Assembly: GCA_950295325.1 (NCBI GenBank)
Contig: OX485806.1
Coordinates: 34,100,001-34,164,000, forward strand
DNA from: Polytrichum commune
Lineage: Eukaryota; Streptophyta; Polytrichopsida; Polytrichales; Polytrichaceae
Direction: 5' to 3'
Length of the DNA: 64,000 bases
Positions 1 to 64,000 of the stretch are shown here, piece by piece; within the stretch, counting starts at the first letter, position 1, and every line of letters starts with the position of its first letter. The notes beneath the pieces were generated by a model that searched no databases, was not told where the DNA came from, and saw nothing but the letters and a program-made list of their open reading frames with translations. A program made the position numbers and the translations under genes.

Positions 1-3000
1 GACCGATTATGCCCAGAAATCTCCTCGGACACTGTATGTGGGTGTGTCATTCAGTTCTCCAGCTTCTAATGGAGTAGACTTGCATGACGAAACAGAAGGT
101 AGACAAACACATTTCTGGTAACCCTAAGTGGTTTCACGTAAGTGTAGGAGTGATTTTTCACAGGTTTGGATATTGATATCACGATGTTTAACCAAAAAAG
201 TCACGATTTTATTTCAAGTTTTGAGATTATTGTAAGTTTGCAAAGGTAAGATTCTCTCCCAACCCATATTCACAGCATAGGTCGACATGTTTTCAATAAT
301 TGGGAGACGAAAACTTGAGAACAAATAAGAGTGGTTTTTTAGCTTACTTTTTTCATCATGTTGAATGTGACCGCAGCTTGTGTGAAACTTCATAGCTTAG
401 ATTTCATCATGTTAGAAAATAATGGCTATGTGTGTGGAACTTCACAGATTTAGGGGACTCGATGTATGAGTATTGGGGGTTATTGGAAATAGGTTTGTCT
501 ACCATATGTTGCATTGGCATAACGATGATGAAGCATCAACAAAAATTGGACTTCCCCTTATTTAGTTATGGTTATGAGATGTGTATGTTAGTTGATCCTT
601 TAAGTGAATACGTAGGTCCTTCGCATTGTGTTCACTACTAAGTGTGGAATAATTAATATAGTTTGAAGGTGCAATTCAATCTTTTTAAAACATGCATCTA
701 GATCATATATACTTCAGACCATCATTCACCTTCTTCTCGAAGTGAAATCTAGCGGTACTTGCACCTATCTACTCTTGAAATATCTAAGAATCACCATGGT
801 AGGTGAGAGACCCGCATGATGAGGTGAGATGGCAGTTTAGAATACTCTTTTGGCAAGCGACGACCTAGCAATAAAAGGTTAAACGATCGCACGGACCGAG
901 CTTCCGGCTGTGTAAACTAATGAGCCTACAATGGTGTTTATTCGTTGAGCACATAGTCCATTCTCATCACAACGTGTGGCTTTCTAGTGACTGCTCTTAA
1001 CCACAAGCCTCGTCATGTACCACTCACATATAGGTGTCCAATTAAGAAGAGTGACCACAAACTGAAGACCAACAACAGACTTTAACAGTAGTATGAGAAG
1101 GAGATCTATCTAACACAACGTATTAGATAAGTTATACATTATCCTCCAAGACTTGTCAAAAAACATATGAGTTTGTGCCAAATGATTGTTTTGATACACA
1201 TTTGACACAGGATGCGATATTTTTGAAGGGCCCTAGGTGACCAATGCCAAATTTGTACGAGGGTAATAGGAAACCAACAGGACTTTTACTCGAAACATCC
1301 AAAGTTTTCAGGTCTATGCCAGTTTTCTTGGTAATAGCATCAATTTGCATGCCTTGTCGAGTGGAAGGTATATATATATATGTGGCCCTAAAAATCTCAC
1401 TTCCAAACTCCACAATAAATCAATTTGATTGTTCGTTGGGATTGGGAGTCGTCTCATCCAGTTAGAAACCGTGAATCACGAAGGCTTCAACTCTCAGAAT
1501 TTGAGATGCAAAAGCTCTAAAAGGTCAAAGTGTGAATTCTTTTTGTCTTCATTCCTTTCCCTTTTATGCGGTGGCGTGAAGATTCTCTTTGCTCTTAAAG
1601 TGACCACGCATAGACGCCTACCCTAAATGTGTCAACTATTCAACCTATAATGGTTTCTAGGTGTTGAGTGCATAGGGCCAATCTCATCATGACATGTCAT
1701 TGTCTTTTTGGTGTTCGTTCTTGATAACAAATCTTGCCCAAAACCAATGAAATCTAGCTAGGTGTCCCATTAGGAAGAGTGACCAACATAAAACCTGCAT
1801 TTCTTAATGTACCCATAAACAAACCCATATCTGATAACTATCCCAATTATAACATATAGAGTCTCCTAACGTTGTGCAGTTCCAGCCCTGTAACCATCAT
1901 TCTATAATTTGGAATGTTGGAAATAGATTGTGACCAAGTGAAAGATGAGTCATGGTCGTTGAGGAGTTCACTGTGATGGAAAAGTTTTTAGTTCAAACAA
2001 CATGAATTTGGGTGCCTTGAAAAGGGGTACTCATTGTACTCAAGTTTTTAACCTACCATTCATCAAAAATAGGTCAACCTATGCTATGAATATGGGTTGG
2101 GAGAGAATATTGCCTGCAAAAATCTACTATAATTTATGCATTTAAGTTTTGATTAGTTTTTGTTAAACACCGTGACATCAATTTCCAAGCATGTGAAATA
2201 TCACTCTAATATCAAACTTGTACCATAGTTATGCGAAAGTGCTTAAGTTATCATAAATGCATCTGTCTACCTTACACCGAGGGGTTGATCACACCAACCA
2301 CTTAATATGGCATCATCCGTCGGCATCTCCGGCTGCAATAGTGTGAAATCTCATGGGCCAACATTTATTTCTCAACATAATCCCCAACAATTTTACGGCT
2401 GGAACTAGACGGAAAGTTTGGTGTGATCGAGGCATGAGCAGGTAATATTTTTACTCTGACAGTCAATGAGTGATGTCTTTAGTCATCAATACTTAGGCAA
2501 GATATGATGAAAATCAACCCACACTAATTTCCCCTCCAAATAGTTCTGAAGAATACTTGATAGGGTGTGTGGGTTTAATATACACTCTTTTTTTTTTTGA
2601 GAGAGAGAGAAAGCAAACCCAGCCAATGCCAATGCCAAAATGAATTAAAACCAAGAACTTATATATACATTGGTATGGCAGTGCAATTTGGTTGCCTCTT
2701 GAGTTTTTAATCATGCATAGTACTTTGGGTTAAAATTAGATTACAAAAAATGATAACTTTGTTTATTCGTTCATATGAAGACCACAATAAAAAGAATAGT
2801 TCTTTTGTTTTGATATTGTGGTAATAACTACCCAAATTAATGTGGAATGTTCATAAAATAGCATGGGGCAACTTAACTATACATATCAGTGTATTCATTC
2901 TTCTTAACATGATGCCTATATTTGAGTGGTATAGGGTAAGGCTTGTAACAACGGACACCCAAAAATACATGTGTTTTGTAGAGATTGGACTATGTGCTCA

Positions 3001-6000
3001 CAAATTACACAACATTCGAGGTTCTAGAGTTAGCATGATTGGTACTTAAAGAGTCTTCACTTTGAACTTGACTTATGACTTTTGGATGTCTTTTCCAAGT
3101 CACAAACTTGATGTGACAACCCGAGGTGATCCATTGGTCATGAATTTATGTGAAGTTGGAAGTGGCTACAATGGGCCACCATATATGCCTTACTCATGAA
3201 CCAATCACACGGGATTTGAAGCAAACATCGGAAATGATCCAAGAATTTCACCCGAATTTTTGTAGCGAAAAATTTCTTAGTTACCTAGTAGACAACAACA
3301 ATTACATAAATTTATGAAACCCTAAGTACCCACAAGACCCCAAACCCTGTGGAGTGGACTCTTCACATCACATACAAGGGAGAGGTATTGTATTTCTTCT
3401 CTTGTGTGTACATTTAAATAGGCTATTAATTTTTTTTCGAAGTAAAGGCAAATGTCCACAAAAAGGGGTTCTGAGGTTCACATAGAAAAAATTGACAACA
3501 GATGTGCTAGTTTCATTGAGTTTACATTTCTCATTCATTTTTGTCATATGGTAATCATCCCCAATGACTACCCTATCCACTCTTGTTAGATTTAACATTT
3601 GGGTCACAGGTTTTTCCAAATTGAATCAAGTGAACTTAAGATTTAATTGATCTTATGATGGTGAATATAGATACTATTGGTGTCTTATCTTCAATGACGT
3701 GTGTTTTAGGGTCATATTATTATGAGTTACATCCTGTGGATGAATTATTTTTCCAATAATTATCTCATTTGAAAGTAAAAGTTGTTTATATATGTAATAA
3801 AAGCCTATCTATTTCATGATTAGTTTTTGTGTATATAGTGGAGACATTTATTATATTATTTTGGATAGCTTAATAGAAATACATGAGTCCATTTATTGAT
3901 CCCATTGGTACGTATATATTTGTTTCTCTCCACAAGAAATTTGTATATAGGGGGTTTTATTTCATACTCACTTGTGCATGTCATTTAGGTTTCAAATAAA
4001 GAGTCCACCCCTTGGATCAAAAAGTGTTTATGTTTTTTGTGTAAAAGCTTTAGGTTTGATTACCTATCATATTTATGAAATTTAGTTTAGAAATCAAATT
4101 GAGCAATTAATCCCATGTGTCATGCCATTTTTTATTATTATAATTATATTGTTTGCAACATGTATATACCCTCTAAGTGTCCTATATATGTATTGGGAAA
4201 ATATTGGCATATACACTTGGTAATGCTTGGTTGTAAACATGGCATTCATCATAGATTACACTATATCAACCATGATTTGTAGCTTTTCTTACCAAGTTGT
4301 TTGTCATCGGCCTACTTGGGTTAGTGTCATCATCACGAGCCTTTCTATTGTCCATGAAGGCCCAAGTGTGACATGGGCACCTAGAATAATATATTCCTTA
4401 CATATTAGAAAGGAATATTTAAGTGCCACCCATGTCACTATTGTATTGTAGTTTTAGGATTTTTGGGTAAGAAAGTACCAAGAAAACACTTAGTCCATAA
4501 ATGGCCAAATAGCCTAGAATTATCTAACTACTAAATTTATTATCCCAACTAGGGAGGGAGGGCTAATACTGAGTGTGGGAAATTAGTGAAGGAGATACTA
4601 AATTTCTTTACACTATGAAATTAGTGCCACCAAAAGATCTAGGAAGCATTGTTCATCCCAAAACTATTTACTATTCATAGCAACATTATTTACCGAAAGT
4701 ACCGGCACAATTCATCCTGGAAGTATTCACTTTTGCATAAGACTTTTTCATCACTCTACAAACACATTGGAGCATACATTGGTTTTCTTGAAATGTATGG
4801 AAAATAAACATGTATTCATGAATTCAATATCACTCATACTACAATTCAACCCTCACTAATTTGAAAACTTGACAAAATAATGCATGTTTAGGGGATTAGT
4901 ACCACGCGCATTAATTGGGATAATCAATGTAGTTCTATTGCCTTTTCCATACTACTTCAAATTCTCCCAACAACCCATAGACACACTAATTCCTCCATTA
5001 GAGATTGTGAAGAGTTAGATGTCAAAAGGTTTAAAGCTTTTTTTGGGTTCCATTGGACAACCGTCTATTGTCTATTCAAGTGTCCCTTCGAGCCACTTGT
5101 AGCCAATCTCTCAATGGGGACAAGGTAAGACTAATCTTGCTTGCTTACTTCTACACCCCGGCCTTTGTTGATATGTTTCGATCTCTTTTCCCGGGCCTCT
5201 TGATTCATCGGCTTTTTGTTTTAACCCCACAATGGATACAACTACACCCTCTCGTTGGGTTTATATATCGAGGCACTCGGGTACGTGGCCACAACCTTGC
5301 TTGCAGTGGAACACTAGACCATAAGGTACCGAGGCCTTAAAGTGTGTCACATTTAGAGTTTTCGGCAAATTTTTGATCGTCGTCGGAAGTGACAAAATAG
5401 TTGCAAGAAAATATCGTAAATTAGCAAACACAAGTCGCATTAGAGCAACTGGATTTCAGCACAAATGAAGTTTGTATGAGTTCAGGACGAAATTAAAATG
5501 GTCAATTTTGATTTGAGCCTTTCAATGCTGAGTAAGGGGTGTCCATTCATGTTTATTCATGTGTGCATGTTTCCTTGTACTCCAATGAGTTCAGGGCGAA
5601 ATTAAAAAGGTCAATTTTGATTTGAGCCTTTCAATGTTGAGTAAGGGGCATCCATTCATGTCTATTCATGTGTGCATGTTTCCTTGTACTCCAACCACTC
5701 ACTTGGCTTCAAGTAGCTTTGAAGGTAGGCGGTGAACATGCTAGCTAGCTTTATGGTAGAGACCCAAAGTATGTATCACTATTTGAACTGTGATACTTTA
5801 AGGCCTCGTTACCTTAGTTTACTAGTTTCCTCGTTCCAACATAGCACAAGATAACCCCCACTCCTCTTGAAGAAATCTAATATTCGAATGAAATTGAGAA
5901 GTGATTTAGGTATTAGTCTCCTTATTAGTCTCTTACATTCAAAAGTGGGTGATAACATGTCATTGTATTGGTTACAGACAATACGCTTACTCCACCCTTG

Positions 6001-6442
6001 GAGAGACACTTGGCCAACAGTTTCTTCCATTACACGATTACAAAAATTCAGTACATATCATTACTCAACTGGGTTCAGTTGCCTTGACTTCCAATCAATC
6101 TGAAGCACTGGGATTCTAACATCCGAAGGCTTTATTCTTGAATCTAATGGGGGGCTCATGAACACAACTTATTAGCTGAGTAATGTTATGCATGTATAAA
6201 CCCTCATCCCATCTAGAAGGTGCTCGAGACTGCTACCCACCTTGCAACAATAGGTAATTCTTTGTGTAAGAATGAATGCCAATGTTGGAAGTCAATTGAC
6301 ACAAGTCCTGATAGTTACTAAATAAATTGACCATAAGTTCGAAGTTAAAATTGACAATTGACCGCTAGATTGATACGGACTAACTTTGAATGCAACCATA
6401 GACAAAGTTGGGAAATTGCATCTCCCTTTCAAGAAGTCCTTA
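1..6442. other. Intergenic, AT-rich, no gene recognised
   Basis: No open frame here resembles a known protein; the short frames at 432-641, 1244-1465 and 5053-5340 lack any family motif. The first 30 bases match the outer end of a long inverted-repeat family seen again at 9950-10130 and 34604-35754. Stretches near 935-1060, 1660-1790 and 2960-3010 share words with a dispersed repeat. A two-copy tandem duplication lies at 5476-5693. Confidence 0.6.
5476..5693. repeat. Tandem duplication, 109-bp unit, 2 copies
   Basis: The unit beginning with ATGAGTTCAGG at 5476 is repeated at 5585 with only a few substitutions, giving two adjacent copies of about 109 bases. Both contain CATTCATGTGTGCATG-type runs. 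No coding potential is seen. Confidence 0.85.
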
Positions 6443-6945
6443 GGGCCACTTCACGCACAAGACCGAGAGCCCGTGACCATTACGCTTCAAGCACCCTCAT
6501 TGGTGGAAAAGGTAGAGCGGGTCCAAGTTCGCTTCACACTATGCTTGAGGGACCAACGGAGCATGTGAATGCAAGATGGATGTAAAGCCTACATGGATTC
6601 CTACACAGCATGAATGGATCATGTATCATGGTCACTCGGATTATTTTCAAAAACCCACCTCTTGGAGGTAAGCCTAACACAAAACCAGAAGACCATGGCA
6701 TTCCGAATGCTCACAACCGCTGATTTATTCTATTTTATCATGTGTGAGGAGATGCATGAATAAAAAAATCATTGAAAATTGCACTTGGTTGAGGGCCCGG
6801 TCACATATGACTTCACAATACACTTGAGGGGTCCGTGACCACACTACATGATTTTGGAGGTGTGTTGGGACAGCCTTTGGACACTTTTCTTGTGGGCTCT
6901 CACAATTTCATGGTCACGGCTCTTGGCTCATGTGTGAAGTGGCCC
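6443..6945. mobile_element. MITE, PIF/Harbinger-like, TTA target duplication
   Basis: The element begins GGGCCACTTCACGCA and ends with the near inverse TGTGTGAAGTGGCCC. It is flanked on both sides by TTA (6440-6442 and 6946-6948). A 3-bp TTA duplication with a GGG/CCC terminus is the hallmark of Tourist/PIF-Harbinger MITEs. It is 503 bp and encodes no transposase. Diverged relatives occur at about 33988-34490 and, inverted, at about 47330-47700 inside a TPC1 intron. Confidence 0.75.
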
Positions 6946-7265
6946 TTAGTCAACCTTAATTACTACAAAACTGCAACTTAAGTCACATGTCTAAATCTAA
7001 TTCACAAATACACGCAAGGTTCAGACCAAGGACTTTGTCTTAGAACATATTTAACTCTTGGAATCAATTTCCTCTTTTATTAACACTCACTCACTTAGTA
7101 GCTAGGCCGAATCTCAAATCAATCTTTACTAGATACAGACCATTGACCGTGCATCAATTCCAACACAGACCTTCAATTCAAAGCAAATTCCAATTGTACC
7201 ATCCAACAAGAGGTACAGACTTTTGATCACAAACACTTTGACTCACACACGGTAGTTGTAACTTA

Positions 7266-7792
7266 GGGCGGGTTTAGACTTGGAGTCAGGGCTCAAAAAT
7301 GGGTTGGGGTGCAAGAAATCCACTCCTCTCATTGGTAGAGAGGCTGGGACTCACCTCTTCAAGTTTACACCTTGAGTTGGGGCCAATTAACAAATAACTT
7401 ATTTTATTCATCATGACAATGGCCTCAAGCCTTGGAAAAGAGAGCTCCCAACCTTGTGGACTCTTTCCCTCTAGTTGAGGCCATTGTCAGAGCTTTTATT
7501 TGCTTGTAGTAGTTTATTCTTTGAGCATTGAATAGGAGGGGAGAAATTCTAAACTTATTATACTTTAATCATTATCCATAGAATAGTTCATGAGTACGTT
7601 GGTACGTGGATAACCCTCTCATAATTGCAGCCTCCAAATGGCCCCAACTCCACCTAAATAGGTTTACACATGAAAGCAATGAATGAAGTTAGGTTACTTT
7701 CTTATTAATGGCCTTGGGGGCCCATTTGCATGCCACATGGGACATATTGGCCTTCATTCCCAATGGCCTTGGCCCCAAGTCTAAACATGCCC
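7266..7792. mobile_element. MITE, PIF/Harbinger-like, TTA target duplication
   Basis: The left end GGGCGGGTTTAGACTTGG and right end CCAAGTCTAAACATGCCC form terminal inverted repeats. TTA flanks both ends (7263-7265 and 7793-7795). It is 527 bp and non-coding; the frame at 7708-7929 crosses the right end and is not a gene. Its terminus resembles but differs from that of the neighbouring element at 6443. Confidence 0.75.
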
Positions 7793-9949
7793 TTACACAA
7801 GAAAATTGGCCTTTCAATCACTTTGACAAAGGGTCACACCACGGTAAAAATCGCTCATATATATATACGACACACAACTTTCTCATAGCTCAAAATAGGA
7901 TTTATATACTTCTAGAGAAACGAACATAGGTTCGATACTACGCACGAGATATTTGTACTACTTATACTTAATGTTTAGTCACGTGTTTGGCCAAGATAGG
8001 TGTGGTCTTTCCTATTAGGCCATGGCCTCTTGCACTTCTTCTTTTCTAAATCTTTGGACCGTAGTCATGTGTTTCACATGGTTTTGAAGTTTGGTTCGAT
8101 TGGACTTTATTTATAGTGTTTTTAAAACCTATGAACTAAAGATTTCCAAACATTCAACACCACACATGTGTACCATACGTCTTCCTACATGATGAGGGTA
8201 GTATGATAGTCGGAAAGGTATGAAACGAATCTACAACACTTTCTAAGAATTTGTGTGGAATTTGTTGTGATGTTGAAAAGTGTTGGTGTAGTTATTGTGG
8301 TGCATGACTAGGGGGTTCACTCCCGTATTTTAAAAGACTACATGAGAACAAACATAGGGGTCCACTTTACAATTGTGACCTACAAATCATAAGACCCGTA
8401 CTTGTAACAAAGCTCCAGTTATATATTGGCCTCCATGGTATAAATAAATTGGGGTGTTTACAATTTTATCATGTTAGAGAAGTTTTGAAACCGACATACC
8501 ATAGGATTCAATAGGGTGGGGAATCAAAATAATATATTTAGGGCCCACATTATAGATGAGCACCATTGGATGACATCTCATGGATGTCTCTTGGTAGTTG
8601 GATGTCATTTGTCAGGTTAGATGTGAAAAAGGCTCCCGACGGGTTCATGCATTTTGTTTGGCTTTGTGAGTTCCCATTTGGGGTTTGTAGGAGCTCTTTG
8701 AAGTTTTCTTATATGTGCAAACTCCCACCATCTTGCGAACTTGGCAAATGTTGATGGTTGATTGTTGAAGGTTGGATAGTAGGCAGGCACACACATAGTT
8801 GGGCTCCTCAAGTGCACCCATTTCAAGCTTTATCCTTCCTACTTTTTGTTTCTTACTCACTTGGTATATGGGTCAGATTTAGGGTTTTGAATTCTTGTTG
8901 TGATTTCTTACATTTTTTGGGGAGCATTGTCAACACAAAGGGAGGGGGCGATGTCAACAAAAGATGTTTGTATGAGCAATACCAATTGCAACTCGATGAA
9001 CTTGGTTTTAGTGAGGTTGTTGGTCACAACCCAGGTTTGCAATGTCTTTGTTCTCACTTGCCGATGCCTAACCTAGTCCGTAACTTATTGGATCTTGTGA
9101 GTGTTTGAGGGTGACACACATGCAAAACTTGGACCACTACTTGAAATTATTCATATTGTTTAGGGTTTAGGGTTATGTGGAGTGTTGTAAAGAGTTTGGA
9201 TTCACCACTGGAGATCATTCCAAGAACACAACCCACAACCTGTTTGCCAATTTTTTAACAAACTACCTCATGTCTAAACATACATATTTGAAATTGGTGC
9301 CGAAGGAAGGGAGTCCCCAATCACAAGCCTCTAAAGGAAGTTCATTGTCTCGACCGCATTTGATCATCAAGCACTAGTGGCTAAAGGCATTCAGACACTA
9401 AGTGCAATGAATGAAACTACCAATAATGAGGAAAAACCCATTCGCTCTTGTTGGGAATCATGAATGGAAGGAAGTTAGGTATGCATCAGTTGTGTTTTTA
9501 AATACAATTTCTGGAAGGATTTGCATGTGTTTTTAAACACAAGCATTCTATCACCAATTCCACATATGTATGTTTTGAATGAATAAAGTGCATACTAGGA
9601 AGCTAATTTGTGTGCATGTTGTGTTGATGTGTGAATTATGATCTTGTATGTGTAAGTGTTAGATTTTACATGACATCAACAAAACCTATAATTTGTAACT
9701 ACTATATACCCATGTAAAAGAATAATAAATACCAAGCTAACCTACCCACAGGGTCCTCAAAAACAATAAATGTTAATAAATTATATAATACTAGGGTCCA
9801 TAATATTTACCTTCTCCAATAAAATACCCCCCCCCCCCCCTAAAAACACCTTGTGTTCTCACGTGTTCCCACTAAATACAAGAAAGTAACCCCCCCCCAC
9901 ACCCATCGGCATAGACTTTGAATGTATGTGGCAGAAAGTATACTGCATC

Positions 9950-10130
9950 TATGATCGGGAAGAACCGGCGGTTAGTTTTAGATGAACCGGTTGAGTTTGA
10001 GAAATAACCGGTTGATCACTTTAGAGGAATGTATGGAATACACCTCAAATTAATGTAGAAAAACCGAAGGACATGCAAACACTAGGATCTCAACCAATTA
10101 TGCCCAAAAATCTCCCCGATCACACTTCAA
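9950..10130. repeat. Solo copy of the long terminal inverted repeat family
   Basis: This segment shares long runs with the right arm of the element at 34604-35754, including TTTGAGAAATAAC, ACACTAGGATCTCAACC and the end AAATCTCCCCGA. The same end word occurs at positions 3-30. No matching left arm was seen within 10 kb to the left, so it looks like a solo or broken end. Confidence 0.6.
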
Positions 10131-10469
10131 CTGCATCTTCTCACTGTTTCTGAAGGCCAGATTATTGAGGCTTCACTTAATTTATTTCACTTATTAACAG
10201 CTTGCGTTTCTTGGCCGATTTTCAATTTGCTTGGTGAGCAAGCTAACCTAGATTGTGGAAATGTCAAAAAAACTGTTGTCCATAGTCTAGCTATGACACC
10301 ATGATGTGCACAGTAATTTGCGTGCTCAACCAAGAAGGTGCCCACTAGCCACATCATCCTCACACCAAACATTCCACACCTTGGACAACTAACCAACTAA
10401 TTCAATTATTTGTTAAGTAGTTGCCTTTCGTAATTATAGTTGTCTATGATTCGACCTGCCAAGAAATGT

Positions 10470-11025
10470 AGTTAATTATAGTTGTTAGTTAGTTATAATT
10501 ATATCTAGTTAACTAAAGTTGGGTGCAGCCCGCAGTGTAGTACCATGACAGATCGTAGCATTTATTGCTTTTCCTTTTTCTTTTATTCATTTTTTAAAAT
10601 TTGGGACTTGATTCCATTTGTGACTTGCGCTCAATCAACACTCAATGAGCACGACCTCATTATCTTTAAGTAACTTAGAGTATAATGGGTTCAACTGCTG
10701 CAAGGAACGGTGGGTTCTATTCCTTCTTGGGATGGGCCGGGTTGGATGACAAACATTGATTCTAACATAAGGTCTCTTAAAGAAGTTATTGTAGTATATT
10801 TCGATTCATAAATGAAAGAACTTGCCGGTTGGCTCCTTACAGATTTTGGAACTCTCAAGTTGTAGTTGTTTGAAAATTTTCTAGTTAATTATAGTTGTTT
10901 TTGAATCCGATCTTTAATTTTTTTCTAGTTAACTATAGTTGTTCTTCAAATCGGTTTGAAAATTTCCTAGTTAACTATAGTTGTTCCATAAAATGTCTTG
11001 AAAAAATCTAGTTAACTATAGTTAT
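10470..11025. repeat. Cluster of CTAGTTAACTATAGTT repeats
   Basis: The near-palindromic word CTAGTTAACTATAGTTGTT, or a one- or two-base variant, occurs at about 10879, 10924, 10970 and 11008, roughly 40-45 bases apart. Looser copies lie at 10470-10520. The spacers also resemble each other (TTTGAAAATTTTC). This is an irregular tandem array of unknown role. Confidence 0.7.
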
Positions 11026-13067
11026 TGTGGCACTTGTCCAAGGTATGAAACATTCCACCATCTCACTTGCTCCTTTTGTTTTATACACCGTAAATGGTTG
11101 TACGTAGGTGTTTACATAACAATACTAAGTTGTAGGTTGTTGCACCAAGGGGCCAGGAAAATGGTTGCACAACGCCTAAGTGACACGGGTGGGGATTGTT
11201 CCTAGTGGGAGGTTTTGATCTAGGGGGGGGGGGGCACTAGAAAAAATGTAGAAAACCACATGCGAAAAAATGACATAAATTTTACAATTTTCTTAGATAT
11301 ACAAATGTGTCCTCTAAATGTGGATTTGGGAATCATATATAATTTACGGTGTGGTTCAAATTGTGGTATTTTATTTATTTAGATGTAAAGTAGCATAAAT
11401 TAGAATCAAGTTTAGATTTTTTATTTATAGGTTCAACATAAGTCCTTTGCCATTAGTGGCATTGGATAAGAAATAGGCAAAATGTGTGTGGACATGTGGA
11501 TGGATTTGTTCAAACAGTCGCCTTTGGATGAAAATTACCAACATCTGGCCATGGAAGGGTTGGTTGGCTTATTTAGGGAGGGGGGTTCAAGAATCATACG
11601 CAGTATGCTAAGGTTTATAATATGATGGGTGTATGTGTGTAATGTGCAGACTAATATTTGCATGGTGTATTGTATGTGTAATGTATGTGCAGATTGTTCA
11701 CACAAAGTTCCTACTACTTATAAATAAGATAGGGTGATTATAATTATGTGACTCTAGAATTTACATATAATGATAGGGTGTTAGAAAATACCATCCACTA
11801 GAAATTTAGCTACTTATAGGATGAAAAGTATTCAACAAAGGAAGGTAAATTACCCCCCCCCCCAATTAAATAGGGGGTTCTCGCATGTGTATACATAACT
11901 CAAATGTACGTGCACCCCCTTGTGGTTTTGGTGCTTGTCCTTGATGATGTCATGTCTTTGTTACTTCTTACATGACGGTGTTACGCATCTGAGGGCTCCC
12001 CTACCCTTGAAGAATGCCCATTCTCTTGGTTCTCAATTAAGTTTTGGCATTGGCTTCTTGGCCTTTTTGTCTCAGTTGCTTTTTCTTTTCTTTTCTTTTC
12101 TTGAAATTGTTTAACTGTAGGTTGACCACGAAACATAAAACATAAATACTATGTTTGAGTAGTAGGGTTTGATAATGGTTTAAACTTGCAAAGCAATAAT
12201 CCAAAGTTTTAAACCTAATAGGAAATCATTCAAATATCGAGGCTCCAAATCTATACTAGATTGCAGATCCTGAATTAGAAAAATGTGACTTCAACCCTTT
12301 CATTATCTTGACCTTCCTTGGAGGCCAACTTTCACATGTTCAACATGCTTGCAAGATTGCAACATATTTTATGTTATTTAATTAAAACCCTGACTTGACT
12401 GAAGCTAAATTAATGATATTTTTCCTACCTATGTGCTTTTCAAAGTCATGTTATAGTGTTCACTATAACGCCCCCCCCCCCCCGGCCACTCCTTTGGCAT
12501 GCGATGTGGTGACATAGTGTACATGAATGACACTTGGCAAGAGTATGCTCAAGAATATTTTCCTCTTGCATACTAAAATGAAAACACATGACACTTGTCA
12601 TATCCTCAACAATGTAGATCTTTCCCATACATACTAAAATTTAAAACTATCATTTCAAGTATCCCAATGTGCTGCTACACTCAATGTCATAATTAATGTA
12701 CGTAAATTCTCACTTGAAAAAGTTGCTTTATATGTTGACGAATAGTATCATATTGGCAATCAACGGATATGATATTTTAAGACTTGTAGACATCTAGTTT
12801 AGGCCCTTCACAAATAGTGTAAGGGACACTAAATACTGTAAACAATGTTAAGGCAGGATTATTAAGGTCAGACATAGGGAGGCCGAACCAACTGAGCAAT
12901 CGTACATGGTAAATAGCAAAGCAGTTAACTCACTCAAGGCCAACCAAGCCAAAAGGGCAAGTGGGAGGACCTTAGATGTAGGGTTACATGGTTGAAGGTT
13001 TGGATTTTTGATAAATCTGAAGATGGGCTCGGAGAATGAGCCAGAAAACAAAAAGAGGTAGTAGTTA

Positions 13068-13494
13068 GGGCGTCCCCAGCAGCCTCGCCATAGGGCATGC
13101 CAACGCCAAAAATGGGGCATCCCGGGTTCTTAGGTGGCGGTACCGGCATAAATTGATCAGCACCAATGTCCGGTCCGGCATAATTTAGAAGCGGCCCGGG
13201 TATAGTAAAGGCCTTCCAACGCCATAAATGGTTCATATGGCGGCCCTCCTCCGGCCCGCCAAGAGATTACTTTAATATCAGATACTCCGATATCCTACTT
13301 TATCCCATGTCAGATAATAGGTGTCGTTGTCTTATTGATTGCTTCCTAATTATACCGGGGGTATGCCTAGGCTTTGGTGGGCTCTGACTCAAGATGAGCG
13401 GCCCCGCCCAAGATGGAGGGCTCCCCAAACACCCTAAACACCATATAATATATTATTTTTGGCGGGTTGCTTACTATCTCTCCTGGGGATGCCC
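13068..13494. mobile_element. MITE, PIF/Harbinger-like, TTA target duplication
   Basis: The left end GGGCGTCCCCAGCAG and right end CTCCTGGGGATGCCC are inverted repeats. TTA flanks the element on each side (13065-13067 and 13495-13497). It is 427 bp, GC-richer than its surroundings, and contains internal GGC-rich repeats (CGGCATAA and ACGCCAAAAATGG-like words) but no coding frame. Confidence 0.75.
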
Positions 13495-15296
13495 TTAGTG
13501 GCACTAGTTTTTGAGACAGAATAAGAGAAGGACCCGCTTTTTGAAGGATTAGAGAACATGAAGTTAGTAGAGATACAATGTTTATTTTGGATACATCTAG
13601 CCCCCTTGGAGGTTGAGTGAAGTTTCCCTAGTTTTGAGATAACACAGATGGTTGTACAATGCATGATGGACATGCAGTTTGGGAGTTGTAGGATTGAGGT
13701 TCATACCAAAGTTTTTTTTTTGTTTTGTTTTGGTGGGGGGGAGGTAACCAGTAGTGGACATGACTCAACATACCAAGGGTAAGTATAAGGATGAATTGAT
13801 AGTCTCCAAGGAATTGAGACTATGTTGAGGCAGGGCAAGACATTGAGATATGGTGTTGCCATCAAACTAATATGAGGAAGGAACTAGGAGATAAAGAGCA
13901 GTAGAAACACCACCCGGGTGGTCACGTCAACTAGGGTCTCAACCAAGTCGTGATGCTTGCTAGTGTCCCAACCAAAACCTCTAACTAAGACGCCGCAAAA
14001 ACATCGACCTCGATGCCAACCATAACCTCTAACTAGGACATTGCGAGAACATTGTCCTCAATGCCAATTAGAACCTCTAACTAGGACACCAACCAAGACA
14101 CTAGCCAGGATGTCAGCCACGACGTCGACTAGGATGTCAACTATGTTGTGTAAATAGCGATTGTGTGTCACTGCAGCTCGAGTACCAATCACCACTAACA
14201 AATACAACTAAAACATGGCAAAAGCACACATAAACAACACACCTCCACATGCCCCCCCTTAGTTGACTATGGAGTCCCGCCAAGCAGTTAGGACCAATGC
14301 CAATCCAAAGGGCATGGATAATGAAGAATCGCTCCGCAACCAACGAGTGTGGAAAATGTCATTCCAAGGAACTGTAGGTTGGGTGCAGTGTGAGCCCCAT
14401 CCTTAATCGCCTCTGATGTTTGGCCATCAGATTTTAAAGAATAAAATATGTCGTCTCATGTTTGATCGCGTCTCTAAACTATAACTCATCATTTTCCAAT
14501 TGGGCATGTACAACACGGTGAAAACCATACAGGATCATTGAGTACGACTGGTAGAAGTGGGTAGAAGCACGCTAAGGTTGGTACACTTTGGGCAAAAATC
14601 AAAGTATGTTTAGTACATCAGTTTGGGGCAATTCTTTGAGATTTCTAAATCTAGCATCACCGTCGATTCTCTGTGCCAGGGCAATCGTGGCCGTTGAGTA
14701 CGGGCTTTATGGGGAGTTGACAGACTGGGTTTCGGACTTTAATATTGACGCGTCAGGTTTCCAATTTCGGGCAAGCCAGACTCCCGGCAACCTGGGCGCG
14801 CGCCGGTTTAGCGCGTATTCAAAATTCTCCCGCTTCGTGAGTTGGGCGGAGAATCCTCCTGGGGTAGAGTCGTGGAATTCCGTTTTTTTCGTTTTTTTGT
14901 GCCGCTGGGGAGGCGGAGCTGTGACGTTGGTGAGGCGGAGTTGTGGCGTTGGGAAGGCGGAGCGGAGCTGTTGCGTTGGGAAACAGAGGTCCTGGTTGCA
15001 AATCTGTGTTTTGTTTTTTTTGTTTTTTGTTGTATGAGGGAAGCGCAATGAGAACTGGTCCTCTGGGGTTTAGCTAGGGTTCAGGTAGATTCGGCTTCAC
15101 TCATATCGTGCATTCTGCATTCATTCCATTCATGTTGAGGTTTACGGTTTTGCTCAAGCAAGGTTGCAATTTCGGTCCTCTGGGCTTTAGCTAGGGTTTT
15201 ACTGTCAGGTGGCTTCACTCATTTCATGTCTTCATAGTGAGGATTAGGGTTTTAGGGTTTAGGCAAGGTTTCAAACACAGGCCACATGGTTTAGCA
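13495..15296. other. Upstream region of the 15.3 kb gene, with minisatellites
   Basis: No gene is recognised. A degenerate 48-bp tandem repeat occupies about 13960-14100, with CCTCTAACTA recurring at 13978, 14026 and 14074, followed by 12-bp sub-repeats. A short GC-rich array of GAGGCGGAG units lies at 14915-14990. Two similar segments containing TTTAGCTAGGGTT lie at about 15050-15110 and 15175-15235, just before the likely start codon at 15297. The frames at 14588-15037 and the opposite strand are by-products of this composition. Confidence 0.5.
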
Positions 15297-18285
15297 ATGG
15301 GGAAAAAAGAGAAAAAACAGGACGTTGTTCCTGACGATGATGAACAGCTCCACCTTACCACTGTGGACGACGTAGATGACAAAATTGTTGTTTTGCGGAG
15401 AGGTGCACCTCCTCTTGCATTGTCTTTCGAGGATTTTAGGGATAGTTTTGGGTTGAATGGGACAGGGATCAATCCTCACAAGTCCAGAGACACCAGAGAG
15501 ATCCTCTAGAGCGATCTGACCTCCGTGTTTGGGCCACAGCGAGGCAAGTCAAGGTTTTGGTTTGGGGATGTCAAGAATCCTAAGGTTAAGTCTGCCATTG
15601 CTAGACTGTATCCTATAGTCTACCAGAAACCTTCTCTAATCAAAACTAAGCTCATAGGTAAAGAATTCGCAATTGGTATTGTCGCTGATGTAGTGAAGGG
15701 TTTAGATGTTGATTGGGCATCTTTTGCTCACATCACAAACCGAAATCAGCGTAGTGCATGGCAAAAGAAAATGAAGGCCGCATTGGAGATGAAAGCGGCA
15801 CTCACTGAAAGGAATTTCAGTGACATTTTGGAGGAAGAAGATATGGACACTTTAATGCAAGGTGACGTCCTTGTGAAGGGAGAGCCCGGTGAGTTGCCGT
15901 GTGGAGGGGTGGGTGGACAGAGTTCCTCCTGGATTGAGAAAAAAAAGCGAGAGAGCAACGACCTTCAACGTCTGGTTGAATTGGAGCTGCTTGCTCTGAG
16001 GATTGATATGGACACGGCTGTGAAAGAGAAGCAACGCCTGGACTCTAAGGTGGAGGGCGTCCGCATAATGCTGGACTCCATGGATGCGACCTGCAAGGAG
16101 TACAAGAAGAAGCTTGAGGGTTGTACCGAGCTGAACGAGTTGCCGACAATGCAGATGACCTTTGACTTCTACGAGGCCACTTTCAAGAGGACAGAGGGTG
16201 AGTACAACGCCATTGTTGCTGACCAGCAACTCCAAGCCTCTCTTCATGAGAAGTTGGTGCGGAGGGAAACGTTCCTCGTGAGTCAACAATCTATTCTGGC
16301 CAAGCAGTTGTCCAATTTACGAAGTGGACGGCCTGGACTGGCTTTGCACCCCCACCCCATGTGCAACTCACTAGAGTTAGAGCTGATGGATAGTGATTCT
16401 ATAATGGTAACGAATTGCGTTTTGTGTGATTGCCCATTTTCTTACAATGACATTCTAGTGTGTAGCTGCCGCCATGTATACCACCCATGGTGTGCTGTGT
16501 CCTGGTTTAGTACATCAGTAAAGTGTGTAGAAAAATCATGTTCAGTTGTTCATCCAGACTGGTACAAAAGTTTTGGCTTTGGGGAACTTCCCATTAGTCT
16601 TGAAGAGAAGGCCGATGCACTGGATTGCGACCTCCAAAGAAAGCTGGCTCTATCAGAGAGAACAACTGCTGCCAAGCTGAGTGGTGCAGACATTGGTATG
16701 CTTCCATCTACTTGAGCATCTTGTTTTTGTGACTCATTTAATGTACACAATGTCAATATTGGGTTTAGGGTTTGACATGTTCTGTATTAGAATATACTTG
16801 TAGTACACATGCTCTGTGAATTGTAGTATATTGAAGTGTTTATAACGCTTCAACATAGTACACTAGTTACACTCGCAAATAGTACACTTAGTATATGTCA
16901 ATGTACTACTGAGTCTATTAACATACATAATAACAGTAGTTTTACAGTATGCTTTGGGCACTCAGAAGTATATGCACATATTCTGAGTATGTTTTGCACT
17001 CATGAGGCATACACTAGTTATAATCAAGTATAGTCTGAATAGTACATTTCAGTGTAATAATGGGTCTATCAGCATACATTGCAAGAGTACTTTACCTGTA
17101 TGCTTTGGGCACTCAGAAGTATATGCACATATTCTCAATGTGTTTTGCACTCAAGATTCATACACTAGTTATAATCAGGTATAGTCTGATTAGTACATTT
17201 CAGTGTAATAATGGGTCTATCAGCATACATTGCAAGATTACTTTACCTGTATGCTTTGTGTACTCATAAGTACATACACATATTTTGAATATGTTTTGCA
17301 CTCAGGATTCATTATTAGACTATGTTATTATGCCACTCACTGCTATATTGTAGTCTTATACACTTAATCACGTATATAAGTGAATTGTTTCTTATGCTTT
17401 GGTTTATTAATTGCAGGGTCCTCTCAACAGCCATTTCCTGGGCAGGCTTCGGTGTGCACAGGGACATACAGCTTGGGAGAGACTAGTCAAGCACAAATAC
17501 CGCATTCAGGAACAAAGGTTTGCACAGGGACATACAGCTTGGGGGAGACTAGTCAAGCACAGGTTCCACCCTCAGGAACAAAGAGTGTACTTTCGCCACC
17601 CTCTCGACTCCCATCTACTGAGGCTGCACCATCAGCTACTACTCCGACGACGTCCTCTCGACTTACATCTACTGAGGCTCCACATGGAGTAACTACTCCG
17701 ACGAAGTCGCCATCCAAGTCTCCTCAGAAGTCGTTATTCACGACATTGGTTTTAGGCATTTCAAAGGGTGCAGATGCTCCGGGGCAATCATCTGAAGCGA
17801 TTGCTACAGAGGTGAATCAATTGCAGGCTGTTAATGACACAATTGTCAGCACCCCGGGGAAAACCCAAGAACATGGTTCTCAAGCTTCAAGTGCTGACGA
17901 TGAGCCCTTGCAAGAAGAGGTCAATGACAGACCTCGAGGAAAGGATGCAGAAATTGACCATGCAGAGGACAACCCGAAACTTGACGTGTCCAAGGATGAT
18001 GAGGTGGCCAAATTGAAGGCCACAATTGCAGAGCTCACCAAGCAACAAGCCAGCAAGGGAGTAGTATGTAGGCCACCAGCATTTGTGGAAGACCCGGGGA
18101 AGACCCTAGTAGCGTCACAGAAGACTAGGAGCGCTGTAGATGTTGAAACTAGTGGCAAGCCTACTTCCATAACCACGAGGAACAAATCAAAATTCGAGAA
18201 GGTTAGGACCCGAGTAGATGGGCCTTCGGAAACGCTGGAGGTCATGGGAAGCGGACCGAAGAAGACAAAAAAGAAGAAGAAGTAG
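15297..18285 (+). pseudogene. RING-like/coiled-coil protein gene of a two-gene mobile unit, one in-frame stop
   Basis: Two exons are visible: 15297-16695 and 17417-18285, joined across an intron with donor G|GTATGC and acceptor TTGCAG|GG that keeps the frame (phase 1). ATG at 15297 (MGKKEKK) is chosen as start. One TAG at 15507-15509 breaks an otherwise continuous frame; replacing it would give about 755 residues. In order one sees a basic N-terminus, a 120-residue globular part, a charged helical stretch likely to be coiled coil, a Cys/His cluster (CVLC, CSCRHVYHPWC and a CVEKSC pair) resembling a RING-type zinc site, then a low-complexity Ser/Thr/Pro tail with a tandem 22-residue repeat (VCTGTYSLGETSQAQ) and a terminal Lys run. 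It converges on the DDE-like gene to the right with a 484-bp gap. Function is unknown. It may be an accessory protein of a DNA transposon, or a decayed host gene. Confidence 0.6.
16890..17330. repeat. 151-bp tandem repeat inside the intron
   Basis: The word GCTTTGGGCACTCAGAAG recurs at 16951, 17102 and (diverged) 17253, so the unit is 151 bp with almost three copies. The array fills most of the 721-bp intron 16696-17416. The small frames at 16836-17269 are products of the repeat and not genes. Confidence 0.9.
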
Positions 18286-18769
18286 GATAGGATAGGGTGA
18301 AATTTTGAGGGAGTTACCCTGTACCAGAACCCTTTATAAACTCAAATTTTTGGTGGTTTATTGGGTATCCGTGACTCACTTGAGTTTGTGCATAATTTGA
18401 GAGTACATATGAGCATCTAGAGTAGTTTTAGGCAAATTGAAGCATATAGGGTAGTTTTATGCAGATTGAAGCATGTAGAGAGTTTTAGGGTCCTTGACTC
18501 AGATTATATCAACTCAAATTATAGCATGCCCTAATCTGGTTTAAAGTCGTTGACTCGGATTATATCAAGTCATGATCAATTGTATTGATATTTACTGAAT
18601 AGAGTTATGAATACAGGCTTGTTTGATTCATGTGTCACATCAGTGGCATCCTCCAGCTGAATTTTGAAGGTGTAAGACGTACTTATGTCATTGTATGCCT
18701 ATTGCCAATGATATTTCAAATGAAGTGCAAAAATTATGAAGGGGGGAGTTTAAAAACTTCCTCATAATA
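18286..18769. other. Gap between two convergent genes
   Basis: This 484-bp segment separates the two converging stop codons and should hold both 3' ends. It has a few loosely repeated phrases (AGAGTAGTTTTAGGCA and GGGTAGTTTTATGCAGA; TTGACTCAGATTATATCAA and TTGACTCGGATTATATCAA). No gene is seen. Confidence 0.6.
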
Positions 18770-21700
18770 TTATAGAGCCTCTAGGCTTGTTGTAATTACA
18801 TCAATTGTCTCACTTAACAATTGGTAAACATGCTCATCACCCTTTACTCTATGAGCAGCTGGGACCATCTGAAATTTGCATGCAATAACTAAGGAGGCAT
18901 TGATATAAGCTACTATGGAATTCCTCAAGTACACATATGAATTAGGGCTACTCCCCCATTTCTGATAGTAGGTTCTTGCAATGACATATTCTCCAACATC
19001 GAATTGCCCACCCCAAATACATGTAAATTTCTCCCTTACGATCTGCTTTCTCTTTTGGCATTGAAGAATGTAGAAGTCCACCCCTTCTGCATTACCTTCA
19101 ATCGCCGGAACTGCAAAATTATCGCCAGCAGACACCAAGTCTCCTAGTGTCTCTTCAGTGACGTAATCCCATGGCTCTGATTCTCCAGCTTGAGCCTGAC
19201 ATGAAATCATCTGCTCCCTTACAAATGATACATCTGTTGGAACAAGTTTAATAACCCTCCAAGGCTGGACATGGGCCATCTTCTCGCAAGCTGCCCAATC
19301 ACCGTCCATGCAGGGAGTACAAAAACAAGACAACTGCCTTACCATTAGCAATGTTGGATCAGAAATTGACACTCCTTGGATTGAGTGCAATTTTCTAGAG
19401 CCGACGATGGTGTCACATCCGTGAAGGTGCCGACGATCTACATCGGCAGGCTCAATAAGGTGAAAGTACCTATGAGACGCTATTTTGTTTCCACCACTCG
19501 AATTGTCCACAATGCCCTCCATAGTCTCCTTCAAGAAATCAACAACATCTCTTGCATCTTGTAGCTTCCGCCAGGGGTTGTGCAGTTGCTCTGTACGCAA
19601 AGCCCTCTTCACAACAGCGCCTGCTCCATCCCATTCGCCTTTCCCATGGCCTGTACCAAAAAAATTCCACGACATGACACACCCTCCAGTAAGGCCTGGG
19701 TATCTGCTAACAAAATACATGGGCCTCGAACCTTTAAATTGCCCGGCACAACCATCACTCCAAACCCAATGACGAGCTACATTGACCCCTTGCAATTTCA
19801 ACCACTCCCAATGCTGCAAGAAGCAATGTTGTACAAATAAGGTGTCATGGGTTTTATCGTCTGACACATAGAAGTGACTCTCTTTCACCATGCTATTAGT
19901 CAATGCATCCAATCTATAAGTTATGTGAACAAGAATTGTAATCTGGGAAGAATGCCAATGCATGGATTGAATTTCGTTTTGGATCTCAAACGAATAGTTC
20001 TCGGCAAAATCAACATGGGAGAGGATAGCATCAGCAGGTAACTCCTTCATACTAATCCTACAGTGGACATCCTGCCACCTTGCAATGAAGTTGTGACTAA
20101 CAAACTCCCGCAACTTTGGCTTCAAATACTCAAAAAAACTAAGTCAAGAGGTTTCCATGAAAACCTCCCTAATTCGTTTTCTGGGTTCCCCATTATCGTT
20201 TACTCCAACCACCTCGTAGCTGAAACACCTCCACTTCAAAGCAAAAGACGGAGATGATACCTCTAAAGGGCACAATTGGAGAGTATGTGCACCGCAATTG
20301 GAACATTCACCCATCAAACATTCTAGCTTATGGAACTCCTCTGATTCCCCTTTTGGACATACAATCTGCTCCCATAATTTAGTAACTCCATCGCATTTGC
20401 CCAAATGCGCACAACAAGAATCATCATCGGAATTGTAACAAACTGGACATGAACAAGTACAAGAAATGGTAGAGTGTACTCCCTTCACAGCATCCCTCAT
20501 TGTGTTGACTGCCTCCCGTAGCATGTCAATCTCAACATGGTACTTGCAGCAACAGACATTTCGGTCTTTACACTTTTTGACAAAAAAAGGCTTCAGGCAC
20601 TCGAACGCACGCATGGAAATGGTAGCATCAGGGTGAGACTGAAGAAAACGCTCATAGAATGAAGCCTGCACAATATATTTGTGTCCATTGTACTTTAAAT
20701 TTGTACTACCACATACTATACAAGGAGTATGGGTAAGGGATATGTGGGAAGAATACAGAACCCAAAAGTAGTCCAATGACTTTCCAGGACTACACATTAC
20801 TAACCCTTTGTGTATGGTGTATAATGAAAGCTTTGAGTAGTACATTGTAGTACTATGAAAATGCAAGTATGAATAAGGAATTCATACTCCTAGGACTTCA
20901 GACAGAGACTACTGACACTACCGAGGTATCTAATGTATACTAAGATGAGGCAGGCAATATACATTATGGTACACAATAATCATCATTGTGTATACTAGCA
21001 TTGTAAATTACACAGCACTGGCAGTACCATAAGTATATGGCACTGTATGGACACCATAAGTAGAGTACTTTGAAGGTAGTTCTCGTACACTATTAGGTGT
21101 GACAATGTTTTAGCAATACCACCTATCATACGATATGTACCAAACCAGCAAATACTATGAGTACTATGTGGAGAGCTGATAACAGATTTAAAAACAACCT
21201 TACACCCCAAGATGAATTCTTGAAACTGCTTAAAACATTATGAGAGAACAATGGTTGTTAAAGGGTGACATGAATTTTCATGTCCACTTGAGGAAGAACT
21301 TCAGATCGCATACCTGACTTTCCAATAGAAGGTGAGTAGCGTGCTGATCGTACATTTTGGGCCCCAACCGCTTTCTGGTCACATCTTTCTTATTGGGACT
21401 CACACGAGTTGCTGAAGTCCACCAAGCGATCACAAGTTCTCTGGTCCCCCTCAGAACACCATCCCTCCTTCTCCTCTCAGCCAACTTGAAAATGGAGGAT
21501 CCACTTGATTCAAGTGTTCTTCGTCTATGAATGGCAGAGGAAATATTTTGGGGATTCGTCCCCAACACTCTCGACAAGGCTCGGACGCCAGTGGCGTCGC
21601 TATTCACTGCGGCTTCCAGCAAGGTCGTCTTCCTCACAAGCTTCTCTGCAGAGCTCGCATTTTTCAACATTTGCAACTCTTTCTTATAAGACTGAATAAA

Positions 21701-22108
21701 TGAATGAGTAGCCTTGGCCTCCAATTCAGAGCTATAATACTCCGGCAAATGTGGAGCAATGGCATTGTTCCTGAGAACTGCTTCTAAAACAGCCGCTCGA
21801 AAACGCGGACCAGCACAATCGTTCTCCAACTCAGCTACAATGAAAGAACAAATTTTGGTTGATACTCTAAGGACATCCCGTCGACCAGTATTTATCAATT
21901 CTCCACCCTCCCTCAATAATGCCATCTGCTCAGACCTTAGATTCAGATTTCTCTTCCTTGCCCTACATTGTCGTTGGCGTTCTGCAGCATTCTCCCTTGC
22001 TGCTACAAGAAAAGCGGTAGGTTGAAGAGGTGACTGTAAGTGCGCTCTCTGGGCAGGTCCAGGCCGTTTAACACCCCGACGACGATCTTGGGCTCTTGTG
22101 TTGCCCAT
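18770..22108 (-). pseudogene. DDE-transposase-like gene, one in-frame stop
   Basis: Exon 1 runs 22108-21314 (265 codons from an ATG) and ends CAG|GTATGC, a good donor. A second long exon runs from about 20850 to 18770 in one frame, broken only by TGA at 20144-20146. The acceptor between them was not settled; CAG|gtatgc is phase 0 and no clean phase-0 acceptor stands out. The N-terminal part is basic (RARKRN) and helical. The middle has Cys-rich clusters (CCCKYHVE; CTCSCPVC; CSNCGAH) likely to bind zinc. The C-terminal part has HVDFAENY, WSDGCAGQFKG and GHGKGEWDGAGAV, spaced like the Asp, Asp, Glu of RNase-H-fold transposases (D39, D124, E164 of the 451-codon segment that starts at 20125). The superfamily was not identified. 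Other readings are a domesticated transposase or two adjacent genes. Confidence 0.6.
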
Positions 22109-23048
22109 ATTGCAAGCACGACCCCTGAACCCCTTGTCGGTGTCGATTCCAGCAACAACTAGCCACAGACGTCGGAGACCACAAAATTGCGAACCCTAGC
22201 AAAACGCAAGCTCACCTCGCGCGTGACGTGCAGCAAAGTCCCAAAACCCTAACGAAAAACAACAAGCCCATTGTAACGTCCCATTCAGCCACCACCTATC
22301 AACCCTAACGTCGAATGACGCGGCCCCACATAGACACCCAACAGACCCACGCGCTTTCCATTTTTATCCGACGCAGCATTTGCCTGCAATAGCATTGACA
22401 GGACTGTAGACGATATAGTAAGATAGAGAATGCCACGTGGGCATCTGCCATTGGCCGAATGACCTTGACGAAGTATGTTAAACTACTATGGCAGTACATA
22501 TGGTATATGCACCCTGCCTGTGCGCATTTTTTTTTAGATCAGATATCTGGAAAGAAAAAGCGTTTGTTCCCAAAAAAACCCTTAAGCCCACGTAGTGTAC
22601 TCTCTGATTTATACGGGCAGAAGTTAAAATGCCCAAAAACATTTTGTTTTACCATGATTCAAGCACTTACAAATATAACCCCAATTTCTTTCATTAACCG
22701 TTGACTGGAGTGCAAATGTTGCAATTCTTCAACAAAGTATGCTTCATTTATATATATTACACATGTCACAAAAGAGTCATAGAAAAATATAACATGGAAC
22801 TCACAAAACAAAGTCCTTTTTCATCAAAAATATACTGTGTGACAGGGAACCAATGGTATACAAATATACTCACCACGGTTAAACCATGATGAGTTTCTTG
22901 ATAGAAACTAGAGTAATTATTGCTCATCTATATCCACAACCATATTATTCCATGTTATCCCTCAAAGAGATGCTACATTGAAATCCACACCCAATTGAAT
23001 GCAACATTCCTCTGAAACTGTACACTGTGACAACATTTTTGTACTAGT
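22109..23048. other. Upstream region of the DDE-like gene, then retroelement flank
   Basis: 22109-22330 is GC-richer and is the likely 5' region of the leftward DDE-like gene. 22500-23048 is AT-rich, has no recognisable gene, and lies directly downstream of the retrotransposon's last stop, where a 3' untranslated region and LTR would be expected. No LTR could be recognised by eye. Confidence 0.4.
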
Positions 23049-23230
23049 TTAGCGTGCTTCTACCCAAGTACCAAGTACTGAAGATCCTCGACAGCGAGAC
23101 TAACTCCACTATCTAGATGGTAGAGAAGTCAAGGGTGGCCTCAAGCATGCCATGTGCCAACCACGTTGACACTGATCACACAAGAGTATCGTAGCCGATC
23201 CTTTCTTCTCCCCACACACAAGACATGGGA
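23049..23230 (-). pseudogene. PHD finger at the end of pol
   Basis: The frame ending at TAA 23051-23049 reads CLVCGEKK, then LLCDQCQRGWHMACLRPPL, then WS-stop-SRC. This is the C4HC3 layout of a PHD finger (CxxC, CDxC, WHxxC, CLxPPL, WxCxxC), with the seventh Cys replaced by a TAG and another TAG just before. PHD fingers usually read the histone H3 tail. At the C-terminus of an integrase it could steer integration towards particular chromatin (inference). First Cys codon is 23225-23223. Confidence 0.75.
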
Positions 23231-23289
23231 GACCCTCTGGCACAACAGCCATGTCAGGATGAACTGTATACCATCAATCCACTTGCTAA

Positions 23290-23600
23290 AATGCTCCACC
23301 ATCACCAACACGTACTTTGCTCTACGTGGTGTGACAATAAACGGTCCTGTAAAGTCCAATGACCAGCAGTAGCCCAGTCCCATGATAGGTAAGGGCTATA
23401 ATTGAGGTGACAAGGTGTTGAAGCTAGACCTGACCCGGTCACAAATTTCACATCTCCTGTCATAAGCAACCATTTACTGATACATGCCAATCCACCAATA
23501 TTGGCCACACAACATCAAATGTGTCGTGCGTATGCCAAAATGGCTAGTTCCTCGTGCCCTTGTCGCACCAAGAAGGCACTCTGATCCGGTCTAGGAACAA
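23290..23600 (-). pseudogene. Integrase N-terminal and first core part, internally deleted
   Basis: The remnant shows MGLGYCWSLDFTGPF, with the first catalytic Asp in WSLDF, then KYVLVMVEHFSKWI. In Ty3/gypsy integrases about 250 further residues, including the second Asp and the Glu, follow HFSKW. Here the sequence passes within about ten codons into the PHD finger segment, so the catalytic core is missing. The upstream part (23400-23600) is broken by several stops and frameshifts. Confidence 0.75.
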
Positions 23601-23798
23601 TATGCTTTGTCCCATCCGACCACAATTAAAATAATAAATTGTTCCCCCAACGGAATCTTGTTATTCGATGTCTAATTTGATCTCTTTTCATTGCCGAAAT
23701 AGACAAGGAAAATGTTCCATGCTAAAGCTTATGCAATACGAGAAGATCCTCCATATATCCGCAATAGCTTGAGGTCGATCAGTCTCATCATCCGAGCC

Positions 23799-24274
23799 CT
23801 ATATCGGAACCTCAACAGCAGCGCCAGAAAACAAAGTGAGGTAAGCAACCGCATGCCAACCTATAACCGTCTCTTGATTACAATCTCTATGCCATTTGGC
23901 CCCGGACAAGTCCTCATCCAAAGGACTTTGATTGCGTGAGAGTCCATCTGCATCCAAGTTGATAATTCCGGCACGGTGTATCACCTCAAAGTTGTACTCC
24001 TGGAGCAATAAAGTCCACCTGGAAAGCTTGCTAGTAAGCTTATCCGGCTCCATGAGTCACCATAAAGGCTGATGATCAGTCACCAAAGTAAAGCGCTGAC
24101 CATAGAGATATAGCCAAAAATGGACAATTGCCCACACTGCCGCCAAAGCTTCTCTCTCGTAGGACGAATAATTGGCTTCCGCAGTGTTGTTGTTTGGTGA
24201 AGCATAAGCAACAACATACTCATGGCCATAATCATCTTTCTGAGTGAAAATTGCTCCCAAACCCAATGAACTCT
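23799..24274 (-). pseudogene. RNase H domain, interrupted
   Basis: The segment has LHTD at its start (first Asp), GLGAIFTQ, YSSYEREALAAVWAI (catalytic Glu region), TLVTDHQPL (third acidic site) and the connector FEVIHRAG with DADGLSRN that leads to integrase. It is in the same frame as the YVDD block. A TAG follows LHTD and a TGA follows DHQPLW; both fit TGG changed by G-to-A. Its role would be to remove the RNA strand after reverse transcription. Confidence 0.8.
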
Positions 24275-25417
24275 AGTCCGTATGCAACTGCAAGGATTTG
24301 GAGACATCTGGACGTTGAAGCACTAGAGCCGCATCCAATCTCTGCTTCAATGTCTCAAATGCTTGCTGCTGCTCACGACCCCAAATCCATGGTTGGTCTT
24401 TGCTCGTGAGAATGGTAAGAGCCTTGGCAATCAAACTAAAGTTCTTGATGAATCGACCGTAGTAATTCGCCAAGCCCAAGAAAACACGAAGTCTCTGTAC
24501 ATTGACTAGTGTCGGGATCTTCTCCAAAACGTCTACCTTAGCTTGCTGCATTCCAAGACCTTTTGGAATAATCATATGACCTAGTTATGCTAGTTAGTCA
24601 TGAAAAAACTTGCACTTCCCATGGTGCAAGCGCAATCCCCACCGCCACAACTGTTTAAAAATGGCTTACAGATGCCTCACATGTTCTTGTGGTGTCTTGC
24701 TAAAGATGATCACGTCATCAACATAACACCGAGCAAAGGGCAAGCCAAAGAGGACTTGGTCCATCACTCTTTGAAACTCAGCAGGTGCATTTTTGAGGCC
24801 AAATGGAAGAAATTTTGAATCGTTAGTTGATCCTTCCCATCCTGATCAACTCCTTAGAATACGGTTTTCACCCAATCTCCCACAAGTAATGGGAGTTGCT
24901 GATAGCTAGATCTCAAGTCCAGGGTGCTGAAGACTCGAGAAAATCTGATGGCATCAAACAACTCCTCCGAGATTGGCATGGAATCCCGATCCGACTTGGT
25001 CTTGCGATTAACTGGACAGTAATCTCCTCACATCCGCTTCTCCATCCAATTGCCAAAGATATCATTCTTCGATGGCATAACCGTAGTACAAACATATTCC
25101 CTATTCAAGAGTTTGATAAGCCTTGCTACCAAAAGCTCTCAACAACGAGTTTGGACACCAATCCTCTCAGGAACATTAAACTTGTAAGGTCTCCGAAAAA
25201 TAAGATGGTGATTCTCTAGTTGAATGTGGATGGGTTTTCCTTTATAGCCTTCAAGATCTTGAAGATTAAAAGCAAAACACCTATAGTACGAGCGAATGAA
25301 CGCTCGTACCTTCCATGCCTCAATACCAGTGAGATGAGGGCCTAATTCCAATGGCCAATCATCAAACTTTGTTGTTCCCCTCTCTACCAAAGGGGAACTA
25401 CCTGATGCTGGCACCAA
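24275..25417 (-). pseudogene. Reverse transcriptase domain, interrupted
   Basis: Segments in order: the pre-RT part WPLELGPHLTG and KGKPIHIQLE; NRKTKSDRDSMP; FSTLDLRSSYQQLPL; LPFGLKNAPAEFQRVM; ARCYVDDVIIFS with the catalytic YVDD at 24725-24714; LGLANYYGRFIKNFS. These are the conserved RT blocks of Ty3/gypsy pol. The first half is in the methyltransferase frame. A frameshift lies near 24820, before LPFGLKN. Several stops occur, including TGA 25139, TAA after KTVF and TAG after EHVRHL. Confidence 0.85.
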
Positions 25418-25689
25418 CTCTAACTGCTACTGAGAGGAGGGGCATTAACCATGCCCCAACCTCAGTTCCACCAATAGAATCTGGCCTATCTTCATCACCA
25501 ACAATATGTGATGATGAAGCCAACACCGGAGGCAAAGAAGCCAAAGCAGTATAAACCCATTGAGCTCAAAGCTCCTTCATTACATGCTGTTGGAATCGAG
25601 AAATTCGCTCGGCTTCTCCAACCATGACCTCAATTTCTTCTTCCATGGATGTGGACCGTTGTGCCCCCTGACCAGAGTCCTCTGTCCCA

Positions 25690-26720
25690 GAGACAACAAC
25701 TAGTCACCATAATGCCGTTGCAATGCAAGGCATAAACCAACAGTCCACATCATGATATTAAGATTCATGGCTTGGCCCAACATGAAGCATCATTGGCCCT
25801 CAAATAGGCTAAAAATTGTTGTGATGCTCATGCGGGATTCCATAGCACGTTCCCGTTTGTCAGCCAATGGTTTGGTATGGCTTCTGGTGTGATCATCCCA
25901 CACCATGCCAGGCCCCCGATTGCGGAATGCGAATAACTGTGGGAAAGTCATAAAGGTGGGGAAGGCCCTCCGTGGTGCCCCCACTTTGTTGACCAATGCC
26001 AACGGGGGTAAATCCTCTCGAACAATTGGCAAAGAGATCCGGTGTGGATCCAAGATGCCATCTACCTTTTGATCAAAAGGTGGAGGCACTGCAAAAAATG
26101 TTGCAGCTAAAGTGGATGGAGGTGCGAGGTTGGTCCAAAGCCATTAAGGCCGGTGGGAATAAGAACCAAGGCCCGCGACATCCACAAAAATGGGATCACC
26201 AAGGTGTTGACAAAAATAATGTTTGCTTTCCAATACCTTGTCCCGAGAATCTCCCAACATAGGTATATTCTCGAATATGTACCATGGGGGGGAAGGTTGG
26301 TGGGCATACCACCACTACATGAGCCAGATGAGGTCCCCATAAAGATTAGATCTGGGATCCTCCAACCCTCGGCCTGCTCCAGTACGTGAACGGCCCTAGC
26401 ATGGCCATCCTGCTATCACCAAATCCACGAGACCCAACCTTCGTAAGTTTGCCTCACTGATAAGTGTAACATTACAGGAGAGACGTGCAAAACACCCACG
26501 AATGGCAGTTGGATCCAACTGCTATGGGCACAACACCATCAACTGGTGGATATGATGATGAATCACACAAGTGGCCATTTGACTGTCATTCACATAGACA
26601 TATCAGTAAACCATGAGACCAACCTCCAACATGGCCGCCAGTCTTGTCCCAATGCCCCCAAATAATTCCACCAAAGTGATCCCCTCGTATGGCGGACGCC
26701 ATGAAATAGTATGTGCCAAC
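25690..26720 (-). pseudogene. Cytosine-5 DNA methyltransferase domain inside pol
   Basis: Conserved C5-methyltransferase motifs appear in order in one frame: motif I (LVELFGGIG, FGGIG codons 26662-26648, SAM binding), a YVYVND segment (motif II), LVDLVIAGWPC (motif IV; catalytic Cys codon 26401-26399) followed by GRSRTGAGRGLEDPRS, FENI (motif VI, 26272-26264), VDVAGLGSYSHRP then WLWTNL (motif VIII), KRERAM (motif IX-like) and LGQAMNLN (motif X, 25780-25766). The order I to X is not permuted, unlike plant DRM. The VIII region resembles DNMT3 more than CMT or MET1. Stops lie at 26605, 26524, 26398, 26317, 26146 and 25792. The TAG at 26398 follows PC, where the family has Gln (PCQ), a simple CAG-to-TAG change. 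The domain transfers methyl groups to cytosine C5; here it would have travelled with the element. Confidence 0.85.
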
Positions 26721-26785
26721 GCCGATGAGGAATCATGTATGACTGGTGTTGTAGAACCGAAGGAGAGGACAACGTCCTCACACCT

Positions 26786-27697
26786 TCAGAATAGGTCGGC
26801 GGAATCGCACCAGGAAGGACGACAATCCTTGGGATGGCACACCAATGTACCCTTATGTGCCATCTCCCATATGGTTTCAGCACTCCCTATGAATGCCAAT
26901 AACTCCTTTAATAATGCGGAATCATAAGGCAATGTATCCACAATAACACCACATCCAAAAACCATTGATAATGGTGCTATGGTCGCAGCCGCCACGAATA
27001 CCACAGAAATAAGTTCCCTATGGCCGTCTCCAGCCGACCAGCCTGGTCGGATCCAAGCCTCCTCAGTCTTGTTGTCCAAACCAAAACCAAGGGGGTAGAG
27101 TGCTTGCTGGCCAACTAGAATATCATAGTTGGTTGCATTTGTCACTGCACACCGGAGAAGAAGAGGTGCAGGTGGATCTCCAAGCGTCACGCGGCAGTTA
27201 AGCTGCAGTGGCTCCCAAATGTAACCAGTGGTCCGCTCCACGTGGCCAATAGAGGTGATGATGATAAATGAATAAGGAGCCATGTCATCGGCCATCAAAT
27301 GTAATTTCCGAACAAGCCATTTGCCGATCATAACTGGTTGTGCCCCCAAATCCATCATCATACACTGCAGTGCAACCCGAATAGGATTGCCTCCACCTCG
27401 ACTGACCGCCAAAATGCCAGTATTATTCACCATACGCATGACGTCGGGTCGAATGCCGCAGCGCTTGCAAGCAGGCCTAGCAGCTACATCGGACAAATAA
27501 GCTGCTTCCGTGAATTTTGGTGAGTCATAAGATGTGGTCAGTCCCTTGTTATCTAAGGTGTGTGTATCATAAGACGCAATGGCCTCCGCCGTAAACCTCA
27601 TTTGTTGTTTGGCTATTTCCTCATGATCCTCAGTGGCGGGGAGGTTTGCGGTGGCTTGAGCCACAGTGAGAGAAGACAAGGATGCCTTGCCTTCCAA
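26786..27697 (-). pseudogene. Retropepsin-like aspartic protease segment
   Basis: This 303-codon open segment contains MMMDLGAQPVMIGK at about 27330-27360, in the position of the D-S/T-G-A active site of retroviral-type proteases, and further on NATNYDILVGQQALYPLG, the usual second half of the fold. The Ser/Thr after the catalytic Asp is Leu here (TTG), one C-to-T step from TCG, so the enzyme was probably inactivated. A TGA at 26786-26788 separates it from the methyltransferase, which continues in the same frame. Confidence 0.7.
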
Positions 27698-28017
27698 AAT
27701 CCTACATTCTAGGTGAAAAACCTTAGCCAGTTAGATGCCGGATGACGATCATTCTATGGCTATAAACAAAGGTGTGTGCAACACCTTGGATACCAATGTC
27801 TGCACCATGTCGGTCGCCGGATTTGAAGCCTCTATACTTGAATTTTGGCCACTGATAGATTAGATAGCATCTGCTAATCCAAAAGACAATGGCAGACGTG
27901 CTTGACCAATATGATCCGCGGAACCATTGTCCCGAGAACATAAGGTCACCACAAGCTCTCATGTGATCGAAGATGTGGCTCGTGACACAGATTGAGCACG
28001 TGTGATAGCTACCAAAC

Positions 28018-28443
28018 TCACCACCTCCCCCGAAGCCCCAAATATATAGTAATTGGGAGTCGACAAACTAGCCTCAGTTCCGAATGAAGCTGGTGATTCC
28101 AACATTTGGCTAGATGATACCAAATTTTTGAAAACATCTTCTCTAAGGTGCCAAGCTTTGCCTCCAACGTTTTTCCCCATTCGAAAGAATGGCATTTTTC
28201 TGGATGGAGAGCAAAGCAATTTTCCACTGTGTGATTGTTCCGCCCACAGTGGGAACACTTTAATTGCTTTGGTAAATATTTACTAGCCTTCTTCATTGAA
28301 TTGTCAGCATAAACAATTGGCTTGCGCTTCGGATGATTCACGGCTTGAGCCTGTCTTTGCTTCAAAGGACAATCCTTCTTAAAGTGGTCCGACTGCCCAC
28401 AAGACCAACAATATAAGGTTTTGTCCTCCTCCACCTCTGCCAA
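28018..28443 (-). pseudogene. Gag nucleocapsid segment with two CCHC zinc knuckles
   Basis: Two motifs with exact C-X2-C-X4-H-X4-C spacing are visible: CWSCGQSDHFKKDC and CSHCGRNNHTVENC, about 37 residues apart. Such knuckles bind the element's RNA during packaging. The frame differs from that of the preceding gag segment (frameshift near 28450) and from that of the protease segment that follows. Confidence 0.8.
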
Positions 28444-28468
28444 TCCTTGCAGTCATGACCGAAGTCTT

Positions 28469-29122
28469 TCAGGATTCGCTAAAACTCATTAGCAAGGATA
28501 CTAAGTCAATGATATCGTGCTGATACAAAGCACGATCACACTCCTTCACAACGGTGAATGCCTCTACAAATGTCGCCCGCCCACCATAATTCATGATGAT
28601 CCTGGACAGCGCTAAGTCAACAAGGTGTTTATCAATCTTTGATAAAAATACCTTCACCAATTGGCTCACCATGAAAATACCTCTAGATTCTCTGGCAAAC
28701 TCGCAAACTCGCAACCTCGTGTACAAGGTATAAGGTGTGTCATTTGTCTCATATCTGAAATCTGAAATCCGTTGCATTTGATCCCGATGAAAACCTTCAT
28801 ATTCTTCTTCCAAATGTAAATGGAATTCATGCAGAGGATCAAAATTTGGCGGAGCTTCTAAAGAAGCGAATGCCACCTGGGTAGTCTAGGCATAACAAAG
28901 GAATGAGAAGATTGGGCTTGACATACCCGCGAATGCGGAAATAAGAATTTTTTCCTTAGGTTCACTAGGGAAGGTTCTTTCCACATATACTATAAACACA
29001 CCATCCACTTGCTCCGTCTTCACCACAAGAGCGGCCAATGAATTGGGAGATATGCTCTCCTTCAATGCGGAAACCAACTTCACCCGAATCTCCCAATACC
29101 GCTTTACCTGGTGTAGCTCCAT
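28469..29122 (-). pseudogene. gag: Retrotransposon gag (capsid region), interrupted
   Basis: ATG at 29122 opens a frame of 78 codons that meets TAG at 28886-28888 and then continues in the same frame to 28469. The protein is helical and charged, with a DTPYTLYTRLRVCEF stretch typical of the end of the gag capsid domain in plant Ty3/gypsy elements. It would build the virus-like particle. It leads, after a frameshift near 28450, into the zinc-knuckle segment. Identification rests mainly on its position just before the knuckles. Confidence 0.6.
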
Positions 29123-32100
29123 CTAATGAGCAATTCTTCATTACTCATAAGTCTGGAGTGTTTCGTGCTCCAAATGTTAAGGCAAAAGCTTGAACACATA
29201 TCAATTATTAAAACTGGTATGACGTTGGCGCTTCTCCCGCATCCATGTCTTAAACCGAATTTTTCAGTCTTGCAGGGAAATAGTCTTTACTCGACCGGAA
29301 AACCGGTCCCGGATACCTTCTTGTATCTCTTCCTCTATATCGTCAAATATTCTCATCCCAAGAATATGAGACCGAATGGAAGTCTCACATATTGAATTAG
29401 GCTGAAAAACCTCATCGGATGCTATCACTGGTTTAACATTTGAGAGGGCAAAGGATCAACTTTACGATGTCCCTGAAGATGGAGAACGATAATATTGGCT
29501 TTGAATTGTAATTATAAATTCATAACAGGTTTGATCACCGGAGCCAATAACCCAAACTAATATGGTGTCAAGGTAAAAGATTAAAATGTAGAAGACAACC
29601 TACACCTGCAACCACCACCAACATTATGGTCTACTGGTCATCAATCCAACCTCATCATAAAAGAATACAAGCACTACCCACTTGATGCATATACAAGGTT
29701 TTTATCAGTCATTACTCTGACCTTACCCCCACGATACCTTATCACCAACTGGTACAATTTTAAATGGGACAATGTTAGCAACGTCCAGCAATACAACCCG
29801 CCACGGGAGAAGGTACTACAACGAAATACGGAAAACAATGCAAATGCAACACTGGATCATTTTTGTCAAAAATTAATTAAACAAAAATTTAAATTGACCG
29901 CGTACAACCGGTACTAGCCTGCGGTTGATGATCAAACGTGAGATACCATTATTGCCGTGAAAATGAATTGGCATATAAGCACATCTCTCATCTTCCCACT
30001 ACAACATAAAAACTTCTTCTCATAATAATTCCTGGAATATGTGTTGCTAAACATACTTCGACCTTAATAATTATGTTTTTAAGTCGAATGATGATTTCAT
30101 GTGCCAAACAAGCTTGCCAGCAAACAAATGATAAGAAATTCCGTGGGCAATTCAATAATTCATCACCAAAATTCACCTTGATGTGTCATTCACAAGCAAG
30201 CATTCTTCTTCTTGTTGCTCCGCAAATCCGCGGTATTCTTCTCTCCGACACTCCGCAACTTCATCACTCTTTGTCCTCACACCTTCCCTTGCGTATTATA
30301 TCTCAAGAATAAAGAAGAAAAAAATGAAGGATTATTGTCAAGTGAGAAGGAAGAGAATCAAACCCTTGGATGAGCTCTAATTCTCACTTTAAATGTACAT
30401 AATGAGTCAAGTTATCTCTCACTCCACCACAGAAGAATCCACGAGTGTAAGTAGGGGGAGAAGAACTCAAGATTTATTGCAAAAACATGCAATCTTCATC
30501 TTACATAAGCTCTCTTCACATACTTACTCACAAGGCTTGATTTAGCAAGAATGCCAAGCCAAGGAAGAGGCTCCTCACTTAGGAGCATCTCTCTAACTTC
30601 TAAGATTCATCCATCCAAATCTAAATGGATGAAATCCCACGGATAAGGTACGGCTGCCAACGCCACATACTGTAACAACTAGGAAGCCAACTAGGATGCC
30701 AACTAAGCCCTCAACGCATTCTGGTTGAAAGCTTAAAGCAGGAAAGACCATGAAGAGACTAACAACTAAGGTCCTAGCAACGATAAGTAGGAAAGGGCGA
30801 GAATCCTAGTTAACAAATAGTGTAGCCACAAAGCATCTTCATGCACCTATCATGCACAATTCTAGAGTAAGAACTAAGCAAACATCATGCAAACCAAAAT
30901 AAAAGCCTCGACCTAGGGTATGGTTTCCTTGAAGAGAAGATATTGTAGAGGGCTCTCTATTTCAACACAAAACAATCATTTCCCCCTCAAAATTTGCCTT
31001 GTGTCATGTTCACATTTGCTAATTCCCACTTGTATTCCACATGGATACCACATTCCAGTCCAGATAAAGATGAAATAGAGAGCCCTTTATGGTAGCTTAG
31101 ACCTTTGAATGAAGGGGGAGCCTTTCCTCCCCAACAACTTCAGTTGGTATACACAAATTCATCCAATAACATTAAATGCTCTAAGATGTGCGTTATTACC
31201 CATGCATTTTCATCCACAATATGCGGGTCTTTCATATAAGAACTCTATGTTACCTTTTGTTATATTTGATCCTTTCCCAAACTAACTTGAAACTAACCGC
31301 ATCCTCTTGGTGTCCCATGAGTATCCAATCCTTTGTCACTTATAATTTTTCTCTAACATTCACCTTTTGGAAAAATCCCATGTTGTCTAAAATTCATGAT
31401 ATCACATGTACCAAAAGCTATGGCAAGCTTGGTATTATCATAAAATGTACCTCAAATCATTTGAGTGAACTCTATGTTTTGTTTAATTTTCTTTTTCACC
31501 TTTTCTCACATAGCTTTCTAATTGGACGAGGTGCTTGGGTGCTTGGAAGCACAGCCCCAAGAATTCACTGTGCAAAAATTATAAAAGCACGTGTGATAAA
31601 ATACAGGGTATTTTATATTCTTCGGAGGTAAAAAGTAACAAAAACTTTGTAGTGCCATAGTGTTGAATCAATTCGTTCAAGAGTATCATAAAAAATGTAT
31701 GTATCTAAAATACTTAAGAGTCTATTATTATCTATATCATACAGTACCCCACACACAAGGTAAAGAAAAAAATTGTTTAGGATAAGTTGTTTATTAGCTC
31801 ATAATGCTTTGTAGATGGATGAAATATTGAACTACTAGTTGAAAGGATGGATGAAAGTACATTGAGTTCCAACCTTTTCTAATTGTCTTACAAGTCAAGT
31901 TTCTTTCAATGTCATGTCCATCTCTTGACATTGCATGTTACTATTGAAAGGGGGCAGGGGTGTTGTACCTTTGACAAGGAGAAAAACAACTACAAGTAGT
32001 ACAACCCCACATAGAATACCCTACCAAAACATTCATAATTAAAAACTAAGGTTAATTTTATAAACACAATTTTTTTATCTATATTACATAAAATAAAAAT

Positions 32101-32256
32101 AAAAGTAACATCGGGGTTTTTTTGTACACTGACGTGAATGGGAGCCCGTTCCTCCATACTGTGTTCATGTTTGACCAAGCATCACCGTACGGGTACTTCC
32201 TTCCTCTCGGAAGGTGGGCTCCTTGAGCTTTTAAGACTGGGCGTTGCACTTATCAT
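29123..32256. other. Intergenic, no gene recognised
   Basis: This stretch should contain the retroelement's 5' leader and LTR, but no direct repeat with 22500-23048 was recognised. A weak PBS-like word (TGGTATC on the minus strand near 29948) is not convincing. A short MITE lies at 30949-31086. Small frames such as 31188-31631 (147 codons) show no family motif. Confidence 0.5.
30949..31086. mobile_element. Short MITE, copy 1
   Basis: The ends AGGGCTCTCTATTTCA and TGAAATAGAGAGCCCT are perfect inverted repeats. The 138-bp interior contains ACATTTGCTAA and TCCACATGGATACCACATTC. A related copy with the same interior words lies at about 41177-41315. The target duplication is unclear. Confidence 0.75.
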
Positions 32257-32780
32257 CTAGAGGGGATTAATAGGGGGTTGTTTGTTTTCTAGCTTCCTTT
32301 TGTTTAATATTAGGTATGTGAGGTATTTAATGGCAATTTGGTGTAAGTGTTTCATAAGTGTTTTCATCTCATTTTTGGGTATTTTAAGTTTTTCTAGGTC
32401 TTCAAGTGGTTGTTTGTGGATAGCTCCTCTAACACATGTTGTGATGGTGACGAGGGGGTTGACTTGCCAGCCGACTGCTTTAAGTGTTTGTATGAGTGGG
32501 TTGTATTTGATGGTTTTTTCACTAGTATGCGCGGTATTTGGGAATCTGTCGTGGCAGTATGTGAATTCAATGAACTGTATGGCATTTGACAAGGTTGGTG
32601 TTAGGGGGGGTTGTCTGTTTGTGGGAGCACCTAGGACACATAGTATATCTAGTCTAAGTCTGGCTAGGCATATGCATGGTGAGGCAGGGCATGTGCATTT
32701 GAGTAGCCATTGTGAGATTGTATTGTCTTGTGGTCTAGAGTTTTGGCTGCACGCACTATCTATATTACATAACTAAAGGG
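32257..32780 (-). mobile_element. Non-LTR retrotransposon 3' fragment (restriction-like endonuclease end)
   Basis: The frame 32592-32257 (111 codons) reads IQFIEFTYCHDRFP, EKTIKYNPLI, GWQVNPLVTITTCVRGAI and ends YLTYLILNKRKLENKQ. This pattern, an Asp/Glu-containing E-x-T-Y strand followed by an E-K-x-x-K-Y helix and a G-W strand, resembles the restriction-like endonuclease tail of R2/NeSL-type non-LTR retrotransposons. In an adjacent part (to about 32780) LLKCTCPASPC and LDILCVLGAP belong to the same protein. The reverse transcriptase is absent, so this is a 5'-truncated insertion. The family assignment is from memory of the fold. Confidence 0.5.
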
Positions 32781-33424
32781 TAGCTTAAAACCTCAAAACC
32801 TACCTTAATAAACCCCCTCCCCTCCCCCCACTTAAATAACCCACTATCACATGTGATTCGTCAAAAACACATGGACTAAACTCCTCGAGAAACATAATAA
32901 GTCACATGTGACAAACCTCTCACAAAAGAATTAGAAAACCCCATTGTTCACTATAGATGAACGTCCTTGTGTGGATTGGTTTAGGGTGGTTTTTAAAGAG
33001 GACAAAATTGGTGTCAAAGGAGCTTAGCTTGTGGGTCTAGGGCTCCCTCTTGCTCCCTAGAGAATGGCAAGTTGGTCAGCCATGACGTGAGCGTCGAGTC
33101 CCCGTCGCGAGGCCTATTGGGCTCGCCTTTTTAGAAGTGGACTCTTGATGCGTCTTTCATATAGTCCGACAACTAGCGCGGCGCGAGCCGTTGCGAGCCC
33201 GGCTGCACATGCGACCGACCCCTCGTTCGAAAAAATCCCCCTCGTTCACCACTTCCATTGGCGTCGCGGTGCGCTGCTGCATCGTAGGGTGGTCTCGCAC
33301 AGAGACACAAAAAAAAAAACTGCGTCAAAGGCCCTGGGTGTCGGTCCCGTTTGCGCTCCCTGGAGAATTGCGAGGCGGAGGTAAGCACTGGCGGGAGCGC
33401 CGAGGTGCCCGTTGGGCTTCACTT

Positions 33425-33620
33425 TCACGCCATTCTTGCATTTGGTACAGACTCGCACGCTCACACATGCACACAAGCTGATGGCACCACTAAATTCTCA
33501 CGTTGTTCTTGCATTGGGTGCAGACGCGGTCTCTCACATGCACACAAGCTGATGCGACCGCTAAATTCTCACGCTGTTCTTGCGTTCGGTGCAGATGCTC
33601 TCTCTCTCTCTCTCTCTACA
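33425..33620. repeat. 72-bp tandem repeat plus CT microsatellite
   Basis: TTCTTGCATT or TTCTTGCGTT followed by CAGACGC-like and CACACAAGCTGATG words recurs at 33433, 33506 and 33577, a unit of 71-73 bp in nearly three copies. The last copy runs into a CT repeat of about 20 bases (33600-33619). Confidence 0.8.
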
Positions 33621-33987
33621 AGTTGATGTAATCGAAAAAAAACAGCAGCGGCAGCAGCAGGAGGCTACTGCTTGCGGAATGGAAATAGGGCTCGGGGAAA
33701 CACTGCACCTCAACAAGGGATCATTCTGTTGAAGATTCAGATGAGGTTTATCTCACTGTTTCAAGTATCTAAACAAAATCGCTGACATATATCCAAGTGC
33801 GGTAACAGTAAGTTGTCTCTCTACAGCCTAGGCGATGTGATTGAAAAGAATTGCTCTGTTGGTGCACTCCCTTTGAAGTTCACACCAAAATTGAACTCCT
33901 GGCTAAAATTGGCTGAACTCAGTTCACAAAAGTCGTTGCGTACGTTCAACTGATTTGAATACGTCGTTCAAGCTCATCCAGACAAAA

Positions 33988-34490
33988 GGGGGCACTTTAC
34001 ACGAGAGCTTGAGGGCCCGCGACACCATCGACTTTTAAAATCTCTCATTGGTGGAAAACTTCGAGCCTGTCCCACTTCACTTTGCGCTAGAGGTTGAGGG
34101 CCTATTACGGATCAAGTTTGGTTGGATGGATGGATGGATGAATGAACAAACCTATATGGAGTCCTACATGGCATGCAATGCATCATATTGTTTTCATTGT
34201 TGAGGAGGTGGGTTTAATAACAAACTGGAGACCATGATACCCCATGGTCAAAATTTGACAACCCTTGACTCACCATTACTTATCATGTTGAAGGGCCCCC
34301 ACAAGAGGAGTCGGATTGTAATGAATTTGCATCTGGTTGAGAGCCGGTTGTTTATGTCTTTATGTTACGTTTGGAGGCCCGTGATCACACAAAATTTAAT
34401 TTTCATTTTTATGTGGTACAACCTTCGGATGAGTTTCAATGGCCCTCACAATCTCATGGTCACGGCCTTTGGCCATAAGAGCAACCCCAC
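33988..34490. mobile_element. Diverged MITE, family of 6443-6945
   Basis: It starts GGGGGCACTTTACACGAGAG and includes GAGGGCCCGCGACACC, CTCATTGGTGGAAAA, TCCTACATGGCATG and CTCACAATCTCATGGTCACG, all matched in the same order in the 6443-6945 element. The right terminus is degraded and no TTA duplication is seen. Confidence 0.6.
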
Positions 34491-34603
34491 TCCCATTGTC
34501 CTTGGACCTCTCAACAACCTTTTTGATTCCACAATCATGTTCTAGAAGAAAAATGAAAGTCTAGCTAGGGGCACACGTGCACAATGCATAGTTACTTTGA
34601 TAT

Positions 34604-35754
34604 TGTCCGGGAAGATTTTTGGGCATAATCGATCAAAATCCTAGTGTTTCCAAGTCCAACATGTTACATGTTGTGATCTTTCAATTCTTCTTTATTACGT
34701 TGAGGTATATTCCATAGACTCTTCCAAAATGATTGGTAATTATCCTCAAGTCTTGAACTTCAACCAGTTATTTCTCACACTCAACCAGTTCATTTGTAAC
34801 TAGCGATCGGTTCTCCCCATTCATTGCTCACAACCTTAACATTCGCTTGTGGTGCTTGCAACGCCCAAGACAACAATGAGGAGGGTTGCATCCTAAGGCA
34901 TGCGTGTGTTATTTGATTCATTTCTCATGTTCTCCAACTTCTACCGATTAGAGTTACATTAAAAAACTCCTGTTGCATTAACCAATCTAAAATGAAACAT
35001 ATCCAAAAACCATATTGACATCAGACCTCCCTGAAACTAGTTATGCTTATTGGAAGTGCATGTTTGTTGATTTTTTAACCGGAGACATAGGTCCCTCCCA
35101 ATTGTGCTCACTATTGAATGTAAAGAGGTTGATAATTTTTGAAGACATAGTCCAATCTCTTTTAATTATGTGTGTTTATGATGTTTGTTATTTGATCCTC
35201 ACCAAACCACGTACCAATCAAACATAGGGGTCCAAATAAGAAAACGAGCCACTTACAACCATCTACCTTACATCCAACGAGGGCAATTTGTCAGGGGCCC
35301 AGTGTTGTCGCAAAGCCCCAAGCCCTTGGGGTCAAGTCTACATTAAGGTCCATTTCCAAGAAACTTAGGGTCCAAAACGCCCCTTACTTTCGGACCCAAG
35401 GCTGGACCCAAACTTGGAATACTAGTTTCCCAAACTAAGTACTTGAGCTAGGATGACTAAATTTGGTGGGAAAGTGATTTTTCCAATCTTGGTATTAGGA
35501 CCCTAGGAGTGTAAAATCCTTGGGACCAACACCATGAATGGGAAGGACCGGCTGCTAGTTACAGGTAGCCGGTTAAGTTTGAGAAATAACAAGCTGAAAT
35601 TCAAAACTTTAGGAAAATCATCAATCATTTTGGAAAACTTCATAGAATATACCCCATTCTAGTAAAGAAAAACTAGAAAGATGTCAACATGTAACTGGAT
35701 GGGCTTGGAAACACTAGGATCTCAACCTATTATACCCAACAACTTCCCTGGACA
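34604..35754. mobile_element. Element with terminal inverted repeats of about 220 bp
   Basis: The left arm (34604 to about 34830) begins TGTCCGGGAAGATTTTTGGG and is matched in inverse by the right arm (about 35525-35754), which ends AACTTCCCTGGACA. Shared phrases include ATCCTAGTGTTTCCAAG and TCCAAAATGATTG with their complements. Arm identity is roughly three quarters. The interior (about 700 bp) has only a 70-codon frame at 35015 with no motif. It may be a non-autonomous Mutator-like or foldback element. No target duplication was recognised. Confidence 0.65.
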
Positions 35755-36732
35755 TTGGTCCAACATTTACTCCTGACTATTAGGATCGCTCTATCTTGGA
35801 GATTCTTTGGTTCTGGGCTCCAGTGTTGCACTCTCTTGCACTTTCCTCCTTACTACACTAAGTATTGTATTAAGTGGCACCAGTTCATTTGACTTGCAAC
35901 ACTAATTGTAAACCGCCCGTGCAGTGCCACTAACACTAGGCATAACCTAACACTATTTATCATCCCTTGTAAAAAAGTTTGAATATTAAAGATTTAAAGA
36001 TTTACAATGTTGCAATTACTGTCACTAAGTCGTTTTTCATTCAATTTTCAATCATCCATGATAGTATTTTATGACAAAAATGTTAGGATGCAGAATATAC
36101 CATATCTGTAAAGTTGGGATGACAGTATTGGTAAATTCATTAAAAAGAAGTGGTATTAAAATAGTTACCGAGGTGACGTTAAATACCATACGACTGTCAA
36201 TACAATATTCAGTGTAGCACTCTTTTCCTGTATATAAATAAAATCAAGGAACCAATACTTCATGACCTGGTTACATCAGAACATGATTGCTATTTCAGGC
36301 TCATCAGAAAGGGGCTTGTAGTAACCCTGATTTTTGGAAAATTATGTGGAGCTCACAAGTTAATTTGCAGACTGAATATCCCTTGTCACAACTCTTGTCG
36401 CTGTTTCGCAAAAAGCCTAGCACAATCAAGTCATTGATGATGCACTAGCTCTGCCAAGTCCTTCTAAAGATCAGTAATACAATGAATTGTAGGAGCCGGC
36501 AATCCAACAAGAAATGAAACAGCAGACCAATTGCAAGAAACCAATATTATCTGGAAACGATTTGTTGATGACGATGATTTAGGCACTTGAATCACCCAGG
36601 TCAGAATTGTTCAATATGCTCAAGGGTGTCAAGTGCTTCATTGAACTCTGAAATTGTCAAAACTGACATGTACTATGGCACAAATTTTGGGTATCCTGAG
36701 CCACTTGTATCCTACGCCTCAGAAGAGGAAGG

Positions 36733-39657
36733 CTAGCTCTGGTCATCAACTTCAGGAGCTAACTCCCGCTCCTCCGCTGCAGCTGCCATCAACTCATCAA
36801 AATGCTCTGATTTTCCCAGAATAATCTCAACCTGCCATTGCAAATGTACACACACCCACACATAAATAAAACCTCAACCAGACACTGCTAGTCCTGAAAT
36901 CGGTGCTTTCAGTTGTCTACAGATTCTTTTTTGATACAAGAATGGCCCCACATACTATACCAATGCAGTGCAATCTATGCACTGAAGACTTCACAATGAC
37001 CAATCTCAACAACCATCCAAGATACCCTATACTTCAGAATATAGCTGCTTCGCCAATATAGAGATGACGCGTAAAATACCTTGGCTTTCTGGATGGGTCG
37101 ACCTCTGGTCTCATCTCTCATGTCGACAGTTGAGGTTTGAATTCCTGAACAAATAATTGCAGAGTTCAGATGAAAATTCCATAACAACTGAAACAAACAT
37201 CACAAGTACAACCAACAACTACAATGGTTAAGTCATCATATAATCTTACTCATCCATATGAATGCCATTTATATTAAAACCTACTAACTAAATGTGAAAA
37301 ATAGCAGACTATATCTAAAAATAACCTTCTACAAATAATAAAGGAATTTGATGGAAAAGTAAAGTAGTACGACCAGCACATGGTACAGTACTGGAATAAC
37401 CTAAGTGCACAACAAAAGACAACCAGATGCATACTAATGCAAAACCACAAGCCGAAGATAGTGCTAGAGGTTCTTCCAGAACCACATTTGACCATCATGT
37501 TGAATGGGCTCCAAGGATTTTCTGTAAACTCAACCTGTTTAGATTATGGAGCAGTGATTACTGGGAACTAGAAGATTGGATCACTTGAATATATTGCAAG
37601 CATTTTTTTTTATCCCAGTTCACCATTGAGATAGTATGAATCTAGAGATAGATCTGACTCCATGTGTGTTTTTTTATCCCAGTTCACCATTGAGATAGTA
37701 TGAATCTAGCGATAGATCTGACTCCATGTGTGTTTTTTTATCCCAGTTCACCATTGAGATAGTATGAATCTAGAGATAGATCTGACTCCATGTGTGTTGC
37801 AATATGCATAACAGGAAAGAACTTACTCTTCTCGACTGCCAAACCATTATTCTTCAATATTTCTGCCACTGTGACCACTGTAGCAATTGCTGCACCATCA
37901 AAACACGCACCATTTGTCAGCAAATAATGCAGTGACAAAATACTGCACTAATGAGGAAATCCTCGCTCTCAAACCAAGTGTAATAAGAGACATTAACCTC
38001 GCTGTGGCTAATAAAATACTATGGAAAAAGTACAACTGAACTTTCCATCCAACCAAACAAAATGATAATTACATACCCATTCCGAGAGCTGACAACTCCA
38101 CTTCTTCATGCTGTTGCATGTACCTCTGCAAAAAGTAGCACTCGACATCAAGAGACATATATGACCTTATTCTCTGCCTAGCCACACTTTGATCATTTAT
38201 TATACCAAGGCTGGCTGTATAATATGTAGGTCTTCAATGCAAAGAAACTCACATTGAACAATATCCCCTCAAAAGCAAAAGACTTCAGCTAAAAGTTGTA
38301 CCCTGCCCATAAAACTATGACCTAATTAATATTGACCACCTACAAGACTTGCAAAGGGTGGGGCGCGAGAAAGAAGAGCAAACTTCAACATCTCACACTA
38401 AAGAATCTAGAGTCACAACCCACAGGCAGAATACCTTCATTTTTAGAGACCTTCGTGAGAACAAGAGGCGACATGAACATCCTTTCATACTCTCATGAGC
38501 TGCCAGTATGACCAACCCAACTATATCTACCTCAGACCCACAAAGCTTAATCCAATAATCTTTCAGGGGCTATCAAGTGTCGGAGCATCTGCTATTCAAT
38601 TGCCATACTTCTAGTAAAGTAAGTAAAGAGACAGGGACGGATGCCACAAGAGAGAATGTGACCTCACACAATTGAAGGCCACTCATAGATCCCTTTAGAG
38701 AGGGACAGGCCGCCAATTGACAACTAAGCAAAGAAATAGATTTGCAGAGAGGACTTCCAGAAAGGAAGGAGAAAGGGAGATCCAGAATGACTTCCAAGAG
38801 AACGACAATAACCTCATTCGTATTTTGATGTGGCAACGAACTCCTACATCACATCTTTCACGAAATGGGGGTTAACCCTGATAAAGTCATGTAGAACTGA
38901 CCCTGTCTTGCCCAGCGGGGAAGTCTACGTGAAAATGGCTCAAGTAATATGCTGAGCTCATGAATAATACACAACATTATACCAAAGTAAGACTACGCAA
39001 CATTGCTTTCTTCTTTCTCATGTGTGCTACCTTATTATTATGTCCACTACATCCATGACTGTCACCTGACGCCCCACCCCTTTATAACAACCTCAAAGAG
39101 CGCACACATTAGAGTTACCCTTCAACTCAATGGGACTTTTCTTCGGACGTTGGTCCCCTACGATCTTCCATTGGTTGTTTTGCTCACAAAATCAACAATC
39201 CCTTCCGACTTGTGGTGGCGCATTCTCGGAATTAGTGTTGCAATTCGAATGAAGAGCAACAACCCATTTTGTGAGGTTCATAGAGGGCCAAACTCATTTT
39301 ATAAACACCTCTTAATGGCATGCCAAAATGAGTTTGACCCCCAATGAGGAACCCATATGCGATGTTCTTCTTTCAAACCTCCACACTACAACCTCCAGGC
39401 ATGCACTGAGAACTTGCCCAACATGGAAGAAGGTGTTGATGTATGCACAACAACCAACTCCCTACCAACCAAAAGTGATGTTGCTGAGTTAGAGCATAAC
39501 TATAACTATAATGCCGGAGTGACGTATGATGGTTTACCTTAGCAAGGTTGACATAAAAGAATAACGGTTTCTTGGTATTGGACACTTGAATCCGGTTCTT
39601 CTTGTGCGTATCATCTTGGACGTTCAAATTGGCCACTCCTTCCGTCACTTCTTCCAT
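36733..39657 (-). CDS. Alba-domain nucleic-acid-binding protein (At2g34160-like)
   Basis: Five exons join without frame loss: 39657-39538, 38125-38077, 37889-37827, 37144-37080, 36831-36733, giving 131 residues. All junctions are GT-AG. The protein starts MEEVTEGVANLN, has KKNRIQVSNTKKPLFFYVNL, then RYMQQHEEVELSALGMAIAT, TVAEILKNNGLAVEK and ends with a DELMAAAAEERE acidic helix. This is a near full-length match to the short plant Alba proteins (about 130 residues in Arabidopsis). Alba proteins are small dimeric DNA/RNA binders that act on chromatin, R-loops and mRNA. The intact frame, good splice sites and close family match suggest a functional gene. Intron 1 holds a dispersed repeat (39040-39510) and intron 3 a 64-bp tandem repeat. 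The first frame could be extended upstream, but the ATG at 39657 matches the family start. Confidence 0.93.
37604..37798. repeat. 64-bp tandem repeat, 3 copies, in Alba intron 3
   Basis: ATCCCAGTTCACCATTGAGA starts copies at 37612, 37676 and 37740, identical except for one base (CTAGAGATAG versus CTAGCGATAG). The near identity points to a recent expansion. The array ends 29 bases from the splice donor of exon 3. Confidence 0.95.
39040..39510. repeat. Dispersed repeat, copy A (Alba intron 1)
   Basis: It shares many phrases in the same order with 50800-51275, for example TCAATGGGACTTTTC, CCATTGGTTGTTTTGC, AAATGAGTTTGACC and TTCAAACCTCCACACTAC. Identity looks like about 75-80%. It is non-coding and its ends were not defined. 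Confidence 0.75.
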
Positions 39658-40420
39658 ATTCTTCCACAAACAACGGATCCACGGACACACAAACACGCAC
39701 AACCAGACCAAACCTAACCCCGCACCAAACCCTCGCAATGTAGGAACCCTAATTGCCCACCAAAACTCAAACTCCACCAGAAACACACTCAAACTCCACC
39801 AAAACTCCCACCCAAACGCCGATCACCCCCTCACAGTAAGTAACCACTTATTCACTGCCAACTCACTCTACAACAACACACACCGCCTCCCCAAGCGTTC
39901 CACGACGCACAACCTGAACAATAAGAAAGATGTGCAAAAAACCCTGGCCCCTGTTTTTGGCTTCTTCCCTAACCGTCGAAATGGCACCGACAGGGTTGGA
40001 AATGCGTGAGGTCAGGTAAGGAAAGAGAGCAAGAACGGCGAGGTGTAAGGGATGAACAAGAAATGGGAGGCAGTTTGGGGAACGGCGAAGGCGAGATGGA
40101 GATGGAGATATGGAGGTGGAGAGAAGAGAAGGGCGAGAAGGGAAAAGAGGTTAGAGTCGAGGTTTCAAGCGCGCGCGAGCGAGCGAGAGAGAGAGAGAGA
40201 AACAAAAAAAGAGAGAGAAGAGTGGGTTGCCCTAGGAAGGGGTGGGGTGCCACATGGCGTGCCACGTGGAGGTTGCGATGTGGGACACGTCGACCATGAG
40301 CATGGGGGAGCCTCTCTTCTTCATATATGTAAAGTACAATGTAAGGAACTTATATGGGCCTTGTATGGTCCCTCTTCTCAACCGGATACCCATATTTGAG
40401 TGCTATAACTTATAGTGCGA
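39658..40420 (-). promoter_or_regulatory. Likely 5' leader/promoter of the Alba gene
   Basis: Upstream of the ATG the minus strand is pyrimidine-rich, with a (CT)n stretch next to a CG-rich patch at 40170-40205. CT/GA tracts are common around plant core promoters. The plus-strand frames at 40006-40399 (Arg/Glu/Lys-rich) merely translate this purine-rich strand. No TATA box could be assigned with confidence. Confidence 0.35.
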
Positions 40421-41811
40421 CCACTAGAAAAGATAATTACGTGTTATGATGAGTTTGGACTATGTGCTTAAAACATAGACACTTTTTTAATGTAATTAGG
40501 TCTTAAATGGGTATTTTTTCTTGTTCGCTATGAAATACAACTTTGTTTCACCAACTTCAAACTTTGGTTGACCAACAAATGTGGATGGAGAAGAATGATT
40601 CAATTGTGGAGAAATTTGGCACCGGTCTTGAATTGATATGAATTTTCAACTAAGGGGTTGTACTCACATAGACCCCATCCACTTATGTTGACTAGTGAGT
40701 TTAGAACAACTAATGTATACTGAATACACATTCCAATATCTTTTAAACACATGTCTTTTTAGTGTATGTTCTTAGGATCCATACCTAACCACGCACCGCT
40801 CAAGTATAGGTGTCTATTTAAGATAAGTAACCGAATAGATAAGTAAGGCAAGCTTACCTAGAACTTACCTTAGGTTGAATTGTTAATGCAATTGAGAGGG
40901 TATGGTCTTGACTAGGACTCTTGTAACTCTTGCATCTCAACTTCAATTATAAACCTTGAAATAACAACCTTTGTAATTTACAATTGCTAACCAAATGAGA
41001 AGATCGGGAGCCTTTCTTCATATATCTATGCAAGTGGGTACCTTATGTGGGCCTTATGTGGGCCTTATGTGGGCCTTATGTGGTCCCTCTTCTCAATCGG
41101 ACACCTTTATTGTTTTTGTGGCAGATGACACGACCATTCAAAACGGCACTTGTTACAATGAGGTAGGACTACTGTAGGGGGCTCTCTATTCCCATAAGGA
41201 ATGATAATTTTCTCCTCAAACTTTGCCATGTGTCATGAGCACATTTGCTAAGACCCACTTCTATCCCACATGGAAACTACATTCTAGCACAAGTAAAGAT
41301 GAAATTTAGAGCCCACTACAATCTATGCTCAAAATGTCACAAGAAAATGTCATATCTGCATAATATGACATTTTGGCCTCAAATATTGTACTATCAAGGT
41401 TTTCCAAGAAAATGGCATGTTTCAATGCACAATGTCATTTTGTATACACAATGAAGATACTAAGTATGAAAGAACATTTTTATTAAAGAATTATGCTCAA
41501 AACGTCATACAACATGGAGTTAAGAAAAATATATAGATTCATGATGATGTCTTCACCATATCACACACTACAAAAAATAAGAATTTATTGTCTTCTGATG
41601 ATGTTTGTTGATGTTGGAAATTGACATCTTGTTCAAATTTTTCCATAAAAGATGCATGTTCATTACATCTACAACTAAAAACTCCAAAGGATGCTCCGCA
41701 ACAAAATTTGATTGTAATTGACTAGCCAACACCAATAGTCAAGCTTCCTCAAGCTTGATTACTATCAAATTTTGTTGTGAAGGCTTGAGGAAGCTTGACT
41801 AATGGCGTTGG
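40421..41811. other. Intergenic with a second short MITE
   Basis: No gene is recognised. 41040-41085 carries a short run of TGTGGGCCTTA repeats. A MITE related to 30949-31086 lies at about 41177-41315. The 3' part approaches the Tigger-like relic and contains interleaved inverted repeats at 41695-41818. Confidence 0.5.
41177..41315. mobile_element. Short MITE, copy 2
   Basis: Ends GGGGCTCTCTATT and AATTTAGAGCCC are imperfect inverted repeats; flanking GTAG and CTAC may belong to the inverted repeat. The interior shares TGTGTCATG, CACATTTGCTAA and CCCACATGGA with copy 1 at 30949-31086. Confidence 0.65.
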
Positions 41812-42720
41812 CTAGTCATCAACATCATTCCCCTCCATTGGCTCTTCATTCAAATATAAACCCATTTGGATTTCCAAAACCACCAACTCAACCATGATGT
41901 ACTCTACATCAATTATTTCTTCACATCCAAGATTCAAAGAGGAAATGACACTTGCCATTTCATTTGCTACTTCTTTCATTCTGAAATTTTCATGGACATC
42001 ATCCATAGCAAAATCAACACTCCAATCTGTAGGTAAGATCTTGGACATTCTCCATCTGTTACATATGATTTGGGGATTCATATCTCTCCACACTTGAGAG
42101 CACCACATTATAACGTGCCTTACATTAGGCATTATTTTTCTCAAGGTCAAGCGAAAAGTACAATAATCAAACTGAGAGAGAACCCATTCCAAAAGCTTCT
42201 TTTTATGTTGAACTTTGAATGAAGTAATTATTCATGATCCAAGGATTGTATCACACTTGTAACATTAGGTGGTAAGAAAACAATAGTTATATTGCTCAAA
42301 TCCAAGGTTGAAAATCCATATGATTCATCCCTACCAACATGCTTAAGGGAATGAGAAGCAAAATTGTCTATACTTAAAAGTACCTTCCGCTTTTGAGATT
42401 TGAAATGTACATTGAGGCTCATTGTCCAACTCTCAAATACATCTTATGACAACCATGCCATTTGGTTTGCTAACCACCACACATAATTTGTTGGCAACCA
42501 CCTTTCAAAGCATCTTGGGCATAGAGATAATTCAACTTGTCAACGATTATTGTGTTTACATCAAGAACAAAAGTGAGATGGTTCTTTTGAATTTTGCACC
42601 CACAATTTTTTTTCTTGCACTTGATTTCTTGTTTGGTTGGGCACGATAAAATAAACTAGTTTCATCCGTATTGTAAACATCTCCGGTGCCATAACCAATG
42701 CGGAGAGGTTAGTGCTTACC
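41812..42720 (-). pseudogene. Pogo/Tigger-like (CENP-B-type DDE) transposase relic
   Basis: On the minus strand one reads VYNTDETSLFYR near 42650-42680, then VLLSIDNFASHSLKH and ITIVFLPPNVTSVIQSLDHE at 42228-42422, then KLLEWVLSQFD near 42190. These are the three catalytic blocks of the pogo/Tigger (Tc1/mariner superfamily) transposase: D-E-T, DN-A-SH and Q-x-LD. The frame changes at least twice and stops interrupt it, so it is dead. The N-terminal HTH part was not recognised. The final open segment 42192-41812 is the C-terminal tail. Confidence 0.75.
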
Positions 42721-45351
42721 AAATTCTGTGCAAGTTGTTTTGTGTGCAGACGTGGTCATCAACACCAAAATTGTTGAAATTATAACCAAAATGTAAAACA
42801 TCTACCACTCAAGACTATCGTCACCTTTGTAGCCAAGAAATTAAATAACGGCATGGACAAATCGAGGAGTATAAGTCGACGAGGATTGTCATTTCCAATC
42901 TAAAGAGATGTGAGATTCAAGTGCAAGGACAAAGTTTGAATCAAGAAGAGAAATCAACAACTTCAGAATTCTAGTCTGCATATCCAACACTCCCTAAACC
43001 CTTCAGCCTCCACCCAAACCCAAAGACTCAAAAATGCAAAGTTTGTTTTGACACTAAGGTTTAATATAGCTAACTAGAGTTGAGTTAACCATAGATGAAT
43101 ACACCATGTACTTGTTGATCCCAAGGTAAATCTTAATGTGGGTCCCACTACTTGCGCACATTAATTACCTCTATTATATGACAAATCATGCCAAAAGAAT
43201 GTCATATTACGATTGTCGTAGTTGTAATATCGGGGTAAATGAACACTAGGAAGTTTGGTTGATGGGAAATGTGTCATACAATCGAGGTGTCGTATTATTG
43301 GGATGAGACTGTATTTGTATCGGGCTTTATGTCGGTCACTCTTCTTAACCCCTAAATCACTATATTCGTTAATTTGGGACTTTTTCGGCATTTTGAGACA
43401 ATTACAAATATAAGAATATGGATAAAATCACACAGATATTGGAAAATGTTGTAAGATGCAAATACTTTGAAGCGGGTGTTCATATCAAGAACCCAATTAA
43501 GAACTCATATCAAGATGGTTTAGGTAGGACGACCCAAACATTAGACCATGTTGTTGTGGTCTATATATTAATTTGAGACAAGAGAAAGTCTCAAATTAAC
43601 GAATATAGTGATCTAATGTTCTATGCGGCCATAATCTGATTGTGAACAATTTGCTCTCACCCCTTTGACACCAATTTGAATGGTTTTTGGGTTGTTTCAA
43701 CCACTCCTCTTGTTCAAGTTCGGGTATGCTATGACCTGCCACATGGATAATTTTGATTCAACAAAGTTAGCTATTTTTTTAATTGATCCAAATATGGGAG
43801 TGTGCTCTCAACTAGTTCACAATGGGACTGATCCACAAACGCCTACTTGACATTTGTCACCTCCGCAGTTTAGGGGCAACATATCCTAAACGTGTTTTTT
43901 GTTGATCCATATGTGCAAATTATTCCCAATTGATTTGAAAATTTGCATGACACTCAAACACAACATATCCTAAACATCTACCATTGGAATCTCTAGTTGG
44001 ACATGTCTTGGTGGGTGTAAATCCATGTGGAAGGTGCATAGTTGTGGCACCTGCTACCTCAAAATGCAAAGCTTCCCAAAAATTCACAAAATAACGGTTT
44101 CAAGATTTGTGAGCTAATTTGAGTAGCTATATTACCCCTCTTTCGAATGAGAGTAACATTTTCTCATTTGGAGATGATTTGAGTTGAGTTTCAATAAAAA
44201 AACCAACCCCAATTTAATTTCCAAATTGTTTCCCCTCAAGACCACTATTGACATTCCTATTATTGTCTCCTACTACACATAACTTCAACGTTTAAAATCT
44301 GGATTGTGAGTAGTCGCCTCTAACCTACAGCATCTATATGGTTGGAATTGTCACAAAATCTTTAGATCTTCAACCACGATCGTTGAATTTCAAGTCACAT
44401 TTTCTAGGCAGAATTGAGGGAAACTAGGCATGGGAAGTTAGGGTTTAATTGGACGCTTGTGTTTGAGTGCTAGTCTACATGGCAAGGATTGTAGTTAAGA
44501 ACATCCACTACATGACACGTATTACAAATGAGATTGGACTATGTGCTCATAATATAAAACCATTTTGGATTCAATGGAGGCCTTTTGCAATTTGCAATTA
44601 CTTTAAAGAGATAGAGTATCTTCACTTTGTCCACTTTTAAAATTGCAAATTGGACGAGATAATTCCCAATATAATCCAACTCTGATATATGTTGGTGTTG
44701 GAAATGCCCACAATAAGGCCACATACCATACCCTAATGCAAACTTCTAGCCTTTCTTGCCAATTAGTTTGCCCAATGATCTCAAGGTTTGTCTTCTTTTT
44801 CTTTCTTTTTTGCTACTTCTTGTTGATTCATGGTTCTTAAACAAGGCAAGAGCAATGTGGGATAGGCACATTGTAAAATACAAAAGCTACGTCAAAGAGC
44901 ACAGCTCCAAAACCAGTCACTACGAGTCTCTAGATTGGGTGATGTACTTAACCTCATTCAATATTTACAAAGAAAGAATGGACACGTAAGGAACTTAGGT
45001 TTCGCATATTAAGCTTCTCTCTTTAGAGTGTTTCAAAGGTAAGTAATGGGTTTTCTGGACGGAACAATGGTTCCTTACTGCTCAAAATTTGGGAAACCAC
45101 TGACTCAATGAGCCATACTGAATGACAGTTGTGACGAAAACATATCCAATAACATTGGAAGTATGTACACACTTATTATATAGATAAATTGAAACTCTGT
45201 ATACAAACCTTGAGCACTTGCACCAAATTGTCCAACAATGGACAGATATCTTTCACAAAATAGCGGTGAAGGAAGCAAAATAGTGCGGACACATATTTCA
45301 CACTTCAAGGCTTCATACCTATCAGAAAACTCGGCGCAAGTGTGGAAATTA
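42721..45351. other. Intergenic, no gene recognised
   Basis: Contains an inverted-repeat pair (43356-43385 with 43582-43613) and AT-rich sequence. GAGATTGGACTATGTGCTCA at about 44530 is a dispersed-repeat word. The last several hundred bases should include the TPC1 3' untranslated region. Confidence 0.5.
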
Positions 45352-48300
45352 TCATGACTTCTGTGACCTTGTCTTCTCAATCTCCGCACTCAAGATATGG
45401 TTAAGAAGCGACTCCACATTATCGTTTCTTGCCCTGAAATTGCGACAGTTAGAAGAATCCTTCAAGATTGGGTACCATTAATTGGCGTGTGTGAGGAAAC
45501 ACATTAAGTTCTTTGAGAACTCGGAACAAGAGCAGTGAGATTCAAGGGGAGGACTAGAAAAGAAGTTGGTAAAAGAGGCCACTTACTTTTGAGCCCTTCG
45601 CCGGGGATCTCGTGTGAGACTCTTGTTCGCCTGCAATTGTTGTCAGCACAATCATTAGTGACAGGACACAAAGTTTCCTCTGTCAAGGAGGGAGAAGGGT
45701 GGGTCAAAGATTATTCTAAGCAAGAGCGCGTCACAGTTTACAAGCTAATTCCATACCAAGAAATGGGAGTGCAGTGCATCTAGAGTACTTCTTTCTAGTT
45801 CTGCAGCTGTCATTTGAATATGCAATTTCGTCGAGTGCAACAGAAATTCTTTAAATTTTTGGACGGTGTACAGAGGCACGTAGGTCAAGCTGCGGAGTAC
45901 CTGATTCGGTGTGGAATTTTCATCATTATCAGATTCTTTGGCAGAGGATTGCATCTCCATCTCTGCAAAAAAGGCTTCAAGCACAAACGCTACGACCTGT
46001 TCCATATCCAAGCACCTTCAGTACGCTACCAGAGTGGCCCACACAGTTGCTGTGGAACTAAGAATGGGTGAATCTTTCTTTTTTGGACTAAATCTTAAGA
46101 CATATGAATGATTTCAATATTTTAGATTGTTCATGACGATTTGAGGTGTACATTAGCATAATCAAAATTATGTACTTACATACTAAATAGGTGGTTCAAA
46201 GTTTCACTACTTGCTGAAATCAACCTTGAGACTACAAAAATGGGTGGATCATGGTGCGCAATTTGTACTAAAAAATCTAGTGTTGTCATTTGCTGGTGCA
46301 TCTAGATGGTGTGCGCATACTTTTCTTCAGATTTAACTATCACTTCTTGAATTATTCTATCTGACGAAGTTGCAAAGAAGGTCGTACCAAGTTGAAAATG
46401 AAAAGAACAGCAAGGACGTAGAAGCTCCAAAAGTAAAGTTGTGACCACGGATTGCCGGTTAGATCCAGGTAGCCCTGAATACGCCGACAAAGCATGGATC
46501 AGTTCCAATGACAAAAAACCGCCAGAAAGTATGACAGATACTACTCTTTCTTTCCGCTTTCTTTACAACCTTCACTCTCTCATCGTACCAAAATTGAGGT
46601 TTCATCTTAACAACAACAACAAAATATCTCTGCAGATTCAAGGTTGAGAACTTACTTCCATCCACATGTGCCAGTTCCCGGTCACAAGTAAGTCGAAGAG
46701 CGATACCATGCCAGATGGAAAGTCATTGAAGTTGTTCACCATGTAGCTGTTTCTAGATTAAGGGCTTTCTTACCTTTTTTAACAAAAATTCTAATGAAAA
46801 GCTTCTCGTTAACAGTGTCTGAACCAACCATACACATCATCATAGAAGAAGAATGCAAATGCAGCTGTGACAAGGTGGATACTCATTCTCATATATAGCA
46901 CTGTCTGGAAGCCTTGGATTTCCATCATTAACAATTCCCCCAAAAATCTGCAAAATATACCACTCACTCCATTGCAATTAACAAACATGTGAATTGCGAA
47001 ACAGAAATCACGATCCAACCGTAGAAAGAGTAAACAAGAGGCCTGGACAATTTAAAAGCATGTAACAAGAGCTGCAAATGTGCACCTGAACCCCTAAAGT
47101 GCAGAAGAAGCACATAAGGAGAAAAGTGACGCCCAAATAAGGCATGAGACTTGGTATGAGCTTCAGAAACGTCGACACCATGACTTTGTACCGCTCCATC
47201 AGCACCAGCAATCTTGTCAACCGCAGCAACCGCGCAATCAAAAGGTAACGGATCCTGCCGGCCAGCAGAGAACATTGCTCTAAAGTGTCAGATGAATATC
47301 GGATAGACTGAGGCCCACTTGAAACTTATCCGAAGGCCATTCCATGGAATTTGAAACTGAATTTTTTATGGTCACGGGCTTAGGGGCTTCCAAGTGTAGT
47401 GTAAAGACACAACCGGGCTCTCGACCGAATGCTAGTTCATTACTCATGTGGGCCCTTCTACACAATAAGTTATAAAAATATCTCAAATATTATGAGCTTT
47501 TGAAGTGTCAAGGTCTCCAGGTTTGTGTTAGACCCACCTCTTTGAGGTGTGCTTAACACACATTCCGGTAGACCATGAAACATTATCCATTTCATGGCAT
47601 GTAGGAATCCATGTAGGTTTATTTTCATCCTTACAATTTTCCTTGTTCCCTTAGGCCCTCAAGCTCTAGTATGAAGTGAAGTAAGACTGTCTTGGCATTT
47701 TCCACCAAGAGATTTTAGATTGTTATAGGCAAGTGTAATAACTTGCATGAAATCTATGAACAATATAAATTATTCCAAACACAATCAGGGCTCGGAGAAT
47801 GACAGTACCATTCCTCGTTGTCGAAGATAGTCCACTTGCTTGGTAAAGTGAAGGTCAGCGTCTCCGCAATCACTGTCGACAGTATCCAGTATGTAGAAAG
47901 AGTTAGGTTTTCCAAAGTTTCCAACCAGCGAAACAATGACATATTTTGGTTGCAATTTGAGTATCACAGAGGAATGACGGAGCGCATAGTTCAAATCACC
48001 AAGTGATGACAAACCATCAGCAGGAAGAAGAGGCCACCATGGAAATTAGTCACTGCTTACCGACAGTCACCGTAATAACAAAATCAAAGCGGTTTTGCGT
48101 CGAGCGCCAGTAATTGTGGAAACCAAAGACCAACACTTTCAATATCATTTCAACCATGTACAGCCAACCTGTAGTTGCATTTCCACCCCCCCCCCCCCCC
48201 CCTCCAGGTATAAGTCCATTAAACAGAAATTAGAGAGTATTAGGGGAGTATTAGCCGGGCATTCTGCAAAAAGACGAGGAAACTCTACCGCAAATTTGTG

Positions 48301-51300
48301 CAGGGTTTGTCACATTGAACAATTGGACGCAATTCAGAAGAGAGAAGAAAAATTCATGTACCTAGGGCCAACTCGACATCCTGCCAAACATATTGGGAAG
48401 AGCTGTTCTGTATATCAAGCTGCAACCATATGCATCAAGTTGAATAAATGAATCAGACGTACTCCCAAGGTGATAGTGGTGAACAACTGGCCAATCTGAT
48501 CCAAATTTCTCCTTCATTTAGTGTGGTGCATGCTAAAATAAACCAGCGCAGGACAAGGATTCTGAAGAACTGTAACGAAGACTTACAGTGGTTTCTATGA
48601 TAACTGCAACAAGATTCACAAGCAGCATTCCGATAATGATATACTCGAAAGCGTCGCTCCTCACAAATCGTTTCAGCGCTACAAATGTACTTGACTTGTA
48701 AAACTTGGGGTACTTTTCCAGATAGGGTGGCTGCACAGACATTATCAAATTGCACACACTGAAGTCGTGGATGCATGCAGTGTGGTCGAAACTCTGACTC
48801 ATAGATCCCCTTATAATGAGCCTATTATCTGGCACCATTTCAACCCTTGGGCAAAAAGGATTCACTCTTTTCACAGTTGATCGATGATTTTGAGAGACAT
48901 ATATTCTCCACATTTGACCTCACCAGAAATTCATCTCAAGAAACATACATGGCAAAGAAATATTAGTAAAAGGGACGTCAACCAAATGCAGATAGGAATG
49001 CAGCTCACCTCATCTGCCCTTTCAAATTTCAAAGAGATGGCATTGCAAAGGTCAGCAAATTCTTCCCTGTTGATCTGGAGACAACCAACACATCAAATTC
49101 CCGACATGGACAAAACCCCAAGAATTTGAAGAAGAATTCCACTACTTGCTAACATATTTACAGTAATCGAAAATCAATGTAAGAAAACGAACCTTGAAGT
49201 CACCACTGTCGTCCAATGCATAAAAGATTGCTTCTATATCTTCATCAGCAATTGATGGAAGTGTCCTACAACAGTACCAATTCCATGGTGCTGGATCTCA
49301 GATTCAAAACAACTCAGCTTCTAAGGACATGTAAAACGTATAATTGATAGGGCTTGCGTTTGAGATTACTAAGCGGTGACTTTCAAAATGAGTAATGCAC
49401 GCACCTGTACGTATTCAACTCCTTAAAGAGCTTCCCACATTGGTGGATGTCCAAATACCCTCGGTCCTACAGAATCACTACTTGTTCGTAAGAAATCGAT
49501 GTGCAAAAATGAATTACAAATGAAGGACGACTTCTCCATTGACAATCCACAAATTGACGATTCAACCTATCCGTCCCCTTGCAGAGCGCAAATAACTATT
49601 AAGAATACTCTGTAAGCAAATGAGACCTGTTACAAAACTCCATGGAAGTGAGCCCTATGTGTTGAGGTCATTTGCTTCAACTCCAGATGTAATCAAACTT
49701 TTTACTCTCTCACAAGAACATCGAACAAGATGAGTGTTCAGGAAGTAGACGGCCAAGATTTTGCACCTGGTCATCAAGAAGGCTGAAAGCCGCACTTAGA
49801 ACCTTCTGTCTTTCTGATTCCGTCTCGACCAGTTGGCTGGCCAGCTGCAGAAGCAAGAAACTGGTTCTCAGCAATCAAGAAAGCTCTATCGACATATCAC
49901 TACAATCACAGCTATCTGAATTGGAATTCAGCCTGTAGAAGAATTTTTTGAAATTATAACGTTCCAATTTTGATGGCCATGCTTTGGTGAACATGATCAT
50001 AATGAGAAGAAAAAAGGACCTGGCCCCTGAAGCTGTCGTAGACGACGGCAAGAACAAGATTGGTGACGAAGTACACACCAAACAAGATGTAGATGACAAA
50101 AAAGATCGCCGAGAATCGCTGCTCCCTGAATCATCGATATGTTAGGATGTAAGCCTGACAATACAGTTTCACATGTCGATCGAAACTCACTCATCGATCT
50201 CCAAATCTGAAAGGCACAACACGCAAACAATAGTCTCCGCACTAAATTGCTTCCTGAGAATTCGTCTCCCCTTGCCAGAAATTCATCAGCTCTCATATAT
50301 AGATTGGGGTACACGGAGTTACTTGTAAGCTGGCATCCAAACATCAGGATTATTTGATGTTGTGTAGAGGATTGACATGTGATACAGAGTGGCGCCATAT
50401 GTCGTAAACGTGGTCTTCCCTTGGATGGTGTCCTCGAACAGCACGTAGGCAAGCCAGCTTGAGAACATGAGAAATAGCAGCAGCAGGGCCTACACCAGAT
50501 CTCCAATGGTCACATGAATGGTAAAAAATTCCAGTTTCTTCTGATCAACAAATAGTGGTTGAAGTTAAACAGAGAAATAAACATAGATCGTGGCTGAGTA
50601 GTATGAGACATATGGTCGTGAGCTCACCGAGATGTCAAGGAAGTCTGGAAATACGCCTACCAAAGTTTTCACACAATCCCGGAAACCTCTGCAATTAACA
50701 AAACAACTCAGGATCACCACTCCCGATCTCTCTCGCTAGTCACACAGCCATAGCTATAATTCTCAAATTGGTAAAATTATGAAAGAGCTTTCAGTTTTAG
50801 TTTATAATGGAGAGGAGGGTACTAATGTCCATCTCAATTCTAACACAACGATCGGCCAGCTGAAGTTATGTACACTACTGCTGCCTGCTTATAATTATGT
50901 TCACAAGACAATACACTTATCCTTCAATGGGACTTTTCGTCAGGAGTTGGTCCCGTATAATTTTCCATTGGTTGTTTTGCATACAATATCAGTAACTTGT
51001 TTCCACTTGTGCTGGTGAATGCTTGGAGGTAGTGTTTGAATTTGAACGAAGAGCAACCTATTTCGTGAGGTTCATTGGGGCCAGATTCATTGTAGCACCT
51101 CTTGGCATTCCAAAATGAGTTTGACCTTCAATGAACCGATATAGAATGTTCTTCGTTCAAACCTCCACACTACTTCAAGAATGCCCCGAAAACCTACCGA
51201 ACAAGGAAGGTGTTGTATGCAAAAAAACCAACTCCCCACCAAGTGTCATTGTTACTAGTGGATAACTCTAATGGCGCCGGCTTAGCAGCTGCAGATATCA

Positions 51301-53121
51301 TCAACGGAGAAGGGGAATATCCGATCCGCACCGAAGATTTATTGTTACAATCAACACTCGGATGTACGGCGCCAAGCGGAACGGAAGATTCTCAATTGGA
51401 CCCGAAGGAGCTACGTAAACCGTGTTGAAGACGGTGTCCGCGAGCAGCAGCACGAAAAGGAAAACCTACACAGTCCAACAACCAAACCTCTTGATAGAAT
51501 CACTAACAGTCTCTCAGATCATTCGTTGCTTCGGGAGGAAGTCCTGATGAACTACAAGGCAGAAATCAAAGATGCACCAAATATCCTACGTCTCAGATGA
51601 CTCAAAGCGAAACAATTACAAGTAAGCGCTATCCACTTACTTTGACGTTTTCAAGCCGGCTGTGCCAAAAGATCTTGTTGCCTGTGAAGGAGATTGGAAG
51701 AAACGTGTACATCGCCAGTATGAGCAAGGTAACTGCCTGGGAGGTCCACAACATGAATAGTCAGCTACAGATTAGCGATAACATGGGAGCCATGGTAACA
51801 TGAATAACAGCGACAGATCACATGGGAGCCAATATGAACATGAAAGACCGATATTCAATCTCTCTGTGATCCCAAATTTGAACCTTCCTGCTTCGCTGAA
51901 ACTAATTATCTCCGTAGTTGTGGTGTTGTAGGTACGTAACAAACCTCAAGAATGAGTGATTCTGCTCTTGTCAGGTAAGGCAAGCCTCCGAGATAGTACT
52001 TGGCAGGATCGCCACAAGGATTCGGGAAATCCTCTTTACACCACAACGGCACCTGACGCAGATAAAGATCTTAGGAAGTCCTTGAAGACTCTTCAAATTC
52101 CACGTACAGACTTCCTACGCCACTGTAACTGCTCTAAGCAAGAAACTACTTCAACTCCATAATCATTCGACATATTCTCCAACCTACCTTCAACCTTTGA
52201 AGAGATGAAGATGGAGACAATATGCAATGTACTAGAGAAAATCAAGTTGTCCAGGAATTATCCAGTTTCAGAAACGACTGACGAATAAGCTGATGCGCAC
52301 GGGAGATTTCGGAAGCGATAGTTACCTCGAAAAAGTTTAGTACGAGGAGAACTGCGAGATTTAACGACCACATCGGGTTGAAACTTATGAACCAGAAGTA
52401 GAGGTTGGCGGCACGCTCGAAATTTGGCTGCTCCAGCACTTCGCCAGGTAATCCGAGTCCATCTTCTGCCTGCAATTCCGAACCATCAGCTCACCCTACC
52501 TTGTCTGTTGATTAATTGACAATCACAAGACCCGGACTCCGAGTTGTTAAATTATAAGTGGACGAGATTTCGACTTCAAAACTGCAAAAGCGAGCTGAAT
52601 CTAGAGTGTGGATTGTGTTTTCAAACTTGTTGGCAAGATTGGCATTTCAAAGAACCTCAAGATCGAGACTATCCTCGATATCAATTGCGCCGGAAATGTG
52701 ATTTTACTAAACGGGAGGTGAATCTCTCCACAATGAGTAGAATATAACTGCCACTCGATCAACTCTAGATCTTCGATTCGAACGTCGAAAAGGAGTAATG
52801 TAACGGAATGCTCAAAGCTCTCTTGACTTCATTTTCTTTGACAAAAACTGGCAAGAGAGGCCCCTGCAGTTGTGATTACACCATCGTTTCCGTGACCTCC
52901 AATTTCTCGGAAAGAAGTTGTGAAGGTTATGTTATGTTATCGAAAGCGTACGAGGTGAATGCGGCATAATTTACCTGGTCGACCATAGCAGCAGCCTTTT
53001 GATACCTGTCTCCGCTCGTAATTGCGCCTTCTCGTCGTCCTAGAACATTATATGGCGCACTCGATCCTCTTCTTGCATCATTAGTCTGCTCGCTTCCGCT
53101 AGGAAGCAACTCATCCTCCAT
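45352..53121 (-). CDS. TPC1: Two-pore channel 1, vacuolar cation channel
   Basis: 23 exons join to 749 residues (Arabidopsis TPC1 has 733). Exons: 53121-52975, 52469-52326, 52052-51945, 51736-51641, 51465-51332, 50688-50628, 50489-50323, 50125-50020, 49844-49767, 49466-49405, 49265-49193, 49074-49009, 48730-48587, 48419-48362, 48168-48061, 47872-47809, 47254-47086, 46947-46883, 46746-46656, 46474-46388, 45996-45901, 45630-45587, 45433-45352. All introns are GT-AG. The protein is the slow-vacuolar Ca2+-regulated cation channel. It shows an N-terminal EDELL dileucine-type sorting signal, two 6-TM domains, first pore [11 protein letters not shown] hands between them (second loop DDSGDFKINREE intact; first DDQDRG degenerate), the S10 arginine series in [15 protein letters not shown], second filter VTGNWHMW and a C-terminal helix. 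Start is supported by family alignment (MED...). Confidence 0.95.
47330..47700 (-). mobile_element. MITE fragment in a TPC1 intron, family of 6443-6945
   Basis: Read on the minus strand it has TTGAGGGCCTA, CCTACATGGATTCCTACATG, TGGGTCTAACACAAACC, GAGAGCCCGGTTG and GCCCGTGACCAT, collinear with the copies at 6443 and 33988. It lies in the intron between 47809 and 47254. Termini are degraded. Confidence 0.6.
50800..51275. repeat. Dispersed repeat, copy B (TPC1 intron 5)
   Basis: Collinear with 39040-39510 (see copy A). It fills most of the 643-bp intron between 51332 and 50688. A short frame at 50779-51018 (79 codons) within it is not supported by copy A. Confidence 0.75.
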
Positions 53122-55005
53122 GGCTCAATATTAAATCTCGATGCTAAAATAACACTTCGCCAAACGTCAGTCACTCCAGATTCTTAGCATCCAAAAAAAT
53201 CTTCATTCATATTGGAGCTTCTTGGCCCGAATTTGGAGCTACTTCTCTGTAAGATCCAGCCGATTACCAAACCCTGAAGTCGATACCAATGTTCATCAGG
53301 TTCTCAAACTCGAAAATAACAACAAATTCAGCTCCGATGCAAACTTCCCGCCAAAGGATTTCCGTTTCTCTCACACAAGATTCACCTCGTTGTCTTCGAA
53401 AGCAAATTCGCTTGAACCAGGAGATTTTCTGCACTCATGAAACTCGTCTCTGTGCTTCACACGAATCGTCTACTCACACCTGACCTAATCTTATTGTGTG
53501 TACAAACACTAGAAAAAACTTCACGGCTATGGACCTAGTCCAACGCAACTTGCAACAAAAAAAAATCTGTGCCGAGTAACTTACCAACCCTTGCTTCCGA
53601 AAAGCAAAGGGAGGAGCAACAGAAACTCCAACAACAGCTTCAAAAATGCATACTTAACTCAAAACTCCAAATTCGAATTCCGAAGCAACTTCTGAGGAGG
53701 TGTAGACACCATACTGATCGCCATTGATATCACCATATTTACTGAGCTTTTCTTTTCCGAAAAATCAATGATACGATGATGCCGCAAGAGCTTAATCATC
53801 GATATTCCTTCTGAATCCTACTAACTTTGTTATGGTGATTTATGGTTCAACACTTTGAGTTCCAAAAGATAAATTCCACGTAGGATTTCCATGGGCTTCT
53901 GACTAATGTGCACATTACACATGTCGAGTTCCTTACTCTTTCCTCTCTAGTGGCCTCTCTTTGGTTTTGTACGGGAGTTGACTGGGATTGAGTGAGCTGG
54001 GCAAGGCAAGAAAGTGGTGAAAAGTGGCACTCTCTCAGACCTCCACGTGGCAGAAGCTTAAAGTTGGGTATGACTCCGAGAAGGGGTTGGGGGGGGGGGG
54101 GGGTAGGTAAGCTTAGCTGAGTGTCCATTTTCTTCATTAAATTGTTCCATGTACGGTGTGGCCCTATTCCATAGACATTTTTTTTGCGGTGGGATCGGAT
54201 CGAGAATCGCCTCATTCGGTTAGTAAAAGCGAAAAACGCATAATTGTCCTTTCAAGTTGCAAATTTGAAGTCAAAGATTCAAAGGTTATGAGAGAGCCAA
54301 GTTAAGATTCTTGTTCTCTTTGCTCACATGTTTAAGTAGGCCCTCTCGATTGTGATAACAATTGAACCTAGGAGAGTTAACATTATTTGAGTACCATAGT
54401 TGAATCCCATCAATAACACATGTCTTTTTGGTGTCCATTCTTACCTACAACATGGCTTTACACCACTTCAAAACAAGTCTTCAATCAAGAAGGGTGATCA
54501 CATAAGACCCACATGTTCTTACATCAAGACAATCAGCACTATGATGGAAATTTTGTGCGTAGGGGGTCCCAATATACGATGGAGATTTCTTTTTCTTTTT
54601 CTTTAAAAGTTGGCACTAGAAGTGGAGAAATGAAACAACCTCGTGTTGGTCGTCGGCTCATTTAACCATGTGAACTACGGGGAGGAAATGCCACTTGCAT
54701 GTGAACTTGAACCAACATATGAATAATTGCCCATAGTGAGTAGGAAAAAGGACGTCCCAATAATATGAATAGTGTGTTAGTACTTTGATTAGCCGCATGT
54801 GCCAACGTGAAATTCTACAACAAAAGAATTAGCCTATTGGTTGTTGGGAGATGTAGAAAGTTTCCTAATAACAAGGAACCAAAGGTGACAAGTATAGGTG
54901 CAAGTGTTACTTATTATGTTTCTATGTGTAAGCTTGCCATCATGCTTTTGATATTTGGGAGTCATTCTTTAGCGTTTCTTAGAGTATTATTATTTACTAG
55001 GCTAG
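53122..55005. other. TPC1 upstream region, then intergenic
   Basis: 53122-54230 should hold the 5' leader and promoter of TPC1. It contains a 15-base poly-G run at 54089-54103. 54231-55005 has no recognised gene; 54410-54510 matches the dispersed repeat containing TGTCTTTTTGGTGT. Confidence 0.45.
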
Positions 55006-55529
55006 TGCCCCCTTCCCACCTGACTTTAGCTAAGACCCAAAGTATTTCCTAAAAACCGGGTCAAGCTCCCTCGGTTATAGTGGAGGCATCCAACTATCCC
55101 AATGCACCTACAAGAACTTGCTCCAGAGATTTTCAAGTAGGTTGTAGTTAAGTAGCTTTCACACATGTTCATTGTTTTATCTACCAAGCAATGACATGTT
55201 GGGTAATTTTTGTCCCATCCCCAAATGCCTTACTACTCACCTATCTTATCATCAGTTTTTTTGTTAATGAAGCTCCTCATGCCCTCATAGCTAAGACTAA
55301 AAATCAACCAATCACAAGGGTGGGAGGCGACACTTTTAAAGCTCCTATATTCTTGCCTCATGTTTAGGTATTGATGGGAGGGTCGGTGCTTGAAGCTTAG
55401 AACCTCCACTTTTAAGCCATGCCACATCATTTGCCAACTAGGCTCAGCACTAGATAATGTCGATGGTGTGAAGGCCGGTTTGTTAGAACCAACTTTTAGT
55501 CTTAGCTAAAGTCAGGTGGGAAGGGGGCA
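55006..55529. mobile_element. TIR element of 524 bp, family unassigned
   Basis: The left end TGCCCCCTTCCCACCTGACT and its continuation to 55035 is perfectly inverted at the right end, which finishes AGGTGGGAAGGGGGCA at 55529. The inverted repeats are about 30 bp without mismatch, so the insertion may be fairly young. Flanks are TAG on the left and TAA on the right, so a target duplication is not certain. No transposase is encoded. Confidence 0.75.
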
Positions 55530-58160
55530 TAAACTTGTCAACTTGAAGTTATTTAGGCACATGAGCTTTGAAGTCAACTGTCAAGGTTTGTTGTGCATTG
55601 TGTTGTTTGAGGAGCGTGAGGAGGTTTTTTGAAGCCTTCCTCCGATTTATTTTCCACTAGTTATAGTTACCTTTTTATGTAAAGTCTGACATGTTTTATT
55701 CTGGTGATCACTTTTCAGCTTTCGTCTCTCAAGCAGGTCTTGATTATTGATTCTCCAAATATGATTACATTCATGCATAAAGGAAAGTCATTTAGGGGTT
55801 GTTCACACCATGCACCATGAAGTCATCCCAAGGCCATGTAAAATCCATGATTGGTTGTTGAAGTCGTCCCAGGATCACTTCAGTTTACACCAAGGAAAAA
55901 ATGTCAGTGACCTTGGAGTTCGAGATCCCCAAAAACACATTTTAAGACCTACATTACCCAATGGCATGGTCCAACGAGTTTTGTGGTGGAAGAGGCAAAA
56001 GAGGTGCTCTAGTAGGAAAAGGAAAGGGCCCATGTCAAAGAAATGATGTTATGATAAGTTTTTAATGAAATATTTTTTGAGGAAAAGAAGATGAAGACAA
56101 GAAAAGACAAGAGAATGGTCAAACTTTATAAAAATTCAAAAGTGCCTATTCTGAACATATACTAAAAAAATCAGCACATTCACTTTTGATACATGGTCAT
56201 TCCTCTTGATCCACATTCGAAAGGGGCCCAAAAGCTTTGTAAATTGATTTAAAAAAAAACCAGACCATAGATGTTGGACCATCAAGTCGGACCATGGAAA
56301 TAGGCCATCTTCCATGGTCCGATTTCATGGTCCATGCTGTAAACCAGCCTTTAGGTTAGTCACCACTATGAGATGCCTTAGCCCTTATGCCTTGCTCAGT
56401 GTCTTTCTCCCATAATTGCTTTTATGGGAGCCTTGCTGCCCTCACTCCTAATTGATCAAATTCCCAAGTATACGAGACTTAAATATGATTCTTAATTATT
56501 GATTCTCCAAATATGATTACATTCATACCATAAAGGGAAGCCATTTAGGTTAGTCAACACTCTGAGATGCTGGAGAATAGAAGGTGGGTGTGTACACATA
56601 CACAAGAGAGCAACCTTCTTCCAGGAGATTTCACCTTTGCACTTGTGCAATTACAACTTCGCACTTGAACCATGTGGATAAATTTGATCACTATTTCAAT
56701 TTTCAAAGTGGTTCGTCAGAATGTCAATTTTCAAACAAAGTTTGGTATATTCTACGTCCTAACATTTCTGTAGTGGAATGTTGGCATGGATGATTGAAAA
56801 TTGGATGAACAGCCACTTAGTAAGCAGAATAAATTGCAACATTGCAAATTTATAACACCCAAAAAAATTTACAAGGAATGAAAAATAATGTGAGGTTTAC
56901 ATTTAGTGTTGGTGACACTAAACGGTGGATTTACAATTAGTACTGTAGAATCAGTGACACTAAATACAATATTTAGTGTAGTGCTAACGAATCAAAGGTT
57001 CTGTAGGGGACTCGACCTATATCGTTTTGATATTGGATAGAACCATAGAATCCTTTCCTCCATAACAAGGAGTCATGTAGACAGTATCACACATTAGTGC
57101 ACAATCCACCAGATAATCTTGCACCAGAGACAGAATCCATATACCCTCAGTTGAAACCATCCTGCCAAATATGCTCAAAGGTTGTGTGTTTTACTACACA
57201 ATGTAATCTTCAATTGTGGGGATAACCTTTTCTCATTAGATGACCAGAACTCCACAGCCTTCACCCATGAGTACCCTCCAGTCAGGGATTGGAGAGCACA
57301 TGAACCTAAGTCTTCACTCTTTGCAAAATTTCCTAAGATTTATCAACAATATAAGTACTACTCCACAGGACTCTCCAGAACTCCTATTCAATCTGTAAGT
57401 AAACTAGTTTGGACAATGTCCAAAACATTCAAGCATATAGACCTTTGTGGGTGGACCACAAATGAAGAAGATGGTGGCTTCAAAAAATCTTACACCCCTC
57501 AACATTATACATTTCTATTTTGTCAATGATCTTGACAACATGTAAGAGTTTACACTCTTCAAAGACCCTCTTAACTTGGCAACAATGGGTCTAAAGCAAC
57601 AATGAGTCTGAAGTACAAGTTTGTGGACAAATGTCCACATCTTTCAAACAATCTCTAAAACTTAGGTGGCCTCCCATGCAGCAACTGGATGGAACACGTT
57701 GATAGAGTACACAGCTTCAGCAATGAGCAAGAAAAGATTACGAGACCTGCCATTTCAAGTAAAGAAATGAGACCGTTAAAACAAACTTTAGAGGATTTCC
57801 ATAAGTGAAATTCACAAGCTCCACAAAACTGTAGTACCACCTCACAAAATCAACAGAAGAGGAAGATGGTCAACCAAGACATCAAACACTTGTGCAAAGG
57901 CATAGAGCAAGAAATGAATAATACCATACCTTGCTTTCTCCGTAAGGATGCATCGCCACTTGAGTTGGGTCATACACTGTCCGAGTCCTTGCAGCAAGTG
58001 GAACGGAAAATCACACAACAGACTGGTTCATATCCACCCCAATGACCCCAAATGCCCAAAACCCCTCACTGCTACTTTCATCAACAATGGTATAAGAGGA
58101 GGCTAATCTGTTTCACTGCAAACAATGGTTGCATGCCTCCTTCATTAAGCATATCGAAAT
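55530..58160. other. Intergenic, no gene recognised
   Basis: Small frames (55810-56046, 57182-57529) have no family motif. The segment TTATTGATTCTCCAAATATG with ATTACATTCAT and AGGAAAG/AGGGAAG occurs at about 55743 and 56494, a repeated phrase. A hairpin ACACTAAAT-ACAAT-ATTTAGTGT lies at about 56953-56975. The last bases are the SHMT 3' region. Confidence 0.5.
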
Positions 58161-61100
58161 TTAGGAGTTGAACTGTTTCTCTGCAGGCATGTCAAACCCT
58201 GGCATCTCAAATGCAGTGGCAAAATCCTCCACCCTTGCCCTCAACTGTGCTATATCAGGGTTGTTTGCTAGGCCTTTGATGAAGTCCCTGCGTGACTTTG
58301 ATGTTTCCTTATGAATGGCTGCAGTGATTTGAACTGCCCTGTGCAAGAACTCTGCAATCACATCAAAATCCTGCTCAATACAACCTCGGGATGTCATTGC
58401 TGGAGTTCCAATACGAACACCACCAGGCTGCCAGGAGCTGCTGTCCCCATACACAGCGTTTTTGTTCACTGTCACATGACATGCTTCACAGACTTCCTCA
58501 AGCAGACTCCCAGTGATTCCAAACGGACGGAGGTCCCACAGCATCAAATGGTTGTCTGTTCCATCCGTGACCAACTTACAGCCTCTCTTCTTCAGGCCAT
58601 CTGCAAGAGCTTGTGCATTCTTCTTCACTTGTTGAATATATGTCTTGTACTCTAAGGATGCAGCTTGCTTCAATGCGGCTGCCAAAGCTGCTATATGGTT
58701 ATTGTGTGGACCCCCTTGTAGAGTTGGATGAATTGCGAAGTTGATTTCCTTCTCAAAGTTGTATTGACCATCAGATGGCCTGTTAGGAGTCTTCAAACCT
58801 TTCCGATAGAAAACCATGCCACCTCGGGGTCCACGAAGTGATTTGTGAGTGGTGGTTGTGATCATGTCACAGTAATCAAATGGGCTCTGACATTCTTGAG
58901 CCACAACAAGTCCACTGATGTGAGCCATGTCACACATGAGAATGGCGTTGATTTTGTCCGCCACTTGACGAAAGCGTGCATAGTTCCACTCCCGTGGATA
59001 TGAGCTACCTCCGCAAATGAGTATTTTTGGACGGTACAGAACAGCAATTTCCTCCAATTTCTCGTAATCAATGAGCCCTGTCTCAGGGTGGACCTTGAAT
59101 GGCAAAGTCTGGAAGTACATGGACGCTGCCGAAATTTTCTTCCCACTGTGAGTGTGGTAACCATGGCTCACATGACCTCCAGAGAGGACATCCAAGCCCA
59201 TGATTCGGTCATTCGGTTGCAGAAGTGCTGTGTACACAGCAAAGTTTGCCGATGAACACGAATATGGCTGTACATTCACACCCCATCTCTCCGGATCAAG
59301 ATGAAAAGCTGCCAATGCTCTTGAACAACAAAGAGTCTCAATCTGATCAATGTATTCATTACCCTTGTAGTATCTTAAGCCAGGCAGTCCTTCTGAGTAT
59401 TTGTTGGTGAGATGGCTGCCAAGTGCTTCAAACACGGCGAGTGAGGTGAAATTCTCCGATGCAATCAACTCAATCCCTTTCCACTGTCGGCATTTCTCCT
59501 TCTCCATTATCTCCCACAGATCTGGATCCATTTCAGATAGAGGTCTATTCCCCCATTCACGCACCCCCCTTTTCCGCACTGCAGTGTCGGCCACCTGGTA
59601 TGAGTTCTGACTCCTTTCTGCTCTCAATCCCAAATTTGATGGATGGTTTGGCATGGGCCTAGAAATGCCATTTTGATGCTGCTCCGATGTGACAACGGCT
59701 CGGAATGCACCATGAGCTGTAGGTTGCATGAGCGACTGTGAGCTTCGTGGCGAACCTTGATAAGTCACTGGAGACTGCTGCCCGCAAGCCGGAGAGGAAG
59801 GACTTCGCCCAGTAGTGGCAGGTAATGGAGGAGTCCGAAACTGGCGACCACTCTGTAATGGAGACCCCCGCCGTTTCATTTTTTGGTTTCCAACAGGAGC
59901 AAATCCCAGGGAATTATTCGGACTGTGTAAGAGATGTTGATTTCCATCTCTTGAAGTCACTTGCATGGCCGTCTCTCCCTGCCCCAACCCAATATTTCAA
60001 GACATTAATATACGCACTCGCATCACCAGCAACCTAATTTCTGAAGACATCCTTAACCTAAGTTCTTGTCGACACGAAGCACCACCTCGTAAGAGGTCAG
60101 TGGCTCTATACACAAGGCGAATTTGGTACCTCGACATTCTTCAATGCTTCGAATTACTGTCCATGAGCCAGAGTACAACATCCTCTATGACAATTTATCT
60201 TTTAAAAACAAGCACACTCAAACAGTCAGGAGATGACCACACAGTCAGCAGCAAGTGCGCAACCCTCCTGAAAAATGTGGCTACCGTACATGAAACATTG
60301 CTTGTGCTTCAGATCCATTGATTTTAACAGACGACCCGAAGTACTACAGAAAACCTCTACAAAGTTAGGAAGCAGAAAAAGGATGTCGCAGAAGGCTCCT
60401 AGGGAGATGAAGTTAGTCATCTCAAGACACTCCTCAGACAACCGCCTCTACCTCACAATCTACTATCCCAAATAATTGCTGGGAACCTTTATCACCTATT
60501 GAAAGCAATTCCTCGTACAAAAACGCGCAATTCTTCAATAACGTCACCATTTTCCACGCCCTACGGAGTAGCTTTATCATTCTGCTCTCTCTATTGAGAG
60601 TACAAAGAATGTTCAACCACGCCTCCTCTTCAAACCCTACGCCCTGCTACAAACTCCCTCCTACCATACCTGAATACTATCAGAAAGCAATTTGGAAGCA
60701 GGACAAGGATGCCACATTAGGCTCCTTGGCATCCTCGGAAAAACAACTCTCAACAATAAAAATTGCTTGAAAGCTCTATCACGCATTTGAGCGAATCCTC
60801 GAACCAAAACATGTAATTCTTCGCTAAGGCAACCATTTTTCACATCCTAAGGTAATCATAGCTTCATCATTCTGCTCTCTCACTCTCTATGACAGAAAAA
60901 GGAATGTCCACCCCGCCTCCTCTTCAAACCCTACGCCCTACTCCCAAACCTCACTGACTTGACAGCTCTTATCACGCAAAATCCTCAAACAAAAACGTGT
61001 AATTCTTCACTAGCGAGACCATAGCCTTATCATTCTTCTCTCTCTACTCCACAAAAAACAATATTGACCCAGCCAAACATTCCCCTGCCTGCCTGCCTGC

Positions 61101-61251
61101 CTGCCTGCCACCATACCTGAATAGGATCACTCATCGAAATTCCGTTCGCCAAAGCGGACTGGAAGCTGTTGTTGCCCTGATTGGCGTTGCTCATCTGCAG
61201 CATTTGCGCCAACCCTAACTGCAGGCTCGGCTTCATCTCGCCCGCGTCCAT
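58161..61251 (-). CDS. SHMT: Serine hydroxymethyltransferase, plant SHM6/SHM7 class
   Basis: Exon 1 is 61251-61117 ([13 protein letters not shown] to SDPIQ) and exon 2 is 59978-58161; the junction CAG|GTATGG ... GGGGCAG|GGA is GT-AG and phase 0, giving 650 residues. SHMT converts serine plus tetrahydrofolate to glycine and methylene-tetrahydrofolate with PLP. The PLP lysine lies in [14 protein letters not shown] (about residue 424). [32 protein letters not shown] and [14 protein letters not shown] are also conserved. [15 protein letters not shown] and [11 protein letters not shown] mark the SHM6/7 branch rather than the mitochondrial or cytosolic forms. About 185 residues of Ser/Pro/Gln-rich N-terminal extension with a KMKRRG basic patch precede the catalytic core, as in that branch, one member of which is nuclear in Arabidopsis. 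Intron 1 (1138 bp) contains a triplicated repeat with a copy of the donor region. Confidence 0.93.
60490..61120. repeat. Three diverged copies of a 160-190 bp unit in the SHMT intron
   Basis: The phrase ATCACGCA...TCCTC, then AAAAACGTGTAATTCTTC, then CATCATTCTGCTCTCTC and CCTCCTCTTCAAACCCTACG recurs starting near 60490, 60770 and 60965. Copies 1 and 3 both run into CCATACCTGAAT, the complement of the exon 1 donor ATTCAG|GTATGG, so the exon 1 end itself was part of the duplication. A (GCCT)n microsatellite sits at 61086-61110, next to the true donor. Confidence 0.75.
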
Positions 61252-64000
61252 TGCCCCCCCACGGTACCTCGAAACCTCCACAAACTGCGCCAAAACGGCA
61301 GCTCGTCACCAAACTACTTCTACTCAACTTGCGACGCACCTCGCAAACCGGAAATCGTGGACAGAAAGAATCAATTTGTGCCGCTCTAGGGCGGGAACAA
61401 GTGACAAGAGCGAAGCATAGTCAACCACCAACAATCAATTCGTAGCAGCGGCTATGGTGTAATCTGTTTGCTGTGCACACAAAGCAAGGTTGTGCTTCTT
61501 GCTCTCCGGCTGCCTTCGTCCGGCCCTTCCTTTCAAAAGAGCCCCGCCCCGGTGCATGCACCCGTTGCTACCTACCAACCTCTTCCTACCTACCAAGTGC
61601 TGGAGTCTGGAATCTTCTTCTACTTTTCTAAGGAGACACACCCCCCTTATTCGGTTACTTTTCTTACGGATCTTGAGTTCACACCTACGGGTCCCAAGTC
61701 CTAAGTCCCAAGTCCTTGAGTCCCAAGTCACTTGAGGTCAATCCGTGCAATCTCAACCGTTGAGAGCATGGAAGTTGGAACTTACCACTTCACACTGGCT
61801 GCCAAGTCCTAAGTCTTGAGTATGACATGGTTGCCTACTTGGCAACACATTTTGGAGGTGAGGCTAGGAACGAACTTGTGTTGAGAGTTGGATCAAGCAA
61901 AAGGCTACACTCAACTCTCAACACAAGTCCTGCATATATTTTTACTTAAAATAATTAAAATCCAACTTCAATGATAATTAAGCATGTTTTAATGAAATCT
62001 TGAGGCTCGGAAGTTGGGACATTGCCTCCATGTGTGGGACTTGGGACCCCATGTGAACCGGCCCTAAGTCCTAATTCTCAATTTCTAAATTTACCAATCT
62101 TAATGGTAAAAATGATCTCACTTCAAACTCACTTGAATGTCATTTTATTCACACCTATAGGCAAACATTATCAAAGACATCACCTATCTAGAGTGGGTTA
62201 CTATTGTATATCTATTTGCACATGGCCACCGTTAAACTCACCTTGCTTGCCACATGTCATCATGTCAACATGTCGTTTGATCACTACATTAGCAAGTCAC
62301 TACACTAAATTTTGTATTTAGTGTAAGTTATTGATTGGAATTATCAATGTTTTGTTTATTTACTATATATCTCATATTTTGTTAACAAATGTCAAATTGG
62401 TTGTTTGGACAATATAGAACATTAACAAACTTTGCTTACATCAGTAGTAATATGATATAGCATTGTGTAACTCCAAATAATAAGTGACACTAAATATCAT
62501 ATTTAGCATAGTCACTACGTAGTAATCATGGTCTTTAAAATTTAGCTAACCATTCTAGTACACATGTGGTAAGTTACCACCAAGGTTAGGCATTGATTGT
62601 GTTGTTAGATTATAACTATGCAATAACTTAACCTAGCAATGGTAACTTAACGCATGAGGTAGGTTCACGATGGGTCAAGTGTCAATGTAGATCAAAACAG
62701 CCAAGATGTAAAGAAAAGATACCCACACGTGTAAACCATGCTTTATTAGTACACCTTGAATTTTAGTGGTATGTGGTTTGGTGTGGCTCCAAGAACATAT
62801 ACCAAAAAGACAAGTTTTTTTTAAAGAGATTAGACTACTTGCTCCAAATATGACTATCGTTTAGGTTCAATACCTAGTCAACACAATTGGCGGGATCTAG
62901 ATGAGCATGAGCATCTTCACTTTGATGATAGATAACATAATCATGCAAGCTCCAAAAAAAACAATAAGGGAAGTAGCTATATATGGCCTCGATTTGGATT
63001 TGCTAACGATCTTGTAATAATCACATGTTTTGTATCTAGGAGAAATGGGCTAGTTGGACAAAGTAACCATTTAAGCTCCAGTTGTCTTGTTTCCCCAATT
63101 TATTGGATATAAGTGACCGCTCATCCAGGCGGAGAGCACTTCCAACCACACTCTTGTGCTTTTCTAACCACAAAAAGAACATCTCATCCCTAACCACGAG
63201 TTTTATGTCCGTGAGTAGACTGATTATGTCCCACAAACAACTTTACTGGACCGATATCTCATTGCCGATTGCAACTTGTCATCCACTCTCTTCTCGTTGG
63301 TTATGTTGTTCATAAACATTAGGTGTGTTGTGCTTCATTTGCATATCATGTATTTCAATTAATGTATATGTCAACTTATGATACATGTTGTAGGGGTTGT
63401 GATAAAAACATGCCCTTCCCAAGTTTGTTGGTGATGCTTCCAACTAGCCATGTTTAGAATTTATCATGCTCCTCAACCCCGATCAAGAAGTTGAATTGTC
63501 TAAGAATAACAATATTCAGCTTTAATGATGTTTCTTGTCGTTTTCACCTTGACCCTTGTAAGTGTCATGAAATTTTACTCAATATATTGTAAGAAGCTTT
63601 GAATGTAGAGAACTTACATTGGAAAGGCCCCATTAGACATAGGTTTAGGCAACCTAAATAGTATCACAACCTATGTCTTCAACAAACTATGGAGCCCATG
63701 TTCCAAAAGGAAGGCACTAAACCATTTACTCCACTGTGGCCACCCATGGATCACTATAAAGGTGAACATGCTTGTATTCACAACCGTGACTAGAATCACC
63801 AACGTTTTTTTATATATTTTTTGTTTGGGGCAGGGGTGTTCTTTCCTTGTCCAACAAAAGCAAAGCTTACACTTGAAGGTGAGCACACACGATTTGATTG
63901 CCAAAATAATTTAAAATTTTCACGTGATTAGGATTAGATTTTTGTGTTGATTTCACTCCGTCTTCGTCCTAGTTTTGCTTTGACCGATATCATGTTCAGG
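61252..64000. other. SHMT upstream region, then intergenic
   Basis: 61252-61740 probably includes the 5' leader and promoter of SHMT and carries AGTCCTAAGTCC-type repeats near 61690-61740. Beyond this the sequence is AT-rich without a recognised gene. Two copies of a hairpin word related to ACACTAAAT...ATTTAGTGT occur at about 62303-62325 and 62487-62510. Frames at 63036-63315 and 63671-63904 lack family motifs. Confidence 0.5.

Follow-up and report, generated by a model that had tools for sequence, protein, structure and literature searches.

A decayed gypsy-type retrotransposon with a DNMT3-like methyltransferase domain and its family in the moss Polytrichum commune

The retrotransposon copy and its surroundings

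The window, by which we mean the whole 64,000-nucleotide stretch analysed here, corresponds to C4:34100001-34164000 of a 407.8 Mb assembly in 64 contigs, in which C1–C7 account for ~406 Mb. Its minus strand carries a decayed retrotransposon copy as well as an SHMT gene (58164-59996), a single open frame of 611 codons that is 98% identical to an ENA protein. Among the best 120 of 8000 matches, the SHMT protein matches Physcomitrium patens at 78% identity over 98% and Ceratodon purpureus at 77% identity over 98–99%; a 1047-residue Ambrosia protein scores more bits, yet its match is 60% over 76%. Judged by these sequences, the host of the element is a moss.

A blastn comparison with L018, an intact copy of the same element type, aligns window positions 30053-23274 at 80% over 6795 columns, and further pieces align at 30677-30163, 23278-23066 and 14557-14144. 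Together these pieces define a copy that extends from 30677 to 14144 on the minus strand, with TAGT at either side. The features are as follows.

14144..30677, minus strand: entire copy of the retrotransposon with the 8.5-kb insertion nested in it (blastn with L018, ends and target duplication)
30678..30681: 4-bp target-site duplication, upstream side, TAGT on the minus strand (end inspection)
14140..14143: 4-bp target-site duplication, downstream side, TAGT on the minus strand (end inspection)
30344..30677, minus strand: left terminal repeat A1 (82–85% match to A of L018)
28237..29446, minus strand: gag with zinc knuckle, one frame change (tblastn with L018 gag, 61–69%; PF00098 in 28021-28452)
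27125..27454, minus strand: aspartic protease (67% to the L018 protease region)
25748..26707, minus strand: DNMT3-like C5-methyltransferase domain, six internal stops (PF00145, PDB matches, L018 alignment)
26399..26401, minus strand: catalytic Cys codon, motif IV (residue 433 of the window protein P0001)
25421..25429, minus strand: stop codon UAG in CAG UUA context between two frames, leaky type (alignment with L018)
24528..25138, minus strand: reverse transcriptase, one frame change (73–85% to L018 RT)
23988..24392, minus strand: RNase H (80% to L018; PF17917 in 24060-24266)
23273..23601, minus strand: integrase zinc-binding domain and start of the core (L018 comparison; weak rve, E 8e-4)
23073..23237, minus strand: PHD finger (85% to L018 PHD; PF00628 in intact copies)
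14144..14249, minus strand: right terminal repeat B, single copy (91.5% to B2 of L018)
14559..23065: insertion of 8.5 kb nested in the retrotransposon and foreign to it (17-bp terminal inverted repeats, AAGT duplication)

A deletion of ~0.76 kb, the two sides of which meet at 23274-23278, has removed the rest of the integrase. An Rfam scan and a tRNA scan returned 0 matches each.

The minus-strand frame 27697-25690 contains, in order, the motifs LVELFGGIG, AGWPC, GRSRTG, FENI, SYSHRP-x-WLWTNL, KRERAM and LGQAM, just as an earlier note on this DNA had read them, and the catalytic Cys codon at 26401-26399 is indeed intact. Compared with Pfam as that note had proposed, read through its stops with X at each of them, the frame matches PF00145 (DNA_methylase) with E 2.6e-5 and 24.2 bits, above the cut-off of 22; this is the sole family that Pfam lists for it at E ≤ 1. 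The best solved relatives among PDB sequences are DNMT3B (E 4.1e-5) and DNMT3A (E 1.9e-4). The methyltransferase had been called complete; this holds for its motifs but not for the gene, because six of the eight stops in the 669 codons lie inside the domain. The protease, the DNMT and the reverse transcriptase (RT) had also been placed in a single reading frame: the protease, the DNMT and the first part of RT do share frame -1, but frame -3 takes over in the part that follows the DNMT and in the remainder of RT. A chance match is excluded by the 71% identity over 320 residues between the window domain (26707-25748) and that of L018, and by the nearest protein, P0002, which is 65% identical over 100% of the window DNMT region. 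There are 40 protein relatives of the window DNMT at E ≤ 0.001 among 5918 candidates.

The nested element at 14559-23065 is bounded by the 17-bp terminal inverted repeats GGGTAGAAGCACGCTAA and contains open frames at 15510-16712 (weak RING), 18773-20143, 20147-20881 and 21281-22195, the last three of which match no Pfam family at E ≤ 0.05. It is possibly an undescribed DNA transposon.

The family in the moss genome and its methyltransferase

DNMT-matching sequences occur at no fewer than 180 distinct loci on the seven chromosome-sized contigs, a few of which may be host methyltransferase genes; the number is the union of PF00145 matches (123 of 352 candidates scored) and DNMT protein-query matches (123 of 587) and is a lower bound. 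The view that the fusion of a DNMT to a gypsy element is rare thus does not apply within this genome. These loci also bear on the idea that the contig is algal or a contaminant and the element foreign to the moss. The nearest DNMT relatives do come mostly from metagenome sources, but the spread of at least 180 loci over seven large contigs and the moss-like SHMT gene, with the matches to Physcomitrium and Ceratodon given above, lead us to reject contamination, the probability of which we regard as negligible.

Both ORFs are open in 11 of 20 fetched copies, a fraction that is biased because the copies were picked from the PF00145 matches for long first frames. The first frame has 1356–1386 codons and is followed by one stop and then by 1045–1048 codons in the same phase. 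The search for intact copies in the same assembly that the earlier note had suggested was thus successful. In L011 and L018, Pfam recognizes DNA_methylase in ORF1 (45.5 and 46.1 bits, respectively, with a cut-off of 22), together with an aspartic protease whose matches are weak and below the Pfam cut-off and, in L018 only, a weak zinc knuckle; in ORF2 it recognizes RVT_1, RNase H, H2C2, rve and a PHD finger. The layout of the intact copies is gag – protease – DNMT3-like domain – UAG(CAR YYA) – RT – RNase H – DDE integrase – PHD finger. The order protease, RT, RNase H and DDE integrase is that of Ty3/gypsy elements, with the DNMT between protease and RT, and agrees with the initial reading, which saw in this plant DNA a retrotransposon of gypsy type with a C5-methyltransferase built into it. 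Within that reading, the assignment of the DNMT to pol needs adjustment: the domain does lie between protease and RT, but within the gag-protease frame, where no further domain is recognised between it and the leaky-type stop. The copies form two families, of L011 type and L018 type, with 66% DNA identity over the aligned body.

The DNMTs of the element family have DNMT3A and DNMT3B as their best match both by profile against PDB sequences and by fold ranking, which bears out the DNMT3 likeness that had been proposed. Among the families listed, DNMT3 is nearer to the element DNMT than are the DRM, bacterial, DNMT1/CMT and DNMT2 enzymes; DNMT1/CMT chains are missing from the listed structural rows of the fold ranking, and their absence there is no proof. 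An origin from a bacterial or viral methyltransferase was rejected on the same two comparisons. In the C5-methyltransferase motif scheme, DRM enzymes have a permuted order, and the element DNMT has the unpermuted order I-IV-VI-VIII-X, with catalytic Cys and Glu. The Cys is present in 78 of 81 aligned rows and the Glu of ENV in 83 of 85; the Marchantia protein P0164 of the element family lacks the Cys. A separate alignment of DNMT relatives takes in 30 of the 87 returned by two protein searches.

The association between DNMT and RT is tight. Of the best 82 of 3247 RT candidates, 69 have a listed DNMT match on their upstream side; the sequence upstream of the other 13 contains DNMT in 12, in some of them only a part, and the last one, L051, has no DNMT within the 1 kb read and a listed DNMT ~3.3 kb upstream. 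Intact relatives without the domain, which the earlier note had named as evidence against its reading, are therefore not found among these 82. That the methyltransferase is a chance or secondary insertion in the retrotransposon, and no working part of it, is very improbable, as a DNMT match lies upstream of all 82 RT matches (69 listed, 12 read and one farther off) and its position is the same in moss, Marchantia, Sphagnum fallax and Closterium proteins. The retained catalytic Cys (78/81) and a DNMT dN/dS of 0.15–0.24 between families and subfamilies, where the between-family dS is saturated, speak against it as well. What such an insertion would explain is the broken state of the window copy with its eight stops, the weaker constraint on DNMT (0.15) than on RT (0.03), and the loss of the catalytic Cys in at least one Marchantia protein. 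The DNMT dN/dS is 0.47, at dS 0.02, among young copies of one family; this value and the constraint being weaker than that of RT make the element's need for the DNMT less certain. For the PHD finger, dN/dS is 1.33 between subfamilies (three comparisons, dS 0.02).

Synonymous divergence between subfamilies (L018–L021; L022, L023, L025) varies by domain, from 0.28 in gag and 0.23 in DNMT to 0.10 in the protease and 0.07 in RT, a pattern that suggests recombination between copies.

The junction between the two frames reads TAG followed by CAR YYA in all 21 sequences compared, those of 20 copies plus the window. According to PMC2754532, CAR YYA is the six-nucleotide context essential for UAG readthrough in TMV; one plant assay gave 32% readthrough, and some rice gypsy elements have been named as candidates for it. 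RIRE2 and the other gypsy elements in that account share with the moss element the proposed readthrough of an in-frame stop, and the moss element has its DNMT upstream of the stop. The RNA 3' of the stop folds better than shuffled sequences in three of three copies (z –2.51, –2.99 and –3.32). In a 15-sequence alignment the hairpin after the stop has compensatory changes at 6 of 28 pairs, in three lineages only, and these count as support and no further since the stretch also codes. Because the conserved UAG closes the gag-protease frame after the DNMT, the DNMT belongs to the Gag-PR-DNMT product. Ribosomes would mostly stop at the UAG to give Gag-PR-DNMT, and some would read through and add RT-RH-IN-PHD; Gag-PR-DNMT is probably the abundant product and RT-RH-IN-PHD the minor readthrough product. 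The methyltransferase would then be made and packaged together with Gag.

Element ends, priming and integration

The ends were analysed in 10 of the 20 fetched copies, extended on both sides. All ten have the repeat order A1-ORFs-B1-gc-A2-B2, with 97.5–100% identity between A1 and A2 (333–567 nt) and 98–100% between B1 and B2 (105–111 nt), and all ten are flanked by an exact 4-bp target duplication, none longer. The high A1/A2 identity implies recent insertion. The elements end in TG...CA, and B1 and A2 are joined by gc, which creates the palindrome GACAGCTGTC. Ordinary LTRs are rejected, since the left end is A1 and the right end B1-gc-A2-B2 in 10/10 copies: of the terminal features of Ty3/gypsy elements, the two identical long terminal repeats are absent, and the target-site duplication and the TG...CA ends are present. 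The split direct repeats A-ORF-B-A-B are those of DIRS elements. DIRS elements also have a tyrosine recombinase, which both frames of L011 and L018 lack, and are not known to make a target-site duplication, which the moss element does make.

Pfam finds no tyrosine recombinase in ORF1 or ORF2 of L011 and L018, and the genome contains one PF00589 match (13 of 13 candidates scored), at C23:4199-4615 on a minor contig that is perhaps a contaminant. With only this one match, we rejected the idea that such a recombinase is supplied in trans, although a search of this kind could miss an enzyme that has diverged strongly. DIRS-like repeats thus coexist in this element with a DDE integrase and with 4-bp duplications of integrase type.

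In four of four copies tested, out of the ten, the bases directly after A1 are complementary to a stretch within A1. This self-complementarity covers 12 nt in the L011 family (A1 189–200; 13 nt with the preceding A) and 13–14 nt in the L018 family (within A1 124–138). Two positions differ between the families on both strands of the pairing, which is kept in each (covariation). Such complementarity is the design of self-primed reverse transcription in Tf1-type LTR retrotransposons, where the 5' region of the RNA is complementary to the primer site; the moss element is like Tf1 in this respect, but Tf1 has ordinary LTRs and no methyltransferase. A G-rich tract adjoins the start of B1, as a plus-strand primer site would. 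Reverse transcription may thus be self-primed: an RNA that starts inside A1 would fold back so that its 5' end pairs with the site directly following A1, and the plus strand would be started from the G-rich tract just before B1.

Given this primer site and this G-rich tract, the product of reverse transcription is predicted to end where A ends and where B starts, and an LTR equivalent B-gc-A would result. The integrated ends are found at B|gc|A and differ from those expected of reverse transcription. From this difference we infer that the cDNA ends (A to B) would be joined, probably into a circle, before the integrase cuts the palindromic GACAGCTGTC junction. The A2|B2 joint is the same, by family, in nine of the ten copies, and in L027 it is shortened at a 5-nt microhomology. 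An alternative is a DIRS-type route, in which the internal B1-gc-A2 splints the ends of a near-full-length A-to-B cDNA and the integrase uses the joined or linear ends, with no B-gc-A product. It accounts for the repeat order, which is that of DIRS elements as described in PMC5890265, and for the occurrence of a single permutation in all ten copies; the other permutation, A-B-gc-A-ORFs-B, which a circle predicts, is found in 0/10. However, a primer site precisely where A ends and a G-rich tract precisely where B starts are landmarks of LTR type, and the L027 joint looks as if shortened by end joining, so we regard the DIRS-type route as rather doubtful. A more far-reaching reading, that a lineage kept from charophytes to mosses and liverworts packages a de novo DNMT with Gag, and that its DDE integrase cuts end-joined, probably circular DNA at B-gc-A instead of using the reverse-transcription ends and thereby creates split repeats without a tyrosine recombinase, is tentative and falls somewhat short of an even chance.

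The window copy consists of A1...B only, without A2 and a second B; no A2 repeat was found at its right end. Either recombination between B1 and B2 or integration of a one-repeat circle would explain this. A search for diverged LTRs around the window copy gave weak matches only (E 0.15 or more), as the element ends are split repeats, which the intact copies show.

Relatives, precedents and the role of the methyltransferase

Two protein searches list DNMT relatives from Marchantia polymorpha, Calypogeia fissa, Sphagnum fallax and Closterium as well as many metagenome proteins, and a further relative carries the locus name SM000012S25399, in a style that we take to be that of Spirogloea. With relatives in moss, liverworts and Sphagnum, the lineage reaches beyond charophyte algae, as the earlier note had suspected. 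Of 88 proteins, the window's included, 50 have the DNMT after the protease or before RT, 15 have it before the integrase and 23 show a DNMT alone; among the 15, RNase H lies upstream in 9 and a PHD finger is present in 12. The metagenome proteins P0195, P0198–P0201, P0204 and P0206 display this second layout, RT-RNase H-DNMT-integrase-PHD, which shares with the moss element a related DNMT, a gypsy RT, a DDE integrase and a PHD finger, and which differs in the placement of the DNMT between RNase H and integrase. The DNMT either moved or was acquired twice.

An unrooted tree was made of 71 DNMT domains, namely those of three moss copies and of the proteins in which just one domain match occurs and covers 285 model steps or more, the rest of the 88 being dropped. 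In this tree the moss groups with unnamed rows, the liverworts form a neighbouring group and Closterium lies outside both. The distribution and the tree fit a long descent in streptophytes without proving it. A protein from a metagenome-assembled genome of a Candidatus Obscuribacterales bacterium, P0003, is 58% identical to the element DNMT and probably stems from a plant retrotransposon whose DNA was assigned to the bacterium in binning.

In PMC5890265, de Mendoza et al. (2018) describe a Dnmt3 in the gypsy pol of Klebsormidium, with DIRS-like repeats, and an active Dnmt3 in the DIRS elements of dinoflagellates; in yeast, the domain from Klebsormidium did not produce methylation, in an assay that the authors call inconclusive. 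KnitGypsy-Dnmt3 of Klebsormidium nitens is the closest precedent for the moss element. Both have an intronless Dnmt3-type domain in a gypsy-type polyprotein, DIRS-like repeats combined with gypsy domains, and purifying selection on the DNMT. The moss element thus has the gypsy pol, in-frame Dnmt3 and DIRS-like repeats of the KnitGypsy-Dnmt3 type and is likened to it by design; no Klebsormidium-named protein is among the relatives listed by the two protein searches. Unlike KnitGypsy-Dnmt3 as described there, the moss element resides in a moss, its DNMT comes last in the gag-protease frame, ahead of a UAG of leaky type, and it adds a PHD finger, 4-bp target duplications and a self-priming site. 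The words 'PHD', 'target site' and 'read-through' have 0 occurrences in the main text of PMC5890265. SymbioDIRS-Dnmt3 of dinoflagellates (same source) shares with the moss element a Dnmt3 domain in pol and A-ORF-B-A-B repeats, but has a tyrosine recombinase where the moss element has a DDE integrase and 4-bp duplications. It is highly likely that the window copy is a decayed member of a bryophyte gypsy-type family, kin by design to KnitGypsy-Dnmt3; its proposed life cycle would include readthrough, self-priming, end-joined integration and cDNA methylation.

Most likely, the DNMT would carry out de novo methylation of the new double-stranded cDNA or of its circular form, either ahead of integration or in the course of it, and the PHD finger would probably guide integration to histone-marked chromatin. 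The chromosomal copy would then be methylated and decay by deamination, as the window copy did. Among the changes unique to the window copy, 363 of 611 are C>T or G>A, compared with 77 of 349 unique to L018; by context, the C>T/G>A rates in the window copy are 91/375 in CG, 82/378 in CHG and 187/1366 in CHH, and reverse transitions amount to 122/2116. This pattern is probably the expected trace of long methylation in all three plant contexts, and because of the decay in CG, CHG and CHH the window copy was probably once methylated. The same decay would suit the main rival to cDNA methylation, namely that the DNMT serves the host or calms the element by silencing new copies, which lowers the host cost without directly helping transposition; host silencing is among the roles discussed in PMC5890265. 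We consider this rival unlikely: the decay in CHG and CHH points to host enzymes too, and the host can silence elements without the DNMT.

Elements of this kind are known from a green alga; the range in land plants, the leaky-stop layout, the PHD finger, the self-priming and the differing integration ends are absent from the text of PMC5890265 that we compared. A survey from 2025 refers to DNMT3 in retrotransposons called LTR Copia and DIRS in streptophytes and dinoflagellates, citing PMC5890265 (PMC12344493). An opinion paper from 2019 describes DNA-methylase transposons as absent from land plants such as tracheophytes and ties this to a loss on land (PMC6338049). Among the open-access papers that literature searches listed, none treats DNMT-carrying elements in bryophytes by its title or displayed abstract. 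Methylase elements are numerous in the moss, with young copies, and are present in liverworts and Sphagnum, so any loss on land would have had to come later, in tracheophytes. With the open-frame copies of the moss, two questions become testable: for what reason a retrotransposon carries a DNMT, and by what route elements of gypsy type acquire DIRS-like repeats. The annotated Marchantia proteins P0162, P0164, P0165, P0168 and P0170 belong to the element family, one of them being labelled DNA (cytosine-5)..., and such proteins may distort counts of methyltransferase genes; the host methyltransferases of Marchantia have been counted as five in PMC5784723.
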